Shown in pieces: positions 1 through 64,000 of a stretch of 64,000 nucleotides of DNA (position 1 is the first letter of the stretch; each line of letters begins with the position of its first letter). The position numbers and the translations under genes were made by a program. Source of the DNA: Escallonia rubra (taxonomy: Eukaryota; Streptophyta; Magnoliopsida; Escalloniales; Escalloniaceae). The notes beneath the pieces were generated by a model, which saw nothing but the letters and a program-made list of their open reading frames with translations, did no database searches and was not told where the DNA came from. Location: assembly GCA_033065855.1 (NCBI GenBank), contig JAVXUO010000271.1, positions 248,001-312,000 of the forward strand, in the 5' to 3' direction.

Positions 1-907
1 GACCTTCAAAAATATTTATGCACAATAAAAGCCAACAAGTAAACTAAAAAGCACGAATTCTAGAGATAGCCAAACAAATTAATAAAAATCATAGACATTC
101 AACAAGAATTAGCAAAAACAATTCGTAAAATATATCCAATGCATAATAACAGAACATTTTTTTTTTCCTAATTTATCTCTCCTCATTCTATTAAATACTC
201 CCTCCGTCCCTGAAAAATTGATCATATTTCCTTTTTGGGCTATCCCAAAATAATTGATCACTTTCCAAATTAAGAATGATTTTGTAGGTGTTTTTCCATG
301 TTTACCCTTCTTAAATTTTGTTTATTCTATTTCTTTCTCCGCATTCAATCTTCCACCAATCCATTTTTCTCTCCTGACCCACTTTCTTCCCTCCTTCTCT
401 TTCTCTCTCTTGCGGTAGAATGGGAAACTCATAAAATATAACTCCTATCCTAAATAAGCGTGCAAGTCAAACACGATCAATTAATTAGGGACGGAGGGAG
501 TACTAAACATACACGCATATCAAGATATATGCACATTTCATGTCATTTGTCTAAACGCATATGATAGTTATCTTAGGTGTGCTTTTTCCGGTTGGAAGTG
601 ACATTGTGTTTATACTAGTACATATTTTTGGATATCAGAACTACAGATCTATTTTGTTAAGACCCACTAATACACACCTTACTGTTTCATCCAAAAGCCC
701 ATGGAGACAATATCCAAGACTAAAGCCATCTTTTAAGGGCTTCTCTGTTTTCCTTGTCCCTAGTCTAGGAAACAAGTCATACATTTACACTGAAAGTTGA
801 GAAATGTCGACGTAGGACAGAGAATACGAGCCAAGTACCTTAAAATACTTGCATCTCAAAGGTTGAACATAACCAACTGAGCATTTTCCTAGAGCTTAAA
901 TAACCAT
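1..907. other. Gene-poor stretch with one MITE
   Basis: No coding region can be supported here apart from the possible terminal exon that begins at 908 on the minus strand. The stretch is AT-rich and holds the Stowaway-like element at 198-500. It lies downstream of the TRAUCO stop codon at 1577-1579 and could include its 3' flank. The short open frame at 561-800 has no recognisable content. Confidence 0.6.
198..500. mobile_element. Stowaway-like MITE (Tc1/mariner type)
   Basis: The element starts with CTCCCTCCGTCCC directly after a TA (196-197) and ends with GGGACGGAGGGAG directly before a TA (501-502). The two ends are inverted repeats. The TA duplication and the CTCCCTCCGT terminus are the classic signature of plant Stowaway MITEs. 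At 303 bp it has no coding capacity. The interior is AT-rich with a CT-rich segment. Confidence 0.9.
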
Positions 908-990
908 TTAAGCAGCTTCCACAAGTTTAGCTCCTTGCTCGTTAACTACTTTAAGCATGCGGCGCATTCCGGTGGAAACCCATGGATTAC
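908..990 (-). other. Possible alternative last exon of TRAUCO or orphan exon
   Basis: Read on the minus strand, an acceptor (ATGATGGCAG) is followed by an open segment coding NPWVSTGMRRMLKVVNEQG and a short tail to a TAA stop at 910-908. The segment begins with two bases of a codon. A GT donor inside TRAUCO exon 2 at 1602-1601 (AACG|GTGTGT) leaves exactly one base, so the two would join in frame. This would replace the last residues of the read-through form (VSKEKKH). I do not recognise the peptide, and it could instead be the 3' end of an unrelated or dead gene. Transcript reads across 1603-990 would settle it. Confidence 0.35.
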
Positions 991-1576
991 CTGCCATCAT
1001 AATGGAAGTACGAATTATTTAAAATCAGCCACCACAAGAAAACCAGCCCATTCTAAAAAGGTAAGAAAATAGAGACAAATAAGAAATACTTCCAGTAAAA
1101 AGAATATCAAGGCCTTCAGAGTGCTGGCTGCACCCAGCATTTCATTAAGAATCCACATTCCTTTTCTAAAGCAGCCATAAGGATCTTTAAAGCATAAGAT
1201 TGCACAATTAACTATTTTGCCTCATTTAGACTTCCAGAAGCTTGAAGCATGCACAATGTTGCATGTCGAAAAAAAGATGATACACATATAATGATATAAG
1301 CAAGAAAAGCAAAAATATAATTAAAAAAAAAAGATCATTAAAGGGAGCAAAAAATGGGTATAGAATGTACGTCATAAGAAACAAAGTACAGTAAATAAAA
1401 ACTTTATAGACTCAAAATGTCGTCAAAAAGTCCAATTCATACTCTTGAAAAGAAAATTGGACTTTACAACATTGAACTGTTCATTGTCAATCAATTGCAA
1501 AGTTACAATTATCGATAAATTCGGGCAAACCCCACTTCCGAACAAATACTGTAATGTTGTTAGAGGATGATAATAG

Positions 1577-2316
1577 CTAATGTTTCTTCTCTTTGGACAC
1601 ACCGTTCTCAACTCTGCCGTCAAAACCATGATAAGGAACCTCAATCATGGGCCTTGGAACAAGGCGGCCACCAAAGTCTTCCGGAAAGGATTCAAAATCA
1701 GGGCCGAAGTTGAACCTGACAACGCAATTAGGTTGATTAGGAAGTGTATACATTGAAGCAGCAGGGTAGTAACGACCGCCATAAAGATCCTTGAAAGCGA
1801 GCCCTTGACATTTCCCATTTTTGAAAAAAGATATCTCACTACCTGCACAAAATTAGCTTAGAACATCAGCATGAACATTGAAATTTGGACAAATGCTAGT
1901 TCAACAAAACATCATCGAACATCTATGCTTAAAATTTGAATATCTACAACTGCTAATAAGTCTAAGCACATACGGAAAAGCAACTTTATTCTTGAGCCTA
2001 CTTCTTCCAATGAAGTTCATGTTCATCCATTCAGAACACAAAACGGTAAAGGAGAACAACTGGTATCTGCGGATACATGATTTTCCACAAGAACAGGATA
2101 TGGGGACAGGGATACGTTGAATATTACATTTTTTTTATCCCTAGGTACATATATTTTGCCTTCATAAACAGAAATAGGTGTCAAATAACTATAGAAAAAT
2201 GCATAAAGAGATAAAATAGGATGTCACAATTGAATCAAAAAAAAAAAGTGCATCAAAAATCACGGTTGGACACAGATGCTGCAGCTCGCTGCCTGCTGGC
2301 GATGTCTATTGAAGCT

Positions 2317-2361
<45 letters not shown>

Positions 2362-5300
2362 ATTTCTAGTGGCATATGTTTTCGTTGAACAAAAAGTATG
2401 AAAAGTAAAGTTATGTTACTTCAACCCCTCCATTACCAGATACGTATTCCAGCCGTGTCCCATCCATGTCCAAGCAGCACCCGGTTTCAAAAATAAATTT
2501 ACAATAGAAAATTTTGGCACCCACCCAGCAGTGCCCACACTGATTCACACCCGATGCTGACCAGTTTTTTAAAAGGGCAAGCATTTTGAAATACCAGGAC
2601 CCCCCATTCTAACACTACAATGAGCCAAATCCAGTTAGGAGACAAATTGTAGGGACCATATAGTGGGAACCATAGCAACTTGGCAATTTTTTGAAAACAA
2701 TATCAAAACAAAACCAATATGCTCCCGTGTTCTCGAAAATCTAAACCACAATTTTCTATTTCATGTTTGGAAACATGAATACGGATAAACATTGCTACCA
2801 AAGATAGCCTTTTTCATGCTGGGTGCTCCCGACAGAAAACCAAAAGCTAGTTTGAATCAACACATAACGGTTGTCAAGACAAGATACTTATCGTGTTCCA
2901 CATACTGCATATAGTAGGATAAAAATCCTCCTCAAAGAGAAGCAATACATATATAAACACGTGAAAAACAAACAAATAAGTGAAAAATAAGTCATCTAAC
3001 ATCATGAATCTAATCTTACAAGTACATCATCTAACTAGAAAGGCCAGTTGATTCCCCTTCTATTAACTAGAGAAGATAGATATCGTGAAGGCCAAAAGCC
3101 CAAACAAAATTAAAATACTCAACCCTTGAGACTACATATTTTACCACCATCATAAAATACCCATTGCTTACCAGTAAGGAGCAATACATGCCACTTTGAA
3201 TACAGATGCTAGTCTTTTAATGTTTGTAATCTCGTAGCTGAAGCTATTGACAATTACGCCTTAACGCAGTTAAGGAACAGAAAAGGCAGAATTGCAGTAA
3301 TCTATGATAAAAGTATTAAGAACTTGAAAGGCTAATCATAAAATATGAGTATAAAGAGCCCCTCATAAAACAAGCAGCGTGATTTCTTGATCCCTATCAT
3401 GTGCTCCTCGTTAACATAATGAATTATCTCCCAATAAGACACTTAGCTATAGAGTGTAAGAATTCAAAGTTGATAAACACTAAAGTTTATAGTTAGTATT
3501 AAGAATTGTATAATTATGTACATTACATAGCCACATGTAGGCATAAACATTATACAGATAAGCACATCACTTGGTGCTTCCAAGTGTGTTGAAATTCCCT
3601 TGCTTAAGAGTCTTGTTTCACTTACTGGCCGGCGACGTTGTTGCTCCAACAAAAACAAGGAGCTTTGGCAATGAATAAAGTAAATTGCTATAGCTATAGG
3701 GACCGTGAAGTACTTCCACAAAGGAGCGAGGTTGGTGTTCCTACTGAAAAGATAATGTTGAGGGAGGAAGAGAAATGGTGGGCGGGAAGGCCAAATACAA
3801 AAAAAGTGGGGAGCTAGGAAGCACGGACCCCGAGGCGGGTGCAATTACAACAACGGTTGAAAAAAGGGGATACGGGTATGGCGGGATATGGTGTGTGAAA
3901 AAATTAAAAATATTTCCAACAAAAGTAGCAAGAGATTTGTTAAGCTTAATGAACTGCTCGGACGTATTCTAATTGTCTAGCTTAATATAAAGGAGTTTGT
4001 ATGTGGTATTAGCGTTGTTTCTTTGGTATTGCCGTTGTTTCTTCGAAGTATGGGGGTATTTTAAGTAGTAAGTTAATAAGTGGGTACCTAAATAATATAT
4101 CGGAAAGTTGAAAATGACTGGTTGCATACAATTGTCAATAGTGAACCACAAAGAAGCACGGACACCTCTCCTAGGTGGAGGTATGGTGTCCTAAACGGAC
4201 GGACACCCCGACACCCTCCGGACACCGCCCGACACGTGTCGGACACCGCCAATCGGTGTTGGAATTTTTTTATTTAATTTTCCGACACCGTGTCGGACAG
4301 TTTGTCGAGGAGTGTCGGACACAGGAATCTGCAGTGTCCGACCGTTTGGGGTTACTTTGGAATTTTTGGAACTAATTTTGGGGGTCCATCAGTAATAAAT
4401 ATAATTGTGCCCTAATCTGATCTTCACTCACCTTACGGCCCCTAATCTGATCTTCACTCACCTTACGGCCGTCACCTATCTGAGAAGGGAACCATCTTCA
4501 CTCACCTTACGAAAGCCATTCGGAGCATTACCGACTTGTAGCTGTCGTCGGAGCTGGTCGCCAAGCATTCCGACGCCGACGTTGACAGATCTAGTCGCGA
4601 AGACCGAAGCAGCTGCTGCGACACGTCGTCGCCATCGCCGGACCTCACTTCATCGTCGCCAGAGATTCTCGCCGCCGTCGCTGACTCAGATCAGGTCCCT
4701 TCCTTTCTGTTCAAAGTCATTTCTGTCTCTCACTCCTTTTTTTTTTTCTTCCCTGTCAAGACTCAAAGAGTCAAGAGTCGTTTGCAACTTGCAAGTCTTT
4801 TTTTTTTCTCTCCCTCCTCAAGAGTCGTTTCAGAGGGAACCTTTCTCTTTTTTTTTTTTTTTTGACTTAGTTTTTTTTCTACTTAATTTCAGAATGCAAT
4901 GCTTGTGTAGTGTATATTTCTTATTAGTTACTTGTATATTTATTAATTATTATTAGTTTATTACTTATTTCAGTTATTTCCTTTGTTTCCTATTAAGTTG
5001 GATTTAACGTTTAAGTATAACTTATATTTGAATTCCTTGTTTTGGTAGTTTTTCATTATTATTTGTTATTTTAGATTATGGAATGTATTTGACACTTATT
5101 ATATATGGGAGCTGATCCGTTGCTAGCGCTAGCAGCGCTAGCACCGTCCGCTATATAATGTAGCGGACGGTGAATTATCGTCCGCTACATTATATAGCAG
5201 ACGGCAAAACAGCGCTAGCAACGTGCTAGCGCTAGCAATGGATCACGGCCCATTATATACATATATATATAAAAAATAAAAATATTTAAAAAATAGCGGT

Positions 5301-8300
5301 GCCCTGCGGTGTCCAAAATTCAATTTTTTGGAAATTGCGATGTCCGGTGTCCCCGTCGGTGTCCGTGCTACCTAGGTGAACCACTTAGCGTGCGGATCCT
5401 AAAATTTCTTTCTCAGTGACTTAGGCATGTTTTAAACCTCGACTCAATGCTTCACCGCTGATCTAAACCTTAGTTGCAGGAAACTCCTAATAAGGTGACA
5501 TTTCTCTCTCGGAAACTCGCTTTTGCGATCCCAAGTTAGGAGCTCCATGGGATCTCGTCTCAAGCTAATATGGGAACTCGATCCCGTTAGCTGGATAGAG
5601 ATGCATGGAACAAGTGAGAGAATACCTGAAAATCAAGCCCTTTTCAACTCAATTCCTTGTTTCTTTCCTCCTTCAAGTCCTTAAAGCCTCCTTGTTTATT
5701 GTTGTTGGCTATGTAAACTATACTAAACAAATAATAATACTCTTTCTGCATTTATTTATTCAAGCCGCTCCCAACCTCAGATTCTTCTTGGTGCTTACGC
5801 TCCCCCGCCCCCGCCTCCGCTTTGCTAAGATCTAAACATACTGCAAAAAAAGAGCCGCTAACCCCCCAATTTTTATGCATAAGCTCTCGAAACCCTAAAA
5901 TGTACTTTTTTTGTTGCAATGGACAAAAAAAAGGAAGGGTATAACCGTCTTTTCAGGTTTCATTTCCATCAATGCCATTAACCACTGTTGAACTGCCACT
6001 GACCGCCATCCATCACCTCCAACCTTCATTTCTGAATTGACATTTTAGCTTTGTAGGTTTAGAAACTCTTAACCACCATTAATATACCCACATTATCCGC
6101 CACCACCACCACCTCACCCATCACATGGTGTCACTTGACTCATCATACAACTCCTGCAGATACTCGCGCTTTCATGAATGTAGTTCAAAATAACCCCTCT
6201 CAACCAATGCTCGGTCTTCCACATCCTCTCTCCTTTACCGCAACATCCTAATGAACACATACAGCATCACACACCAAAATGCTGAATAACCTCGCATATT
6301 ACTGATCGACATCTTCTTTCTTTCTTTCCTTGTTTTTGTTTTTTAATCAAAATACAGTCAAAGATAAATGGACTGAATAGATTTCATACTCCAGTTGTTT
6401 TCTCCAGATCTGTAACACAATCAATTTTTTAGAGATTTGTAAGTTTAAATATTAATTACAAGGGATAGTAGTGGTGGTAGATTTAGAATTTGGGTTTCAG
6501 AATCAGCAAAGTAGTTGAGGGCAAGGTTGTGGGTTGTCTGAATTTTATTGGTGGAGGTAAAGGGGAATGGGTTGGACGTGGTGGTTGGCGATTTCAGAGG
6601 GTATATGGCTGAAGTTTCGTGTGTCATGTCTGATCATCTTCAAATAAAATCTGAAATTCAGATTTGCGTAATATCGGTACAGTCGTGGTAGAACGATGGA
6701 CTATTTTGTAGAAGATGATTCAGAGCTGAATTAACTGTTCTACCCTTGCCTTTTCCATCGATTGCAACGAAAATAAACCTCGGGATTCCAAGTGCTAACG
6801 TGTAAACGTCAAGGTTTTAGCTTCAACTTTTGGAAAACCACAGGGCGTGGAATGCAATTAAGGCACTAATAAACACACATCGATAGCAGGTATGTCCTCC
6901 TTCACTAGTAAACCACACTCCTCGAGAATCACTCCTTGACGTGCTACTACCTACGGACAGCAAGCGCCATCGGTGTATCTTCTGGGTTGCCGCACGCTGC
7001 TGCTGCCTCGGGTTACCGGTGACATCTTCTTCTTCTACGTCTCTACGATCTCCTCTGTATCCAAAAAGTCAAAAAACCTAGGTCGCGATCTCTCTTCCTG
7101 TTTATTTTCATTTTTTCACCCCTGAGGAAGTCTTTCAGAGTTCGATTTTAACCCCTCAAGTACCCGGTGCGTGTCTCGGCCTTAGTTGCACAAAGCGGGG
7201 ACGGGGGCGGGGGCGGGGGCGGGGGCGGGAGCGGGAACGGGGGCGGGGGAGCGTAAGTACCAAGAAGAATCTGAGGTTGGGAGCGGCTTGAGTAAATAAA
7301 TGCGTAAAGAGTATTATCATTTGTTTAGTATAGTTTACATGGCCAGCAACAACAGACAATGAGGCTTTAAGGACTTGAAGGAAGAGAGAAATAAGGAATT
7401 GAGTTGAAAAGGGCTTGATTTTAAGGTACTCTCTCTCTTGTTCCATGCATCTCTATCCAACTAACGGGATTGAGTTCCCATATTAGCTTGGGACGAGATC
7501 CCATGGAGGTCCTAACTTGGGATCGCAAAAGCGAGTTTCCGAGAGAGAAACGTCACCATATTAGGAGTTTCCTGCAACTAAGGTCTCGGCAGTGTCTCAG
7601 CCACACCGGAAATTCAAAAGATAAATTGTAAATGAAGAATTTTGGACGCACCCAGTGCGCACCTGCAGCAGACTCACACCCAGTGTTGGTACGTCATCCA
7701 AAATTAAGCACTCGGTCTTCATAGGTGAGGAGTCTTGTCCTAGGAAAGAGACACCTGTGCTCTACAGGTGAGGAGTCTTGTCCTAGGAAAGAGATACCAT
7801 AGACAAATATCTAGGGCTATAATCTACAAAAAAAACATCATTTAAACCAAACTAGGAGGAGGTCCGGGAAGGAGGTAAATACAGATGGTCAACAAGTACC
7901 TTAAAAAGAGATCTCAGATGTCTTGGATGAATAATGCACAAGCAGCGAGAGATTGACGAGGATGTTGCCCACAGGGTAAGAGCAAATTTGTTAAACTGGA
8001 GATCTGAACCTGCTGTCTGGGGTGTTGTGGGATGGCAACATTCCTCTCAAGTGCAACGGAAAATTTTATAAGACAGGAGTGCGGCCAACAATGTTATATG
8101 GTTCAGAATGTTGGGCAACTAAGAAATACCACACGCGTAAGACGACACCCGTGAGAAGAGGGTACCCAAAATGCGAATGCTTAGTTAGAAGTGCGGCAAC
8201 ACGTGGAGGGATAGAGGACACTGCAAAAAAGTGGGGGTCATGCCGATTGAGGAAACGACAAGGGAACATCTCTTGAGATGGTTTAATAATATTGAATGTA

Positions 8301-11300
8301 GGCCTTTCAATACCACTGTAAACAGAAGTGATTTGTGCCAAGCTAACGGGGTAAGACGAGGTATGTGATTTAGATTGGCACAAATTTATTAGAGAACACG
8401 CGCTGGCAGGCGAATGCAAGAAAAGTATTCATGTAGCCGACCGTAACCATAATGACAATGAATATCTACAAAATATCATGAAACAAAAAAGTACAATAAA
8501 AAACATAAAACAATAACAATGATACAATACATATTACCAAACAATAAAAAAAATGTATAAACACAAATCCTAAACTGTTCATGACGCAAGCCTTATCGGA
8601 GGATCACAATAGGGAAAAAGAAAATCTAACAACATCTTAGGGCATGGCAACCTCCAACACAACATGGACATTAACACTTCAACCAAGGTGAAGTGTAGAT
8701 GTTCCATAGGTACCTAATGTTTAGAACTTCCTCATGCACCAAATTTTTTCAGCCAACAGCCTAACAGAATATCCGATAGAGAGCAACCCTTCCACAGGCA
8801 CCATACCGTATGAGTCTATGACCAGACCTTCCAACTTCGGCCACATACTCTCAATCGGAAGAATCAAATGACAAATAATTCTATAATTTATGTATCTTAG
8901 TTCTGTCTTTTTTTAACTTCTTTTCTTTACATGAGAAGGGACAGATTTCGTGTTCTCAAAGAAGAGGGGTTTAACCAGCAATTAGTGCCGTTTGACTCCC
9001 GCAGAAAAGAAGTGTTGTCCACTCTAGCAACTTAATGTCTGTGTTCGAGAACAACATGGGTTAGAATCTCACTTATTTTTCAATAGTTTGAAGCGAATTT
9101 TGTTGTTTGACGAATGAGCCACGTTATGAAGACCCGAGTAGGCGGGTCGAGGTACCCACTACTCGGAGTACCCTCCCAAACAAGAAATGCTCAAGCCTGT
9201 ATTAAGGCTCGTGTACTTAACAAACTCGGCTTATTTATGAACCTATTTTGTGATCGGTCCATCTTGAGTTGTCAACTCAACTCCTTCGGCAAACCAATCT
9301 ATCTTGACCCAGCTCAGCTCATATATGAACCTATTTCATGCTCAAGCACAGACCAACTAATTTTAACTTATTATGACGAGAGTCACGAGACAACTTGAGA
9401 GGCTAAGCTTTTCGCAGCAGTAAGGTTGCTCCCTACACACTGTGCAGCATTAGGGTAAGGCTGAATACATCTTACCCTCCATGACCCAGCCGTGGCAGCA
9501 GCCTCGTGCTTTGGGCCACCCTATTACTTGAGAGCTATATTGGTCTAGTTTGTCAAGAACTGTCTGAAATAATTTCCCAGCTCTTTATAACAAACGAGAG
9601 GGTAAAGGTCAAAGGAAGCAAACCAAGTTATGCTTGGTGAGCTCTTCCCACATGTTATTATAATTTGAATGAGGATGTTGCTGCAGGTAAGAATGGTTCC
9701 TACTCCAAGCCACGTATCCTCTCAAGACTTTCTGAAACTACTTAAGTAATTTAGTCAAGCAGCATGTTGGTTGGGAACTCAACGAAGTATTGATGAAGGG
9801 TCATATGTGAAATAGGCATGTAGGGACGTTTTTGACAACTGATTGGTCACAAAGGGGTCACTGAGTAGTCATAGATATTCTTCTTATTCACACTACATTA
9901 GTTGTCTTTGTCTTAAAAGAGCATAAGCTAGCCTGAATGCATCGTCATTGTCATGCCAACATAATCAGAGGCCCAAAATGGAATGATTTTGATCCTGCCA
10001 AAGTGCACTACCACTACTATCAAAATGGTTGATCTAGAGATACGACCGAAAGGGTTAATCAGTAGAGATGTCCCAACAAGTGCGCCCCATCGAAGCCACA
10101 CCAGATGGTTCTATGTAGGACCAGGTTTTTACAGAAAGGGCGGGTATACCATACAATCTGACACCCTTGAAGAACAAGGTACAACGTTAAAAATCGTGAA
10201 CCCTCTCCAAAGTATACACCTTCTGAATGAGAATATATCAACAACAACTCTAATAGCCCTTTTACTTCACTGTCAACCGTATGTGCTTGCACCACCATGT
10301 GTTGTCTTCCCTCTTAGCACATCTCCTCCTTTATGCCTTCTTAACTAGCCCATCTTTTCCCTTCTCCACCTATCACCCTATTTTTCCCTGCTAGTACATC
10401 TCCCACCATGTCTATCCCCCCTTCCTCTTCCTCCATTATAGGTGGTCCCCCCCCGGCGGGCGGGTGGAGATTATCCTTGTAAGCTCGGTTGGTGGTCGGT
10501 GGTCATTCAGGGAGGTAATTGTTTGGCTTAGGCGAATACTTTCATGCTTGGCTTGGTCTAAGTAGTATTCTAGTAGTTATATTGGAAGGGTAGACATGGG
10601 TGCAGTGGTGCACATTCTTTGTGCTGGCCAAGTCTTGTTAGCCACAAGTGGTGTCGTGGGGTGGGTCTCCTTCATCTGAGGACCAGTGGTGGTTTTGGGC
10701 GAAGACAACCATTTCTTCCCAGGGCAGTTCCCGTTTCTTCAAGTGGCAGTGTGCTGCACACTCCGAATTTGTAAGTGGATTCTGCTGCGGTTGAATTTCA
10801 ACTATTGTGACAACCTTTCAGCTGCTTGGAGGTCACAACAATTTGTGGGATTTGGTGTGGATAGCTGTTGCATTTTGAGTTAGTTTTTATTCTACAATTA
10901 ACTGTTGGGGAAAAAAAGAAAGGGAAAAAAGAAAAAGAAAAGAAATGATCCACCATAAAAGTGTTACTTTTATGTTATTTAAGACAGATCAATTAGCCAG
11001 GAAGGCTTATGTAACTGTATTACCATCCGATTATTAATGATATTTCTACTAAAAAGAGCTGCAAAAAGCCTATCGCATACAAGACTGCATGCACTATTAA
11101 GAGAGCGCTCTACCTTGTAGTGCGAACACTTCATGATTCAAATAAGTACATGCTCATGAAATCCAACAAAACATTGTAACACATATGATACCAAAACCCC
11201 AGAATGCACATAGTTTCAAGCAACAAACAAAACAGGCAGATCAATCAATACATGGTAGACAATAATGCAGTATCAAAAGGCTAACTATCTAAAAAAAATA

Positions 11301-12466
11301 TACCAAAGAACAATCAACACACCAGGGACTACTTTGGGAGGATCCTCCTTTGCATCGGGCGCACAGACATACCTCTGCCCTTTATACCAAACCAACTGAA
11401 CCGGCTTCGGCATGTACAAACTCCCTTCCGGCAAAATAATATAAAACCCAATAACGTCCCCTTCCACATAGCCTTCCTCCCCATAGTTCTCCCTCAAAGC
11501 CTTGTGCACTTTACTCCCATCAACATCCCTATACCCAAAACTATTCCCATCATACCCAACAGGCGCCTGCAAGTCCCCCTTCTCCGTCGACCACCCAAGC
11601 CTCGTGTGTCCGGTCTCCCCCAACTTCACAATCTTGATCTCGTAATACCATGCCCCCTCACTCACCCCCCTTGTCGTCCTCACCATCCTGTACCCCTTAC
11701 AACTCCCCGCGCTCAGCCTATCCTCACTCAATTCCACCTTCTCCGCCTTGTAAACCTTCGACAGGCAAATTTTCATGTCCACGCTATCGTCGTTCTTGTC
11801 CGGAAACCTAGGAATCGGCGTGATCAACACATTATCCTCGGGCTGCGTATTGTTATTGCCCCCATTGTTGTTGTTCTTGCTCTTCTTCTTGCCTTTGCGC
11901 GACGTCGGCTTCGTCCACACATTGTTGCCTGTTTTCTTCTTCGACTTCTTACTTGCAGTGGTGGTGGCTGGAGTGTGTGTTGGTGGTGTGGGGGCCACGG
12001 ACTCAAGCTCCAGCGGGGCCGGAGAGGTCAGCAAGGAGAGCGGCTTGTGCTTCTTCGGTGGCCGCTCGGGGTCTCCTTCGTCCTCTTCGTCATCGTCCTC
12101 CGAGATTTTAGGGAATTTTGGGGAACTCGTGGGGGCCTTGTCGTCGGAGAGTTCCTCGGAGGCGAGGGGCTCCTCTTTGACGGAAATTAGGGTTTCGGAT
12201 TCGGTGTCGGGGGTTGGGGCTGCGGCGGTGGTGGTTAGAGCTACTGTGTCGCCGCCGTCGGTGGTGGTGGTGGTCAGGGCAATTGTGTCGTCGCAGTCGA
12301 CAGTGGTGGGGGTGGTTAGGGCTACTGTTGCGTTGCACTCTATGGAGGTGGTGGTGGTGGTGGCGGTGGTGGCGAGGGCAACGGTGACGCCGCCATCTGC
12401 AGTGGTGGCGGTGAGTTCATTGTCCTCGTCGTCCTCGTCGTTGTAAGTGGCCTGAAGGCTGTCCAT
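1577..12466 (-). CDS. TRO: TRAUCO / Ash2-like SPRY-domain protein
   Basis: Two exons on the minus strand: 12466-11323, and 1842-1577 with a TAG stop. Together they code for about 469 residues. The donor ...CCTG|GTGTG and acceptor GCAG|GTAGTGAG rebuild a glycine codon and the family motif [15 protein letters not shown]. The first ~230 residues are low complexity: Thr/Ala-rich runs, acidic stretches, and basic clusters (PPKKHKP, SKKSKKK) likely to act in nuclear import. Residues ~231-430 form a B30.2/SPRY domain with [24 protein letters not shown], and in exon 2 [15 protein letters not shown] and [16 protein letters not shown]. This matches plant TRAUCO, the homologue of animal Ash2, a subunit of COMPASS-type histone H3K4 methyltransferase complexes. 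The start is the first ATG; a telo-box lies just upstream. The 9.5-kb intron (1843-11322) is full of transposons, so gene predictors may drop exon 2 and extend exon 1 into the intron by about 12 codons. Confidence 0.9.
1843..4140. other. 3' part of the TRAUCO intron, no gene
   Basis: AT-rich intron sequence with no supportable coding region. It contains a CT microsatellite at 2323-2358. A segment near 2455-2565 resembles one near 7600-7700: both contain an 'accc...cacccag...cacaccc' run, suggesting copies of one old repeat. Confidence 0.5.
2323..2358. repeat. (CT)n microsatellite
   Basis: About 18 uninterrupted CT dinucleotides in the TRAUCO intron. On the transcribed (minus) strand this is a GA tract. 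Confidence 0.95.
4150..5375. mobile_element. Non-autonomous Mutator-like element, Pack-MULE candidate
   Basis: A perfect 9-bp direct repeat GTGAACCAC flanks the element (4141-4149 and 5376-5384). The ends carry inverted AGCACGGACACC / GGTGTCCGTGCT. The first ~200 bp and last ~100 bp are dense in GTGTCCG/CGGACAC subterminal repeats. A 9-bp duplication is typical of Mutator-type transposition. No transposase is visible. The interior at about 4405-4720 is GC-rich and gene-like (a duplicated ~30-bp unit at 4410-4469, then a CG-rich segment). It is followed by T-rich, intron-like sequence with a good donor-like site (GATCAG|GTCCC near 4694). A captured host gene 5' end is a reasonable inference. 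Confidence 0.75.
5106..5253. repeat. Long hairpin inverted repeat inside the Mutator-like element
   Basis: Two arms of ~65 bp are near-perfect reverse complements around the centre GTGAATTAT. Each arm contains TTGCTAGCGCTAGC and the GTCCGCTA...TAGCGGAC block, and the outer ends TGATCC/GGATCA also pair. This looks like a small foldback or MITE nested in the larger element. TA-rich sequence on both sides hides any target duplication. Confidence 0.75.
5469..5829 (+). mobile_element. hAT-type MITE, copy 1
   Basis: A perfect 8-bp target duplication ATCTAAAC flanks the element (5461-5468 and 5830-5837). The left end is CTTAGTTGCA. The right end is TGCTAAG, a shortened form of the expected TGCAACTAAG. 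The body is closely related, in opposite orientation, to the copy at 7181-7582, including a shared but non-conserved open frame. An 8-bp duplication points to hAT-type transposition. No coding function is supported. Confidence 0.85.
5838..7172. other. Intron sequence between two opposed MITEs
   Basis: No gene or clear element recognised. The segment has runs of CCACC/GGTGG and short open frames on both strands. None resembles a protein family I know. Confidence 0.5.
7181..7582 (-). mobile_element. hAT-type MITE, copy 2 (inverted relative to copy 1)
   Basis: A perfect 8-bp target duplication GTCTCGGC flanks the element (7173-7180 and 7583-7590). The 10-bp terminal inverted repeats are exact: CTTAGTTGCA at 7181-7190 and TGCAACTAAG at 7573-7582. 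The body is the reverse complement of the element at 5469-5829. It differs by an expanded GGGGGC tract near its left end. It has no transposase. Confidence 0.9.
7196..7250 (+). repeat. GGGGGC-type tandem repeat, G-quadruplex candidate
   Basis: About nine consecutive runs of three to five Gs separated mostly by a single C, inside the MITE. The plus strand could form a G-quadruplex. The TRAUCO pre-mRNA carries the complementary C-rich strand. The related MITE at 5469-5829 has only a short version, so the tract expanded after the two copies diverged or shrank in the other. Confidence 0.85.
7723..7795. repeat. Tandem 43-bp period repeat (two copies)
   Basis: The block AGGTGAGGAGTCTTGTCC plus following TAGGAAAGAGA occurs at 7723 and again at 7766, giving two head-to-tail copies in the intron. 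Confidence 0.85.
7940..8460 (+). mobile_element. Decayed RTE-type LINE, reverse transcriptase C-terminal remnant
   Basis: The plus strand codes in pieces for motifs of the plant RTE-LINE reverse transcriptase C-terminus: [15 protein letters not shown], then [20 protein letters not shown], then YGSECWATK. It ends near 8440 with CATGTAGCCGACC, the usual HVADP 3' end of these elements. Frames are shifted and only the 3' part survives, as expected of a 5'-truncated insertion. It is dead and opposite in orientation to TRAUCO. Confidence 0.7.
8461..11322. other. 5' part of the TRAUCO intron, no gene
   Basis: Apart from the SINE at about 9385-9530, no feature is recognised. Open frames at 9114-9398 and 9983-10348 have no family motifs. 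An A/G-rich tract lies at 10905-10945. Confidence 0.5.
9385..9530 (+). mobile_element. Degenerate plant SINE (Au/TS-like)
   Basis: The order GTAAGGTTGCTCCCTA, then GGGTAAGGCTGAATACATC, then TTACCCTCC...ACCC and GCAGCCTCGTGC, then a GGGCCACCCT-type end matches the conserved body of widespread plant tRNA-derived SINEs, recalled from memory. The tRNA-like 5' head is not clear and no target duplication was identified. Confidence 0.6.
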
Positions 12467-12476
12467 GCGGTGTAAG

Positions 12477-12485
12477 TTAGGGTTT
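12477..12485 (-). promoter_or_regulatory. Telo-box (AAACCCTAA) in the TRAUCO leader
   Basis: The minus strand reads AAACCCTAA about 11 bases upstream of the TRAUCO ATG (12466-12464). Telo-boxes near start sites are known from plant growth-related and ribosomal-protein genes and can bind TRB-type factors. Activity here is inferred from the match only. Confidence 0.5.
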
Positions 12486-13716
12486 GTAAAAGTAACGGAA
12501 CCACCGTGAAGGGTTGTGCGATTGTCGTTTGGTGGCCGCTGGGTTACATTACTGGTATCAGAAGAGTGCCATCGGTACTTCAGAGATTCCTTTATATATA
12601 GATTTCAATCGCGATTGATAGAATTTAGGCATATTCAGCTAACAAACTTTGGCTCCTCCCATCGGGTCGCAGAATCTTCTTGATAATTAATAATCGCTAA
12701 ATATTTTAAGCGATTTTTTTTCTAACACTTTTAGCAATAATTATTAACAGTATTTTTTTAACGTCGCTAAATAAAAGTCACTATAAACATTTAGAGACAA
12801 TTAATTGTCGTTATATAAGGGGTAGGAGGAAGATTCCTCCAACCGGAGTAGCAGCCAATATTTTTCCTGTTCAGCCCGTCACACTTTTTTTTTTGAGAAA
12901 TTATTTTGCAAGATCCTCCACCTTTTAAACTTATTTAATTTAATAAGTCTTTTTTTCAAATTTTATCAAATTAAAAGGTTCTTACTTTTTTTCTTGAACA
13001 AGTTACTTATACGCAAAATAAAAGACAGAAATAAATTTGAAACAAAACGAGAAACATGTGTTTTTTCCTACCAAAATCATACGCGTACAAGTAGAGCCCT
13101 TTTCACAATCCAAAGACCAAGGAGAAGATAGCAAATTCATCTGGATAAGAAGAAAATGCAAGGAATTGAACAATGGGGATCTAGAGCTCAAATAATCTTT
13201 GTTTGTAATAACTTTTGAGATATGGAATAGGTTTTATGGAGTGGCCCTCTAAATCAAGAATTAGTCGTTTAATCCTTGTAAGTACTTTGTTTGAGAAATG
13301 GTACTTCTTGTTTGTCCATTACTTCTTCAATTTGTTGCACAATTTGACACTTGAAGCTTAACATGATGCAAACAGAGTTCATGTGAACCAAACAAAGAGA
13401 GCTGGTATACTCGGAACAGTGTATAGGCCACAAACTAAATCAATGAATAAATAGTAACTTTAGCAGTAACAACTAAGTTGTATAAAGCCAACATAACATT
13501 ATTCAGAAAACAGTCATAAAAAAGAGGCGTACATAACGTATACTTTTACACTGTATTATGTTTTCAATGTACCATAGAGAACAATTACCTATAAGTCTCG
13601 AAATGTAGCCAAAAGCGCATAGACACATCCTCATCAATGACCAATCAACTAATTACATCATTAGAAGTTGATCGCGTTCCCTAGAGAACAGTTTTACCCT
13701 AATCTCTTTTCTTTTC

Positions 13717-13934
13717 TTAAGCAGCCTTTGCCCCGATTTCTAATTCAGCTATCCTCTTTCCTTCAACCTCTCTCACATCCATGCTTCCAGAACCCTTCTT
13801 TTTTTCCAAAGCATCCTTCTTCTTTCCTCTAGCAGCTACTGTTTCTCTTTAGCAGCTGCCCTTTTCTCTTCGATTGCAACTTTTCTCCTATCTTCAGCGG
13901 CTCTTTTTGACTTAGCAACAATCACAAAGTTAGT
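13717..13934 (-). pseudogene. Broken Lys/Glu/Ala-rich last-exon fragment, family unknown
   Basis: On the minus strand an acceptor TTTTAAACAG at 13944-13935 is followed by an open frame coding TNFVIVAKSKRAAEDRRKV and more charged residues to a TAG. A one-base shift reopens the frame (VAARGKKKDALEKKKGSG and on to IAELEIGAKAA) as far as a TAA at 13719-13717. The helical, highly charged composition suggests a coiled-coil or basic tail. I see no upstream exons and do not recognise the protein. The internal frameshift argues that it is not functional. Confidence 0.4.
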
Positions 13935-14706
13935 CTGTTTAAAACTAATATGTTAGCGCATTTTATTCGTACAAACAATCATACTGACTAGTGATAATTG
14001 CCACTGAAGTTTTTCGTGGAGAAAGAGAAAAAAAAAATTGGTGCCCACATGCACAAAGTGGACCAATAGAAAAAACTGCATCTAGATTTGCAGAACGAAG
14101 AAGTTTGAGTGTCTGAATCGCATATTGGACTTGAAAACACTAGATGACATGTCAAGGTTTACCGTTCAGACATAAAAACGAGAATAGACATAACAAAAGA
14201 AAGATAATAGATGCTTCAGAATTCCCGGGTATATGATGTAAAAGGAGAGAAGGTGTGCATCTCGATTCACGGGTGCATGCAAAAAAAGGGGTCCACATTA
14301 ATAGATTGGGCAAAAGAAAAATAATTTATTTGTCAAGTTAAAATTCACAAGTCTAATGTAAAGCCATGAAAAGATGTGCATCCAGATTCAACATACCGGA
14401 TAAGAGAAATTGGATTCAGATTCATAAATTGAACAAATGAAAGATAATTGTTGTGTCATAATTTATAAATCTAGCATAAAACAAGAAAAGATGGTATCCA
14501 ATTGACGGATTAGACACAAAATATAGGCAAAACTAGTGTATCTTAATATTCATAAACTGAATACAAAGAGGACCAAGATATAACACATCAAGGGACAGAC
14601 TAAGCTATAGTATGTGCAAACATAATTATTTTATGTGCAGAAAAAACTGTAATGAGTGCAAATATGATGGTAATGTGTGGTAGGGGAAATGATATAAAAT
14701 GATTTC

Positions 14707-15779
14707 TATTAGGTCATTTGATAGACAAATTGTATGTGGTGACACACGGATTTGCTTTGCCCAAAGTCCCCCACCACACACTACTACCATCCATCACTGC
14801 CCACCACCACCGTCACCTTCACTAAACGCCAAATCGCAGCCACCGCCTTCAACACACCACACACCACTATCGCAGCGTACTGCCACCCCGTCTTCTTCAA
14901 CACACTTGCACACACACAAACACACTCACGCCTCCATTTAGTGTTTTATATTGACTTGAGTAAGTTGTGTGTGAGGTTGATGTAATGCATCTACTGGAAG
15001 TACTCCTAAGTCTTACGCAAAGTAAATTTCTGTTTCACTGCAAACAATTTGTTTGTGGTGCATAAAATACAATGTCGCCATCTCCCTCGCTGACGACTTT
15101 AACATAGCTCATGACGTCAAATACTTTGAGTTCGGCAAGAATATGGTCCATCTCTCCTCTTAATTAAAAATCACACACTACTTAGTAATAATTAAAAGGA
15201 TCTACCTCGCCACCATATCTTCGATGCCAAACAAGACCAACGTCTACCACCCCCATCCATCATCTATGACATAACCAAACAAACCCATTGTTTGACATAT
15301 CATTCACTTTTGGCACCGAAATTTCACAAACACGTTGAACCCACTTTTTCCTTTATCAACACATGGCAACCTTACGACAAGACACAAGTCAGGATGACCT
15401 TATCGAAATTGCCTCTACTCAGTTATAATTGCTTCATGATAATTCGTAATGGCCTCCTTTCTATTTCAATTATGTTCTTGCCTTGTTGACTAAAAACTCT
15501 TTTTCATCCTCCGCAGTGGTGAGTGCTCTCACAGATAATCTTCGATAACTTAACAGCGATGTACGGTTCTTCCCATAAAAGGGCAAGGTTATTGACCTAG
15601 ATGCCCTTTTCTATCACATACTAACACTCAGAAGTAAGGGCATACTAGTCATTTTGTAATGCACCACATACAATTCGTTTGTTATGACGCCACAGATTTA
15701 TTTTTCCTATGTTTATATTACAGTACATTCTATTAAAAGATAAAATAAGATCACCAGGCAACTTTTATTAGGTCATTTG
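14707..15779. repeat. ~1-kb segment between 14-bp direct repeats
   Basis: The 14-mer TATTAGGTCATTTG occurs at 14707-14720 and 15766-15779. Within the segment, 17-bp near-perfect inverted repeats (ACAAATTGTATGTGGTG at 14725-14741 and its complement at 15662-15678, one mismatch) mark sub-ends. This could be an insertion with a long target duplication. No transposon protein is visible, and the two sets of ends do not coincide, so the class is open. Confidence 0.4.
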
Positions 15780-16679
15780 GCAGCAGAACGGTTTGCTGCC
15801 ACATTTCTCTCATTTGATCACACTTGGGAACCATCAGAAACACCTTCAAAGTCTGGATCGGTAGACGTGAAATGCTAATATCAATTTTGTTTGTTCTATC
15901 TCCGCACTTAATTGTTGCATCCACATTTCCTTAAGGCGCTTGCAACATTTTTTTTCTCGCTATGTGTTCACTCTGCAATCATTATCAGTAGTCAGTTGTG
16001 TAGCATCACGGCCATGACGCTCTACCGTACCGGAGCCACATACTCGATGAGTCTGCCACTTTTGCCCCCTCTAGTTGTCTTTTTTTTCTCATTCTTCTAT
16101 AACTTTGCACAGGCATGTATATGTTGGTTTTCATTTGTCAGGAAGCTAATTTCAGGTTGATTTTTTGTGATCTTTTGAATGTAGTTACAAATGGGTTCTT
16201 TTGTACTGAGAAGTTAGTTGCTTTGAGGAGAAGTAAACCCTTGTTAGGGTAACTTAATCCTGGAATGCCAATTTTGCCATATATAGTTTTCATGCTTCCT
16301 AAATTAGTGTGAAATCTTAATCCATATGAAGTAAGTAGAGGGACGAAGGGAGGGATTGTTTGCCCGAGTGTGTACATTTTGCTTGCGTTTGTTTTAAAGG
16401 TTGCTTTTATTTTTAAATTAGATACCAGAACATGTCGGTTGAATGTTTAAAAACGCGTTGTTCATACAATGTGAATGTCCAAAGGGTCAATAAGATAACT
16501 CGGCTCAGCATCTGTGGAAGAAGGAAAAGAAACATTCGACTGCATTTTAGTAATCTGTGTCAATGTACTTCTTTTGGGGGTAAAAAAGAAATAAAATACG
16601 AAAAAAAATTAGAAGTTGGCCATGATTTTCTAGATGGAAAGAGAAAATATGAAAATAAAGTATAAATGTTTGTTGATGG

Positions 16680-16786
16680 ACGACCAAATTATGTGCTCAC
16701 GCTGTTGCCTAATCGGTGATTTCAACTTCCAGAGAAGCTACCAATCGTCAGCGATGCGATGCCAACTTGGATTGGAAGGTTTCCAT
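16680..16786 (-). pseudogene. Host sequence at the LINE target, possible exon fragment (part 1)
   Basis: If the LINE and its duplicated target are removed, the minus strand from about 31260 to 16690 has an open frame of roughly 40 codons. It contains EAFKSINHKGGIDCLPALG, YGYALAWKPS and NPSWHRIADDW before a TAG stop. The partner piece lies at 31147-31260. I do not recognise the peptide and no clear acceptor is seen, so it may be a chance open frame. Confidence 0.25.
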
Positions 16787-16829
16787 ATTTTTTTTAGAAT
16801 GGAGAATTTCATTTAATTAAACACACTGT

Positions 16830-19800
16830 TGAGTCACGCAACGTGGGGTGACTCTCCCACTAGAGTCAAAATACAGGTGGTTTTCTTAAAAGGTCGGCGC
16901 TTGTTCCCATATCTGAAAATCAGAGCGTTGAACCACCGCATGTTTCGCCATAAAGTCTGCGCAAAAGTTTGTTTCCCGATACCTATAGGAAGCTGTTACC
17001 TGCCAAGATCGTTTAAGAAGTTCCCTGCAGTCCAAAATCAAAGTTCCCATAAGGGGGTGGGGGGTTTATCATTTGTTAGTAGCTTTACAACAGATTTATC
17101 GTCTATGTCTAGCATAAAATTTTGGCACTGTTGGTTCCATGCAAGCATGAGACCATCTCTCACCGCCCACCATTCAGCGGTGTGGCTGTCGGAATACAAT
17201 AAACGACGGGTACAGCCCAAAACCCAGTTCCCTTGATGGTCTCTAATGATAGATGCCGCTTCACCAAACTGTTGGCTATTTTGAGCACTACCATCCGTGT
17301 TTATTTTTAGCCAATGGGGAGGAGGAGAAATCTAGCCCACTTGGAGGAGTTCTCTGGTTCTGGTTAGTGAAGAAGGTATAGTCTTGAGCAAGGGCCTTAG
17401 CTTGAGTGATAATCTTGTGGGCTTTGGGAAACGGGTCATTTAGAATGATTAATTTGTTACGGGAAGTCCATATGAGAGAGATAATAAAAGCACAATTGAC
17501 GTTCCATGGAATTTCAAAAGGTAGCTCAGCACGACTTGGCCGAAAGTTAATTTTGCACCAGATGTGGAAAGGCTCGTTCAGTTGGCTAGTAGAAATGGCT
17601 TTATGGTTCGCTTGATCCCATATGTTTTTTATAACGAGGCAGGTTCTAAAGCAATGGTCAATGGACTCATTGCTTCCGCATTCATGGGGGCACAGTTTTG
17701 ATTCCAGCTAGGTGAGTTTAGAACGAACCGGAAGGGCATCGTGACAGCATTTCTAAATCAGACTTCGAATGCGAGGAGGATATTGAATTTTCCAGATCCA
17801 TAGCCAATTACCCTGATCATGGAGATGGTCCATTTCTAGGCAATTGTAAGCAAATTTGACAGAGCAAACGCCTTTGTCATAAGGCCATGTTATCGTATCG
17901 CTCCGTTGATGATAAAGCGGAAGAGGAATGTCGGTTATAAGATCAACAATATGAGCTGGCAGGACATCAATCAGAATTTCATTTTCCCATCTATCATTTT
18001 TTATGACATTCTTCACCCTAAGGTTAGTTGTATTAGAGGATATGGGACCAATCATAAGGCCCCTGATTGGACCAACAGGGTGCCATTTTTTATGCCAAAA
18101 AAAGATACTATCCCCATTTCCAATCCTCCACTGAATAAGATTGGCGAGTTTATCTCGCGCAATGATAACATGTTTCTAGAACAAAGAGTTGTTAGATTTG
18201 GCTTTAGCAAACCAGATAGAGTTAGTAGAGTGGTATTTAGACTTTAAAACATGCGCCTGTAAAGAATTGGGGCTTTCCCAAAGCGCCACACAAAATTTAA
18301 AAACATAGCCTCATTTGTCGTTCTAACCTTGCGAATCCCTAGGCCCCCATTAACTCGGGGATTTGTAACTTTATCCCAGTGAAAAGCATGCCATTTTTTG
18401 GCTTTTTTTGTATGGCCCCAAAGGAAGTTTCAGCTTATGGAATGAAGTTTAGCGGCGATATTTGTAGGAAGGACATAGGCCTGCATCGTATAGATGGGTA
18501 TAGAATTAAGAACCGATTTAACAAGAATAGTCATGCCCACGAACGAGAGAGAGTGTGTCTTCCACGCTGCCAACTTAGAACGGGTTTGAGAGATGAGATG
18601 AGAGAAACATTCTATATTTTTATCTGGCCGTGCATAAGGGGAACACCCGGATATCTATCAAACCGGTTTGTGGCTGAAATACCCGCACAAAGACAAATAT
18701 AATTGCGAATGTCCCTTGGAGTGTTTTTTCAGAAGAGGATTTTAGATTTGTTCACAATAATCCGAAGTCCTGACTCATCACTAAAGGAATTGAAAATGTG
18801 CAGGTAGTTGCAAAAATTTTCCTTGTTTGCACGGCAAAAGAGAATAATATCATCAGTAAACAGAAGGTGCAATATGCCTAGGCAGGACCGGGCAACTTTG
18901 ACAGGTTTGATAGTGTTTAGCTCTTCACCCCGTTGAAATTGTTTAGAAAGAGCGTTCATGCACATGATGAAAAGGTATGGAGATCTCCCTGCCGAAGGCC
19001 ACACTGGGGTTGGAAAAAGGTTGAAGGTTTGTCGTGCCATAAAATAGCATATTGAACTGATGTCACGCAGCTCATTACAAGATTAATAAAATCTTGAGCA
19101 AAGCCATACTCCATGAGAGTATTAAAAAGGAAAGTCCAATTCAAATTGTCGTAAGCTTTCTCCAGATCCAGCTTGGCCAGGAACATACCTCATTTACCCT
19201 TTTTCTTGCGAATATTATGGAGAAGCTCATTAGCGATGATAACGTTATCCACTGCACACCTTCCTCTTAGGAAACTAGTTTGACTAGGGTGGATAGGGGT
19301 ATCGATCCTAGTTCAGACTCTATTAACCAAAATACGCGAAATTACTTTATAAGTTGGAACAGCTGGCTGATCTCATGATCGTCGGAAATCCAGCAATTAT
19401 TGTTGTTTTTTTATCAAGATAATTCTTTTTTCCTAGGCGGTTAAAGGTGGATAAGTGGAAAAAGTGGGTGTTTCAATCTCCTTCACAACTCCATTGAATT
19501 TTAGCTCTAATTTTCCAATAATCATGTTCATGAGACAGGATATAATTGTAACTGTTTTGAAGATCGAGCTCAAGATTGATAAGAAACTGGAAGGAGAAAA
19601 CTGCTAAGCTTTTTCTAGATTCTTGTAATACGATTGAGGATGTTTTTTTTTTTTCTTCCTAAAAATGTCTCCAAAAACCGTTTGTTTCCACACAATTAGA
19701 TCTTTTGTTAACATTTCAAGTTTGGTTATGAAAGTTCCTTGATTAGTGGGATGCATATCCCAAGTCCTGGTTATAGTAGGTTTGAGTCTAGGGTAATAAC

Positions 19801-20564
19801 ACCAAGCCGTTTCAAAATGGAAAGGTTGAGTCTTATTTCCCCTCCTACTAGGATTTTGTCTACGTGACTGGAAGAGGATAGGGTGATGGTCGGAATGAGT
19901 GCGGGGCAAACGAAGAACCTGAGGGTTTGGATGGTATTGGATCCAAGATTGGGAGGCCATGGCACGGTCAATCCCTTCATAGATGCGGTCAGGCCTGTGG
20001 AAATGACGATTAGTCCACGTGAAGGGTTGTCCCTGAAACCCAAGATCTATAAGATTTGCTTGGTCAATGAAATGTAAGAAGGATCTCGCAGAGTTGAGGT
20101 TAAAAACTCTACCACCTTTCTTTTCAGTTTGATCGGTAATTTCGTTTAAATCCCCCATGATCAGCAAAGGTAAGTTTTTGAGATTTCTGAATGTTTAATA
20201 AATCATTCCAAAGCATATCTCATATAAAGAGAATTGGAGAAGCATAAATAATAGTTAACAACCATGGAGCAAAGGTACTTACCTGGACCACAGTGTGGAG
20301 GGCTTGTGGTGATTCGTGGACATCGTCAATATGGATTTTCTGGGAGTGCCAGAGAAGCCAACTTCTGCCACTGCACCTGTTCCCATCAATACAGTGATTA
20401 CGGTCAAAACCCAGGGAGCTGGCGATCCTTTCGGCATGAGTAGAGGTAATTTTTGTCTCCAGCAGGATGAGTGCTTCCGATTTGTGATGTTGGAGCATGT
20501 CTCGAGCATGAAGATTGAAGCGGGTATTGCCCGCTCCATTGTAATTCCAGGCGATGATATTCAT
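16830..20564 (-). pseudogene. LINE ORF2: endonuclease, reverse transcriptase, zf-RVT, RNase H
   Basis: On the minus strand the AP-endonuclease begins at an ATG at 20564-20562 (MNIIAWNYNGAGNTRF, LLETKI). After a frameshift it continues at 20167-19604 with GDLNEI and THSDHHPI. Reverse transcriptase follows at about 19190-18729: LAKLDLEKAYDNLNW, CGLRQGD, and FTDDIILFCRA, where the family normally has FADD. A zinc-binding RT-associated segment lies at 18055-17753. RNase H lies at about 17310-17038 (INTDGSA, SHTAEWWAVRDGL, DIDDKSV). Adjacent pieces lie in different frames and stops separate them, so this is a dead copy. The ~75-kDa-scale gap to ORF1 is due to the LTR insertion, not loss. Confidence 0.85.
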
Positions 20565-22128
20565 AATGAGAGGGTCTGGAGAAATTTTGGGTTCATAATT
20601 CAGGATCCTTGGCTGGGGGCTGAGGTTGTACTTGGTCCATCCCGACCAAATGAAAGTCTCTCCCGGTTGAGTTCCAATTTTCTGAGCATTCAGGAGATAG
20701 CTCAGACGTCCCTCCTTTGGCACGCCAGATGATATGGCGGTAACGGCTATGGCGAGGGTGAGATGGAAGAAAAAGATGTTGGTTAAAGATTCGAGATTTG
20801 CGTGTAGACAGAGGTCTAGGTCTCCGAGGGCCAAGTATTTGTTTGTCATGATTGGGCGAGGTTGGGGGCGCCAAGCATTGTGGGTTTGGTGTGCAGGGAT
20901 TTTGCGTGCGATGTTTGGTCCGAACCTGCGTCGTGGTGAGCGCAGGATTGATCGATGGACGTGGCAGAGTACTTGTAATGCCCCGACCCTAGGCTTAACC
21001 AGTTATTATTACTTTAGCAACAATTTCTAATAGTGATGTTCTTTTGAGTTTTTTGCGACGAATTTGGGGAGCATTATAATGATGATATTTAGCGACAATT
21101 CTAGAATCATAAATTATAATTTAATGATAACAGATATAATTGATATTGATTGAGGTCTTTAGTGACAATTAGCGTTAACGGTATTTTTAGAAATCTTATA
21201 GCGACAATGGGTGAAGCGAGTGACGCAACAACCTGTTAATAATTTTTCTAACATGTAAAATATCGTTAGTTATTTGGATCTTTTCTTTTGGCAATAATGG
21301 AAAGCCGCGGGTAAAAATTTAAATAGCTAACGAAAATTTGGGGAAGTTTGGAAATTTTAGACCTAGGGTTTGTATATATATAAATGGGTAATGATTATAG
21401 GCCAGCCGACCCTAAAAGACTTCTCCAGCAGTTCGGTTCAAGGCAAGGGATACCGGAGAGAGAGAAAGAAATAGATTAGAAGAAGGATCAAAGGATTTCG
21501 GCAAGATTCTGTAAGTTTATAGCCTTTCTCCTTTAGATTAATTACAGTTTACATGAGTTGTGTGTGCGTTAATGGGTACCGTTTGTGCGTGGCTGTTTGC
21601 TCTGTGGGAACGTCGCGGCAATGGTGTGGGTACATGGACTGTCGAGACAACTATGTACATGAGTAAACTGTAGGTATAGCAATGGTGTGGGTGTATGACT
21701 GGGTATACTGGGCAGCCGAGTGTGTGTGTGTGTGCTAATAACGAGTGAATGGGGGTGAGTATTGTTGGTGTGTGTAAAATGGGAAGGGTAAAAAACTGTG
21801 ATACCCCGAACGTATCGAAAAATTAATTAACACTAAGCTGATTAATCAACGGAAAATATTTTATTGAGTAACGTCTTATTGGCGTTAATTAAGTGGCAGG
21901 AAGTGGGAAGAGGTGTTAGTGTAGCTTTGTGATCAAAGTGAAATTTCCCAAAACTAGAGGGTCAAAATGCAGTTTTGGAAAACTTTGGAGCATTTTGTAA
22001 ATTTTGGAACTTGAGGGGCTATTTTGCAATTTGAGAAGTTTGTGCCCAGATGTCAAGTTTTAGAGGAAATTATGTTACTTGTTGCCACCTCATGCCAGTT
22101 GTGTAGTGACTAAGCTGATTTAAAGATA

Positions 22129-23212
22129 AGGGTTAATTACACTTATGTCCCTGAGGTTATAGGGTAATTACACGCGTGTCCATAAGTTTTGGAAAATAGG
22201 CACTTATGTCCTTTGACCTAACGGAATACAAGAATACATAACGGTTTAGAAGAAATGACCGTATTGCCCATGACTCCAAATGTAATTTATTGAAATGCCA
22301 CCCATCTCAATTCAAACCAATCTTCATATTTCACTAAGGATCCACAGGCCACCAGGTACCACCTCCACCTGCAAGACCCTTCAAGATCTCACCTACGGTC
22401 AGATCTAAGGTACCACCTCCGGTGGCTTGAAGCGGTGGATCGCGGCAGTGGGTCGTCGTGGTATGCGGTGTTGGGATGGTGCGTAGGTGGTGTTGAGGAA
22501 TGACGGTGGTACGATTGGGGTCCTGGCGGCATGTCGCGGTGGCTTGTCGAGGCAGAGGCTCGTGGTGGGGCATCGCGACAGTGGCTCGCAGCGCGGGTGT
22601 TGAAGGAGGATTAGGGTCACATGTATGGAAGATGGATTTGAGGGAGGATTGAGTCGGGGCTTTTGCGGCGGTGCGGGTGAACAGGGCTGCCCTGTGTGGT
22701 TGAGGCTGCGGCGGGGTAAACGGCGCTGCTGTGAGTTGTTAAGGTCGCCGGCGGCGGGGTAGGGGAGGGAGGTGTCGGCGCCGGGGTGGGGAATGAAGGT
22801 TGTGTGAAACCCTAATCCTAAATTAGGCTTTGGCAACCCTTGAAACCCTAATTTGAAAATCCTAACCCTAAATTAGGCTTTGAAAACCTAATTTGAAACC
22901 CTAATTCTAAATTTAGTGAAAACCTAAGTTGAAAACCCTAAGTTTCAAGAATATTAGGATTTCAAACACTAATTTTTAAAATTAGGGTTTGAAAACCCTA
23001 ATTGAAAATATAAAGTACAAGGGTAGTATTGTCATTTAAAAAATACGTATTGATGACATCACCGAAAAAGTACACTTTTTGGACGGATACTTGACGGATG
23101 GACACAAATGTTACCTTTTTAACGTTTGTGGACACGATTTGTTACCTTTTGAAACTTTGTGTCCTTGACTGTAATTACACCTAAACCTCAGGGACATAAG
23201 TGTAATTAACCC
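22129..23212. mobile_element. Non-autonomous Mutator-like element nested in element B
   Basis: A perfect 9-bp duplication TAAAGATAA flanks the element (22120-22128 and 23213-23221). The terminal inverted repeats are at least 29 bp and identical, starting GGGTTAATTACACTTATG and continuing TCCCTGAGGTT. No transposase is seen. The interior at about 22320-22810 is strongly GC-rich compared with its surroundings. Its minus strand has a 143-codon Pro/Arg-rich open frame ending in sequence that adjoins repeated AAACCCTAA words. Capture of a host gene leader or first exon is plausible but unproven. Confidence 0.85.
22805..23010. repeat. Degenerate AAACCCTAA (telomere-like / telo-box) cluster
   Basis: At least eight intact or near-intact AAACCCTAA/TTAGGGTTT-type words are scattered over ~200 bp in both orientations, interspersed with TTTGAAA. 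They are too irregular for an interstitial telomere array. They sit inside the Mutator-like element beside its GC-rich core. Confidence 0.7.
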
Positions 23213-26200
23213 TAAAGATAAAATAGGGAGTGAGGTGATTATTCTCGGGTGAAAAGAAAGAAAAAGGAAAAAGAAGAAAGAAAGAGAGAAGCAGACCAAG
23301 AACAGAGAAGAAGAAGAAACAGAGGAAAAAAAAGAACAAAGATCGTGAGGGGAAGCAAAAAAAGGGGATCCAAGAGTAAAGATTTCATTGTCAACCCTTA
23401 TTCATGATTTAATTCCATTCAAGCTTAATATGTAACTCCATTTTAGTGTAAATTGTATGGAATCAGTGACTGTGAATGGTCGTGCGTGTTGGGTGTACCA
23501 ACCGAATCAAACAAAAACTAGTGCTTGAGATGGTGATGGGTAAGGGGGCGTGGGAAGTAGCCGCAGAGCTACTGTGTGTACAAGTGTGTGTGTTTTGGTA
23601 TGTGGGTTTCGGTGTGGTGCGCATAAGGTAGGAATTTGTGTGGGTAAATGGATTTGAGGCAGTGGAGTAATGGGGGAAAATCATGGTGTAGGAATGAATT
23701 GGGGGAGAGATTTCAGTGTGTGCAGGTGGGTGTTCTTAAGTGTGTGCAGTTCGGGTGGGTGTAAGTGTGTGATTCTGGGTGTTTTTGATGGGTTAGATTA
23801 TGAAGTTAGGTGGTTGTAATGTGTTAGTGACAATTGATATAGATTAGGTAGAAAAATGAGGAAGAATGGGCTAGCCGTGGGTGAAGAGAGGGGTATTCAT
23901 GGCTGAGTGAGTTTGGACGTGAGGTTGAAGAAGACTGTGTGTGAAAAACGTGAATTAGTGTGTGTTGATCATGAATAGTAAGTGGAATGGTCGCTAAAGG
24001 TGGAAATGTAATTAAACAGTATTTCAATGAATTTTAATAAATAGTTAGAGCCAGATTTAGCCAAAGTGTGAAAAAAAGACCCTATATATTTTTAAGAGAT
24101 CTACATCGGGGAAAACTTTCAGATTTTTTCGAGGACTGGAAAGGGGTTAATCGATACGGGGAACCGTGAAACGTTATAGTGTAATTTAAAATATTAAACT
24201 ATCACGATTTCACGCGAAACTTTTATGGGGACCCTAGGATGTCAAGAAGTTTCTTTTCCCAATATTTTGGGCAATTCCGAAGTCGTTCGCTATTTTTGGC
24301 CGAACGAACTTTTAAGCGCTCGGTCCGGACACCGGTTCGGGATTTTTGGGCGAAAATGTTCTAAGACACTGTTTAGCTTGAGAATGCCTTAATTGAGCAT
24401 TCTAGAATAACAAGAAGCGGGAAATGGGATGAAAATCCGTAAATGAAGGGTATTAGCACTAATGCGGTGCTTGCCTAGGTTAAAAAAAACCTAGCTATTG
24501 AGTCGGAGTAACCGACCGCTATAAAACACGGTAAATAACTTATAAAATGAAAGTAAAATAATTTCGTATTATGATGGTTAGTGGCTAACGAGTAAAGTCT
24601 TATTTGATTAGGTGACCCTGCTCGTAGCGGTTTGAAGTTTTTAGGCTCGTCGGCTAAAAGCCAGCAAGGTAAGGATAGTACGGTTCTCTGTATGCTACGA
24701 ATTTGCTCCTCGTGGCATACACCTCATTGATGATGTGAAATATGATGAATGTTTTTCTGGTGAATATGAGGTATCGGCGGTTATTGTGCCGGTACCTCTC
24801 ATATCTTGAAATGTTGTTGTGGTTTCCGACTAGCTTGTTCCCTAGTCTTCTCTGTGGGTGTTATTAATGATTCCAAGTTACTTTGTTGATCCCCGGTCGC
24901 GTGTATGACCGGAATTTCTTGTTGAGAGGTTTGTTGATTGAGGACATAAGGTGGACTATGTTCCCTTAGTCCGTCCAGTTGTTGTAATGTGTGTGCTTCA
25001 GCGATATCATGGTTAGGGGACGAACACTCTTCGTGAGTTCCCTTCATGTGCTTGATGTCTCTTTTATTTGTCTGAGACTGAGATGAACATCCCGGAGTAC
25101 GGGACATTATGTGAAAGGAGGGCCAGTGAAACAAAATCACTGTCAAACAGGATGTAGGGCGCGCGGTTCGAGTCAGTCATGTCGGTTGAGTCCAGTCAGT
25201 CCGGTTTGTGTCTGCATTGCAGTTAATTTTTCTATGACATTGTGATTTTAATGGCTTGTATTTTATTGATGTTTAATTTGGCGATTTGGTGTTCACGTGC
25301 ATAGTAGTCGGTCAGTCGGTTCTGTCGGTACAGTTCATTAAATGTGGTGATAATGTTGTTCTGTTGGGCCTTAAAGCCGCTCAGTCTGGCTAAAAGAAAA
25401 ACATGTTGCTTGATTCATTGAATTGACGTTGTGTCATCCTTTGAAACTCTGGATTCTTGATATCGTTGAGATTGATTATCATTTCTCCCAAGGCTGTCAC
25501 TTCGTTGTCTGCGTTATTCTTCGTATTATCTTTACTGGGCGATTTGCGCTCATTCCTTACCTGAAATATTTCAGGCGGTCAGGGCGAAGTAGGGGAAACT
25601 TCGAAGAAAGGGAAAGAGAAGGCGTTTATTCTGTGATCAGAAAAGTAAGACGAGGAGATGCGTATTTTGAGAACTAGACATTTTGTGTAAATACTTCCGC
25701 TGTGCTTGTGTTGAGCTTTACGATGAAATTTTTGTAAGGATGACTTTTTGTGAAACCCTTGTGTATATTCAAGGATGCTTTTAGAATTGCTATGTATCAT
25801 CAGGATTTATAATGCAGTTATGGCTGACAACCCGACTCTGGTGACGTCACAAGGGTTGGGGGTGTCACAGAGACTATATGGGAAATGGGTATGCCATGAA
25901 AGGGGTCAACAATGTATAGGTGGGTTGTGTGAATGAATGAAATGGTAGAAAGATTAGAAACCCACTACCGTAAGGCAGTGGGTGTGGGTGGTTGCGAGTA
26001 TATGTTATGGGTGTTAGAGTTTAGTGTGTTATGTGTAAATACATACGAGCGTGGATTGCCTCTTCACTAAGTTAGACGAAATAACCAGCCACTTACGCAC
26101 CATCAAGTTGGTGAAAGAAACTCCGACAACGACGGGGGTGTTTGGATTTGAAGGCTGCTTTGATCAGTTTTGGTATTCACAGTTTAGCGACAACAATAAG

Positions 26201-27429
26201 GTATTAAACTTTGATGTGTTTTGGGTCCATAACGTGGTTCATGTTTGTTACTTAGATGGTGCCAGCAGCTTGGTGTTTATTGAAGGAGAAAGAGATTAGA
26301 CTCCTCAATATGCAAGAGAAGGATGATGAATGATTTGTGTTACTGTCTATGGTCCACGGAGATGGAGAGGAGAATTTGGAGAAGGTAGGTACATACATAT
26401 GGGTAGGCAAGTAATAAGATTCATGGGAGTTGTAAAGGTGGGTGAGTGAGAGGCTAAGAAAATGGGTGTTGTGGGGTGATGTGGTTCTGGGTACAAGAAG
26501 TAGACTGATGGGTTGCATGAGGAAGAAGGTGCTGTAGCGAGAGAGGGAAAGCTGTGTTTTAAATTGAACTTCAAATTGTCGCTAATAGTAAATTTTTTGA
26601 GCAGTTCCTTTTTGAATTTTAAGATATATCTAGAAAATTATTTGGACAAAACTCAAAGAAGTAACTTATATTAATTTTTCAAGATCTACACACAGTAAAA
26701 CTTTTAGATTTTTTGGAGCTCGGGAAGCGTGTTAACTAATTTTATTCGTGATAGAGACGTTAGTGTATTATAGAATAGTAAATTAAGTTATTAAATTCTG
26801 AAACTCCTACAATAATCTTATGTAGCTAAGATAAGGTAGTTTCTAAAGTTTCAAAAAATTTTAAAGTCGTTTGCTATGTTAGCGGCGTAGCGCCCGAACG
26901 GATATAGCGTAACGCTTCATTGTCACGATAGTTATTAAATTATTTCTAAGGACCTCTTCTGAATAGATTCCGACAAAGTGCAAATAGGTAATTATTTTTA
27001 ATGACTCTTTTAGGTTATATCTAGGTGGATAAGGTACTTTAGGCATTGGGGGCAAATAGGTAATTATACATAAGTCGGGGGAAGGTTGGGTAAAGTTTTA
27101 CTCATCTAAAAGAAACCTAATACCTAAACGTGCCTGAGCGACAATAAATGACATCTGTATGATTTGTTATTTAGGTTTTGATAGTCAAGAGCTAGGGCCA
27201 GCATTTGAGCAAATACCATAAGCATATTTTGAGCGAGGTAAGTACCCATGTCATGTTCCTCCGTATACTTTTTTGCAAAACCTATAATATGTATTTATGA
27301 TTTGATCATTTGAAGTTTAAAGTTTTATTCTGCATATGTTTTATTTCTAAAGTATTTGATGAGAAACGTAATTTGAAAGAATGCCATGGAATGTTGTGTG
27401 AGTCATAAAATTTTACTGAGTACATGTGA

Positions 27430-27915
27430 AATGAGCTATGAAACTCGTCTTGGTTGCTGTGCCCCATATCCAACGGAGGTAAGTTGGATTTTTGGGCCCT
27501 GGTCAACGGGGCTTGTACTTTGATGCACAGTACTGTGGCTGGTGGTGCGCCCTTGCGTCCACATAATTATTTTATCCCGGGTGTAGGAGGGATTTCGGGC
27601 CCTAGTCAGGGGGGCTCGTACGCTGACCGCAGCATACCTACGAAAAGAAATATATGTGTCTGATGTGGATGGAATGAGCTATGAAACTCGTCTTGGTTGC
27701 TGTGCCCCATATCCAACGGAGGTAAGTTGGATTTTTGGGCCCTGGTCAACGGGGCTTGTACTTTGATGCACAGTACTGTGGCTGGTGATGCGCCCTTGCG
27801 TCCACATAATTATTTTATCCCTGGTGTAGGAGGGATTTCGGGCCCTAGTCAGGGGGGCTCGTACGCTGACCGCAACATACCTACGAAAAGAAATATACGT
27901 GTTTGATGTGGATGG
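27430..27915. repeat. Tandem duplication, 243-bp unit, inside element A
   Basis: Unit 1 at 27430-27672 and unit 2 at 27673-27915 are nearly identical. The first differences are single bases, such as GGTGGTGCG versus GGTGATGCG. The two 69-codon open frames they contain are by-products of the duplication and show no protein family. Confidence 0.92.
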
Positions 27916-28477
27916 AATGAATGATGATTGTACTCAGATTTGAAAATCTTTTCTTCTGAAATTTCATGTATATGTGTATATGTATATGAAGGACGTTTTA
28001 CGAATGACAATAATCGAATGTTTGATTTGTTGAAAGAAAACCCATGGCATGTTTTAGAAATTTCAAACTTATTTTAGGAACATGGCTGGTGTACTTGCTG
28101 GGCTTTCGCTCATTCCTTATTTTTCAGGTGACGACTTAAGGGAAGCGTAGCAGTATGAGCTACACGGGGGAGTAGTGCTCGAAGAGAACTTTTAGAATAA
28201 TGAGTGCCCACTATTCGAACATTTTAGTCTATGTTAATTTATGTTATGCTTGAACTGATGTAAGGAGCTTGGGTCTCCTCGAGTTTTCTTTATAAGTTTT
28301 AAAGACATGTAATGAGAGTTTTATTTGAATTTTTGGAGGTCCGTAAATTAGAATTAATTTGGAGTCACATGATTGTAGTAAGGCCTGGCAGAGCCCTGGC
28401 AGGTATTTGAATGGGCCTGCGGCCGGTCACGTGCCTAGTACACGGGCTTACCCGTGAGTTCGGGTCGTGACAGTACT

Positions 28478-31091
28478 GCCTATGGAGAATCGAGGCGTTG
28501 CTTGGATATTGGTTATGATAGGTGTCGGATGGGTAGGTTGCTGAGAGGTGTTGGGTAGAGTTTTCGTTTGGGTATGAGGGAGTGTCATTCCCTGAAGATG
28601 GTTTGGAGGGTTGTTCACAGATTGGTGCAGGTAATTTTGAGGGATTGGGTTGGGTATTGGCATGCCCCTTGGGGTTAGTACATTGAGGTTTGGTGGAGGT
28701 AGGTGTGTAACATGTTGAAAAGGTAGTCCCAGTGATTCCAAGGTCTGGGTGTTCAGAGTTAAGTTTGTTGTTGCCAGAGGTTGGTTTAAATTCAACAACC
28801 AATTTATCCCTCTTGGAGGTTGGGGGCGAATGGGCATAGTGTTCTGAGGGTTAAGGGGGTTCTGGGGAACCTGTGTTCCCGCATGTTGTGTCACCCTTGG
28901 TGGGGATCGGTTGGGATGGTATCCCACAGTTGGTGTCATCGGGTGGATTAAAATTGATAGGAATGCCACCATCGCGTTCAGGGAGTGAACTCTTCGGTAA
29001 GAGATCACTGGAGTCAGGGGTGGTTGATAGTTTAGGTTGTTTCTGCTGGAGTTTGAGAGACAACGGGTTGGTTCGGGGCATGTGAGGTAGCTTCCTGACT
29101 GTGGCTTCAATGTTGTGATCGTGAGTTGGGAGAGAGAGATTTGTTGTGAGGCAGTTGGTGGGGTTCCATGAGGCTGCAAATTTTTTTTAGAATCTTTTGT
29201 TTAGTGAAGGGTAGCATTAATGGTATTTTGGCCATGGCTATATGTTTGCTCCGAGTTCATAGTCATGATTGCTGAGATTTGTGGGAGGTCTTGCGCAGAG
29301 GGTTTTGATAGCTTGAGTGTTGCAGAGGAGTTTTGGGGGTTACGTTACACCTGGAGGCAGTGTTGTTCCAGGTTCTGTTCCACTTCCATGTTGGTTGAGT
29401 TATCATCTACTTGGTGTTCGTCTATTGGGTGATCATAGAGGTTAGACGTATCTCTGGGTTTTGAGGGGTTTTCGGGTCTTTTTTTTATCATCGCTACAGG
29501 TAGAATGGCTTTGGGTTTCAGGCTTAGTAAGAGGTAAAGGGTCTTTTGGGGAATGTGTACTGTGAGGGCTCGAGCAAAAAGTAAAGGTGGTGGTTGCAGC
29601 TTTGGTGGTGTGGCCCTCAAAGTCAGCTTTACTTTTTTTAGTTTCTAGGCTTAGTGGGGCCCAGATGGAGAGCGAGAGGCCGTAGATTTTATCCCGGCAC
29701 ATCGAGGTGTTGTCGGAGTATTTTTGTCATCGTCCTTCGCCAAACAACTATTGTTGACGTCTTTGTTACTGGGTGTTTGTTAAATTTCAGATATAGATCC
29801 AGTTTTGGAGTAATCTTCTCCTCTCGATGTTTTGACGGTGGTCTTGTGTCTCCGGTCAGCCGTTTTGTAGCCGGTGGATCGGTGTGTAAAACTTTTGTAT
29901 TTCCCCTTCCACTGTCATCGACGACTTTTCCCCTATTTTCTGATGATGATTTAGGGAGTGAGGGTTGGATCTATTCGTTGCCTCTTGAGATCCGTTGCCT
30001 ATAATCGGAGAGTCTCTCGGTATTTTGGAGGCGTCAGTGGGTGACGACCGTCCAAACTCCCTCAGGTGGGTTATGTTTGATTATCTGACCCTTTTCGGGG
30101 ATTTGCTTGTTGTTTTCTTGTTTGTCTGTCGCTTGTATTTGGAGAATTGCTCGATTGGTTATAGGATTTCACTTGTGGGAGTTCGTGCTTCCGTGGAATG
30201 CTGCAGTACCATGGTGCAGTGCAACGGGATATGACCGATGTGTTCACATTGATGGTATAGGCTTGGAATATTTTTGTATTGCACTGATTGAAGATGTTTC
30301 CCAATTCTGATTTGCTTGATTAAGGCTTGGCTCGTGTCGATTTGAATGCAGAGTCGTGCAAAGCGTCCCTTGGTTATGGATGTTGTGATTGCGTCAATTC
30401 GCAAGGGAGTTCCAATCTGCTTGCCTACCATAGTCAGGATTTCTCTGTCGAAATACTCCAAAGGTAGCGAATTTAGTCGAATCCACACGGCCATGGACGA
30501 TATAGATCGAACATGAGGATTGAAATTTGAGGTCCATGTCTGAACTGATAAGTAGTTTGTGCCTAAGAACCAAGGTCCCTGTTCTAGGGCTTTACGGTAA
30601 TCATCTTCCACGGAAAACTTAACCGTAAAGAAGCCATTTGTCAGGTCGATGGTTTCGATTTTCCCTTTTGGTCTCCAGAATCCATTTAATCTCGGTATTA
30701 TGCGGTTTACTGAGAAATCTGCTCCAATCAGTTTGGTGATGAGTGACCTTCTCCACGGTTTTCTAATACGAGCTTTGATTTCTTGAGATAATTTGATAGT
30801 AGGAATATTTCCTGTCGGGTCGTCTGTAATGGTCATGTATTGTTCGTCATCGCTCTGAAAATCATCTTCCATTTCCATGTCTTCTCCGATAGTATTGAGG
30901 ATGAGAGTGTCTCTGAAAGAACTGACTTGATTCTGTGTTGAATAAAATGACGTTTGGGTCTAGGGTGGATTGCTAACGAGATTCTGTAATGGGGGTGTGG
31001 GAGGTCTTCCTATGGAGAAAGTTGTGGTTGCGTTGTTTGATCTAAGGTCAGAGTTCTATTGAGGCTGTTGGGGCTGTTGTGGCGTTGCCAT
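28478..31091 (-). pseudogene. LINE ORF1 (DUF4283 and zinc knuckle)
   Basis: On the minus strand an ATG at 31091-31089 opens a frame (MATPQQPQQPQ) that meets two TAG stops before reaching a longer open frame from 30878. That frame has the DUF4283 fold typical of plant L1 ORF1: PWRRSLITKLIGADFS, GFFTVKFSVEDDYRKALEQG, PWFLGTNYLSVQTW, AVWIRLNSLPLEYF. A zinc knuckle follows near 30225 with its first cysteine replaced by tyrosine (YHQCEHIGHIPLHC). The rest, in other frames to 28478, is Pro/Gln-rich as usual for the ORF1 tail. The frame is cut by the LTR insertion at 28472. Confidence 0.85.
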
Positions 31092-31146
31092 CAGAGAATT
31101 TCGAGTATGGATACCCACGTCGCAGTCCTTCCTAGACTTATTCCAC

Positions 31147-31260
31147 CTTGATTGGAGGGTTTCCATGCTAGAGCATAACCGTATCCTAGTGCGGGCAAGC
31201 AGTCAATTCCTCCCTTGTGGTTGATAGACTTGAAGGCTTCCTTGGTGCACGCAGAGGTGA
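31147..31260 (-). pseudogene. Host sequence at the LINE target, possible exon fragment (part 2)
   Basis: This is the upstream half (minus strand) of the open segment that continues at 16786-16690 after the LINE. It codes CTKEAFKSINHKGG and onward into the target duplication. It may be chance; see the companion entry. Confidence 0.25.
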
Positions 31261-31806
31261 TAATTTGCTATGGTGCTTGTTTTATTCTAGCACGGTTTTA
31301 TTCTGATTTTTTATTTTAGCATATCTAAAGGGTATAAGCAGAACGTCATGAAAATTTTAAGACTATTTTCGAGAAGGGTACTCTAGTTTTTGTACCATTC
31401 AAGAGGCAAAGAGGGGAGCAAAATTTGGTATGGAGTAGTACACTATATACTGCTTCTCTTGTGTCTCACTTGAAATCTATGTTATATGGACTCGGTATTG
31501 GTGTCCAAATAGGATACAAGTCTGAGTGTCGGACTCGATATTTTGAAAAATTTGGGATACATGGACATAAATCTGAAAGTGGACACGGACACAGGGACAC
31601 GGTTAAAATTTTTAAGATACATAAAATACTTTAAATGAGATTGAGTGTAAAATATTATTTTTACGGATGTATATAATTTCCCCATAAATATTTTTGGTTA
31701 GGGAATATGCATTTTAGTTTTATTTAAATATTTTTGGTACTGTAAGTCAATGTCAAAAAGTTGAAAGAAAAAAGCAAAAGAAAGAAAAAAAGCAAAAAGC
31801 AGAAGA

Positions 31807-31920
31807 CCCACGTGACCAGAACTCTTGGCAGAAGGTGTTCTCTCTCTCTTTCTTTTTTTGGTAAAAGTTCTCTCTCTCTTTCACCCACGTGAACAGAACC
31901 CTTGGCAGAAGGTGCTCTAT
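31807..31920. promoter_or_regulatory. Duplicated segment with two G-boxes
   Basis: CCCACGTGA followed by CAGAAC, CTTGGCAGAAGGTG occurs at 31807 and again at 31884, a 77-bp direct period. Each copy carries CACGTG, the binding core of bZIP and bHLH factors. It lies ~1.4 kb upstream of the ATG at 33298. Whether it serves that gene is inference. Confidence 0.45.
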
Positions 31921-32324
31921 CTCTCTCTTTTTCTTCTTCTTCTCTTTCTCGTAGGTCGATGGCCATATCTTCTTCTCTTTTCCCTCTTCAAGATATCAGA
32001 TCTTCTTCTTATTTCTTAAAAACCTTCATAGCTTCTTCTTTCTTCGATCTTTACCGTCGCTCTCTAGTCGAAATGTTGACGTGACGTATCCGTCCGACAC
32101 ATGGGCGGAGCTACACTTGTACGAGAGGGGGCTATAGCCCCCCCTCAGATTTTGAATATATATATATATATATAGTATTTTCCCATAATTTTCACACTTT
32201 TTCGGCTCTCTCTCTCTCTCTTCGGCTCTCTCTCTCTCTCTTCGACCGACTCTCTCTCTTCGGCTCTCTCTCTCTCTCTCTCTTCGACCGAGACACCGAC
32301 CGCCGACCGAGTAAGCTTCACGGC

Positions 32325-32640
32325 GCGGTCGACGCCTCACTCCGGCAGCCACGAACCCACTTCCGCAGACACGAACCCACTTCGGCTCACTCCGGCACCC
32401 ATGAACTCACTTCGGCGCCTCACTTTGGCTCTTTCTCGTTTTCTAGATCTACGCCGACGGTTCACGGCACGGCCGGCGCCTCACTCCGGCAGCCACGAAC
32501 CCACTTCGGCTCACTCCGGTAGCCACGAACCCACTTCGGCGCCTCACTTCGGCTCTCTCTCGTTTTCTAGATCTACGCCGACGGCGAGTCGGCGACGACC
32601 CACTGACCCCGGATCTACGCCGACGGCGAGTCGGCGACTT
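32325..32640. repeat. Imperfect direct repeats in a GC-rich leader-like block
   Basis: Words CACGAACCCACTTC and GCCTCACTCCGGC recur several times. A longer block (CTCGTTTTCTAGATCTACG, then CCGACGG) occurs near 32428 and again near 32560. The irregular tandem structure suggests slippage. Confidence 0.75.
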
Positions 32641-33297
32641 CGGTCTTCAGTCTTCACTCCAACAGTCCACCGGCGGCCAAGAACTCCGGCGAGCGGCGGG
32701 CGGCGACTCGGTGACAAGTATGTTCCAACTTCCAAACTTTAATTTCACCTTTCATTGACTTGATCTAGTTGCCATCTCTATAAAATTTGTTTGTTATCTT
32801 TTTAGTATCATAGCTGAAATTAGGAATGTATTATGGATAATGTTGAGCATTGAATTGAATCAATTGATTATGGTTAATGTTTAGTATTGATTATGGATAA
32901 TCTTGCGCATTGATTATGGTTAATGTTTAGCATTGATTATGAATAATCTTGAGATATTGAGATATTGATTATAGTTAATGTCGACGCGGCCCTTTCGCCC
33001 TGAGAGTGAAGGTCCATGTAACATAGCTAGAAATTAGGCGCAAAGGGATTCACGTATAAGTTGACCTCTTATGTCATTTGTCCAGACTAAAGAGCAGTAA
33101 TTCAGCCAATGATGATCTGTTCTTACATAGTACAGTTGAAGCAGCTTTACGAACTAGAAAGGAATGCTGTATGCTTTACTTTCGTCCTAAAAGTTTGATC
33201 AAGTTATGAATTGAACGGTTTTGAGACAAATCATTGTCATTTTTCTTTATTAACTGTGGGTGTACAGGAATTCGTGTTCTACGAATTGCAACTCTCC

Positions 33298-36200
33298 ATG
33301 GCTTACATTCCTCCCCACAAAAGGCATTCGAAGGACTCGGAGAGTTCATCCCCGACACCGGAGTCCCTCATTCCCCGACACGTCGAGAAGGGGAAGAATA
33401 TATATTCCTTGCAGGGTGTGAAAATCATATATGGGAATGATGCAATACACAGATGGTTTACTGTTGGCTTGGCAGACGAGATAGAGCTTTCTTCTGCGAC
33501 TTGTCTTAAACCTGTCTCATTTGAATCCATTGAGAGGAAGCGGGGAGAAAAACCTCTGGCTCTAGTGCTTAATGATCGTGTAAAAGAAGGTTTGTTGAAA
33601 TTTCCTTTTTTCCCCCAATCTTCTTTCACTGTCACATGTTAGGTTTGTTTGTAGCTCTAATATGTTTCTTTCTTTTTTCCCGTTCTTCCTTGTGCTATAT
33701 AGAGAATAAAGAAGTCACGGAGATCTTCTTAAACAGCCCATGGAATTTTGTAGCCGAAAATGTAAAGCAAGACCTGCTTTCGGCATTTGAAAAGGTGAAA
33801 AATGAAATAGAGAGCCAGGAGGTGGAAGAGGCGAAACCAAATCTGGTTGCTAGATTTGGCAAAATTCTTTTTCATGGGTTAGTAATCCTCCATTGCTCCT
33901 TATACAGTTGCGCGCCTTCAAATTATAATTATACATAAATTTTTACTGTTTCGCCTGAGATCTTCCTTTAAGGTTTGGCAATGTTGAATCTAAGTTGATA
34001 TTGCTTAACTGTACTAATTTAGATACCTGACAGTACGAAAATGAAAAGCCAAGGTAAAATATGGAATATTCTGGTTTAGGTTTTTCTTTTATGAAAAGGA
34101 CAACGATTTTGTTATTTATGTTTTTTTGGGTAATCTTACCTCCCCTGAGGCCTTTGTTCAAGACTTGAACTCTCACTTGGTTCCCAGAACTACAGAAAAT
34201 ATGTGCTTACCTCCCCCTACCAGATCTGACCCAATTATTCTTTATAAAAGTTAATATGTATGCAACATTTAATGTAAATATTACCACTGTGTAAGCACAA
34301 AGTTAAAGCATTTTATCCCTCCATCTCCATGTCTGCCAGGGACATAGCCTTGCATCCAGCAGCCATTAAGAATTACTACTTGCAGTGATGGTTGATAAGC
34401 AGTCAATATGCCACAATATCAACGGGCAAGAGGTTTAAAATACAAGAATTAAGAGGGCATCTAGTTAAGAAGATGGAGGAGGGTTCTTCATTCAGTGGTC
34501 GCTGGGAATAGAAAAACCACTTTAACCCAAAACTATGGTTGTGAAAGATAAAAAAAAATCACCATACATTTGGGCTTCATGAGATAAGTGATAAGAATTG
34601 CCGAACCTCACCAATTAATCACAGTAAAACTCTTGGTATATTCACATATGCCATTCTTTTACGGGGTCTTGATTCCATCAATGATGGTGGCAGTGCAAGG
34701 TGGCTTGTTGATGGTCCACAGGCATCTTGGTGGTGCTATCTTGTGGTCGGTTGTGTTTAAAGAATGTATAGATGATAATAGCAGAGAGGACTAAAGAAGG
34801 GACAGAGAGAGACTGCAGGGTAGTGGTTTGGAAATGAAATCGTTTTGCCGGTAAGGTAAATAATCGAGAGTATGTTCTGAAGTTGTGATAGCCGCGTAGC
34901 ACTTTCGAAATGAGGATGGAGTTTCCCCTTTTCTTTCCTTGAAATAAAACGAGAGCTAAAACGTCAAGAGAGCTGGTTGGGTGGATAGTCATCTGTTATA
35001 ATTTTCTTCTTGTGTACTGGTTCTAGAGCAAGAAATGGCTGTGGCTAAGGTTGACTTAAGTTTTTTTGGTTAGGTTGTTTATTTGGTGCCTGAGGGAGGG
35101 AAGGAGGGGTGGAGGTCAGATTTTCTTTTGCAATTATGGTCTGCTCACTACAGAGTATACTCCAATTCCTTTGTGGCTCCTCTAGAGTTCCAGTACTCGA
35201 CCATTCTGAGGAAGGATTTCTCACTGAGTAGGAGTGGTAAACATTATTGGCATCACGTTTTCTCTTTTGGTCCTTTTCTAATGGGCACTTTTACGATTGC
35301 AAATATTTTCGTTGTTCAGGAAATCCATCAAGAAGCCTGGGTTTCAGATGGGGAATCAGCTGTAAAAACAGTGCTGATATTGCCATATTGGTATCAAGGG
35401 TTGGGCGGGAACACATGGTGTCGCCTTAGCACGCTAACGTTAGAATAAGGAGGTGGTGTTACTGGAAGATGTGTTTGCTCAGATATGTCGGTGTGGAGTA
35501 CATGGATGTGGGGGACATAGGGGATTCTTTTCATGCGGTGACGATACTGGTGACTTGATGGACGATGATTCTGAGAAGTTTGAGTGCCTTGAGCTTGCGG
35601 AGACTCCAAGAAGTGCTTCATCGCTGGCTACACTATTATGTAGACTATTTGCGTCAAGGGGGCGGAGACGACCTGACAAAGGTTGATGCCAATGCATAAT
35701 AAGTGCAGAAACGAGTGGAGATGTCCCAGGATTGAGAAGTTCTGGTTCAATGATTTCAGGCTTGTCTGAATTTAGCAGATCTTTAGGCGCAGCCCAAGCT
35801 CTTTTGAAAGTAAATGGTGAGATCTAGAGAACCTTGGAGAGAGGCTTCTAACAAATGTTGTAGCAATCTTAAGGATTAGTAATCCTCCATTGCTCCTTAT
35901 AGATATGCGCACCTTCAAATTATAATTATACAGAATTTTTTAGTGTTTCACCTGAGATCTTCCTTTAATGTTTGGCAATGTTGAATCTAAGTTGATTTTG
36001 CTTAACTGTACTAATTTAGATACCTGACAGTACGAAAATGAAAAGCCAAGGTAAAATCTGGAATATTCTGGTTTAGGTTTATCTTTTATGAAAAGGACAA
36101 CGATTTTGTTATTTATGTTTTTTTGGGTAATCTTACTTCCCCTGAGGCCTATGTTCAAGACTTGAACTCTCACTTGGTTCCCAGAACTACAGAAAATAAG

Positions 36201-39200
36201 TGCTTACCCCCTACCGGATCTGACCCAATTATTCTTTATAAAGGTTAATATGTATGCAACATTTAACGTAAATATTACCACTGTGTAAGCACAAAGTTAA
36301 AGCATTTTATCCCTCCATCTCCATGTCTACCAGGGACATAGCCTTGCATCCAGCTGCCATTAAGAATTACTACTTGCAGTGGTGGTTGATAAGCAGTCAA
36401 TATGCCACAATATCAACGGGCAAGAGGTTTAAAATACAAGGATTAAGAGGGCATCTAGTTAAGAAGATGGAGGAGGGTTCTTCATTCACTGGTCGCTGGG
36501 AATAGAAAAACTACTTTAACCCAAAAAAAATCACCATACATTTGGGCTTCATGAGATAAGTGATAAGAATTGCCGAACCTCACCAATTATTCACATTAAA
36601 ACTCTTGGTATATTCACATATGCCATTCTTCTACGATGTCTTGATTCCATCAATGGTGGTGGCAGTGCAAGGTGGGGTGTTGATGGTCCACAGTGGCATC
36701 TTGGTGGTGCTATTTTGTGGTCGGTTGTGTTTAAAGAATGTATAGATGATAATAGCAGAGAGGACTAAAGAAGGGACAGAGAGAGACTGCAGGGTAGTGG
36801 TTTGGAAATGAAATCGTTTTGCTGGTAAGGTAAATAATCGAGAGTATGTTCTGAAGTTGTGATAGCCCGCGTAGCACTTTGGAAACGAGGATAGAGTTTC
36901 CCCTTTTCTTTCCTTGAAATAACACGAGAGCTAAAACGTCAAGCGAGCTGGTTGGGTGGAAAGTCATCTGTTATAATTTTCTTCTTGTGTACTGGTTCTA
37001 GAGCAAGAAATGGCTGTGGCTAAGGTTGACTTAAGTTTTTTTGGTTAGGTTGTTTACTTGGTGCCTGAGGGAGGGAAGGAGGGGTGGAGGTGTCAGATTT
37101 TCTTTTGCAATTATGGTCTGCTCACTACAGAGTATACTCCAATTCCTTTGTGGCTCCTCTAGAGTTCCAGTACTCGACCATTCTGAGGAAGGATTTCTCA
37201 CTGAGTAGGAGTGGTAAACATTATTGGCATCACGTGTTCTCTTTTGGTCCTTTTCTAATGAACACTTTTACGATTGCAAATATTTTCGTTGTTCAGGAAA
37301 TCCACCTCATAAATCAAACCAAAGGAATCACAAGCAACTTGAGTTCAGTTTATTTAATTTGGGTGTACGGTCGTTTGAGCTCTTATAGAGTGGAGGAGGA
37401 TGGTTTAGCGGTTTGTTTATTGGACTACTAACTGAGATAATTATGTGGATATTTGACGATGACTGTTTGAAAGGACCGGGGATGGAGATTAGGTTGCTCG
37501 GCGAAGGTGGGCTAGGGGATTAATTACCTAATTTGCAATGACTGAGCATCGAGTGTTTGTAACCTGGAAATTGACGATGCTAGACGATGGAGCTTGCAAG
37601 TGGGCAAGATGGCCAGGTCATGGAGTTGGACGACTGTCACAGAAGACAAATTCAAAATCCATTTTAAAGGTGATGAATGTACCTGTGCAATTATGGAATC
37701 ATAGAGATGGTAATGCGAATTGAGGAAAAAGAGGGTTTTTGTACATGTAGAGCTAAGTTTCGAAAGTGGTGTTTGTGCGATACCCCACGTCGGATGTAGG
37801 AGACTGTGAATGACCTTATAAGACTTTGCCTATGGCTAGCCCTTTTGAAGGAGGTCTTACATTGGGGCCGGTTGCCGACACTTTGAAGCTCGGATTTGCG
37901 ATCAAGTCGAGTTGCTGGAGGTTGGGACGCAAAGGCATACTCAAAGTTGGTTATCTTTTTGGCTTGTTGGCATTGTTCAACAATGGCTGACGAGAGGTTT
38001 CTAGCTATGAGCGACTAAGGTTGAGATTGGGAATTAGCGAGGACGCTATGACATACAGAGGAGAGAATGTGACATCGCACATCTTTGGGAGATTTTGTAA
38101 ATGGCCGTATAAGACTGCTAGATCTTAAGAGTACATACTTGGGTAGCCTTTTGAGGGACGCATTGCTGTGGTAGGTTTGTGGATTGGGTCGTTATACATA
38201 ATGGTTGGTTGCTTTTTGGATATCTTATGCCAGGATAGATTTTCAGCATTGAGTTGACTTGAGCTGGAAGGTAGCAAGTGGTGTTCGAGTAGTTGATATG
38301 AATTTGTATCTCTCTCTTTTGTTCACGTTAAGGTGGAGGTGAGAGATTTCTTCATGAGAGAAGGTAGGTTTGTCAGTTGAATCACTTTTATGTAGATTTG
38401 TGGGGCTGTTGATCACATAGAAAACCGGAACCTATGCAGTCTGGGAAAGGCCTTTTGACTTTTCAGTGGGTTTTTATCAAGGTTGGGGATGAGAAGGCTT
38501 CAAGAAACAGTCTCTACATGGGCAAGTTTTTGTCAGATGTTGGGAAAACTTACTACCGGTTGCGTGGACTATTATGAGGATTTTCCAACTTCTTCTGCCT
38601 CTGTGAGCGGACAGGATGTGGCTTGATAGAAGATCGATTTGTGCAAGTAGAATGCAAATCGAGAGGCAAACACCTTGGTGTATGAGCATTAGTAAATTGT
38701 AGCGGTGGAGAATGAAAGTCAGTTTGGGTTGGATTTTTTAGATATTTGGTCAAGAGGTAGTCGTCCTCGTACTGAATCGAGGCATCCTTCTTGGTCATGG
38801 ACTTTTTGGAGGCCTCATGCTTTGATGGGCTCTATGCTTCCTATGAAACCGTTTAGGGGAGTTGAGGCCTAATCATCTGAGACATTGAGGCCTAATATTT
38901 GGGAACTTAGGCAGACCCAACAAAGTGGACCACCGTCTTCTGATTGGTTTATGATGTTCTGACGGAGAAGCACAAAGTATTACTTTGAAAAACAGTGAAC
39001 GGACTAATTGAGTCCCCGAAGCAACTCTGAGCAATTTAATTTCCTTGTGGTTGTCGTTGAATCCATTTCTCTCTGTTGGGAGCTTGCACAGGTATGTTCT
39101 ATACAGCAGTAAGCTTGTTTCTGTTACAGGTGATCAAACCTAGTTAGAAGAGGCTGTTTGGAGTTTGGACTGATGAACGAGGGCCCAGTGTTGGGATTGC

Positions 39201-42200
39201 CAGTGATGGTCGTTTGGCCTCATTATTGGTGGCTGATGGCTCATCAAGAATTCTTTGGGGAAACTGAAGCCTGGTTTCAGATGGGGAATCAGCTGTAAAA
39301 ACAGTGCTGATATTGCCATATTGGTATCAAGGGTTGGGCTGGAACACATGGTGTCACCTTAGCACGCTAACGTTAGAATAAGGAGGTGGTGTTACTGGAA
39401 GATGTGTTTGCTCAGATAACATCTGTCGGTGTGGAGTACATGGATGTGGGGGACATAGGGGATTCTTTTCATGTGATGACGATACTGGTGACTTGATGGA
39501 CGATGATTCTGAGAAGTTTGAATGCCTTGAGCTTGAGTAGACTCCAAGAAGTGCTTCATCGCTGGCTACACTATTATGTAGACTATTTGCGTCAAGGGGG
39601 CGGAGACGACCTGACAAAGGTTGATGCCAATGGGTAATAAGGGCAGAAATGAGTGGAGATGTCCCAGGATTGAGAAGTTCTGGTTCAGTGATTTCAGGCT
39701 TGTCTGAATTTAGCAGATCTTTAGGCGCAGCCCAAGCTCTTTCGAAAGTAAATGGTGATATCTAGAGAACCTTGCAGAGAGGCTTCTAACAAATGTTGTA
39801 GCAATCTTAAGGGCTGGAAATTGAAGAGACTTTATGGTAGGAACGAGGGAAAAGATGGTGCTGTTGCAGTTTGAGCACCCAGAGAGGAGAGGAGAGCATC
39901 AAATGAGTTATACTCATTAGAATGTGGAAGCTTGTCGTGGTGTCTTCTCAAGTGACAGAGATGGAGATGGCTTCAAAACAAAAGTGTTCACACTGTGGGG
40001 AAATAGGTAGGCCGATTAGGGCTTTGTTGAGGGCGATGGGAATGCTAAGGTATTCTCCTGAACTGGAACAGATGAGTTTTCTGGTGTTGGCTGCACAGGT
40101 ATCTATTTCCTTCTCTTGAATGAGGTTAGTAGTGTGACAATTGATTAGGATGAAGTATTTGCAGAAGGGTCCGATACTTGCGCTGAATAAAGGGTAACTT
40201 GTCAAAAGAGCAAAAAGAACCTCAACTTCTACTAGCAAAGAGAAAGTAGTAACGGGTTTTGGACAAAAAATACTTGTGATTGAGATTGATTTCTAGTCAC
40301 CTTGAAACCACTGCCTATAGGTTAGCCAATTGAATGATTCCTCTTGTTTCAACATAGTACATAATAGATATTTTCACGGCAAAACATCTGTTGCTCTCAA
40401 TGTAGCAATCCGCAAAGCCTAGTGCTCAGTTATGTGAAACAAACTTTTTCACACATCTTCTGCACCTCAATGGAAATGCACTTTGATTTTGTTAAACATT
40501 ACTCAATGCAGGAGCCGTTCAGTAAATCTAGAATCCGTCAGTAGTAGTTCTGTTGCTGAATATACGTTGAGGCAACTTCAGAGATCGTTTTACACAAATC
40601 TGTCTTCTTCATTTGTAAATCACATTATCAATAATGCTGTGCCAACGGCTGGACTTGAGCTTGAAAAGGTGAAGAAGATATACCATGTTAAGGTACCATT
40701 TTTCTGGTTTTTTTATTTATCAAAAAAAAATTCTGTATAGTTCTTACACATTGTTTTCTTGATGAAAAATTGCTTAATTAATTTGGGCTAATCTTGTGTA
40801 GATCTCTGATAAAATGCGACCTGACTCAACCATTTCATGCAAATGCTCTGTGAAGCAAGATTTCGAAAATCTTGAACTATACAAGGTAAGTAATTTGTTT
40901 CTAGTTAAAAAACTTTATGCATGATTTGTCTCTTTTATACCCTCATTTTTATATGGGATTCTGATTTGATCAATCTCATAGATAAGAAAATTGTCAATCA
41001 TATGTGTTTCTAATTAGTGTTTCTGTAAAATTAGTTAAACCCACTGGGGCATTGTTCACCTAAACTGAATGCTCTTTTTGGTATTTTATCCTGCTTTACT
41101 TTCTGCACTAAGAGTTAATTGAGTTTACTAATGGAGGCTTGCTTTGTTGTATTTACTTCTTCTAGATTGAATTGAACCAAGTTCGTTACCTGGTTGCTGA
41201 CATGTCGTGTCTTGGTAAAAACATTGACCTGAGGCTGATGCTCTGCACCAAGAGAATCATAACTTCTTTGACTGTGAGTTATCTTACTGGCTTGTAGATC
41301 TTGACTACTTAATAAGTGCAAATCACTGGATCGTCTTGGTTCTGCTGAAACTCAGATGCAGGGTCAAGCAAAGTATCAGTTAGGTAGTTGCCGTTCTGTA
41401 CTACAAAAATGGTCCTCCTCCTTTTGTCTTTGCAAGGCCTTTTCCATTTTGTAGCCTGGACATATGACCTTATTCATCCCATTGTGTGATTTTCCTAGTG
41501 ACTTACTAAGGAAAATTGTATGACTATGAACAAAATTAACTCTCTTTTCTTATGTACTGTGCCTGGAGTTGCGTGCTGGCACCATTTGCTTCAAGCTGCA
41601 CGGTTAAGGAAGTATCTGTGCCTCCTATTTTTTTTATCTAGCCCACATTCTGGTGTAGTCTGCTTGGAGATAATTGCCAAACAAGGCTATTTTTCAGTAA
41701 TTTTAAGTGCAGTTCCTTCACTAAACTTCCCTTCAAGTTGGAAACTCGATTGAAACTATGAGGGCAAGTAAAATCATCTGAGCTTTCTTAGGTAGTACTT
41801 AAAACAAACTTCCCGCATGAAATTCTGACTTGTCCAACTGCCTTGTACTGTCCAGGATGATGAGATGCATAGCATAAGGAGTATAATCAGTTCAGCTGTT
41901 CTAGACCCTGAAGTGAAGGGTGGGTTGAGATGGCCTTTGGGGAAGGAGTCTGGCGAGCGCTACACTGTTGTTGGGGTTTGGTATACAGATGCTAAAGCAT
42001 TTACAAGTTCATCAGCTAGACTTAAAATTAGACATGCAGACCGATTTGATTTTAGATCATCAGTTGGGGAAGCTACAGAAGAGGTCAGTCTGAAATTGAA
42101 GGGAATTACAGCAAAGTTGCAGGTAAGTTGTTCTGGTAGAGGTATCATGTTATATCCTGGAGTAATATGTTATTATCTGTTCTATGCTTGCTGACAAGAT

Positions 42201-45200
42201 ACTAGATGCATTATTTTAAAATTATTGCGCTCCTATGAATTTATTTGACGTATTGTTGTGTATCTTGTAACTATTTGTCTTTTGCTGATAACTTTTGTTC
42301 ATGTGTGCGTCTGAGTGTATAGGAGTACTTCTAAACGAATAAAGATGTCTCTTTGTTTGGCAGTCCTGTTGTATTTGATTGGTATTTCTGCAATCTAAAG
42401 TATATTCTTTGGATGTTAAATGCCGCTGACTTTTTCGCATTACTAGGATATACATCTCATTTAGTATCTTAAAGAAGAAATGATCTGTAATTTGCACTAA
42501 GGTGAAAAAAACGGGAAGCCATACCGTCTCTCTGGTTCGTCTATCCTTGTTTTTCTCTTGTGACCCAACTCTCAGAAGGTAACTACTGCCAATGGCTTTA
42601 AGCTTTTTTGGCTTTGAATACCACATATAATGCATTGGAGGATATGTTCTTGGCAACCACATTGGGACCAGAAGGGAACCCAGTTTGTAGCTTCACTGCA
42701 CTTCTTACCCACCCCACCCCCAGAGTACTTTAGTATTAGAATTTAACGACACGAAGACATCTACATATGTTGTGGTCATCTATATACCCTTATAAAATGA
42801 GCACAAAGTCCTTTAAGCTTGTCTGCCACTTTTTTGGCAGTTTGTGTATGATGTCAATTCCAATTGAGGCCTCTCCTACTCTACGGACTACACTATTACA
42901 TACTTGCCATTCTCGTACATAGCATTGGATATATCCCCTAATTACATAACCTGCCATTGCATATATGCCCAATTCCCCTCATCCACTCACCGACTCACCG
43001 CCACTCCGCCGCAAACGGTGTTCTCTTCCTGTAAGTTATTTTCACTCAGAAATATGGGGGGTGTGTGTGTGTGAGAGAGAGATAGAGGGGTATTTTAAAG
43101 GCTAAGTTGGGTTTTCCAGAGGAAATCTGAAGCAGGCCTTTGCTTTACTGAGACTCATGGGCAAACGGGTTTTTTGTTTCCCATTAATCCGTGGCGGACG
43201 ACGGTGCGGCCGGTCATGAGATGGCGGCGTTCGGTGATGGATATGGCCGACTGTGGTGAGGGTGAAACTGTACGGTGGATGTCGGTGAGGTTGGAATGGA
43301 CGGGGATGGCAGTGACGTTGGGAGTGGATGTAGCTGCTGTGGACGGTGGAAGTGGACGAGGGGAGTGGAGGCGACAGCGGACGTGGACGGTAGGCCATGG
43401 CTCTGTGAGCTGGTTGTGTGTAGTGTGGACCTTGGGGTTATGCAACTGTCCTGTGTTGTGTGTGACAGATTGTGTGGGTCAGTGAGTGAGAGAGAGAGAG
43501 AGGGGAGGCAGTGGCAGATCGGAGAGAGAGGTGTTATAGGGAAAGAGGAGACAATGAAACCCTTGTCTAAATACGAAATTTTTTCATATATTATTACATA
43601 ACCTTATAGATAAGATGTGGTTAACGAAATAAGATGTTATAAGTTACATATCTTTCGTACTTTTATCTTTCATACTTGATTGGTTGTTATGATCATGAAT
43701 GCAGCTTTATATTTAGCAAACGAAACCCACTGCCACTTTTGGTTAGTTGCACCGCTTAGCTTTTTAGTCTATCTATCCTGATTATGAATTTTTGAATAAT
43801 GAGCCGGTGAGTATTAGTTGCTTGCAGTGGTGTAGGGAAGGGGGGAGCATAGTTGGCATGTGCCCACGTCCACACCTTTAGGAAAAGAGTTGTTTTTAGG
43901 TAACCCCTATATTGATGGTTGTTTTTACTTTGGTGCCTATTGAGAATTTTATGGATTTGGTGTTTTATGAAACCATTGTTCTTTACTCCGGATACAAGAG
44001 TAGAGTTACTCGTACCAAATACCATAGAGGAAATTCAAAACTCTAAATCTTTTCACTTTTGTCGTTATACGTCTTTAGGTAACACATTTTGATTCCTTTT
44101 AAGAATATACTTAGTTGATGTCAATCTCAAAGGTATAGTGCTAGTCACTAAGCAGATTTGTGGGTAGTTTTTTTCAGAAAGGCATTGTAAGCTTTATGTT
44201 TGTTAGTATTTCGTTTCAACTAAGCACGTGAAGGCTATGTCGAAATTCTGATGCTCACCTTGTATAAATATTCTGGCTCTGCCACTGGTTGCTTGTTAAA
44301 ATTTGATTTTTTTTGCCTGAATTCGTTCTAAGGCTTTTTTAAATCAATGAGGACTATGATCATGTCAAAATTACTCCAAGTTTGACTTTCAAGGAGTGAA
44401 TGCTTAATCTCAGAGCTTCTGGCTTGATTGTACTTTGCGGTTGATGGTCAATGCAGGAATAGCGGTCTCTCCTCTAATTTCGTTTGGTCATTTCCCTTTA
44501 CCAGGAATAGCAGTCTCTTCTCGTATTTCTATCCATAACCTGGTGAAGTATCCTGTCGAAGAAATTGGGTGTACATAAATTTTGTTAGTATCAGTTGTGG
44601 GGGGACGAGGGTTAGAAACTGTGGGTTGCTTTAGTTCACATCCCCACAGGGCCGAAGACTACAGTTTCAAATTTCAATTTACACATGCATAATTAGCTTG
44701 GTATCTAAGAAAGCGCGGTATTCTCAATCTCGCAAATACTCAAATCACATTACATTTTCAGTTGTTACAGTAATAATAGCTTCGTGACTCCCGTGCGCTT
44801 TGGCAATAATGGTTTCCTGACACGCGCATGGGGGTCTTACTAGTTGAGTGAAACATATATTCAAACACTTCTCGTCTTCCACAAAGGCAGTAGTTTTTGC
44901 CTCCACACCACGTCCTCCCACTCCCACACCCCAGCCACAGTCACCGCCCACCGTATATGTGACCACGGGGGATGCACAGGGGTACTAGATCTTCAATTGC
45001 ATCCAATTCCTCTGTCCCTCCCCATCGGGGATTTTCAGATACTAACTTGTCTTGGTTCTTGAATTAAAAGCTGGCGTAATGTGAAGTCTATTGTTGCTAT
45101 AGTATTGTAGTTTCTTGCTGGAGATGAATCAATACGTGCCTCCCATCTTTTGCAGGAAAAGTGTGTTGACATTGACCTGGTGTCTGAAATGCTTAAAGAC

Positions 45201-45239
45201 AACTTGAAGCTCATATGGGAGAGCTTCTTATGGGAGTAA
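33298..45239 (+). CDS. Uncharacterised plant protein, MAYIPPHKRH family
   Basis: Seven coding exons: 33298-33589, 33703-33877, 40512-40692, 40802-40885, 41166-41273, 41856-42122 and 45156-45239 (TAA). All junctions are GT-AG with matching phases, giving about 396 residues. The N-terminus MAYIPPHKRHSKD is followed by a Ser/Pro-rich linker, then a folded part with RWFTVGLADE, SPWNFVAENVKQDLLSAFE, LVARFGKILFHG, TLRQLQRSFYTNLSSSF, IELNQVRYLVADMSCL, DLRLMLCTKRIITSLT, GGLRWPLGKESGERYTVVG, ADRFDFRSSVGEA and DNLKLIWESFLWE. This matches, from memory, a conserved plant family of unknown function, I believe DUF7903. No signal peptide, membrane segment or catalytic motif is seen, so a soluble intracellular protein is likely. 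Introns 2 (6.6 kb) and 6 (3.0 kb) are enlarged by repeats. The start is the first ATG after a likely leader-intron acceptor at 33267. Confidence 0.85.
33879..35874. repeat. Intron segmental duplication, copy 1 (2.0 kb)
   Basis: The first ~1.44 kb (33879-35320) matches 35876-37303. The rest (about 35335-35874) matches 39269-39812. Copy 1 thus equals copy 2 without the 1.97-kb segment 37304-39268. Identity by eye is around 95%. The left boundary falls at the donor of exon 2. Open frames inside are not conserved between copies. Confidence 0.88.
35876..39812. repeat. Intron segmental duplication, copy 2 (3.9 kb)
   Basis: Direct repeat partner of 33879-35874, carrying an additional segment at 37304-39268. 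That extra segment holds two related blocks, near 37777 (ACCCCACGTCGGATGTAGGAG) and 38050 (TGACATCGCACATCTTTGGG), each followed by TATAAGACT. They look like degraded ends of a small LTR or TRIM-type element. Confidence 0.85.
39813..40511. other. End of intron 2, unassigned
   Basis: A short open frame codes KCSHCGEIG, a partial zinc-knuckle-like motif that could come from a retroelement gag, but too little remains to assign. The intron ends with AATGCAG before exon 3. Confidence 0.35.
42123..43824. other. Intron 6, first part, no gene
   Basis: Mostly AT-rich. A GC-rich island at 43170-43490 with GTGG/GACGG words has open frames on both strands and no recognisable product. A GT/GA microsatellite lies at 43062-43090 and a GA run at 43486-43504. 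The island resembles the interiors of the Mutator-like elements, but I found no flanking duplication. Confidence 0.4.
43825..44287. mobile_element. hAT-type non-autonomous element in intron 6
   Basis: An exact 8-bp duplication GTTGCTTG flanks the element (43817-43824 and 44288-44295). The left end is CAGTGGTGTAGGG. The right end TCTGGCTCTGCCACTG reads CAGTGGCAGAGCCAGA in reverse. Ends and duplication length are typical of hAT elements. It is the same family as the element at 49975-51155 and has no transposase. Confidence 0.88.
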
Positions 45240-46964
45240 TATGTACAGTTCAACAATTGTGTTAACATTTGGTTATGACGTTAATGCACAAGTTACAGCT
45301 GCACATGGTTTCATTTTACAAAGCTTGACTACATGTAGTGTGGCAAATCACACCCAACACATTGTGGTTTGCAATTGTCTTCACCAAGCCCCTTCCCGTT
45401 AAGAATCCGTCACCAAGTATAACGGATAAGTGTTATGAAGCGTAATACGTGAAAATTAATTTTTTTTATATTTTTTTTTTTGAGAAAATATAGAAATATA
45501 TACCATGAGAACTAAGACTTTATATCAAAACTAACTCTTTAAGTACTTAAAATTGTAAAACAGCCCCCCTAAGCCAAAATCGAACCATGACTACCCATCA
45601 ATCACCGCAAAGCTCTTTCTCCGTGGCCACCATCTCCATCCACAATTGAAAGCCGAAACTTCTGCATTTCTTATTTTTTTCTCGAGTTCCATTGTACCGA
45701 CCATCATCTTTTGTGAAGAAACGGAGATGTTAGGCAAATTAACGCCACCCTTATTTCTATCTCAATGATATGCATTTGAATTGAGTCATTTCGGTGTGGC
45801 AAGTTGGTATTCAGAGCTTAATTCTAGTCGACTAGGGCAAAGACACCAATTCCTTCAAAACAGAAGCTCGCGCTAAGTTCTGTACCTTGCATGAACGAGT
45901 TGAGATGCTCAATTCCTAGTTCTCGCAAAACCCAGATTGAATGGACTAGTTGGAGACGTAGGTCAAGGATCAAATTGACTTGGCTATGCATCGACCAAGG
46001 ATCAACTTGACTTGGTTGTGCATGAGCGGATCAAGGTCTTTCATAGGTTGTTAAACCCCTCTCGAGCAGCAGATCACATATCTTGAATGATGGAGGAAGA
46101 GCAAGGCAATTTTATGGTGCAGATACGTGGAGGACGAGATCTAGAGTCCGAATTTCCAGAATTACCACGGGAGTTGATTTATCTGAATGTCTTCTTTAAA
46201 ACTTCTTCCTTACCTGAAGATGCAAGCAGCAAATAATTCTGGATCATTCCACCTAAACTCAAGCTACTATCCTCAACCTGAGATCTACTTGTTAAGGATT
46301 GTTCCAACACTAACCAATTTCAGAGCAAAAGCGAATGGACATAAGCCTAGATTTTGTAAAGGGTTACCTAACTCTCTAGAGGCTTTGATCCCATAAACTT
46401 GGTGGTAGACATGTTGAACAAATATCAACCATTTGGCCCGTTTAAAAATCCTTCAAAGGTTCACACATATAGCCAAAATCTTCCTTGGAAACCATTTTCA
46501 AAACGGTATGTCAGCCAACATTATCGCCGATAGACATGAGATACTTGTGAGCCAATTCTGCCAGCAAACTCTACAAATTGGTTGGAACCACACTCCATCA
46601 CAACACCTGGTACCACCCTCAAATGTAACGGAGAAACTGAGAGGGATAATCGATATTTGTAGCAGTACCTCAGGAGCTTAACACTCGTGCAAACCACTGC
46701 ACTAGAGTCTAGAGCAAGTGGTTGGCCTTTGCTCAGTGGTGGTATATGATATTACTTATAATCACTTTTCTCTTTAGATGTCACTATTCAAGGCCCTTTT
46801 TTGTTATGGGCCTTGTACCATGAGGTTATCAAACATAACCACACCTTAGTAACTGTATTGGATGAGTAACTGCAACACAAGGCTACTGAATGTTAACAAA
46901 GATAACTTATAAGGCGCAACATAAGATGAGACGGAATTTCGATCACCACCAGAATGATAGTGAG
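45240..46964. other. Intergenic, old unclassified repeats
   Basis: 3' flank of the MAYIPPHKRH gene, then unclassified sequence. The stretch around 45780-46690 may derive from a retrotransposon, but no domain survives well enough to prove it. No gene supported. Confidence 0.4.
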
Positions 46965-47990
46965 TTTTTTTTGTAAGCAAGTTCAATTTATGAGATAAAA
47001 AACAACGTTCAACCAAAGTCTAGTTTCCCTCATCCTCCATTAACAAAAGAAGATGGTGGATGGTGGAACTACGCCCACAAAAAGGTTGAAATCTGCCCAT
47101 TTGGCCAAAATATGGGTCAACCTATTTACAAGCCTATTAACTTTTACAAAGCACCAACAAGTTAGGATTTTCAGCTTCTCCCTTACATCAGCCATAGTTG
47201 CGTAGCATCTCCAATTCGGGTTTGTATCAAAATCATTGAACCAGCTGACCACAGATTGGGCATCTCCCTCAAAGATGATATGGGTAAACATGTATTGTAA
47301 AGCCAACTCAATAGCAAAAAGGGCTGCCAATGCCTCTGCATGTTCAGGGTCCATGGCTATATTTCCAGTGACATGATCCGCAATGATAATCCCCAAATGA
47401 TTCGAAATGGTTACCGCTTGGATCGACTTCATTTCCCTGACCGCCGCATCAAAATTGATCTTGATCCAAAAGGGAGGAGGGCTGCTCCAAGTATGCAATT
47501 CCGTGGTAACACTTTCATCCAGCTTCATTGCCTCACATTGGTATTGATAGTTCTTGAGGACAGACGTTGCCACTTCATTAGCGTTGATCGTAGCTTGTTG
47601 AAACACCTTCCGATTTCTACTCATCCAAATATGCTCCATGGTCGTGCAAGCAAACAAGGTGAATCTGTGGTTTCGATTTGCATTTTGCATATCTGGGACT
47701 TGAGGTGCAAGAATATCCTCCAACCACTTAATCATCAATAAACCAGAGTCATCAGCGATTGGGTCAGGAGGATGGGTGTTTTCTGGAGAGATTGCCCACA
47801 AAGCTCGAGCTAGAGGGCAGTAGTAAAACAAGTGAATTAAAGATTATTGCTCCAAGTTACAAAGGAGACATACCGTATCAATATCCGAATTAAAAACTTG
47901 GATTTTGCTTCCGATTGGGAGAATGTTCCAAGCAATGCGCCATATTAGAATTTTTGCTCCAACCTAATTAAAGCAATTACTACCAATATA
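46965..47990 (-). pseudogene. 5'-truncated LINE fragment: zf-RVT end and RNase H
   Basis: The minus strand has a 263-codon open frame (47831-47040) ending the ORF2 of an L1-type LINE. It has FYYCPLARALWAI (zf-RVT), IWMSRNRKVFQ, then RNase H with KINFDAAV, DPEHAEALAALFAIELAL and EGDAQSVVSWFND. The catalytic D, E and D positions are present. A T-run on plus at 46965-46972 is the A-tail. The zinc-domain sequence extends upstream to about 47985, where the copy stops. Target duplications were not found. It is a different copy from the LINE at 16.8-31.1 kb. Confidence 0.8.
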
Positions 47991-48180
47991 TTCATTTTCA
48001 GTGATGGATTATACTCGCTAAATGCTCGATATTTCTAATTAGTACGTTCATGCAAGATAAAATCAATGACAGTTATCGCTTATTATACTACTAAATATCA
48101 CGCGCTAAATGTTACAAATAATAAGCCGTTAAATATGATCGCAAATTCCATTGTTAACGGTGCATCACCAAGGCCAGACA

Positions 48181-48254
48181 GTTCTAGAGCTTTCGAGGGC
48201 ATGACAGAATCTCCAGAATCTCTACTGGAACGTTCTCCCCAGCCCCTTATAAAA
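48181..48254 (+). promoter_or_regulatory. Heat-shock promoter: heat-shock elements and TATA box
   Basis: A three-unit heat-shock element lies at 48181-48195 (gTTCtaGAGctTTCg, one mismatch in the middle unit). A perfect two-unit GAAcgTTC core lies at 48228-48235, with additional GAA units at 48207 and 48216. TATAAAA follows at 48248-48254, about 235 bases before the ATG. Clustered heat-shock elements immediately upstream of a TATA box are the standard arrangement of plant sHSP promoters bound by HSF factors. This promoter now precedes the sHSP-NOC1 chimera. Confidence 0.75.
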
Positions 48255-48343
48255 TACCCCAACTTTCCTCTCCTCTTTACCAGCATGCTACACACCAATC
48301 AACAAGATCGCAAATTCCATTGTTACCCACAAATTTCTCAGAG

Positions 48344-48461
48344 GTAAGAGTGCTTTGTTTTTTTGTCAATTACAGATTCTCTGCACTTCGAAGATTTTGG
48401 TTTGGTGGCTTGTTGGGGTTGCTGACGAAAGTAATTATACATGGTACTTGATTTGGTGTAG
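48344..48461 (+). other. Candidate leader intron of the sHSP-NOC1 gene
   Basis: CAGAG|GTAAGAG at 48341-48350 is a strong donor and GGTGTAG at 48455-48461 a usable acceptor. The 118-bp intron would lie wholly in the 5' leader. The ATG at 48486 does not depend on it. Confidence 0.4.
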
Positions 48462-48485
48462 ACTTTCCTTTGAAGAGAGACGAGT

Positions 48486-51400
48486 ATGGCGGACGTGCTG
48501 AGCTACGTTCTGAATTTGCCCGGAAGCACCATTGACAAGTGTTCTCCGAGGACTCACGACACCCACGATGAAAGCAGAAAGGGTGTGAGCAGCATCCCCG
48601 TCGACATTCTTGATAACCCCAAGGAGTATGTCTTCTTCATGGATGTCCCCGGCTTGTCCAAGTCTGACATTCAGGTAAGGGTTTATTTCAAGCAATTATA
48701 TGGCTTTCTTTCCTTCATATGGAGACCGATAGCCCATGTAAAAAATTGTGTATCATAGGGTTTAGAGGCTTGAAATTGTTAGGGCAAAAGTACCAACAAA
48801 GGGTAGCCATAGTATCGCTTATGCTGGATTTCATTGAAGAATCAAGAATTCAAACATGTACACATTACAGTCACCAGCATTATCAGTCTGTTACTATTTG
48901 AGTTCAACTTAATGTGAATACGTTTGACCTACACGAAGAGTGAGAGCGGACGAAATTCCCAAAACAAGGCAGTAAAATGAATGCTTATGACCGCTATTCC
49001 TGGGCCCTGTACACGCTAGGAACTGCTTTTTGGGGCTACAAAATGGGGGTTTTGTGAAAGTATTCAACCAGACAATGAGGGAAGATGCCTACAATTTGTC
49101 ATTTATCAATGTGGGATTGATATCTCTCAATGTGTTTTGGATTGTTTTTTTTTTTGTTTTTTGTATCTTCGGTGCCCATGTGTGAACATTGCCGAGTATA
49201 ATGTAGGTCACAGTGGAGGAAGAGAACACGCTGCTGATCAAAAGCAACGGGAAGAGGAAGCGGGAGGATGACTCCAAAGGGTTTAACAAGTTCAAGAACC
49301 TCCCAAAGCTTCCTCTGATCAAGGCAAGTTCGGTGGGGGTGTGGTACGAGGATGCGGCCCAACTGGAAGAGAAAGTGATAGGGAAGAAGAAGGTTGAGTA
49401 CAAGAATGTGGTGGAGTGGAAGAATTTGGTGGCGAAAAAGAAGGAGTTGGGCGAGAGGCTGCTCGCACAGTACACGCAGGATTACGAGGCGTCGCGGGGA
49501 CATAGTGGCGACATTAAAATGCTGGTTGCCACGCAGAGGTCAGGGACCGCCGCGGATAAGGTGTCTGCATTTTCCGTCATGATTGGGGAGAGTCCAATTG
49601 CGAACGTGAAATCGCTCGATGCACTAATAGGTAGTTTTTGCTTGTTAGATTTCATCTGCCATGTCTTGCATTTTGTTTTTACATATCGTTATGAAGTCTT
49701 TTGTTACTGAATTTTGCTTAGGAAGTGTATTTTAGTATATAGTTGGTATTAATTTTCCTACCAAAGCTGGTGGATCTGAAAACTTGGTGACATGGAACTT
49801 CTTACCAAAAGCTAGTGAAGAAATGGAGCTTACTATGTGACTGAGAACGTAACTTTGAAGTATTTACCACTCAATGGATATATATCAAGGTGACAAAGAC
49901 GTGTCTCTAAGCTTTTTAGTTTCTTCTGTCTGGGGTATAACAAGTGCAAGTTATACTTGAAATTGAGTTGTGGGCAGTAGCGGAGGCAGCGGGGGGCACA
50001 GGGGGGCACGTGCCCACCTGCTGCCTTCTTCTCTCCCGTTTAGGGTACACCAGAAATAGTTCCCTTGCTGCCGACATGGATGAAACCGCCAAATCTGAAA
50101 TGAAGGTGGAAGAAGGAAGAAGAGAAGGCACAATAGAAGTGGAGATGGTGGTCGATGGTGATACCGACATATACCACCAATCATTACCGTGAAGCGGCCT
50201 TGGTTCATCAGAATGGAAGAAAATGGGCTGCCTTGCCTTCTGTTCTGTGTGATTATGAAAAGAGGAATTCCTTTCTTGTCTAATCCAGAAAGGCGAAGGG
50301 AGGGAGGGAGGGAGAGGGGGTGATGGAAAACAAGGGGCGGCTGATGGTTTTGACTTTTGAGGTGGAAGCTCAGGTTCTTTTAGGATGGATTTTGATTCAT
50401 GCATTAATTTTATTAACGGTCAAGATTTTTTGAAAGAGCTCCATTTTTTAATTATGGCTCTAATATATGATGTTACGGTAAATGGACACAAAAAAGAAAA
50501 ATTTCACTGAAAAAATGTTCATGTAATGTTTGCTAAAACGGCTAAAAAAATACGACATTTTGATAAATTACACTATAATTAAGGGCTCACATAAAAGACA
50601 CATAAAAAGAACGACACTCAATTAAATGTCCAAGACGGCCTTTATACTATAGTTTGTTGTAGTGAACGCAACTCCAATTTTTTTCTCTTTAGACGTCTCA
50701 ATTTTTGTTCTCTTATTCTTAATATAACTGTCTTGTTAGGTGTTGGGTTTTGTATATTGTAAATGTAAATAACTTATTGCGGAGTATAAGATTGTCCCTT
50801 TATTTCTTTGTTCTTTCATACCTACAGACGTATCATGTGTTCGACAAAATGTAGGATACAAAAATTAGGAAGTCTATTTTGATCTAGTAAAGTGCAGTTA
50901 TTTCTAATTTTAAATTAAATTGGCACACACAAATCTTTGGGTTAACTTGCCCTTGGATTTACCAGGAGTCGAAGCGAATGTATGAATTTGTTACGTAGAA
51001 AATTGTGGATGATTCACTCATGCCCTTTTGACCTATGATGGTTTGAGTTATCTGTTTCTTGGGTTAATACATTGTTACAATATTTAAGCTTAGAATTTTT
51101 TCCTCCTTCGTTAATTAAGTGCCCACCCCGTGTATAGTTTCTGGCTCCGCCACTGGTTGTGGGGTTTGTGGAAATAATAGCTAAGTACAAACTGAGCAGA
51201 GTGCACACATTTTCAATGTTCAGAACTGACCTACTTTCAGGTGATAACAGAGATTAATCACAGCCTCGCTTTCCCGAGAAAAGGAAATAATTTCCATTTG
51301 ATGTTTTTTACAACCTTATTTGAATCCACGATTTGGCTATTGATGGAATCAAAATGCAGGAATGGTGACATCAAAAGTTGGAAAGCGCCATGCACTAACA

Positions 51401-54400
51401 GGATTTGAAGCACTAAAAGAAATGTTTATTTCGAGGTTGGCTTCCCACTTGTTTGTTCTTAATATGTTCCTTTTTTTCTTTTCGTTTTCTTTTTTAATTA
51501 TAATTGATGTTTTGTTTCTGTATGTTGTTATCTTGTGCTATTACATAGATACAGTATTATCTACAGCTTAGAATCCCGCTTTTCTTGTAATTTGACATCT
51601 CAGTTAGCTTGCAATATTTGACTGTTGCACGATCCTTTACCAGTCTATTACCCGATCGCAAGCTCAAGAGCCTCTTTCAGCAGCCTGTGAATCATCTTCC
51701 CGAGTCCAAAGATGGTTACACTCTTCTACTATTTTGGCATTGGGAGGAGTGTCTAAAGCAGAGGTACATTAACATTCCCTCTTTCCGCCTTACTTGCATA
51801 ACCTTCTTTTGATCCAAAAATCATGTAAGGGCTGAACAAGCTGATAAAGTTGAGAAGGTTTGTACCAATTCTCTGCTGCATTTCCTGAGTAAACTGAACC
51901 TTGCTATTGGCGAAGTGTGTTTTCCCTCCGCATATGTGATATTAAGTTTTTCTTTTTCTTGTATATCGTATATGTAACTGTTGCTATTTGTGTTATACGG
52001 AGATGTATTTGTAGATGAATGGTTGGTTTGCCATGGGTTCGATGAGAAACAGTCTCTGCACAAATGCCATAAGAAGGCTGCATCATTAAACCATCTCCTG
52101 ATGTCACAGTGGCGCAAACGTTGTGCGTTGGCCATCTTTATGTAAAGTATTAGTGGCTATCTAGTCAAGTGCAATCGAATTTGCAAATCCATTGTAGTTT
52201 GGCCATCTTAGTAATTGTCAATTTCATCTTGGGACTTAGCTAACTTAGACGATTAGAATTACTTTATGAGAACGGTAAAGACAGTCAAAGCTGTCTGCTC
52301 ATAGAATAAGAAAGAATTTGAACTAGAGAGGCCCTGCTGAAATGTGACTAACTTGCGTTGGCACGAGTCCTGGAGAAATTTACGCGTTATGCAAAAAGCA
52401 TAACGATATTGATATTGCAGAATATTAAGCTGCCCTCACCCTTCTAGTTGTGGTACAAGATTTTTTACAGTCTTTCGTAATAATGTTGAGAGAAGATACA
52501 AGACATCTAAATTAGAGTTTGCGGCAGAAGAAATCAAATGTCTTCTGTCAATGCTAGAGTGGACTGTGTTTGGATTATGACTTACATGGATATAATTGAT
52601 TATTGCAGGTATGAACATTTTATTTTTGCACTTGAGGAAGCATCAAGAGATATGTTAGCTGTACTTAAAGATAAGGCATTAAAGGTTGGCTTTATTCTTT
52701 ATGTAGTGTGCTTAAATGGATTTGTATCTCTATGAAGCTTTTTATTATATTATGGGCCTATACGTATTAATCACCTGTGCTTAGATGACTAGCCGCCTCC
52801 TTCATAGAGCTCTTGCCATAATTTATCTTTTGATAGAATTGTAGTCTTGTTTATATGAGCTTAGGTACATGTCTTTGCCATTTTGGTGTTGATCTTATTT
52901 CAATGTCGAGAGTAAGGGAGGGAAGAAAGATGTTTATGGGATGGAGGGACCGAGGATGCTTCTCTTGGTGCTGGAGGTAGGATTGAAGAGTGTTCTATTT
53001 GTCTCTCGAGTGGGATTGGGAATTGGCGATGCACCAATGTTGCTCCGTTGTACGCTGACCTCGAGTTGATAGCTTGATCAAGCTGATCGCCAACTCTGGG
53101 CTCGCCAGTGCAGAAAAGGTTCAGAAGTATCTGGGAGTACTCCATTATGACAATACCAATAATGTTGATTATCAAAGAAATCAAAAAATTGTTTTTGCCC
53201 AAGCAGCTAGAGAAAGATCCTGGTGTTCATTGTGTCACAGAGTTCTCATAGCTGATTCAACAAAAGAGAGACCAGCTCATTATGTGATTAGAGGACGTCT
53301 AAGGTTCACTTGAGGTAGGGGTGAGAGAGAGAGTGGAAGTGTTGAGATAGTTAGTGCCATGTCGTCAGTTTAAAGCATTAAGAACCTAGTATTATTATAA
53401 CTGCAAAGTTTAAAAACTTTACTGCCGGTTGAGCCATTACCCAGAAGTATATGGAATGTAAATTTCTAACTCAACTCATGTAAATTTGCACCTATGACAA
53501 CTTGAGTTTGTGAGGCACTAAGTTTCTGTCAGAGAGCCGAGTTAAGCTTGCTATATGGTTTTCATTTTAGTTGGTATCATGTTTCAAGGTCATTTAGATA
53601 CTCGAGTTCTTTATAACTTGAGTAATGTGGCTGCATGGCTGTAATCAAACCATATATTCTTGTTTTATTTCTCTAAGCCATGGAGTACTTAGAATGCGTG
53701 TCGCGCGCTCTGTACAAATTTGATACTTCTTTTGTGTTGGGATGTGTTCGACCATTTTGGCGAACGTCCTGTCAGAGTTGTGTATATGAAACTTTTTAAT
53801 TTAGTGAATACCAAAGTATGGGCTTGTGTTGATTACAAAACCACATTACGACAACCATCCTTTTTGACATGTGATGGTATTCAGGTAGCTGCATCTCCTG
53901 AGTGGCTCCCATTAATCTGATCTTTTTGCCCCTAGTTCTTTCTTTTACTTTTTTTTTAAAAAAAAAAATTGTCTGGGGCTTATGGTATGTTGGCATGCAG
54001 ACCATATATGTGCTGCTGAAGAGTAAATCCGAGCAAGAGCGCCGATTGCTATCTGCACTAGTAAACAAAGTATGTTAACATTGATCTTCTGCTTGTAGCC
54101 ATCTTTTGAATTTATGGAGCTGTGAAGCTTTTTGGATAAATCCCCTATTTTGCTTCCATACAGCTAGGAGATCCCTTGAACAAGGCTGCCTCTAATGCTG
54201 ATTATCATTTGTCAAAGCTTTTGTCTGACCACCCAAATATGAAGGTAAGTAGCTGGTGTAATGAATTAATTTATGCTACTTCTTTCTGTATTAGCCTAAA
54301 GGAAAAATATCGAGTAGTTGTTGCAGAGTATTCTTTCTACTTGCATATAACTTGTATGATGATATGAACATGAACCATAATGGCAGATAGCCAGACATAG

Positions 54401-57400
54401 CCACCCCCTTCTCATTCATCAAAATAAAAAGAATAAAAGAGGGACAGATGAAACTATTGTTAGTTCCAAAAACATACCTGCGGGGTCCAAAAGAACCTAC
54501 TTTTTTGCAAAATTTCTGAAAACAGGGTAAAGTTCAAAGCTTTTTTAGATGTTGACATCAAAATCAGTAACATGATACTAAGGAGCACGAACATACACAA
54601 GTATAAGAAATTTTGAGTGTCACAATAACAGCCACTTGCCTCTCTCCTAACTCTTGCGGAATTAGACATATCTAGTATATAATGCTAGAGATTGAGGATT
54701 AGAAATTCTGAATGTCTTATTTGGGGCTTGAGTATATTGCCTATTGCTAATGATTGAAAATGCAAATTTGGAAGTAGTGTGAGCTAAGCAACCATTGGCA
54801 TTGAACAGCTAATCCGCCACCCCTTGACACGATATGAATTACCTTTTTTTAGGCTCTTAGCAAATGCAGTGTCAACGCATAATGCTATTAAAGGAGAAGG
54901 ATTACCACTCTATATACGAAAATGAAAGCCTTAATTCTATTTGGTTAACAAGAGCATAGAAAATTGCTAAAATATCTATAACTGTGGAATTCTTACATCA
55001 CGACCATTACAGTCGAATTATTGTGCAGCTTAAAATGATTACAAATGTCTCGTGTTTTCGGCTTTGCTCGTCTGACCAGTTTCAGGCATGTCATTGCTAG
55101 CTTTTTTCATGTTGGATCAGTCCACACAACATGGATGCAAGATGACGATGACTTCAACGTTCGCATAACTTTATAACAGTTGCTTCCCCGCGAACAATGT
55201 ACCTTGAGCACCCTATCCCATCTAGTTGACACTTGCCACCTGTGGAGGCCGTTATTCCTGGAGCATATGCACCTATGCCTAAAATTAACAAATGTCACCC
55301 ACTTGTACACATTATTTATTCACAAAATGGTCTTGGTCTTTGGTGAAAGCAGCCTATCTTCTCTGGACAAGTTTGCTTAAGGTAGCAACTTCTTTAGGGA
55401 TAAGTTGATGGACATTAGAATTTTTTTATTCTTGGTGGAGATCAGAGTGAGTAGCTACAGGCTAGTACTAAGGTATCTGACCAGTTTTGTTTAAGTACTC
55501 GCTGCATCACAGTTTGAGGCGAACTTTTATTGTTAGTGGCTGTTACTCGGTTCTTCCTCATTACTGCCATGGTATCTACTTACATATCATGGAAAGTTAT
55601 TAGTAGTTCTACTTACATATCATGGACTGATAAAAGGTTTTCTTTTTTTCTCTTTCCCTCCTTTTTTGACTCTCGGGCTATTCATAGTTTTATTTGAAAT
55701 TATGCTTTTCATTGCAATCATGCGGTGGTACTTATATGGCCTTCTTTATCATTGTAGGCTGTGGTGATTGACGAGGTGGATAATTTTATTTTTCGGCCGC
55801 ATTTGGGATTACGATCCAAATACCATGCTGTACGTTCATAAAGATAACCTCTTCTGAAACTTTTGGTTGCTACCTTTTTTGTAATTTTAACTTGTAATGT
55901 CCTATATCTGCGCTTGAAGTTATGTCTTATAACCATGGAAATGTTCTGCATATTTGTTTAAAGACGCACAAACTTTAAAAAATGGATGGCAAGTAGAAGA
56001 TCAAGCAAAATACCATAACAAGGAAATTATCCGAGAGAAAGAACAACTAAGAAGGTTGTCCTCAGTAGTCAAACTTCGGTTCGACCAAAAGAGAGCTGCA
56101 GCTCTTTTACCTGGTGTATTTATGGTCTAGATCTTATGGTTTTTTTTTCCATCCTTCCTTTCTCCTTGTCTTTTTGGTATCTCTACAAGTATTCTATAGG
56201 TTTCCGTGGGGCTTGGGGGTGGGGGTGGGTTGGGGTGGGGTGGTACTCAGAAGAACCATAGAAAATTGGATGAGCATTAACAAAAGATCATATGATTAAA
56301 TTGCATATATATAGAGATTGTATAACTTAAACGGAATCCCACACAAAGCCACAGTGACAAGTACGTCTGTCCAGCTTTCTTAACTACTAATGTTTTAAAT
56401 AACTTCTGATCATATCCATGTCTAATAAGACCTTGAGTTTCCACCTGAACTTCCCTACGTGTTTAATTTGTCCTTTTTAACTTTAGTGACATGCAAACCG
56501 CACTGATCTGATGGCATTCTGTGCAGGTTAACTTCTTAAGCCAAATCCGTCTATCTCACAGAGGTGATGGGCCTAAGGTGGCCAAAAGATTGGTAGATGT
56601 GTATTTTGCATTGTTTAAGGTACTTTATAAGATCCCTGTTCTGAAGATGAATTGATATCCCAGCCGCACTTTGTTAGAACAGGATTGTTGAATACCTTTA
56701 GCAACTATGCCTAGACCTTATCCTTATCTATCTTTTAGGTGCTTATCTCTGAGGCTGGCGAATCCAAGATGGACAAAAGCAGCACAAACGAACATCATAA
56801 AGACCCCAGTTCTTCTAAAGACAAGGACACGAAAGTTTCTTCAAAATCTCATGTTGAAATGGATTCACGATTGCTGACGGCCCTTCTAACAGTGAGTATT
56901 AGTCACTTCATGTTTATAACAGAATATTTACTCAAAACATCAACTTAACCAAACATATCGTCTTGTTTGTGGGCTATGCTCGCTCTTCTATATGCCAGCA
57001 TGGACTTTTCTCAACTCTTTCCAAAGTATAAGATTTGATTTGCAGTTTACTAGATTTTCTTGTCCATTGGATAACTGAAAATTATAAAAGGAGTTGCCGC
57101 TCAACTCTGTTGTGTGTCACATGGTATATTGGGGATTAATAATCTGCACGGTACGGGTGCTGACTTTTTATTTCCATGTACTCTGGGTGCTTTTCTAGTG
57201 GCTATTTATATTTTCAACTTGCCTAGCCCACATCTCTCCTTGCAGCATGATGAGGGGAAATACAGGGTCGTGTGTCCCTGGTCTCTTCGGAAATATATGA
57301 TACGGATAAAAGGGAATTGTTTGTGGATGCCAGCCAACGTCTTCCCCATTTGGGTTTTGATTTAGTTCTTTCGAGTTATTGAGAGCCAACCAAGATTAGT

Positions 57401-60400
57401 TCTTGGTTAGCTTATAACCCAGCTAAAAGCACCTGTCATATCAATTTGGCAGCTTGCCGATGCTTTTAACCAGATTAGTTCTGGGTTAGCTTGTTACCAA
57501 ACCAAATGGACTGTTTGAAACACTTTGGCAGCTTCAATGCTTTTGTTGATTTTTCAGAGCGCTTATCACACTCAACTATCCTCATATTCTTTTTGTAAGC
57601 TTTTTCCATGTTAAAAGAGTATTGGACCTCTGGTTTCTTTTCCCCATGTATGCTTTAATAGTATAATGTTTTGCATTACATTGCTCGGAACAGTCTTCAT
57701 ACCATTGAAGTGTTTAGATTTCTCGGTTATTGTAACGATTATCAGAAAGATTACATAAAATATTTGTAACTTTGTTTACCTTCTACAGGGAGTCAATAGA
57801 GCATTTCCTTTCGTTTCAAGCAATGAAGCTGATGACATTATAGAGGTTCAGACACCAATGCTATTTCAGCTGGTATGTTCAAGGCTGATTAGTGCTGATT
57901 ATGTATAGGTTTCTGAGTCAAGTAATTATTAGTCACATTAGACAACTTAAGCCAGTAAAAATCTGAGAGCATAGACACTTGTCGTCTAATGTTGAGGCCC
58001 ATACTCCTGTTGGCAATTGGCTTTCAACAAAATGTTTAGACAGTTTGAAATGTATTTGACTTTGTTTCTCAAAATTGTTATTTGATTTTGCAGGTTCACT
58101 CGAAGAACTTTAACGTAGGAGTTCAAGCATTAATGCTTCTTGATAAGATCTCATCCAAAAATCAGATTGTCAGTGATCGGTTTTATCGCGCCTTATACTC
58201 TAAGCTCTTGCTTCCAGCTGCCATGAATTCTTCTAAGGCAAGTGAATTAGTCTGCTTTTCCTTTCCCTAGTGATGAGAGATCTGGATACGTCGTTTTCCA
58301 ATTTTTACCAAAGCAGGTGTCCATGTAGTATATGTATCTGTGTGTGTTTGTGTGAATAATCTCTACTAGTTTATTGTTTAGCATCCAACAAATCTGAGCT
58401 GCCTCCTATCCCGGAATCTCAATTCTTATTAATGGACGTGTCTTGCTATCGCAGTTTAAGGTTCTAGGGTCACTAGAGTGCCAACTTAGATAACAGTTTA
58501 TCATAATTTCTATAAACCTTTTTATACTAGTAGACTTATCACATATGACTGGTAATCAAGTGTTTGATAGGTTTTAGCTGAAGTTTCCATTCTGCCTACC
58601 ATCTTCTAGATGGTGTTAGTCTGTATGAATAAAAATATATGGTGTCAGTCTCACTATTGCAGCATCTCTCCCATGCATTGAAAGTGTGCTTTGTCAAACA
58701 GCTTGTCTGTATGGTTTGTGAGATGGCAGTTAGGGAAAGCTGCTTCTCTCCTTGAGTTGAACAAATCTCCAACCCGATGTTTTTTGTTACTTATATCAAT
58801 TCTGGTCTTTATGTTTGTTCGTGCGTGGATGTGTTGTCTTTTTCACGCGGTTTCTAATATGGGCATCTGTATTAGATTATTCTAATAAAGTTCAGATATT
58901 ATGAATACTTAATTCAATGGACTGCTTTCAGACTCGAAGGCAGAAGATCCTTCAACTCGCTTCTTTTAACAGCTTCATCTGCTTAGTCATTTCCATATTC
59001 AGTTGTTGAAAATGTAGGTTGTTCTTGATTAAAACTTCATTAGAGACATATAATCATCTACAGCTGTAAGCACTTACGCCTGTTTTTGTACTCGAATGCG
59101 CAATCAGGTCAAATTTTCTTTCTTTCTTTCATTAGAGGCATATAATCATCTACAGCCGTAAGCACTTACGCCTGTTTTTGTACTTGAATGCGCAATCAGG
59201 ACAAATTTTTTCTTCTGATTTTTTTCTTTCTAAACTGTTTCCTACATGGACTATTTTCAGGAAGAAATGTTTATTGGGCTACTTCTGCGAGCTATGAAAA
59301 GTGATATTAATTTGAAGCGAGTATCTGCTTTTGCAAAACGTTTGTTGCAGGTTAGTGCTACAATGTAATGATTGCCTTGATTGTCTCTTCCTGTGTTCCT
59401 ATAACCCGTCGAATCTGCTGGATTGTGCCGGACTCTGTAACTAGTATTTTCTTCTGCTTCTCTTTTTATTTTTATTTTAAATAGTAATTAACTAACAAAA
59501 CTGCCAAATGGGGCAGACTTACGTACACAAGGCATATTTAAGGAAAAAGGCTAATCAGGCTTCACTGGAATGCTTAGGCCCCGTTTGGTTACCATTTTCA
59601 TGTTCCGTATTAATTTTCTGTTGTCATTTTATGTGTTTTCATTCTCAAAATGGGAACAAAACGTCGTCCAAAAAGTAGTATCCGTTTGCTTTCTTCACCT
59701 AATTTTTACCAAATTTCCATTTAAAAAATGGAGCTGCATTCATTTAGCTTTTTCCACACATATTCTGCTACGTGTTTTCCCAAAATGTCCCTACTGTCCA
59801 CGTTGCGGTTTACCAGAATACCCTTAAAATCACTTCATATATTTGACTTCTGACACAAAGGGTCCCACAGGTCAGATTTGTCGTCAGATTGAGCCCAACT
59901 TACCATATTATCTCAATCTTTGTTTTTGATCTGGTACTAAATCTGGGCCGTTCAATCCCACCACCGCCATGATTACTCATCACCCCCACAAAATGTGTTT
60001 GTGGATGGTGCAGTGAGGTTTCTGGTGGCCGTGTGGGTGAGAACGAGGGGTTGTTGATGATATGATGGTGTGGTGGACCTGGTGGTGATTGTTAACGGGT
60101 AATATTTAAGTGAGGCGACAAAAATGTTGGTTTGGTGGTGGTTGTAGGAGGGGATGAGTGAAACCGACGAGATTGGTGGTGGTTGCTGGGGTTGTTGAAG
60201 GCGACTCCGGTGGTTTTGGGTGGCTGATCATGGTTTTTGATGGAGGAAGGTAGTCGTGGTGTTGGAGAATGGCTTAATGGTGAGTGGTGCTACAGGGATA
60301 GTCGTTATTCAGCATGGTTATGATGGTTTTGTGGTGGCCATGTGGTCATGATGGGCGAGTGGTGACGAGGCTAGAGGTCGTGAGTGGTGGCCATGGTGGC

Positions 60401-62999
60401 TATGGCGATGCGTTGGTTCTTCACGGTGGCTATGCCACTATGGTGACTATGGAGGAGGCTGATGATGTGCCATGGTGGCTAGGAGCAATATTTTCTTTTT
60501 GGCTTTTCTCTGACACAGGTTCGCCAGAAAAACATCCTTTTGTACTGGATGGGTCATTATTTCCAAAAGGAAAACGGAAATATGTGTAACGACAAAAAAG
60601 AAGGGCATCTCTTTAGTGATATTGCAAAATATGGTAAGAGAAAATGTAAACAGCGGGCCCTTATATTCCTCCGCCCAACATCATAGGTAGTCGGCATGTC
60701 ACCGGGGAAGAGAGACCAGAGCTAATGAAATTGGGAGGGAGAGTTATCTTGATCTTCGCATGTTCATAGTTAGCCAAAATTCAGACTTTTAAATCCTATT
60801 TTTTGTATGTTTTTTTTTGAATTTGAGATTTTTTTATGAAGTAAATAATATTTATTGAAATAAGAGATACTTATTGGAAACCTGGAGCTTATAAGTTTAG
60901 GTTAATAATTGCTAGTCATCTCTTGAATTTATTCTCTGGGATTTAATTTTCTAACCTAGACCACATCATACATCCAGCTAGTCTATCCTTTTTCATTCAA
61001 GTTGGAAGCTGTACTAAATAGAACTTTAATGCATGATTTTACATTTCTTGAACTTTACATATAGATCTCAGATCCTATACTTGACCAAGTATTGATTGCT
61101 GAACCCATAAAACAGGTTGCACTTCAGCAGCCACCCCAGTATGCCTGCGGATGTCTTTTCCTCCTCTCTGAAGTCCTTAAAGCAAGACCACCTCTGTGGT
61201 AAGGCTAAACCACTAAGTCGCTGTTGACTACTTTTTCCGGAGACTTCATTAAATTCTTTCCCGTTCAAGAAAAATCATGCTTCTTCTATCCTGTAGGAAC
61301 CTGGTGCTTCAAAACGAGTCAGCCGATGATGAACTTGAGCATTTTGAAGATGTTGTAGAAGACACTGATAATCAAACAAGCATCGCATCAGAAAGAATGA
61401 ATAATGGTGGTGAAGCTCATATCGAAGACGATGCTGATACTGATAATAGTGACTCACTGGATGAAGGAGGCTCTCCAATTTTTGATTCTGAAGATGAGGC
61501 TTCAGACGAAGGAAATGATTTTACCTTGAGAGGTGGTTCTAGTGACCCTCAGGAATCCAGAACTTTAGCTAGTGACGCTAATCAAAATGAGCCCCAGCCT
61601 AAAAAATCTAATGTCAAGTCTGCTTTGCCCGGAGGATATGATCCACGTCACAGGGAACCTTCTTACTGGTACTTCCACTCTTCAGTCTGTTGAGCTTCAA
61701 CTGGCTGTTTCATTTGATGCTAAAAGCAATTTACCTTTTGTCACATTCTTACACCTGATGCGACTACTATCACAACTTAATAAGTTGCTCTGACTTAGGA
61801 CTTGACACATATGATTTCTGTTTTTTAGTTCCGCTTTTGTTTTTTTCTGAACTTCTATGTTCGAACATGAGAAGTCGATTTTCTCTTACTATGTATATTT
61901 TGTGAAACAATAGCAATGCAGATCGTGTAAGCTGGTGGGAGTTGATGGTATTGGCTTCTCATACGCACCCATCAGTTGCTACCATGGCCAGAACTCTTCT
62001 TTCCGGGGCCAACATCGTGTACAACGGAAACCCACTGAACGACCTTTCACTTACTGCTTTTTTGGACAAGTTTATGGAGAAGAAGCCAAAGCAAAGCACA
62101 TGGCATGGTGGTTCCCAGATAGAACCTGCCAAAAAGGTTAGTTTTTTGTGCCCTACGTCCTATTTTGCCTTGGAATTCCTACTTCAGCATAATCACAGGA
62201 TCCCAAAACCACTTTATGTTTAACATAACAGTCTTTGAGGCATCTGGAGTAATCTTCAAGATTCTATGCAACCGTCTCATTGATTGGGGATTTGTGAACG
62301 GGTCTGCAGATTCGTGTCTTAACTTTTTTTTTTTTCTTTTTTGTGTTCCTCTAGCTTGACATGAACAACCAGTTGATTGGGGCAGAGATTATCTCGTTGG
62401 CAGAAATGGATGTACCACCTGAAGATCTTGTCTTCCACAAGTTCTACACAAACAAAATGAGCTCCTTAAAGAAGAAGAAAAAGAAGAAAATTGCCGAAGA
62501 TGAGGCTGCTGAAGAGTTATTTGCAGGGGCTGGTGATGATGAAAGTGACAATGAAGAGATTGACGACATCCTGGACACTGTAAATCCTTCATTAGAGGCA
62601 GATGGTGACTATGACTATGACGATTTGGATCAGATTGCCAATGAAGACGACGATGACTTGGTTGGCAATGTAAGCGATGAAGAGATGGACTTCCCCTTGG
62701 GCATTCCAGAAGGGGATGATGCTCCTGACAACAATTCCAGCGACAATGATGACGAGGACGTTAATGACGAGGACGTTAATATCGGGGTTGCGGAGGATGG
62801 GAGCGACAAAGAAGAAGACGAGTTTGAGCAAAAGAAACGGAAAAGGAAACAAAAAACTGGTGGGCACTCTGGGGCATCCCCTTTTGCAAGTCTTGAAGAT
62901 TATGAGCATCTGCTGGACGACGAGAGCTCAGGTGAGGGAGAGAAATCTACCAAAGAGAAAAAGCCCAAGTCTAAAAAGAAGAGGAAGATGTCTAGATGA
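48486..62999 (+). CDS. SWA2: Chimeric sHSP-NOC1/SWA2 gene (CCAAT-binding factor, nucleolar)
   Basis: Inferred exons: 48486-48674, 49207-49630, 51360-51435, 51644-51763, 52609-52684, 54001-54069, 54164-54244, 55758-55829, 56527-56619, 56739-56891, 57789-57872, 58094-58237, 59261-59350, 61116-61198, 61297-61668, 61914-62136, 62355-62999. They give 2994 nt, about 997 residues, with all phases matching. Residues 1-85 are a class II sHSP start: MADVLSYVLNLPG, PVDILDNPKEYVFFMDVPG, then the first strands of the alpha-crystallin domain to NGKRKRED. From FNKFKNLPKLPLIKASSVG onward the protein is NOC1/Mak21/CEBPZ: FWHWEECLKQR, the CBF domain (~446-720, with QQPPQYACGCLFLLSEVLK, YDPRHREPSYCNADR, HPSVATMARTLLSG), IGAEIISLAEMDV, and an acidic/basic tail. 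The Arabidopsis homologue SLOW WALKER2 is nucleolar and needed for 60S subunit biogenesis. The native N-terminus is missing and exon 2 has no early in-frame ATG of NOC1 origin, so the sHSP ATG is the only start giving a near-complete product. One intron is GC-AG. The exon 3/4 junction gives Ser where the family has Arg. Confidence 0.8.
48876..49270 (+). repeat. Inverted repeat, left arm (sHSP intron and start of exon 2)
   Basis: Reverse complement of 63616-64000, with about five substitutions and a poly-T length difference over ~390 bp. The homology ends at GAGGATG (49264-49270), after which this copy continues as NOC1 sequence and the other as sHSP. The arm must extend further left, but its partner runs off the window. 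Confidence 0.95.
49975..51155. mobile_element. hAT-type non-autonomous element in NOC1 intron
   Basis: An exact 8-bp duplication GTTGTGGG flanks the element (49967-49974 and 51156-51163). Inverted ends are CAGTAGCGGAGGCAG and, in reverse, CAGTGGCGGAGCCAG. At 1181 bp it has no transposase; the 162-codon minus frame near its left end is Pro/Ser-rich and unrecognised. It is the same end family as the element at 43825-44287. Confidence 0.9.
52685..54000 (+). other. NOC1 intron with unassigned coding-like fragment
   Basis: Around 52975-53313 the plus strand shows EECSICLSSGIGNW, then stops, then SGLASAEKVQKYLGVLHYD and RERSWCSLCHRV in shifting frames. This looks like an old inserted gene piece, but I cannot name it. 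The intron is bounded by AAG|GTTGGC and CATGCAG|ACC. Confidence 0.3.
54245..55757 (+). other. NOC1 intron, unassigned
   Basis: 1.5-kb intron between AAG|GTAAGT and TTGTAG|GCT. No element boundaries or coding content recognised. Confidence 0.5.
58238..59260 (+). other. GC-AG intron in the NOC1 part
   Basis: The exon ends ...TCTTCTAAG and the intron begins GCAAGT, the optimal sequence for the rare GC donor class. The acceptor is ATTTTCAG|GAAGAA. Using GC keeps the frame and joins NSSK to EEMFIGLLLRAMK as the family requires. The nearest GT (four bases on) shifts the frame. Confidence 0.85.
59041..59214. repeat. Tandem 92-bp repeat (two copies) in a NOC1 intron
   Basis: The block TAGAGACATATAATCATCTA with the following ~60 bases occurs at 59041 and again at 59133, with only a few substitutions. 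Confidence 0.9.
59351..61115 (+). other. NOC1 intron with probable old transposon
   Basis: GGCCCCGTTTGGTTACC at 59577, a word common at ends of plant DNA transposons, starts a segment with a GGTGG-rich core (59990-60480). I did not find a matching right end or a duplication, so no element is called with confidence. Confidence 0.35.
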
Positions 63000-63108
63000 T
63001 TACATTTTCCCCTTTTTTCCTTCCATTTTGGGCTTGTTTGTAGCCATTTCATGGCATTAATTTTGATACTTAAATTGTCACTTGTAAGTGGCTTTATTCG
63101 AAACAGTT

Positions 63109-63192
63109 TTGGCCATTGGACGAAGTTGCATGTTACAAAGATGCTGAGGGTTGGCCATTGGACGAAGTTGCATGTTACAAAGACGCTGAGAA
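63109..63192. repeat. Tandem 42-bp repeat in the NOC1 3' flank
   Basis: TTGGCCATTGGACGAAGTTG followed by CATGTTACAAAGA-GCTGAG occurs at 63109 and 63151. It probably lies in the 3' untranslated region, between the convergent NOC1 and sHSP stops, which are only ~420 bp apart. Confidence 0.85.
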
Positions 63193-63419
63193 ACGGACTG
63201 TACAGGACTTCTGTTGTAATGAAAACTGAAAAACAAAATTGTGCATCAAAGTTAAATGTTTCTTTTTGACGTTCTACGAAGTAATGAAAAGGCTCGAGTA
63301 GGCATACACGTTCAACTACCACCAGAATCTCAAGTACAAGCCTCTAAACCATTTCACTAAAACCCATGTTAACAAAAGGACCGTGAAGCTTAAAGTGAAC
63401 TCCTAGTGGCATACCCTCC

Positions 63420-64000
63420 TCATGAGATGGCAACTTCAACAGTTCTGGTCTTTGCCTGGGCTGGGGGTAACTTCTCGACAACAACAGTCAAGACCCCGTT
63501 CTCGCACTTGGCAGTAACGGCGGACATGTTGCAATTCTCAGGCAACCGGAACTTCCTCATCAACTTCTGAGGTGCTCTCCCTCCAGCCTGATGTACTTGT
63601 AGCCTTCCTCCTCACCATCCTCCTGCTTCCTCTTCCCGTTGCTTTTGATCAGCAGCGTGTTCTCTTCCTCCACTGTGACCTACATTATACTTGGCAATGT
63701 TCACACATGGGCACCGAAGATACAAAAAAAACAATCCAAAACACATTGAGAGATATCAATCCCACATTGATAAATGACAAATTGTAGGCATCTTCCCTCA
63801 TTGTCTGGTTGAATACTTTCACAAAACCCCCATTTTGTAGCCCCAAAAAGCAGTTCCTAGCGTGTACAGGGCCCAGGAATAGCGGTCATAAGCATTCATT
63901 TTACTGTCTTGTTTTGGGAATTTCGTCCGCTCTCACTCTTCGTGTAGGTCAAACATATTCACATTAAGTTGAACTCAAATAGTAACAGACTGATAATGCT
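63420..64000 (-). pseudogene. Class II sHSP, second copy, exon 2 with 1-base frameshift (partial)
   Basis: On the minus strand exon 2 runs 63679-63420 after an AATGTAG acceptor; the intron continues past the window end and exon 1 lies outside. It codes VTVEEENTLLIKSNGKRKQED, then GYKYIRLE. One A is missing in what should be the LERRAP codons (63581-63578 region), so the frame hits a TGA. In the shifted frame the rest of the alpha-crystallin domain is intact: [30 protein letters not shown], and a C-terminal VEVAIS with TGA at 63422-63420. This is a cytosolic class II sHSP, an ATP-independent holdase chaperone. Either it is a very young pseudogene or the missing base is a sequence error. It is convergent with the chimera. 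Confidence 0.8.
63616..64000 (-). repeat. Inverted repeat, right arm
   Basis: Partner of 48876-49270. The match begins at 63616 and continues to the last base of the window, so the true length is unknown. Confidence 0.95.

Follow-up and report, generated by a model that had tools for sequence, protein, structure and literature searches.

A young hybrid of a class III small heat-shock gene and NOC1 in Escallonia rubra

NOC1, also known as Mak21 or SLOW WALKER 2 (CEBPZ family), is essential in Arabidopsis. It is furthermore known as a general class that chimeric genes made by duplication or template switching at the DNA level can capture the promoter and exons of a neighbouring gene. In 60S assembly Noc1-Noc2 is described as clamping root helix 2 of the pre-rRNA (PMC10191850). 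The small heat-shock proteins (sHSPs) of plants are divided into classes, and AMAATP is given as the CII motif in PMC5595972. According to Table 1 of PMC4814718 the tomato gene Hsp16.1-CIII has one intron and the two CII genes listed there have none. The same paper describes the Hsp16.1-CIII protein as nuclear and heat-induced, yet its promoter is reported there as lacking a canonical heat-shock element (HSE), and synthesis of the protein is stated to be lost at higher temperature through failed splicing (PMC4814718, citing Siddique 2003). A barley CIII protein is given as cytoplasmic in PMC3942355.

The DNA described here, called the window, is a stretch of 64,000 nucleotides (contig C2872, 248001-312000) from Escallonia rubra, whose genome was searched as 3222 contigs with 566 Mb. 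The published assembly of this size was made from ONT R10.4.1 reads with Canu, Illumina polishing and haplotig purging (PMC10759652). A re-derived gene model places a chimera of sHSP and NOC1/SWA2 at 48486-62999, with 17 exons, 2994 nt, 997 amino acids and no internal stop (Table 1). Two claims of the sequence-only reading are thereby confirmed, namely that an sHSP gene runs in frame into NOC1 and that all later NOC1 exons are present with consistent phases. The splice sites are GT-AG in 15 of the 16 introns and GC-AG in the remaining one (donor at 58238). Residues 1-83 derive from the sHSP, D84 is common to both partners and the remainder is NOC1. A frame is kept by one random join in three, and the in-frame state alone is no evidence of function.

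Table 1 Features of the hybrid gene and its surroundings (window numbering)
Feature	Position	Strand	Remarks
Left copy, inverted duplicate of class III sHSP 5' half	47951-49270	+	Upstream region, 5' UTR, exon 1, intron, first exon 2 codons
Perfect heat-shock element core, GAACGTTC	48228-48235	+	Also upstream of the C1176 sHSP gene
TATA box (TATAAAA)	48248-48254	+	
Putative 5' UTR intron (GTAAGA...TGTAG)	48344-48461	+	Spotted by eye
Chimera exon 1	48486-48674	+	sHSP codons 1-63; re-derived model
sHSP intron, retained	48675-49206	+	Re-derived model; counterpart in the right copy and the C1176 gene
Chimera exon 2	49207-49630	+	sHSP codons first, then NOC1
Start of exon 2, sHSP-derived	49207-49270	+	VTVEEENTLLIKSNGKRKRED, KRKR cluster included
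Junction	49267-49270	+	4-nt GATG common to sHSP exon 2 (C1176:794772) and NOC1 exon 1 (C1176:780484)
NOC1 part of exon 2	49267-49630	+	Re-derived model, homologue alignment
NOC1 exons 3-17, span to stop codon	51360-62999	+	Model, homologues, yeast Mak21 alignment
Exons 3-7	51360-51435, 51644-51763, 52609-52684, 54001-54069, 54164-54244	+	
Exons 8-12	55758-55829, 56527-56619, 56739-56891, 57789-57872, 58094-58237	+	
Exons 13-17	59261-59350, 61116-61198, 61297-61668, 61914-62136, 62355-62999	+	
Chimera stop codon	62997-62999	+	Re-derived model
Right class III sHSP gene	63423-64000	-	Tail to tail with NOC1; exon 2 63423-63679
Right sHSP intron and exon 1	Intron from 63680 out of the window; exon 1 64390-64202	-	

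The front of the hybrid had been taken for a class II, cytosolic chaperone, a reading that the comparisons do not support. Among the best 120 of 438 sHSP matches, more than 30 carry class III in their name and two (P0160, P0182) class II. The closest protein among those listed is P0121 (97.6% over 84 residues), and the translation of 48486-48683 is 95% identical to its residues 1-66. In three E. rubra class II-type genes of contig C2116 the class II motif reads AMAATP in two and AMATTP in the third; the sHSP part of the hybrid has neither form and contains an intron, whereas class II genes are marked by AMAATP and the lack of an intron. Because the class names of the relatives, the motif and the intron count all point to class III, the class II label is wrong. 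The class III assignment was made from the best sequence match, the single intron and the missing class II motif. With the tomato protein nuclear, though the barley one is listed as cytoplasmic, a nuclear location of the class III protein is likely, although the literature is not uniform.

The hybrid retains from the sHSP gene the HSE core, the TATA box, a likely 5' UTR intron, the start codon, the coding-region intron and the KRKR cluster, which occurs in 117 of the best 120 of 438 sHSP matches. One HSE core was found in 536 bp, with 0.35 expected, and 42 cores are spread across the window; a single core is little above chance and weak on its own. Since the sHSP intron is retained, the failed-splicing limit of tomato Hsp16.1-CIII may, by analogy, extend to the hybrid. 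The alpha-crystallin domain is incomplete: positions 1-47 of the 102 of Pfam HSP20 are matched at chimera residues 40-87 (4e-6), and over half of the domain is gone. With less than half of it present, chaperone activity of this part appears unlikely.

In the NOC1 part the CBF/Mak21 domain, a mark of the NOC1/Mak21 family, is present at chimera residues 489-734 (Pfam CBF, 2e-43; 148.5 bits, curated cut-off 22.1). Yeast Mak21 (PDB 8e5t) aligns from its residue 240 with hybrid residue 136 onward, and this region is retained. The first residues past the join, DDSKGFNKFKNLPKLPLIKASSVGVWYEDAAQ, are identical to the NOC1 model P0002 of Escallonia herrerae, with which the hybrid aligns from DDSKGF on; the first 82 NOC1 residues (P0002 numbering) are missing, and with them the conserved N-terminal leader. 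The leader motif SDxxxFAxxIGL, found in 102 of the best 120 of 1003 NOC1 matches, is likewise missing from the hybrid. A tblastn search of the window with the intact N-terminus of E. herrerae is significant only from DDSKGF (49267) onward. The earlier claim that the N-terminus of NOC1 is absent thus holds for the window, but not for the genome, where a native N-terminus is present on contig C1176.

The 26-base string across the junction occurs once in the 566-Mb genome, at the hybrid locus. The four nucleotides GATG at the join and the 1.32-kb inverted copy match the marks of a template switch of the MMBIR/FoSTeS type; the GATG match could also stem from end joining or chance. The NOC1 protein search scored 7999 candidates. 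Among 330 listed proteins (best 120 each of 1003, 438 and 243 matches) none has both an sHSP and a NOC1 part. The NOC1 relatives P0055 and P0296 align at most 29 residues into the sHSP part, through their own NOC1 leaders (judged by position for P0055 and by eye for P0296). One narrow literature search for a fusion between a chaperone and a ribosome-biogenesis factor returned no paper holding all terms, and we know of no described chimera with NOC1 and a class III sHSP as partners.

A genome search with P0002 gave 34 matches, all on C1176 or C2872, and the leader (query 25-128) matches C1176 only; no third NOC1 locus was returned by this search. CBF-domain Pfam matches lie also on C933 and C2782, which, as the P0002 search did not return them, are other family members. 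The separate NOC1 that the sequence-only reading had proposed to look for is therefore found on C1176 with its native N-terminus, which counts in part against that reading, but its exon 1 is disrupted in the assembly. This second locus speaks against the loss of the plant's sole NOC1, which is rejected. On C1176 NOC1 starts at 780231, and its tail-to-tail neighbour, at 795554-794578, is an intact class III sHSP gene (P0121). Class III sHSP genes occur in the genome only on C1176, where the gene is intact, and on C2872, and the next sHSP matches are at most 54% identical, except for a partial match of 65% over 71 residues on C2218. Judged by their motifs, the open frames flanking the C1176 pair look SAC-type phosphatase-like upstream and SAUR-type-like downstream.

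C1176 780484-794345 and window 49267-63148 are 99.0% identical over 13,903 columns; between the two NOC1 copies 137 columns differ, in-frame indels included. The C1176 sHSP region matches C2872 with 96.5% in the right copy and 96.6% in the left copy, with weaker pieces of 85 and 91% just beyond. No other blastn match of at least 100 bp was found between the flanks (40 kb of C1176 and 84 kb of C2872), and on the flanks compared a haplotig or allele of C1176 is rejected. Because of the 99.0% identity over 13.9 kb and the unrelated flanks compared, the window copy is best read as a dispersed duplicate. All NOC1 introns are kept and align to C1176; copying therefore took place at the DNA level, and a retrogene or retrocopy is rejected.

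In the window the NOC1 copy lies between two inverted sHSP arms. Over 1320 aligned columns the left copy has 98.3% identity with the right copy (64925-63616, minus strand; window numbering carried past 64000), and over the best piece of 1119 columns it has 96.6% with the C1176 sHSP gene. Left and right copies share 43 differences from C1176, and 12 substitutions separate the two in 1300 ungapped columns. As these 43 differences are common to both, the left copy arose at the C2872 locus. Eleven private substitutions fall to the right copy and one to the left (two-sided binomial P 0.006); seven of the eleven are C>T or G>A. Exon 2 of the right sHSP gene contains a one-base frameshift and the change R>Q, and its exon 1 the change M>L. 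By these sequence comparisons the left arm is a younger, inverted copy made at the C2872 locus, and the sHSP neighbour is decaying. The asymmetry of private substitutions is not read as selection on the hybrid, because most of them lie in noncoding DNA. A simple inversion as the source of the join is rejected, since the sHSP intron is on both arms and inversion alone cannot remove an intron. A LINE-like fragment lies at 47043-47967, and retroelement-like frames occur in the window.

Outside the damaged cluster in exon 1 of C1176 NOC1, hybrid and C1176 differ at 9 of 2590 coding and 56 of 10,966 noncoding positions (Fisher P 0.34), and six of the nine coding changes are nonsynonymous and three synonymous. 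Selective constraint on the hybrid is not detectable from these few changes, coding DNA being not significantly less divergent than noncoding. The two coding indels (9 and 15 nt) are both in frame, and 2 of ten noncoding indel events are multiples of three. Divergence from C1176 is about 0.5% in the NOC1 part and about 2-4%, by method, in the sHSP part; because the two parts differ in this respect, the order of events is blurred by gene conversion or polishing. From 53267 on, 8 of 10 bins of 500 nt have no substitution, which suggests gene conversion or polishing.

The partners are neighbours also in other eudicots. In 20 of 28 species, by a hand count, NOC1 and a class III sHSP lie on one contig or chromosome. 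These species are present in both listings (best 120 of 1003 NOC1 and best 120 of 438 sHSP matches), apparently with one assembly each; sharing was judged by equal size, which is weak for whole chromosomes, and consecutive locus tags are firmer. Such consecutive tags are found in nine of the 20 (Nyssa, Craigia, Buddleja, Pistacia integerrima, Lithocarpus, Paulownia, Pterospermum, Bertholletia and Canavalia); in Liquidambar the tags are not consecutive. The sizes differ in eight species (Rubroshorea, Gossypium raimondii, G. hirsutum, Hevea, Diplodiscus, Cinchona, Telopea and Hibiscus sabdariffa). Prunus armeniaca, Lupinus albus, Xanthoceras, Carya and Davidia were dropped, as the assembly was unclear or the contig not given. 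A further protein listing (best 120 of 243) adds one species for the neighbourhood (Gastrolobium) and one against it (Lonicera). Since the genes share a contig in 20 of the 28 species counted, nine of them with consecutive tags, the pair is old, and the finding suggests that NOC1 and class III sHSP have long been neighbours in eudicots. The tail-to-tail orientation was observed in E. rubra only.

The window thus probably holds a dispersed, derived second copy of the NOC1–class III sHSP pair, in which NOC1 has captured the inverted 5' half of the sHSP gene and would, if transcribed, be heat-responsive. The pair would have been copied to a second genomic place, and a template switch guided by microhomology, or an equivalent break repair, would have appended the inverted sHSP 5' half. 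NOC1 would thereby have gained the promoter region and 5' UTR of the sHSP gene together with its start codon, its intron and 83 of its codons. While origin and anatomy of the hybrid are well supported, its expression and function are what we infer from this anatomy. Neither a transcript nor a read or annotated protein spanning the join was seen. If transcribed, it would give a heat-responsive NOC1 with a complete Mak21/CBF core and without the conserved leader. The KRKR cluster of the sHSP could aid nuclear entry, and the protein could supplement normal NOC1 at the Noc1-Noc2 step of 60S assembly during heat, or else compete with it there. A bolder version is unlikely: that gene birth brought heat-shock control to an essential ribosome-assembly factor, that the hybrid, driven by the captured class III sHSP promoter and equipped with the KRKR cluster, supplies the NOC1 of the heat period or, if the damage to C1176 exon 1 is real, even all NOC1, and that the NOC1 segment can be flipped. 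The inverted sHSP arms on both sides would let this segment flip and rebuild the same hybrid in either orientation. A faint hint of flipping comes from an E. herrerae model whose repeat exon is on the other strand in E. rubra.

The strongest competing explanation shares this origin and denies the function: the structure would be real, with the hybrid not expressed or its protein unstable, and the copy would decay. It is a serious possibility, though it falls somewhat short of probable. The right sHSP gene at the same locus is frameshifted and has 11 private substitutions, against one in the left copy; constraint on the hybrid is not detectable; the window contains retroelement-like frames; and no junction-spanning protein is among those listed (best 120 each of 1003, 438 and 243). 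However, 17 exons are free of stops, frameshifts and lost splice sites, the promoter elements are intact, and both coding indels (9 and 15 nt) are multiples of three, whereas this is true for just 2 of 10 in noncoding DNA. It is quite unlikely that, conversely, a genuine break in exon 1 disables the native NOC1 of C1176 and the hybrid serves as the plant's working NOC1. Premature stops and frameshifts lie at 780280-780335 and 780571-780698 in exon 1 of the C1176 copy, the hybrid frame is intact, a third NOC1 locus was not found, and NOC1 is essential in Arabidopsis. Yet the damage is confined to two dense clusters with clean coding sequence between and after them, which resembles consensus error of an ONT/Canu assembly. 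At 780565-780705, 18 of 141 columns differ, against under 1% elsewhere (probability by chance 6e-16 with the background rate, or about 1e-11 when position is taken into account). Furthermore, the E. herrerae NOC1 model P0002 has an intact N-terminus, though its C-terminus is off frame. The damage in C1176 exon 1 is thus probably consensus error; if it were real, the hybrid would be the only intact NOC1 frame of the plant.

Consensus problems of this kind, the near-identical inverted arms, which favour mis-joins, and the ONT origin of the assembly also raise the question whether C2872 was mis-joined at the inverted repeat or the NOC1 copy. This is very unlikely, as the sHSP sequences of the left arm, the right arm and C1176 are all distinct, the NOC1 copies differ at the 137 columns with their in-frame indels, only 4 bases are common to both genes at the join, and both contigs are long (654 kb for C2872 and 921 kb for C1176). 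In addition, E. herrerae too has two NOC1 models on separate contigs, one of them without the native N-terminus. This latter model, P0001, carries the last alternative, in which transcription begins elsewhere and splicing from an upstream exon skips the sHSP part. In its annotation, P0001 enters NOC1 at SSVGVWYE (encoded from window 49327), and its first 51 residues are repeat-derived, with the best match at C2872:326281-326433 (94%, compared with 92, 88 and 82% at three other places). However, its first-exon sequence is a dispersed repeat with 10 matches, which in E. rubra is found 29 kb away from where NOC1 begins and on the opposite strand, and a predicted gene model is weak evidence, so that such a bypass is improbable. 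The dispersed duplicate with a captured sHSP front remains the preferred reading. As parent pair, degenerating sibling and join can be read in one genome, the steps from gene pair over duplicate to promoter capture are traceable. If the hybrid is expressed, 60S assembly would be coupled directly to heat stress, and the role of the conserved NOC1 leader would become testable.

Compared with known systems, the hybrid is a clear, young hybrid gene and not a new kind of system. With NOC1/Mak21/SLOW WALKER 2 it shares the CBF/Mak21 domain, and relatives align from hybrid residue 84-85 on; it differs in that the native 82-residue leader is exchanged for an sHSP fragment. With class III sHSPs of the tomato Hsp16.1-CIII type it has the N-terminal half, the single intron, KRKR and the promoter region in common, but it stops at HSP20 position 47 of 102. 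The E. herrerae gene RJ639_024601 (P0001) is likewise a NOC1 copy without native N-terminus and 96% identical; compared by gene model alone, it has a repeat-derived first exon and no sHSP part. As in other chimeric genes made at the DNA level or by template switching, introns are kept, microhomology is found at the join and a new 5' regulatory region is gained. Here, in contrast to this general class, the captured part is an inverted copy of the tail-to-tail neighbour, and the partners belong to an old eudicot neighbourhood.

Long stretches of the NOC1 sequence that the hybrid gene (the in-frame class III sHSP–NOC1/SWA2 fusion) shares with the native copy on contig C1176 are almost free of differences: along window 53267-58266, eight of the ten 500-nt bins contain none and the remaining bins 4 and 1, and because of this the sequence comparison suggests recent gene conversion or polishing. 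One NOC1 intron of the window has GC-AG ends, and the donor of the C1176 copy is likewise GC. In exon 1 of the native NOC1, indels and substitutions are densely clustered twice (C1176:780280-780335 and 780571-780698). An assembly error is probably behind both clusters; if they are real, the native NOC1 is broken. In the E. herrerae NOC1 model P0002 (RJ639_025401), which possesses an intact N-terminus, the C-terminus is in another frame from residue ~950, perhaps by an indel error in an assembly without described Illumina polishing.

The right class III sHSP copy is a fresh pseudogene, as seen from its frameshift and 11 private substitutions (C>T or G>A in 7/11). It has a 4-nt insertion in common with the left, inverted copy which is missing in C1176 and from which an ATG arises close to the predicted transcript start. 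A reverse transcriptase-like frame (RVT_3 domain) ends approximately at the start of the left sHSP copy, and this end may mark the duplication's second break. Elsewhere in the window lies a 355-nt inverted repeat, its arms 93% complementary and 1.4 kb apart.

Positions of the features in window numbering
Feature	Position	Remarks
Inverted repeat	5467-5821 / 7230-7584	
RVT_3 frame	47043-47967	
4-nt insertion	~48283-48290	
GC-AG intron	58238	
Right class III sHSP	63423-64000, on to 64390	frameshift and private substitutions

Among the matches listed (best 120 of 1003 for NOC1, best 120 of 438 for the sHSP), NOC1/SWA2 and a class III sHSP are found on contigs of the same length in 20/28 eudicot species and carry consecutive locus tags in 9 of these 20; within these matches, NOC1/SWA2 appears to adjoin a class III sHSP in many eudicots.
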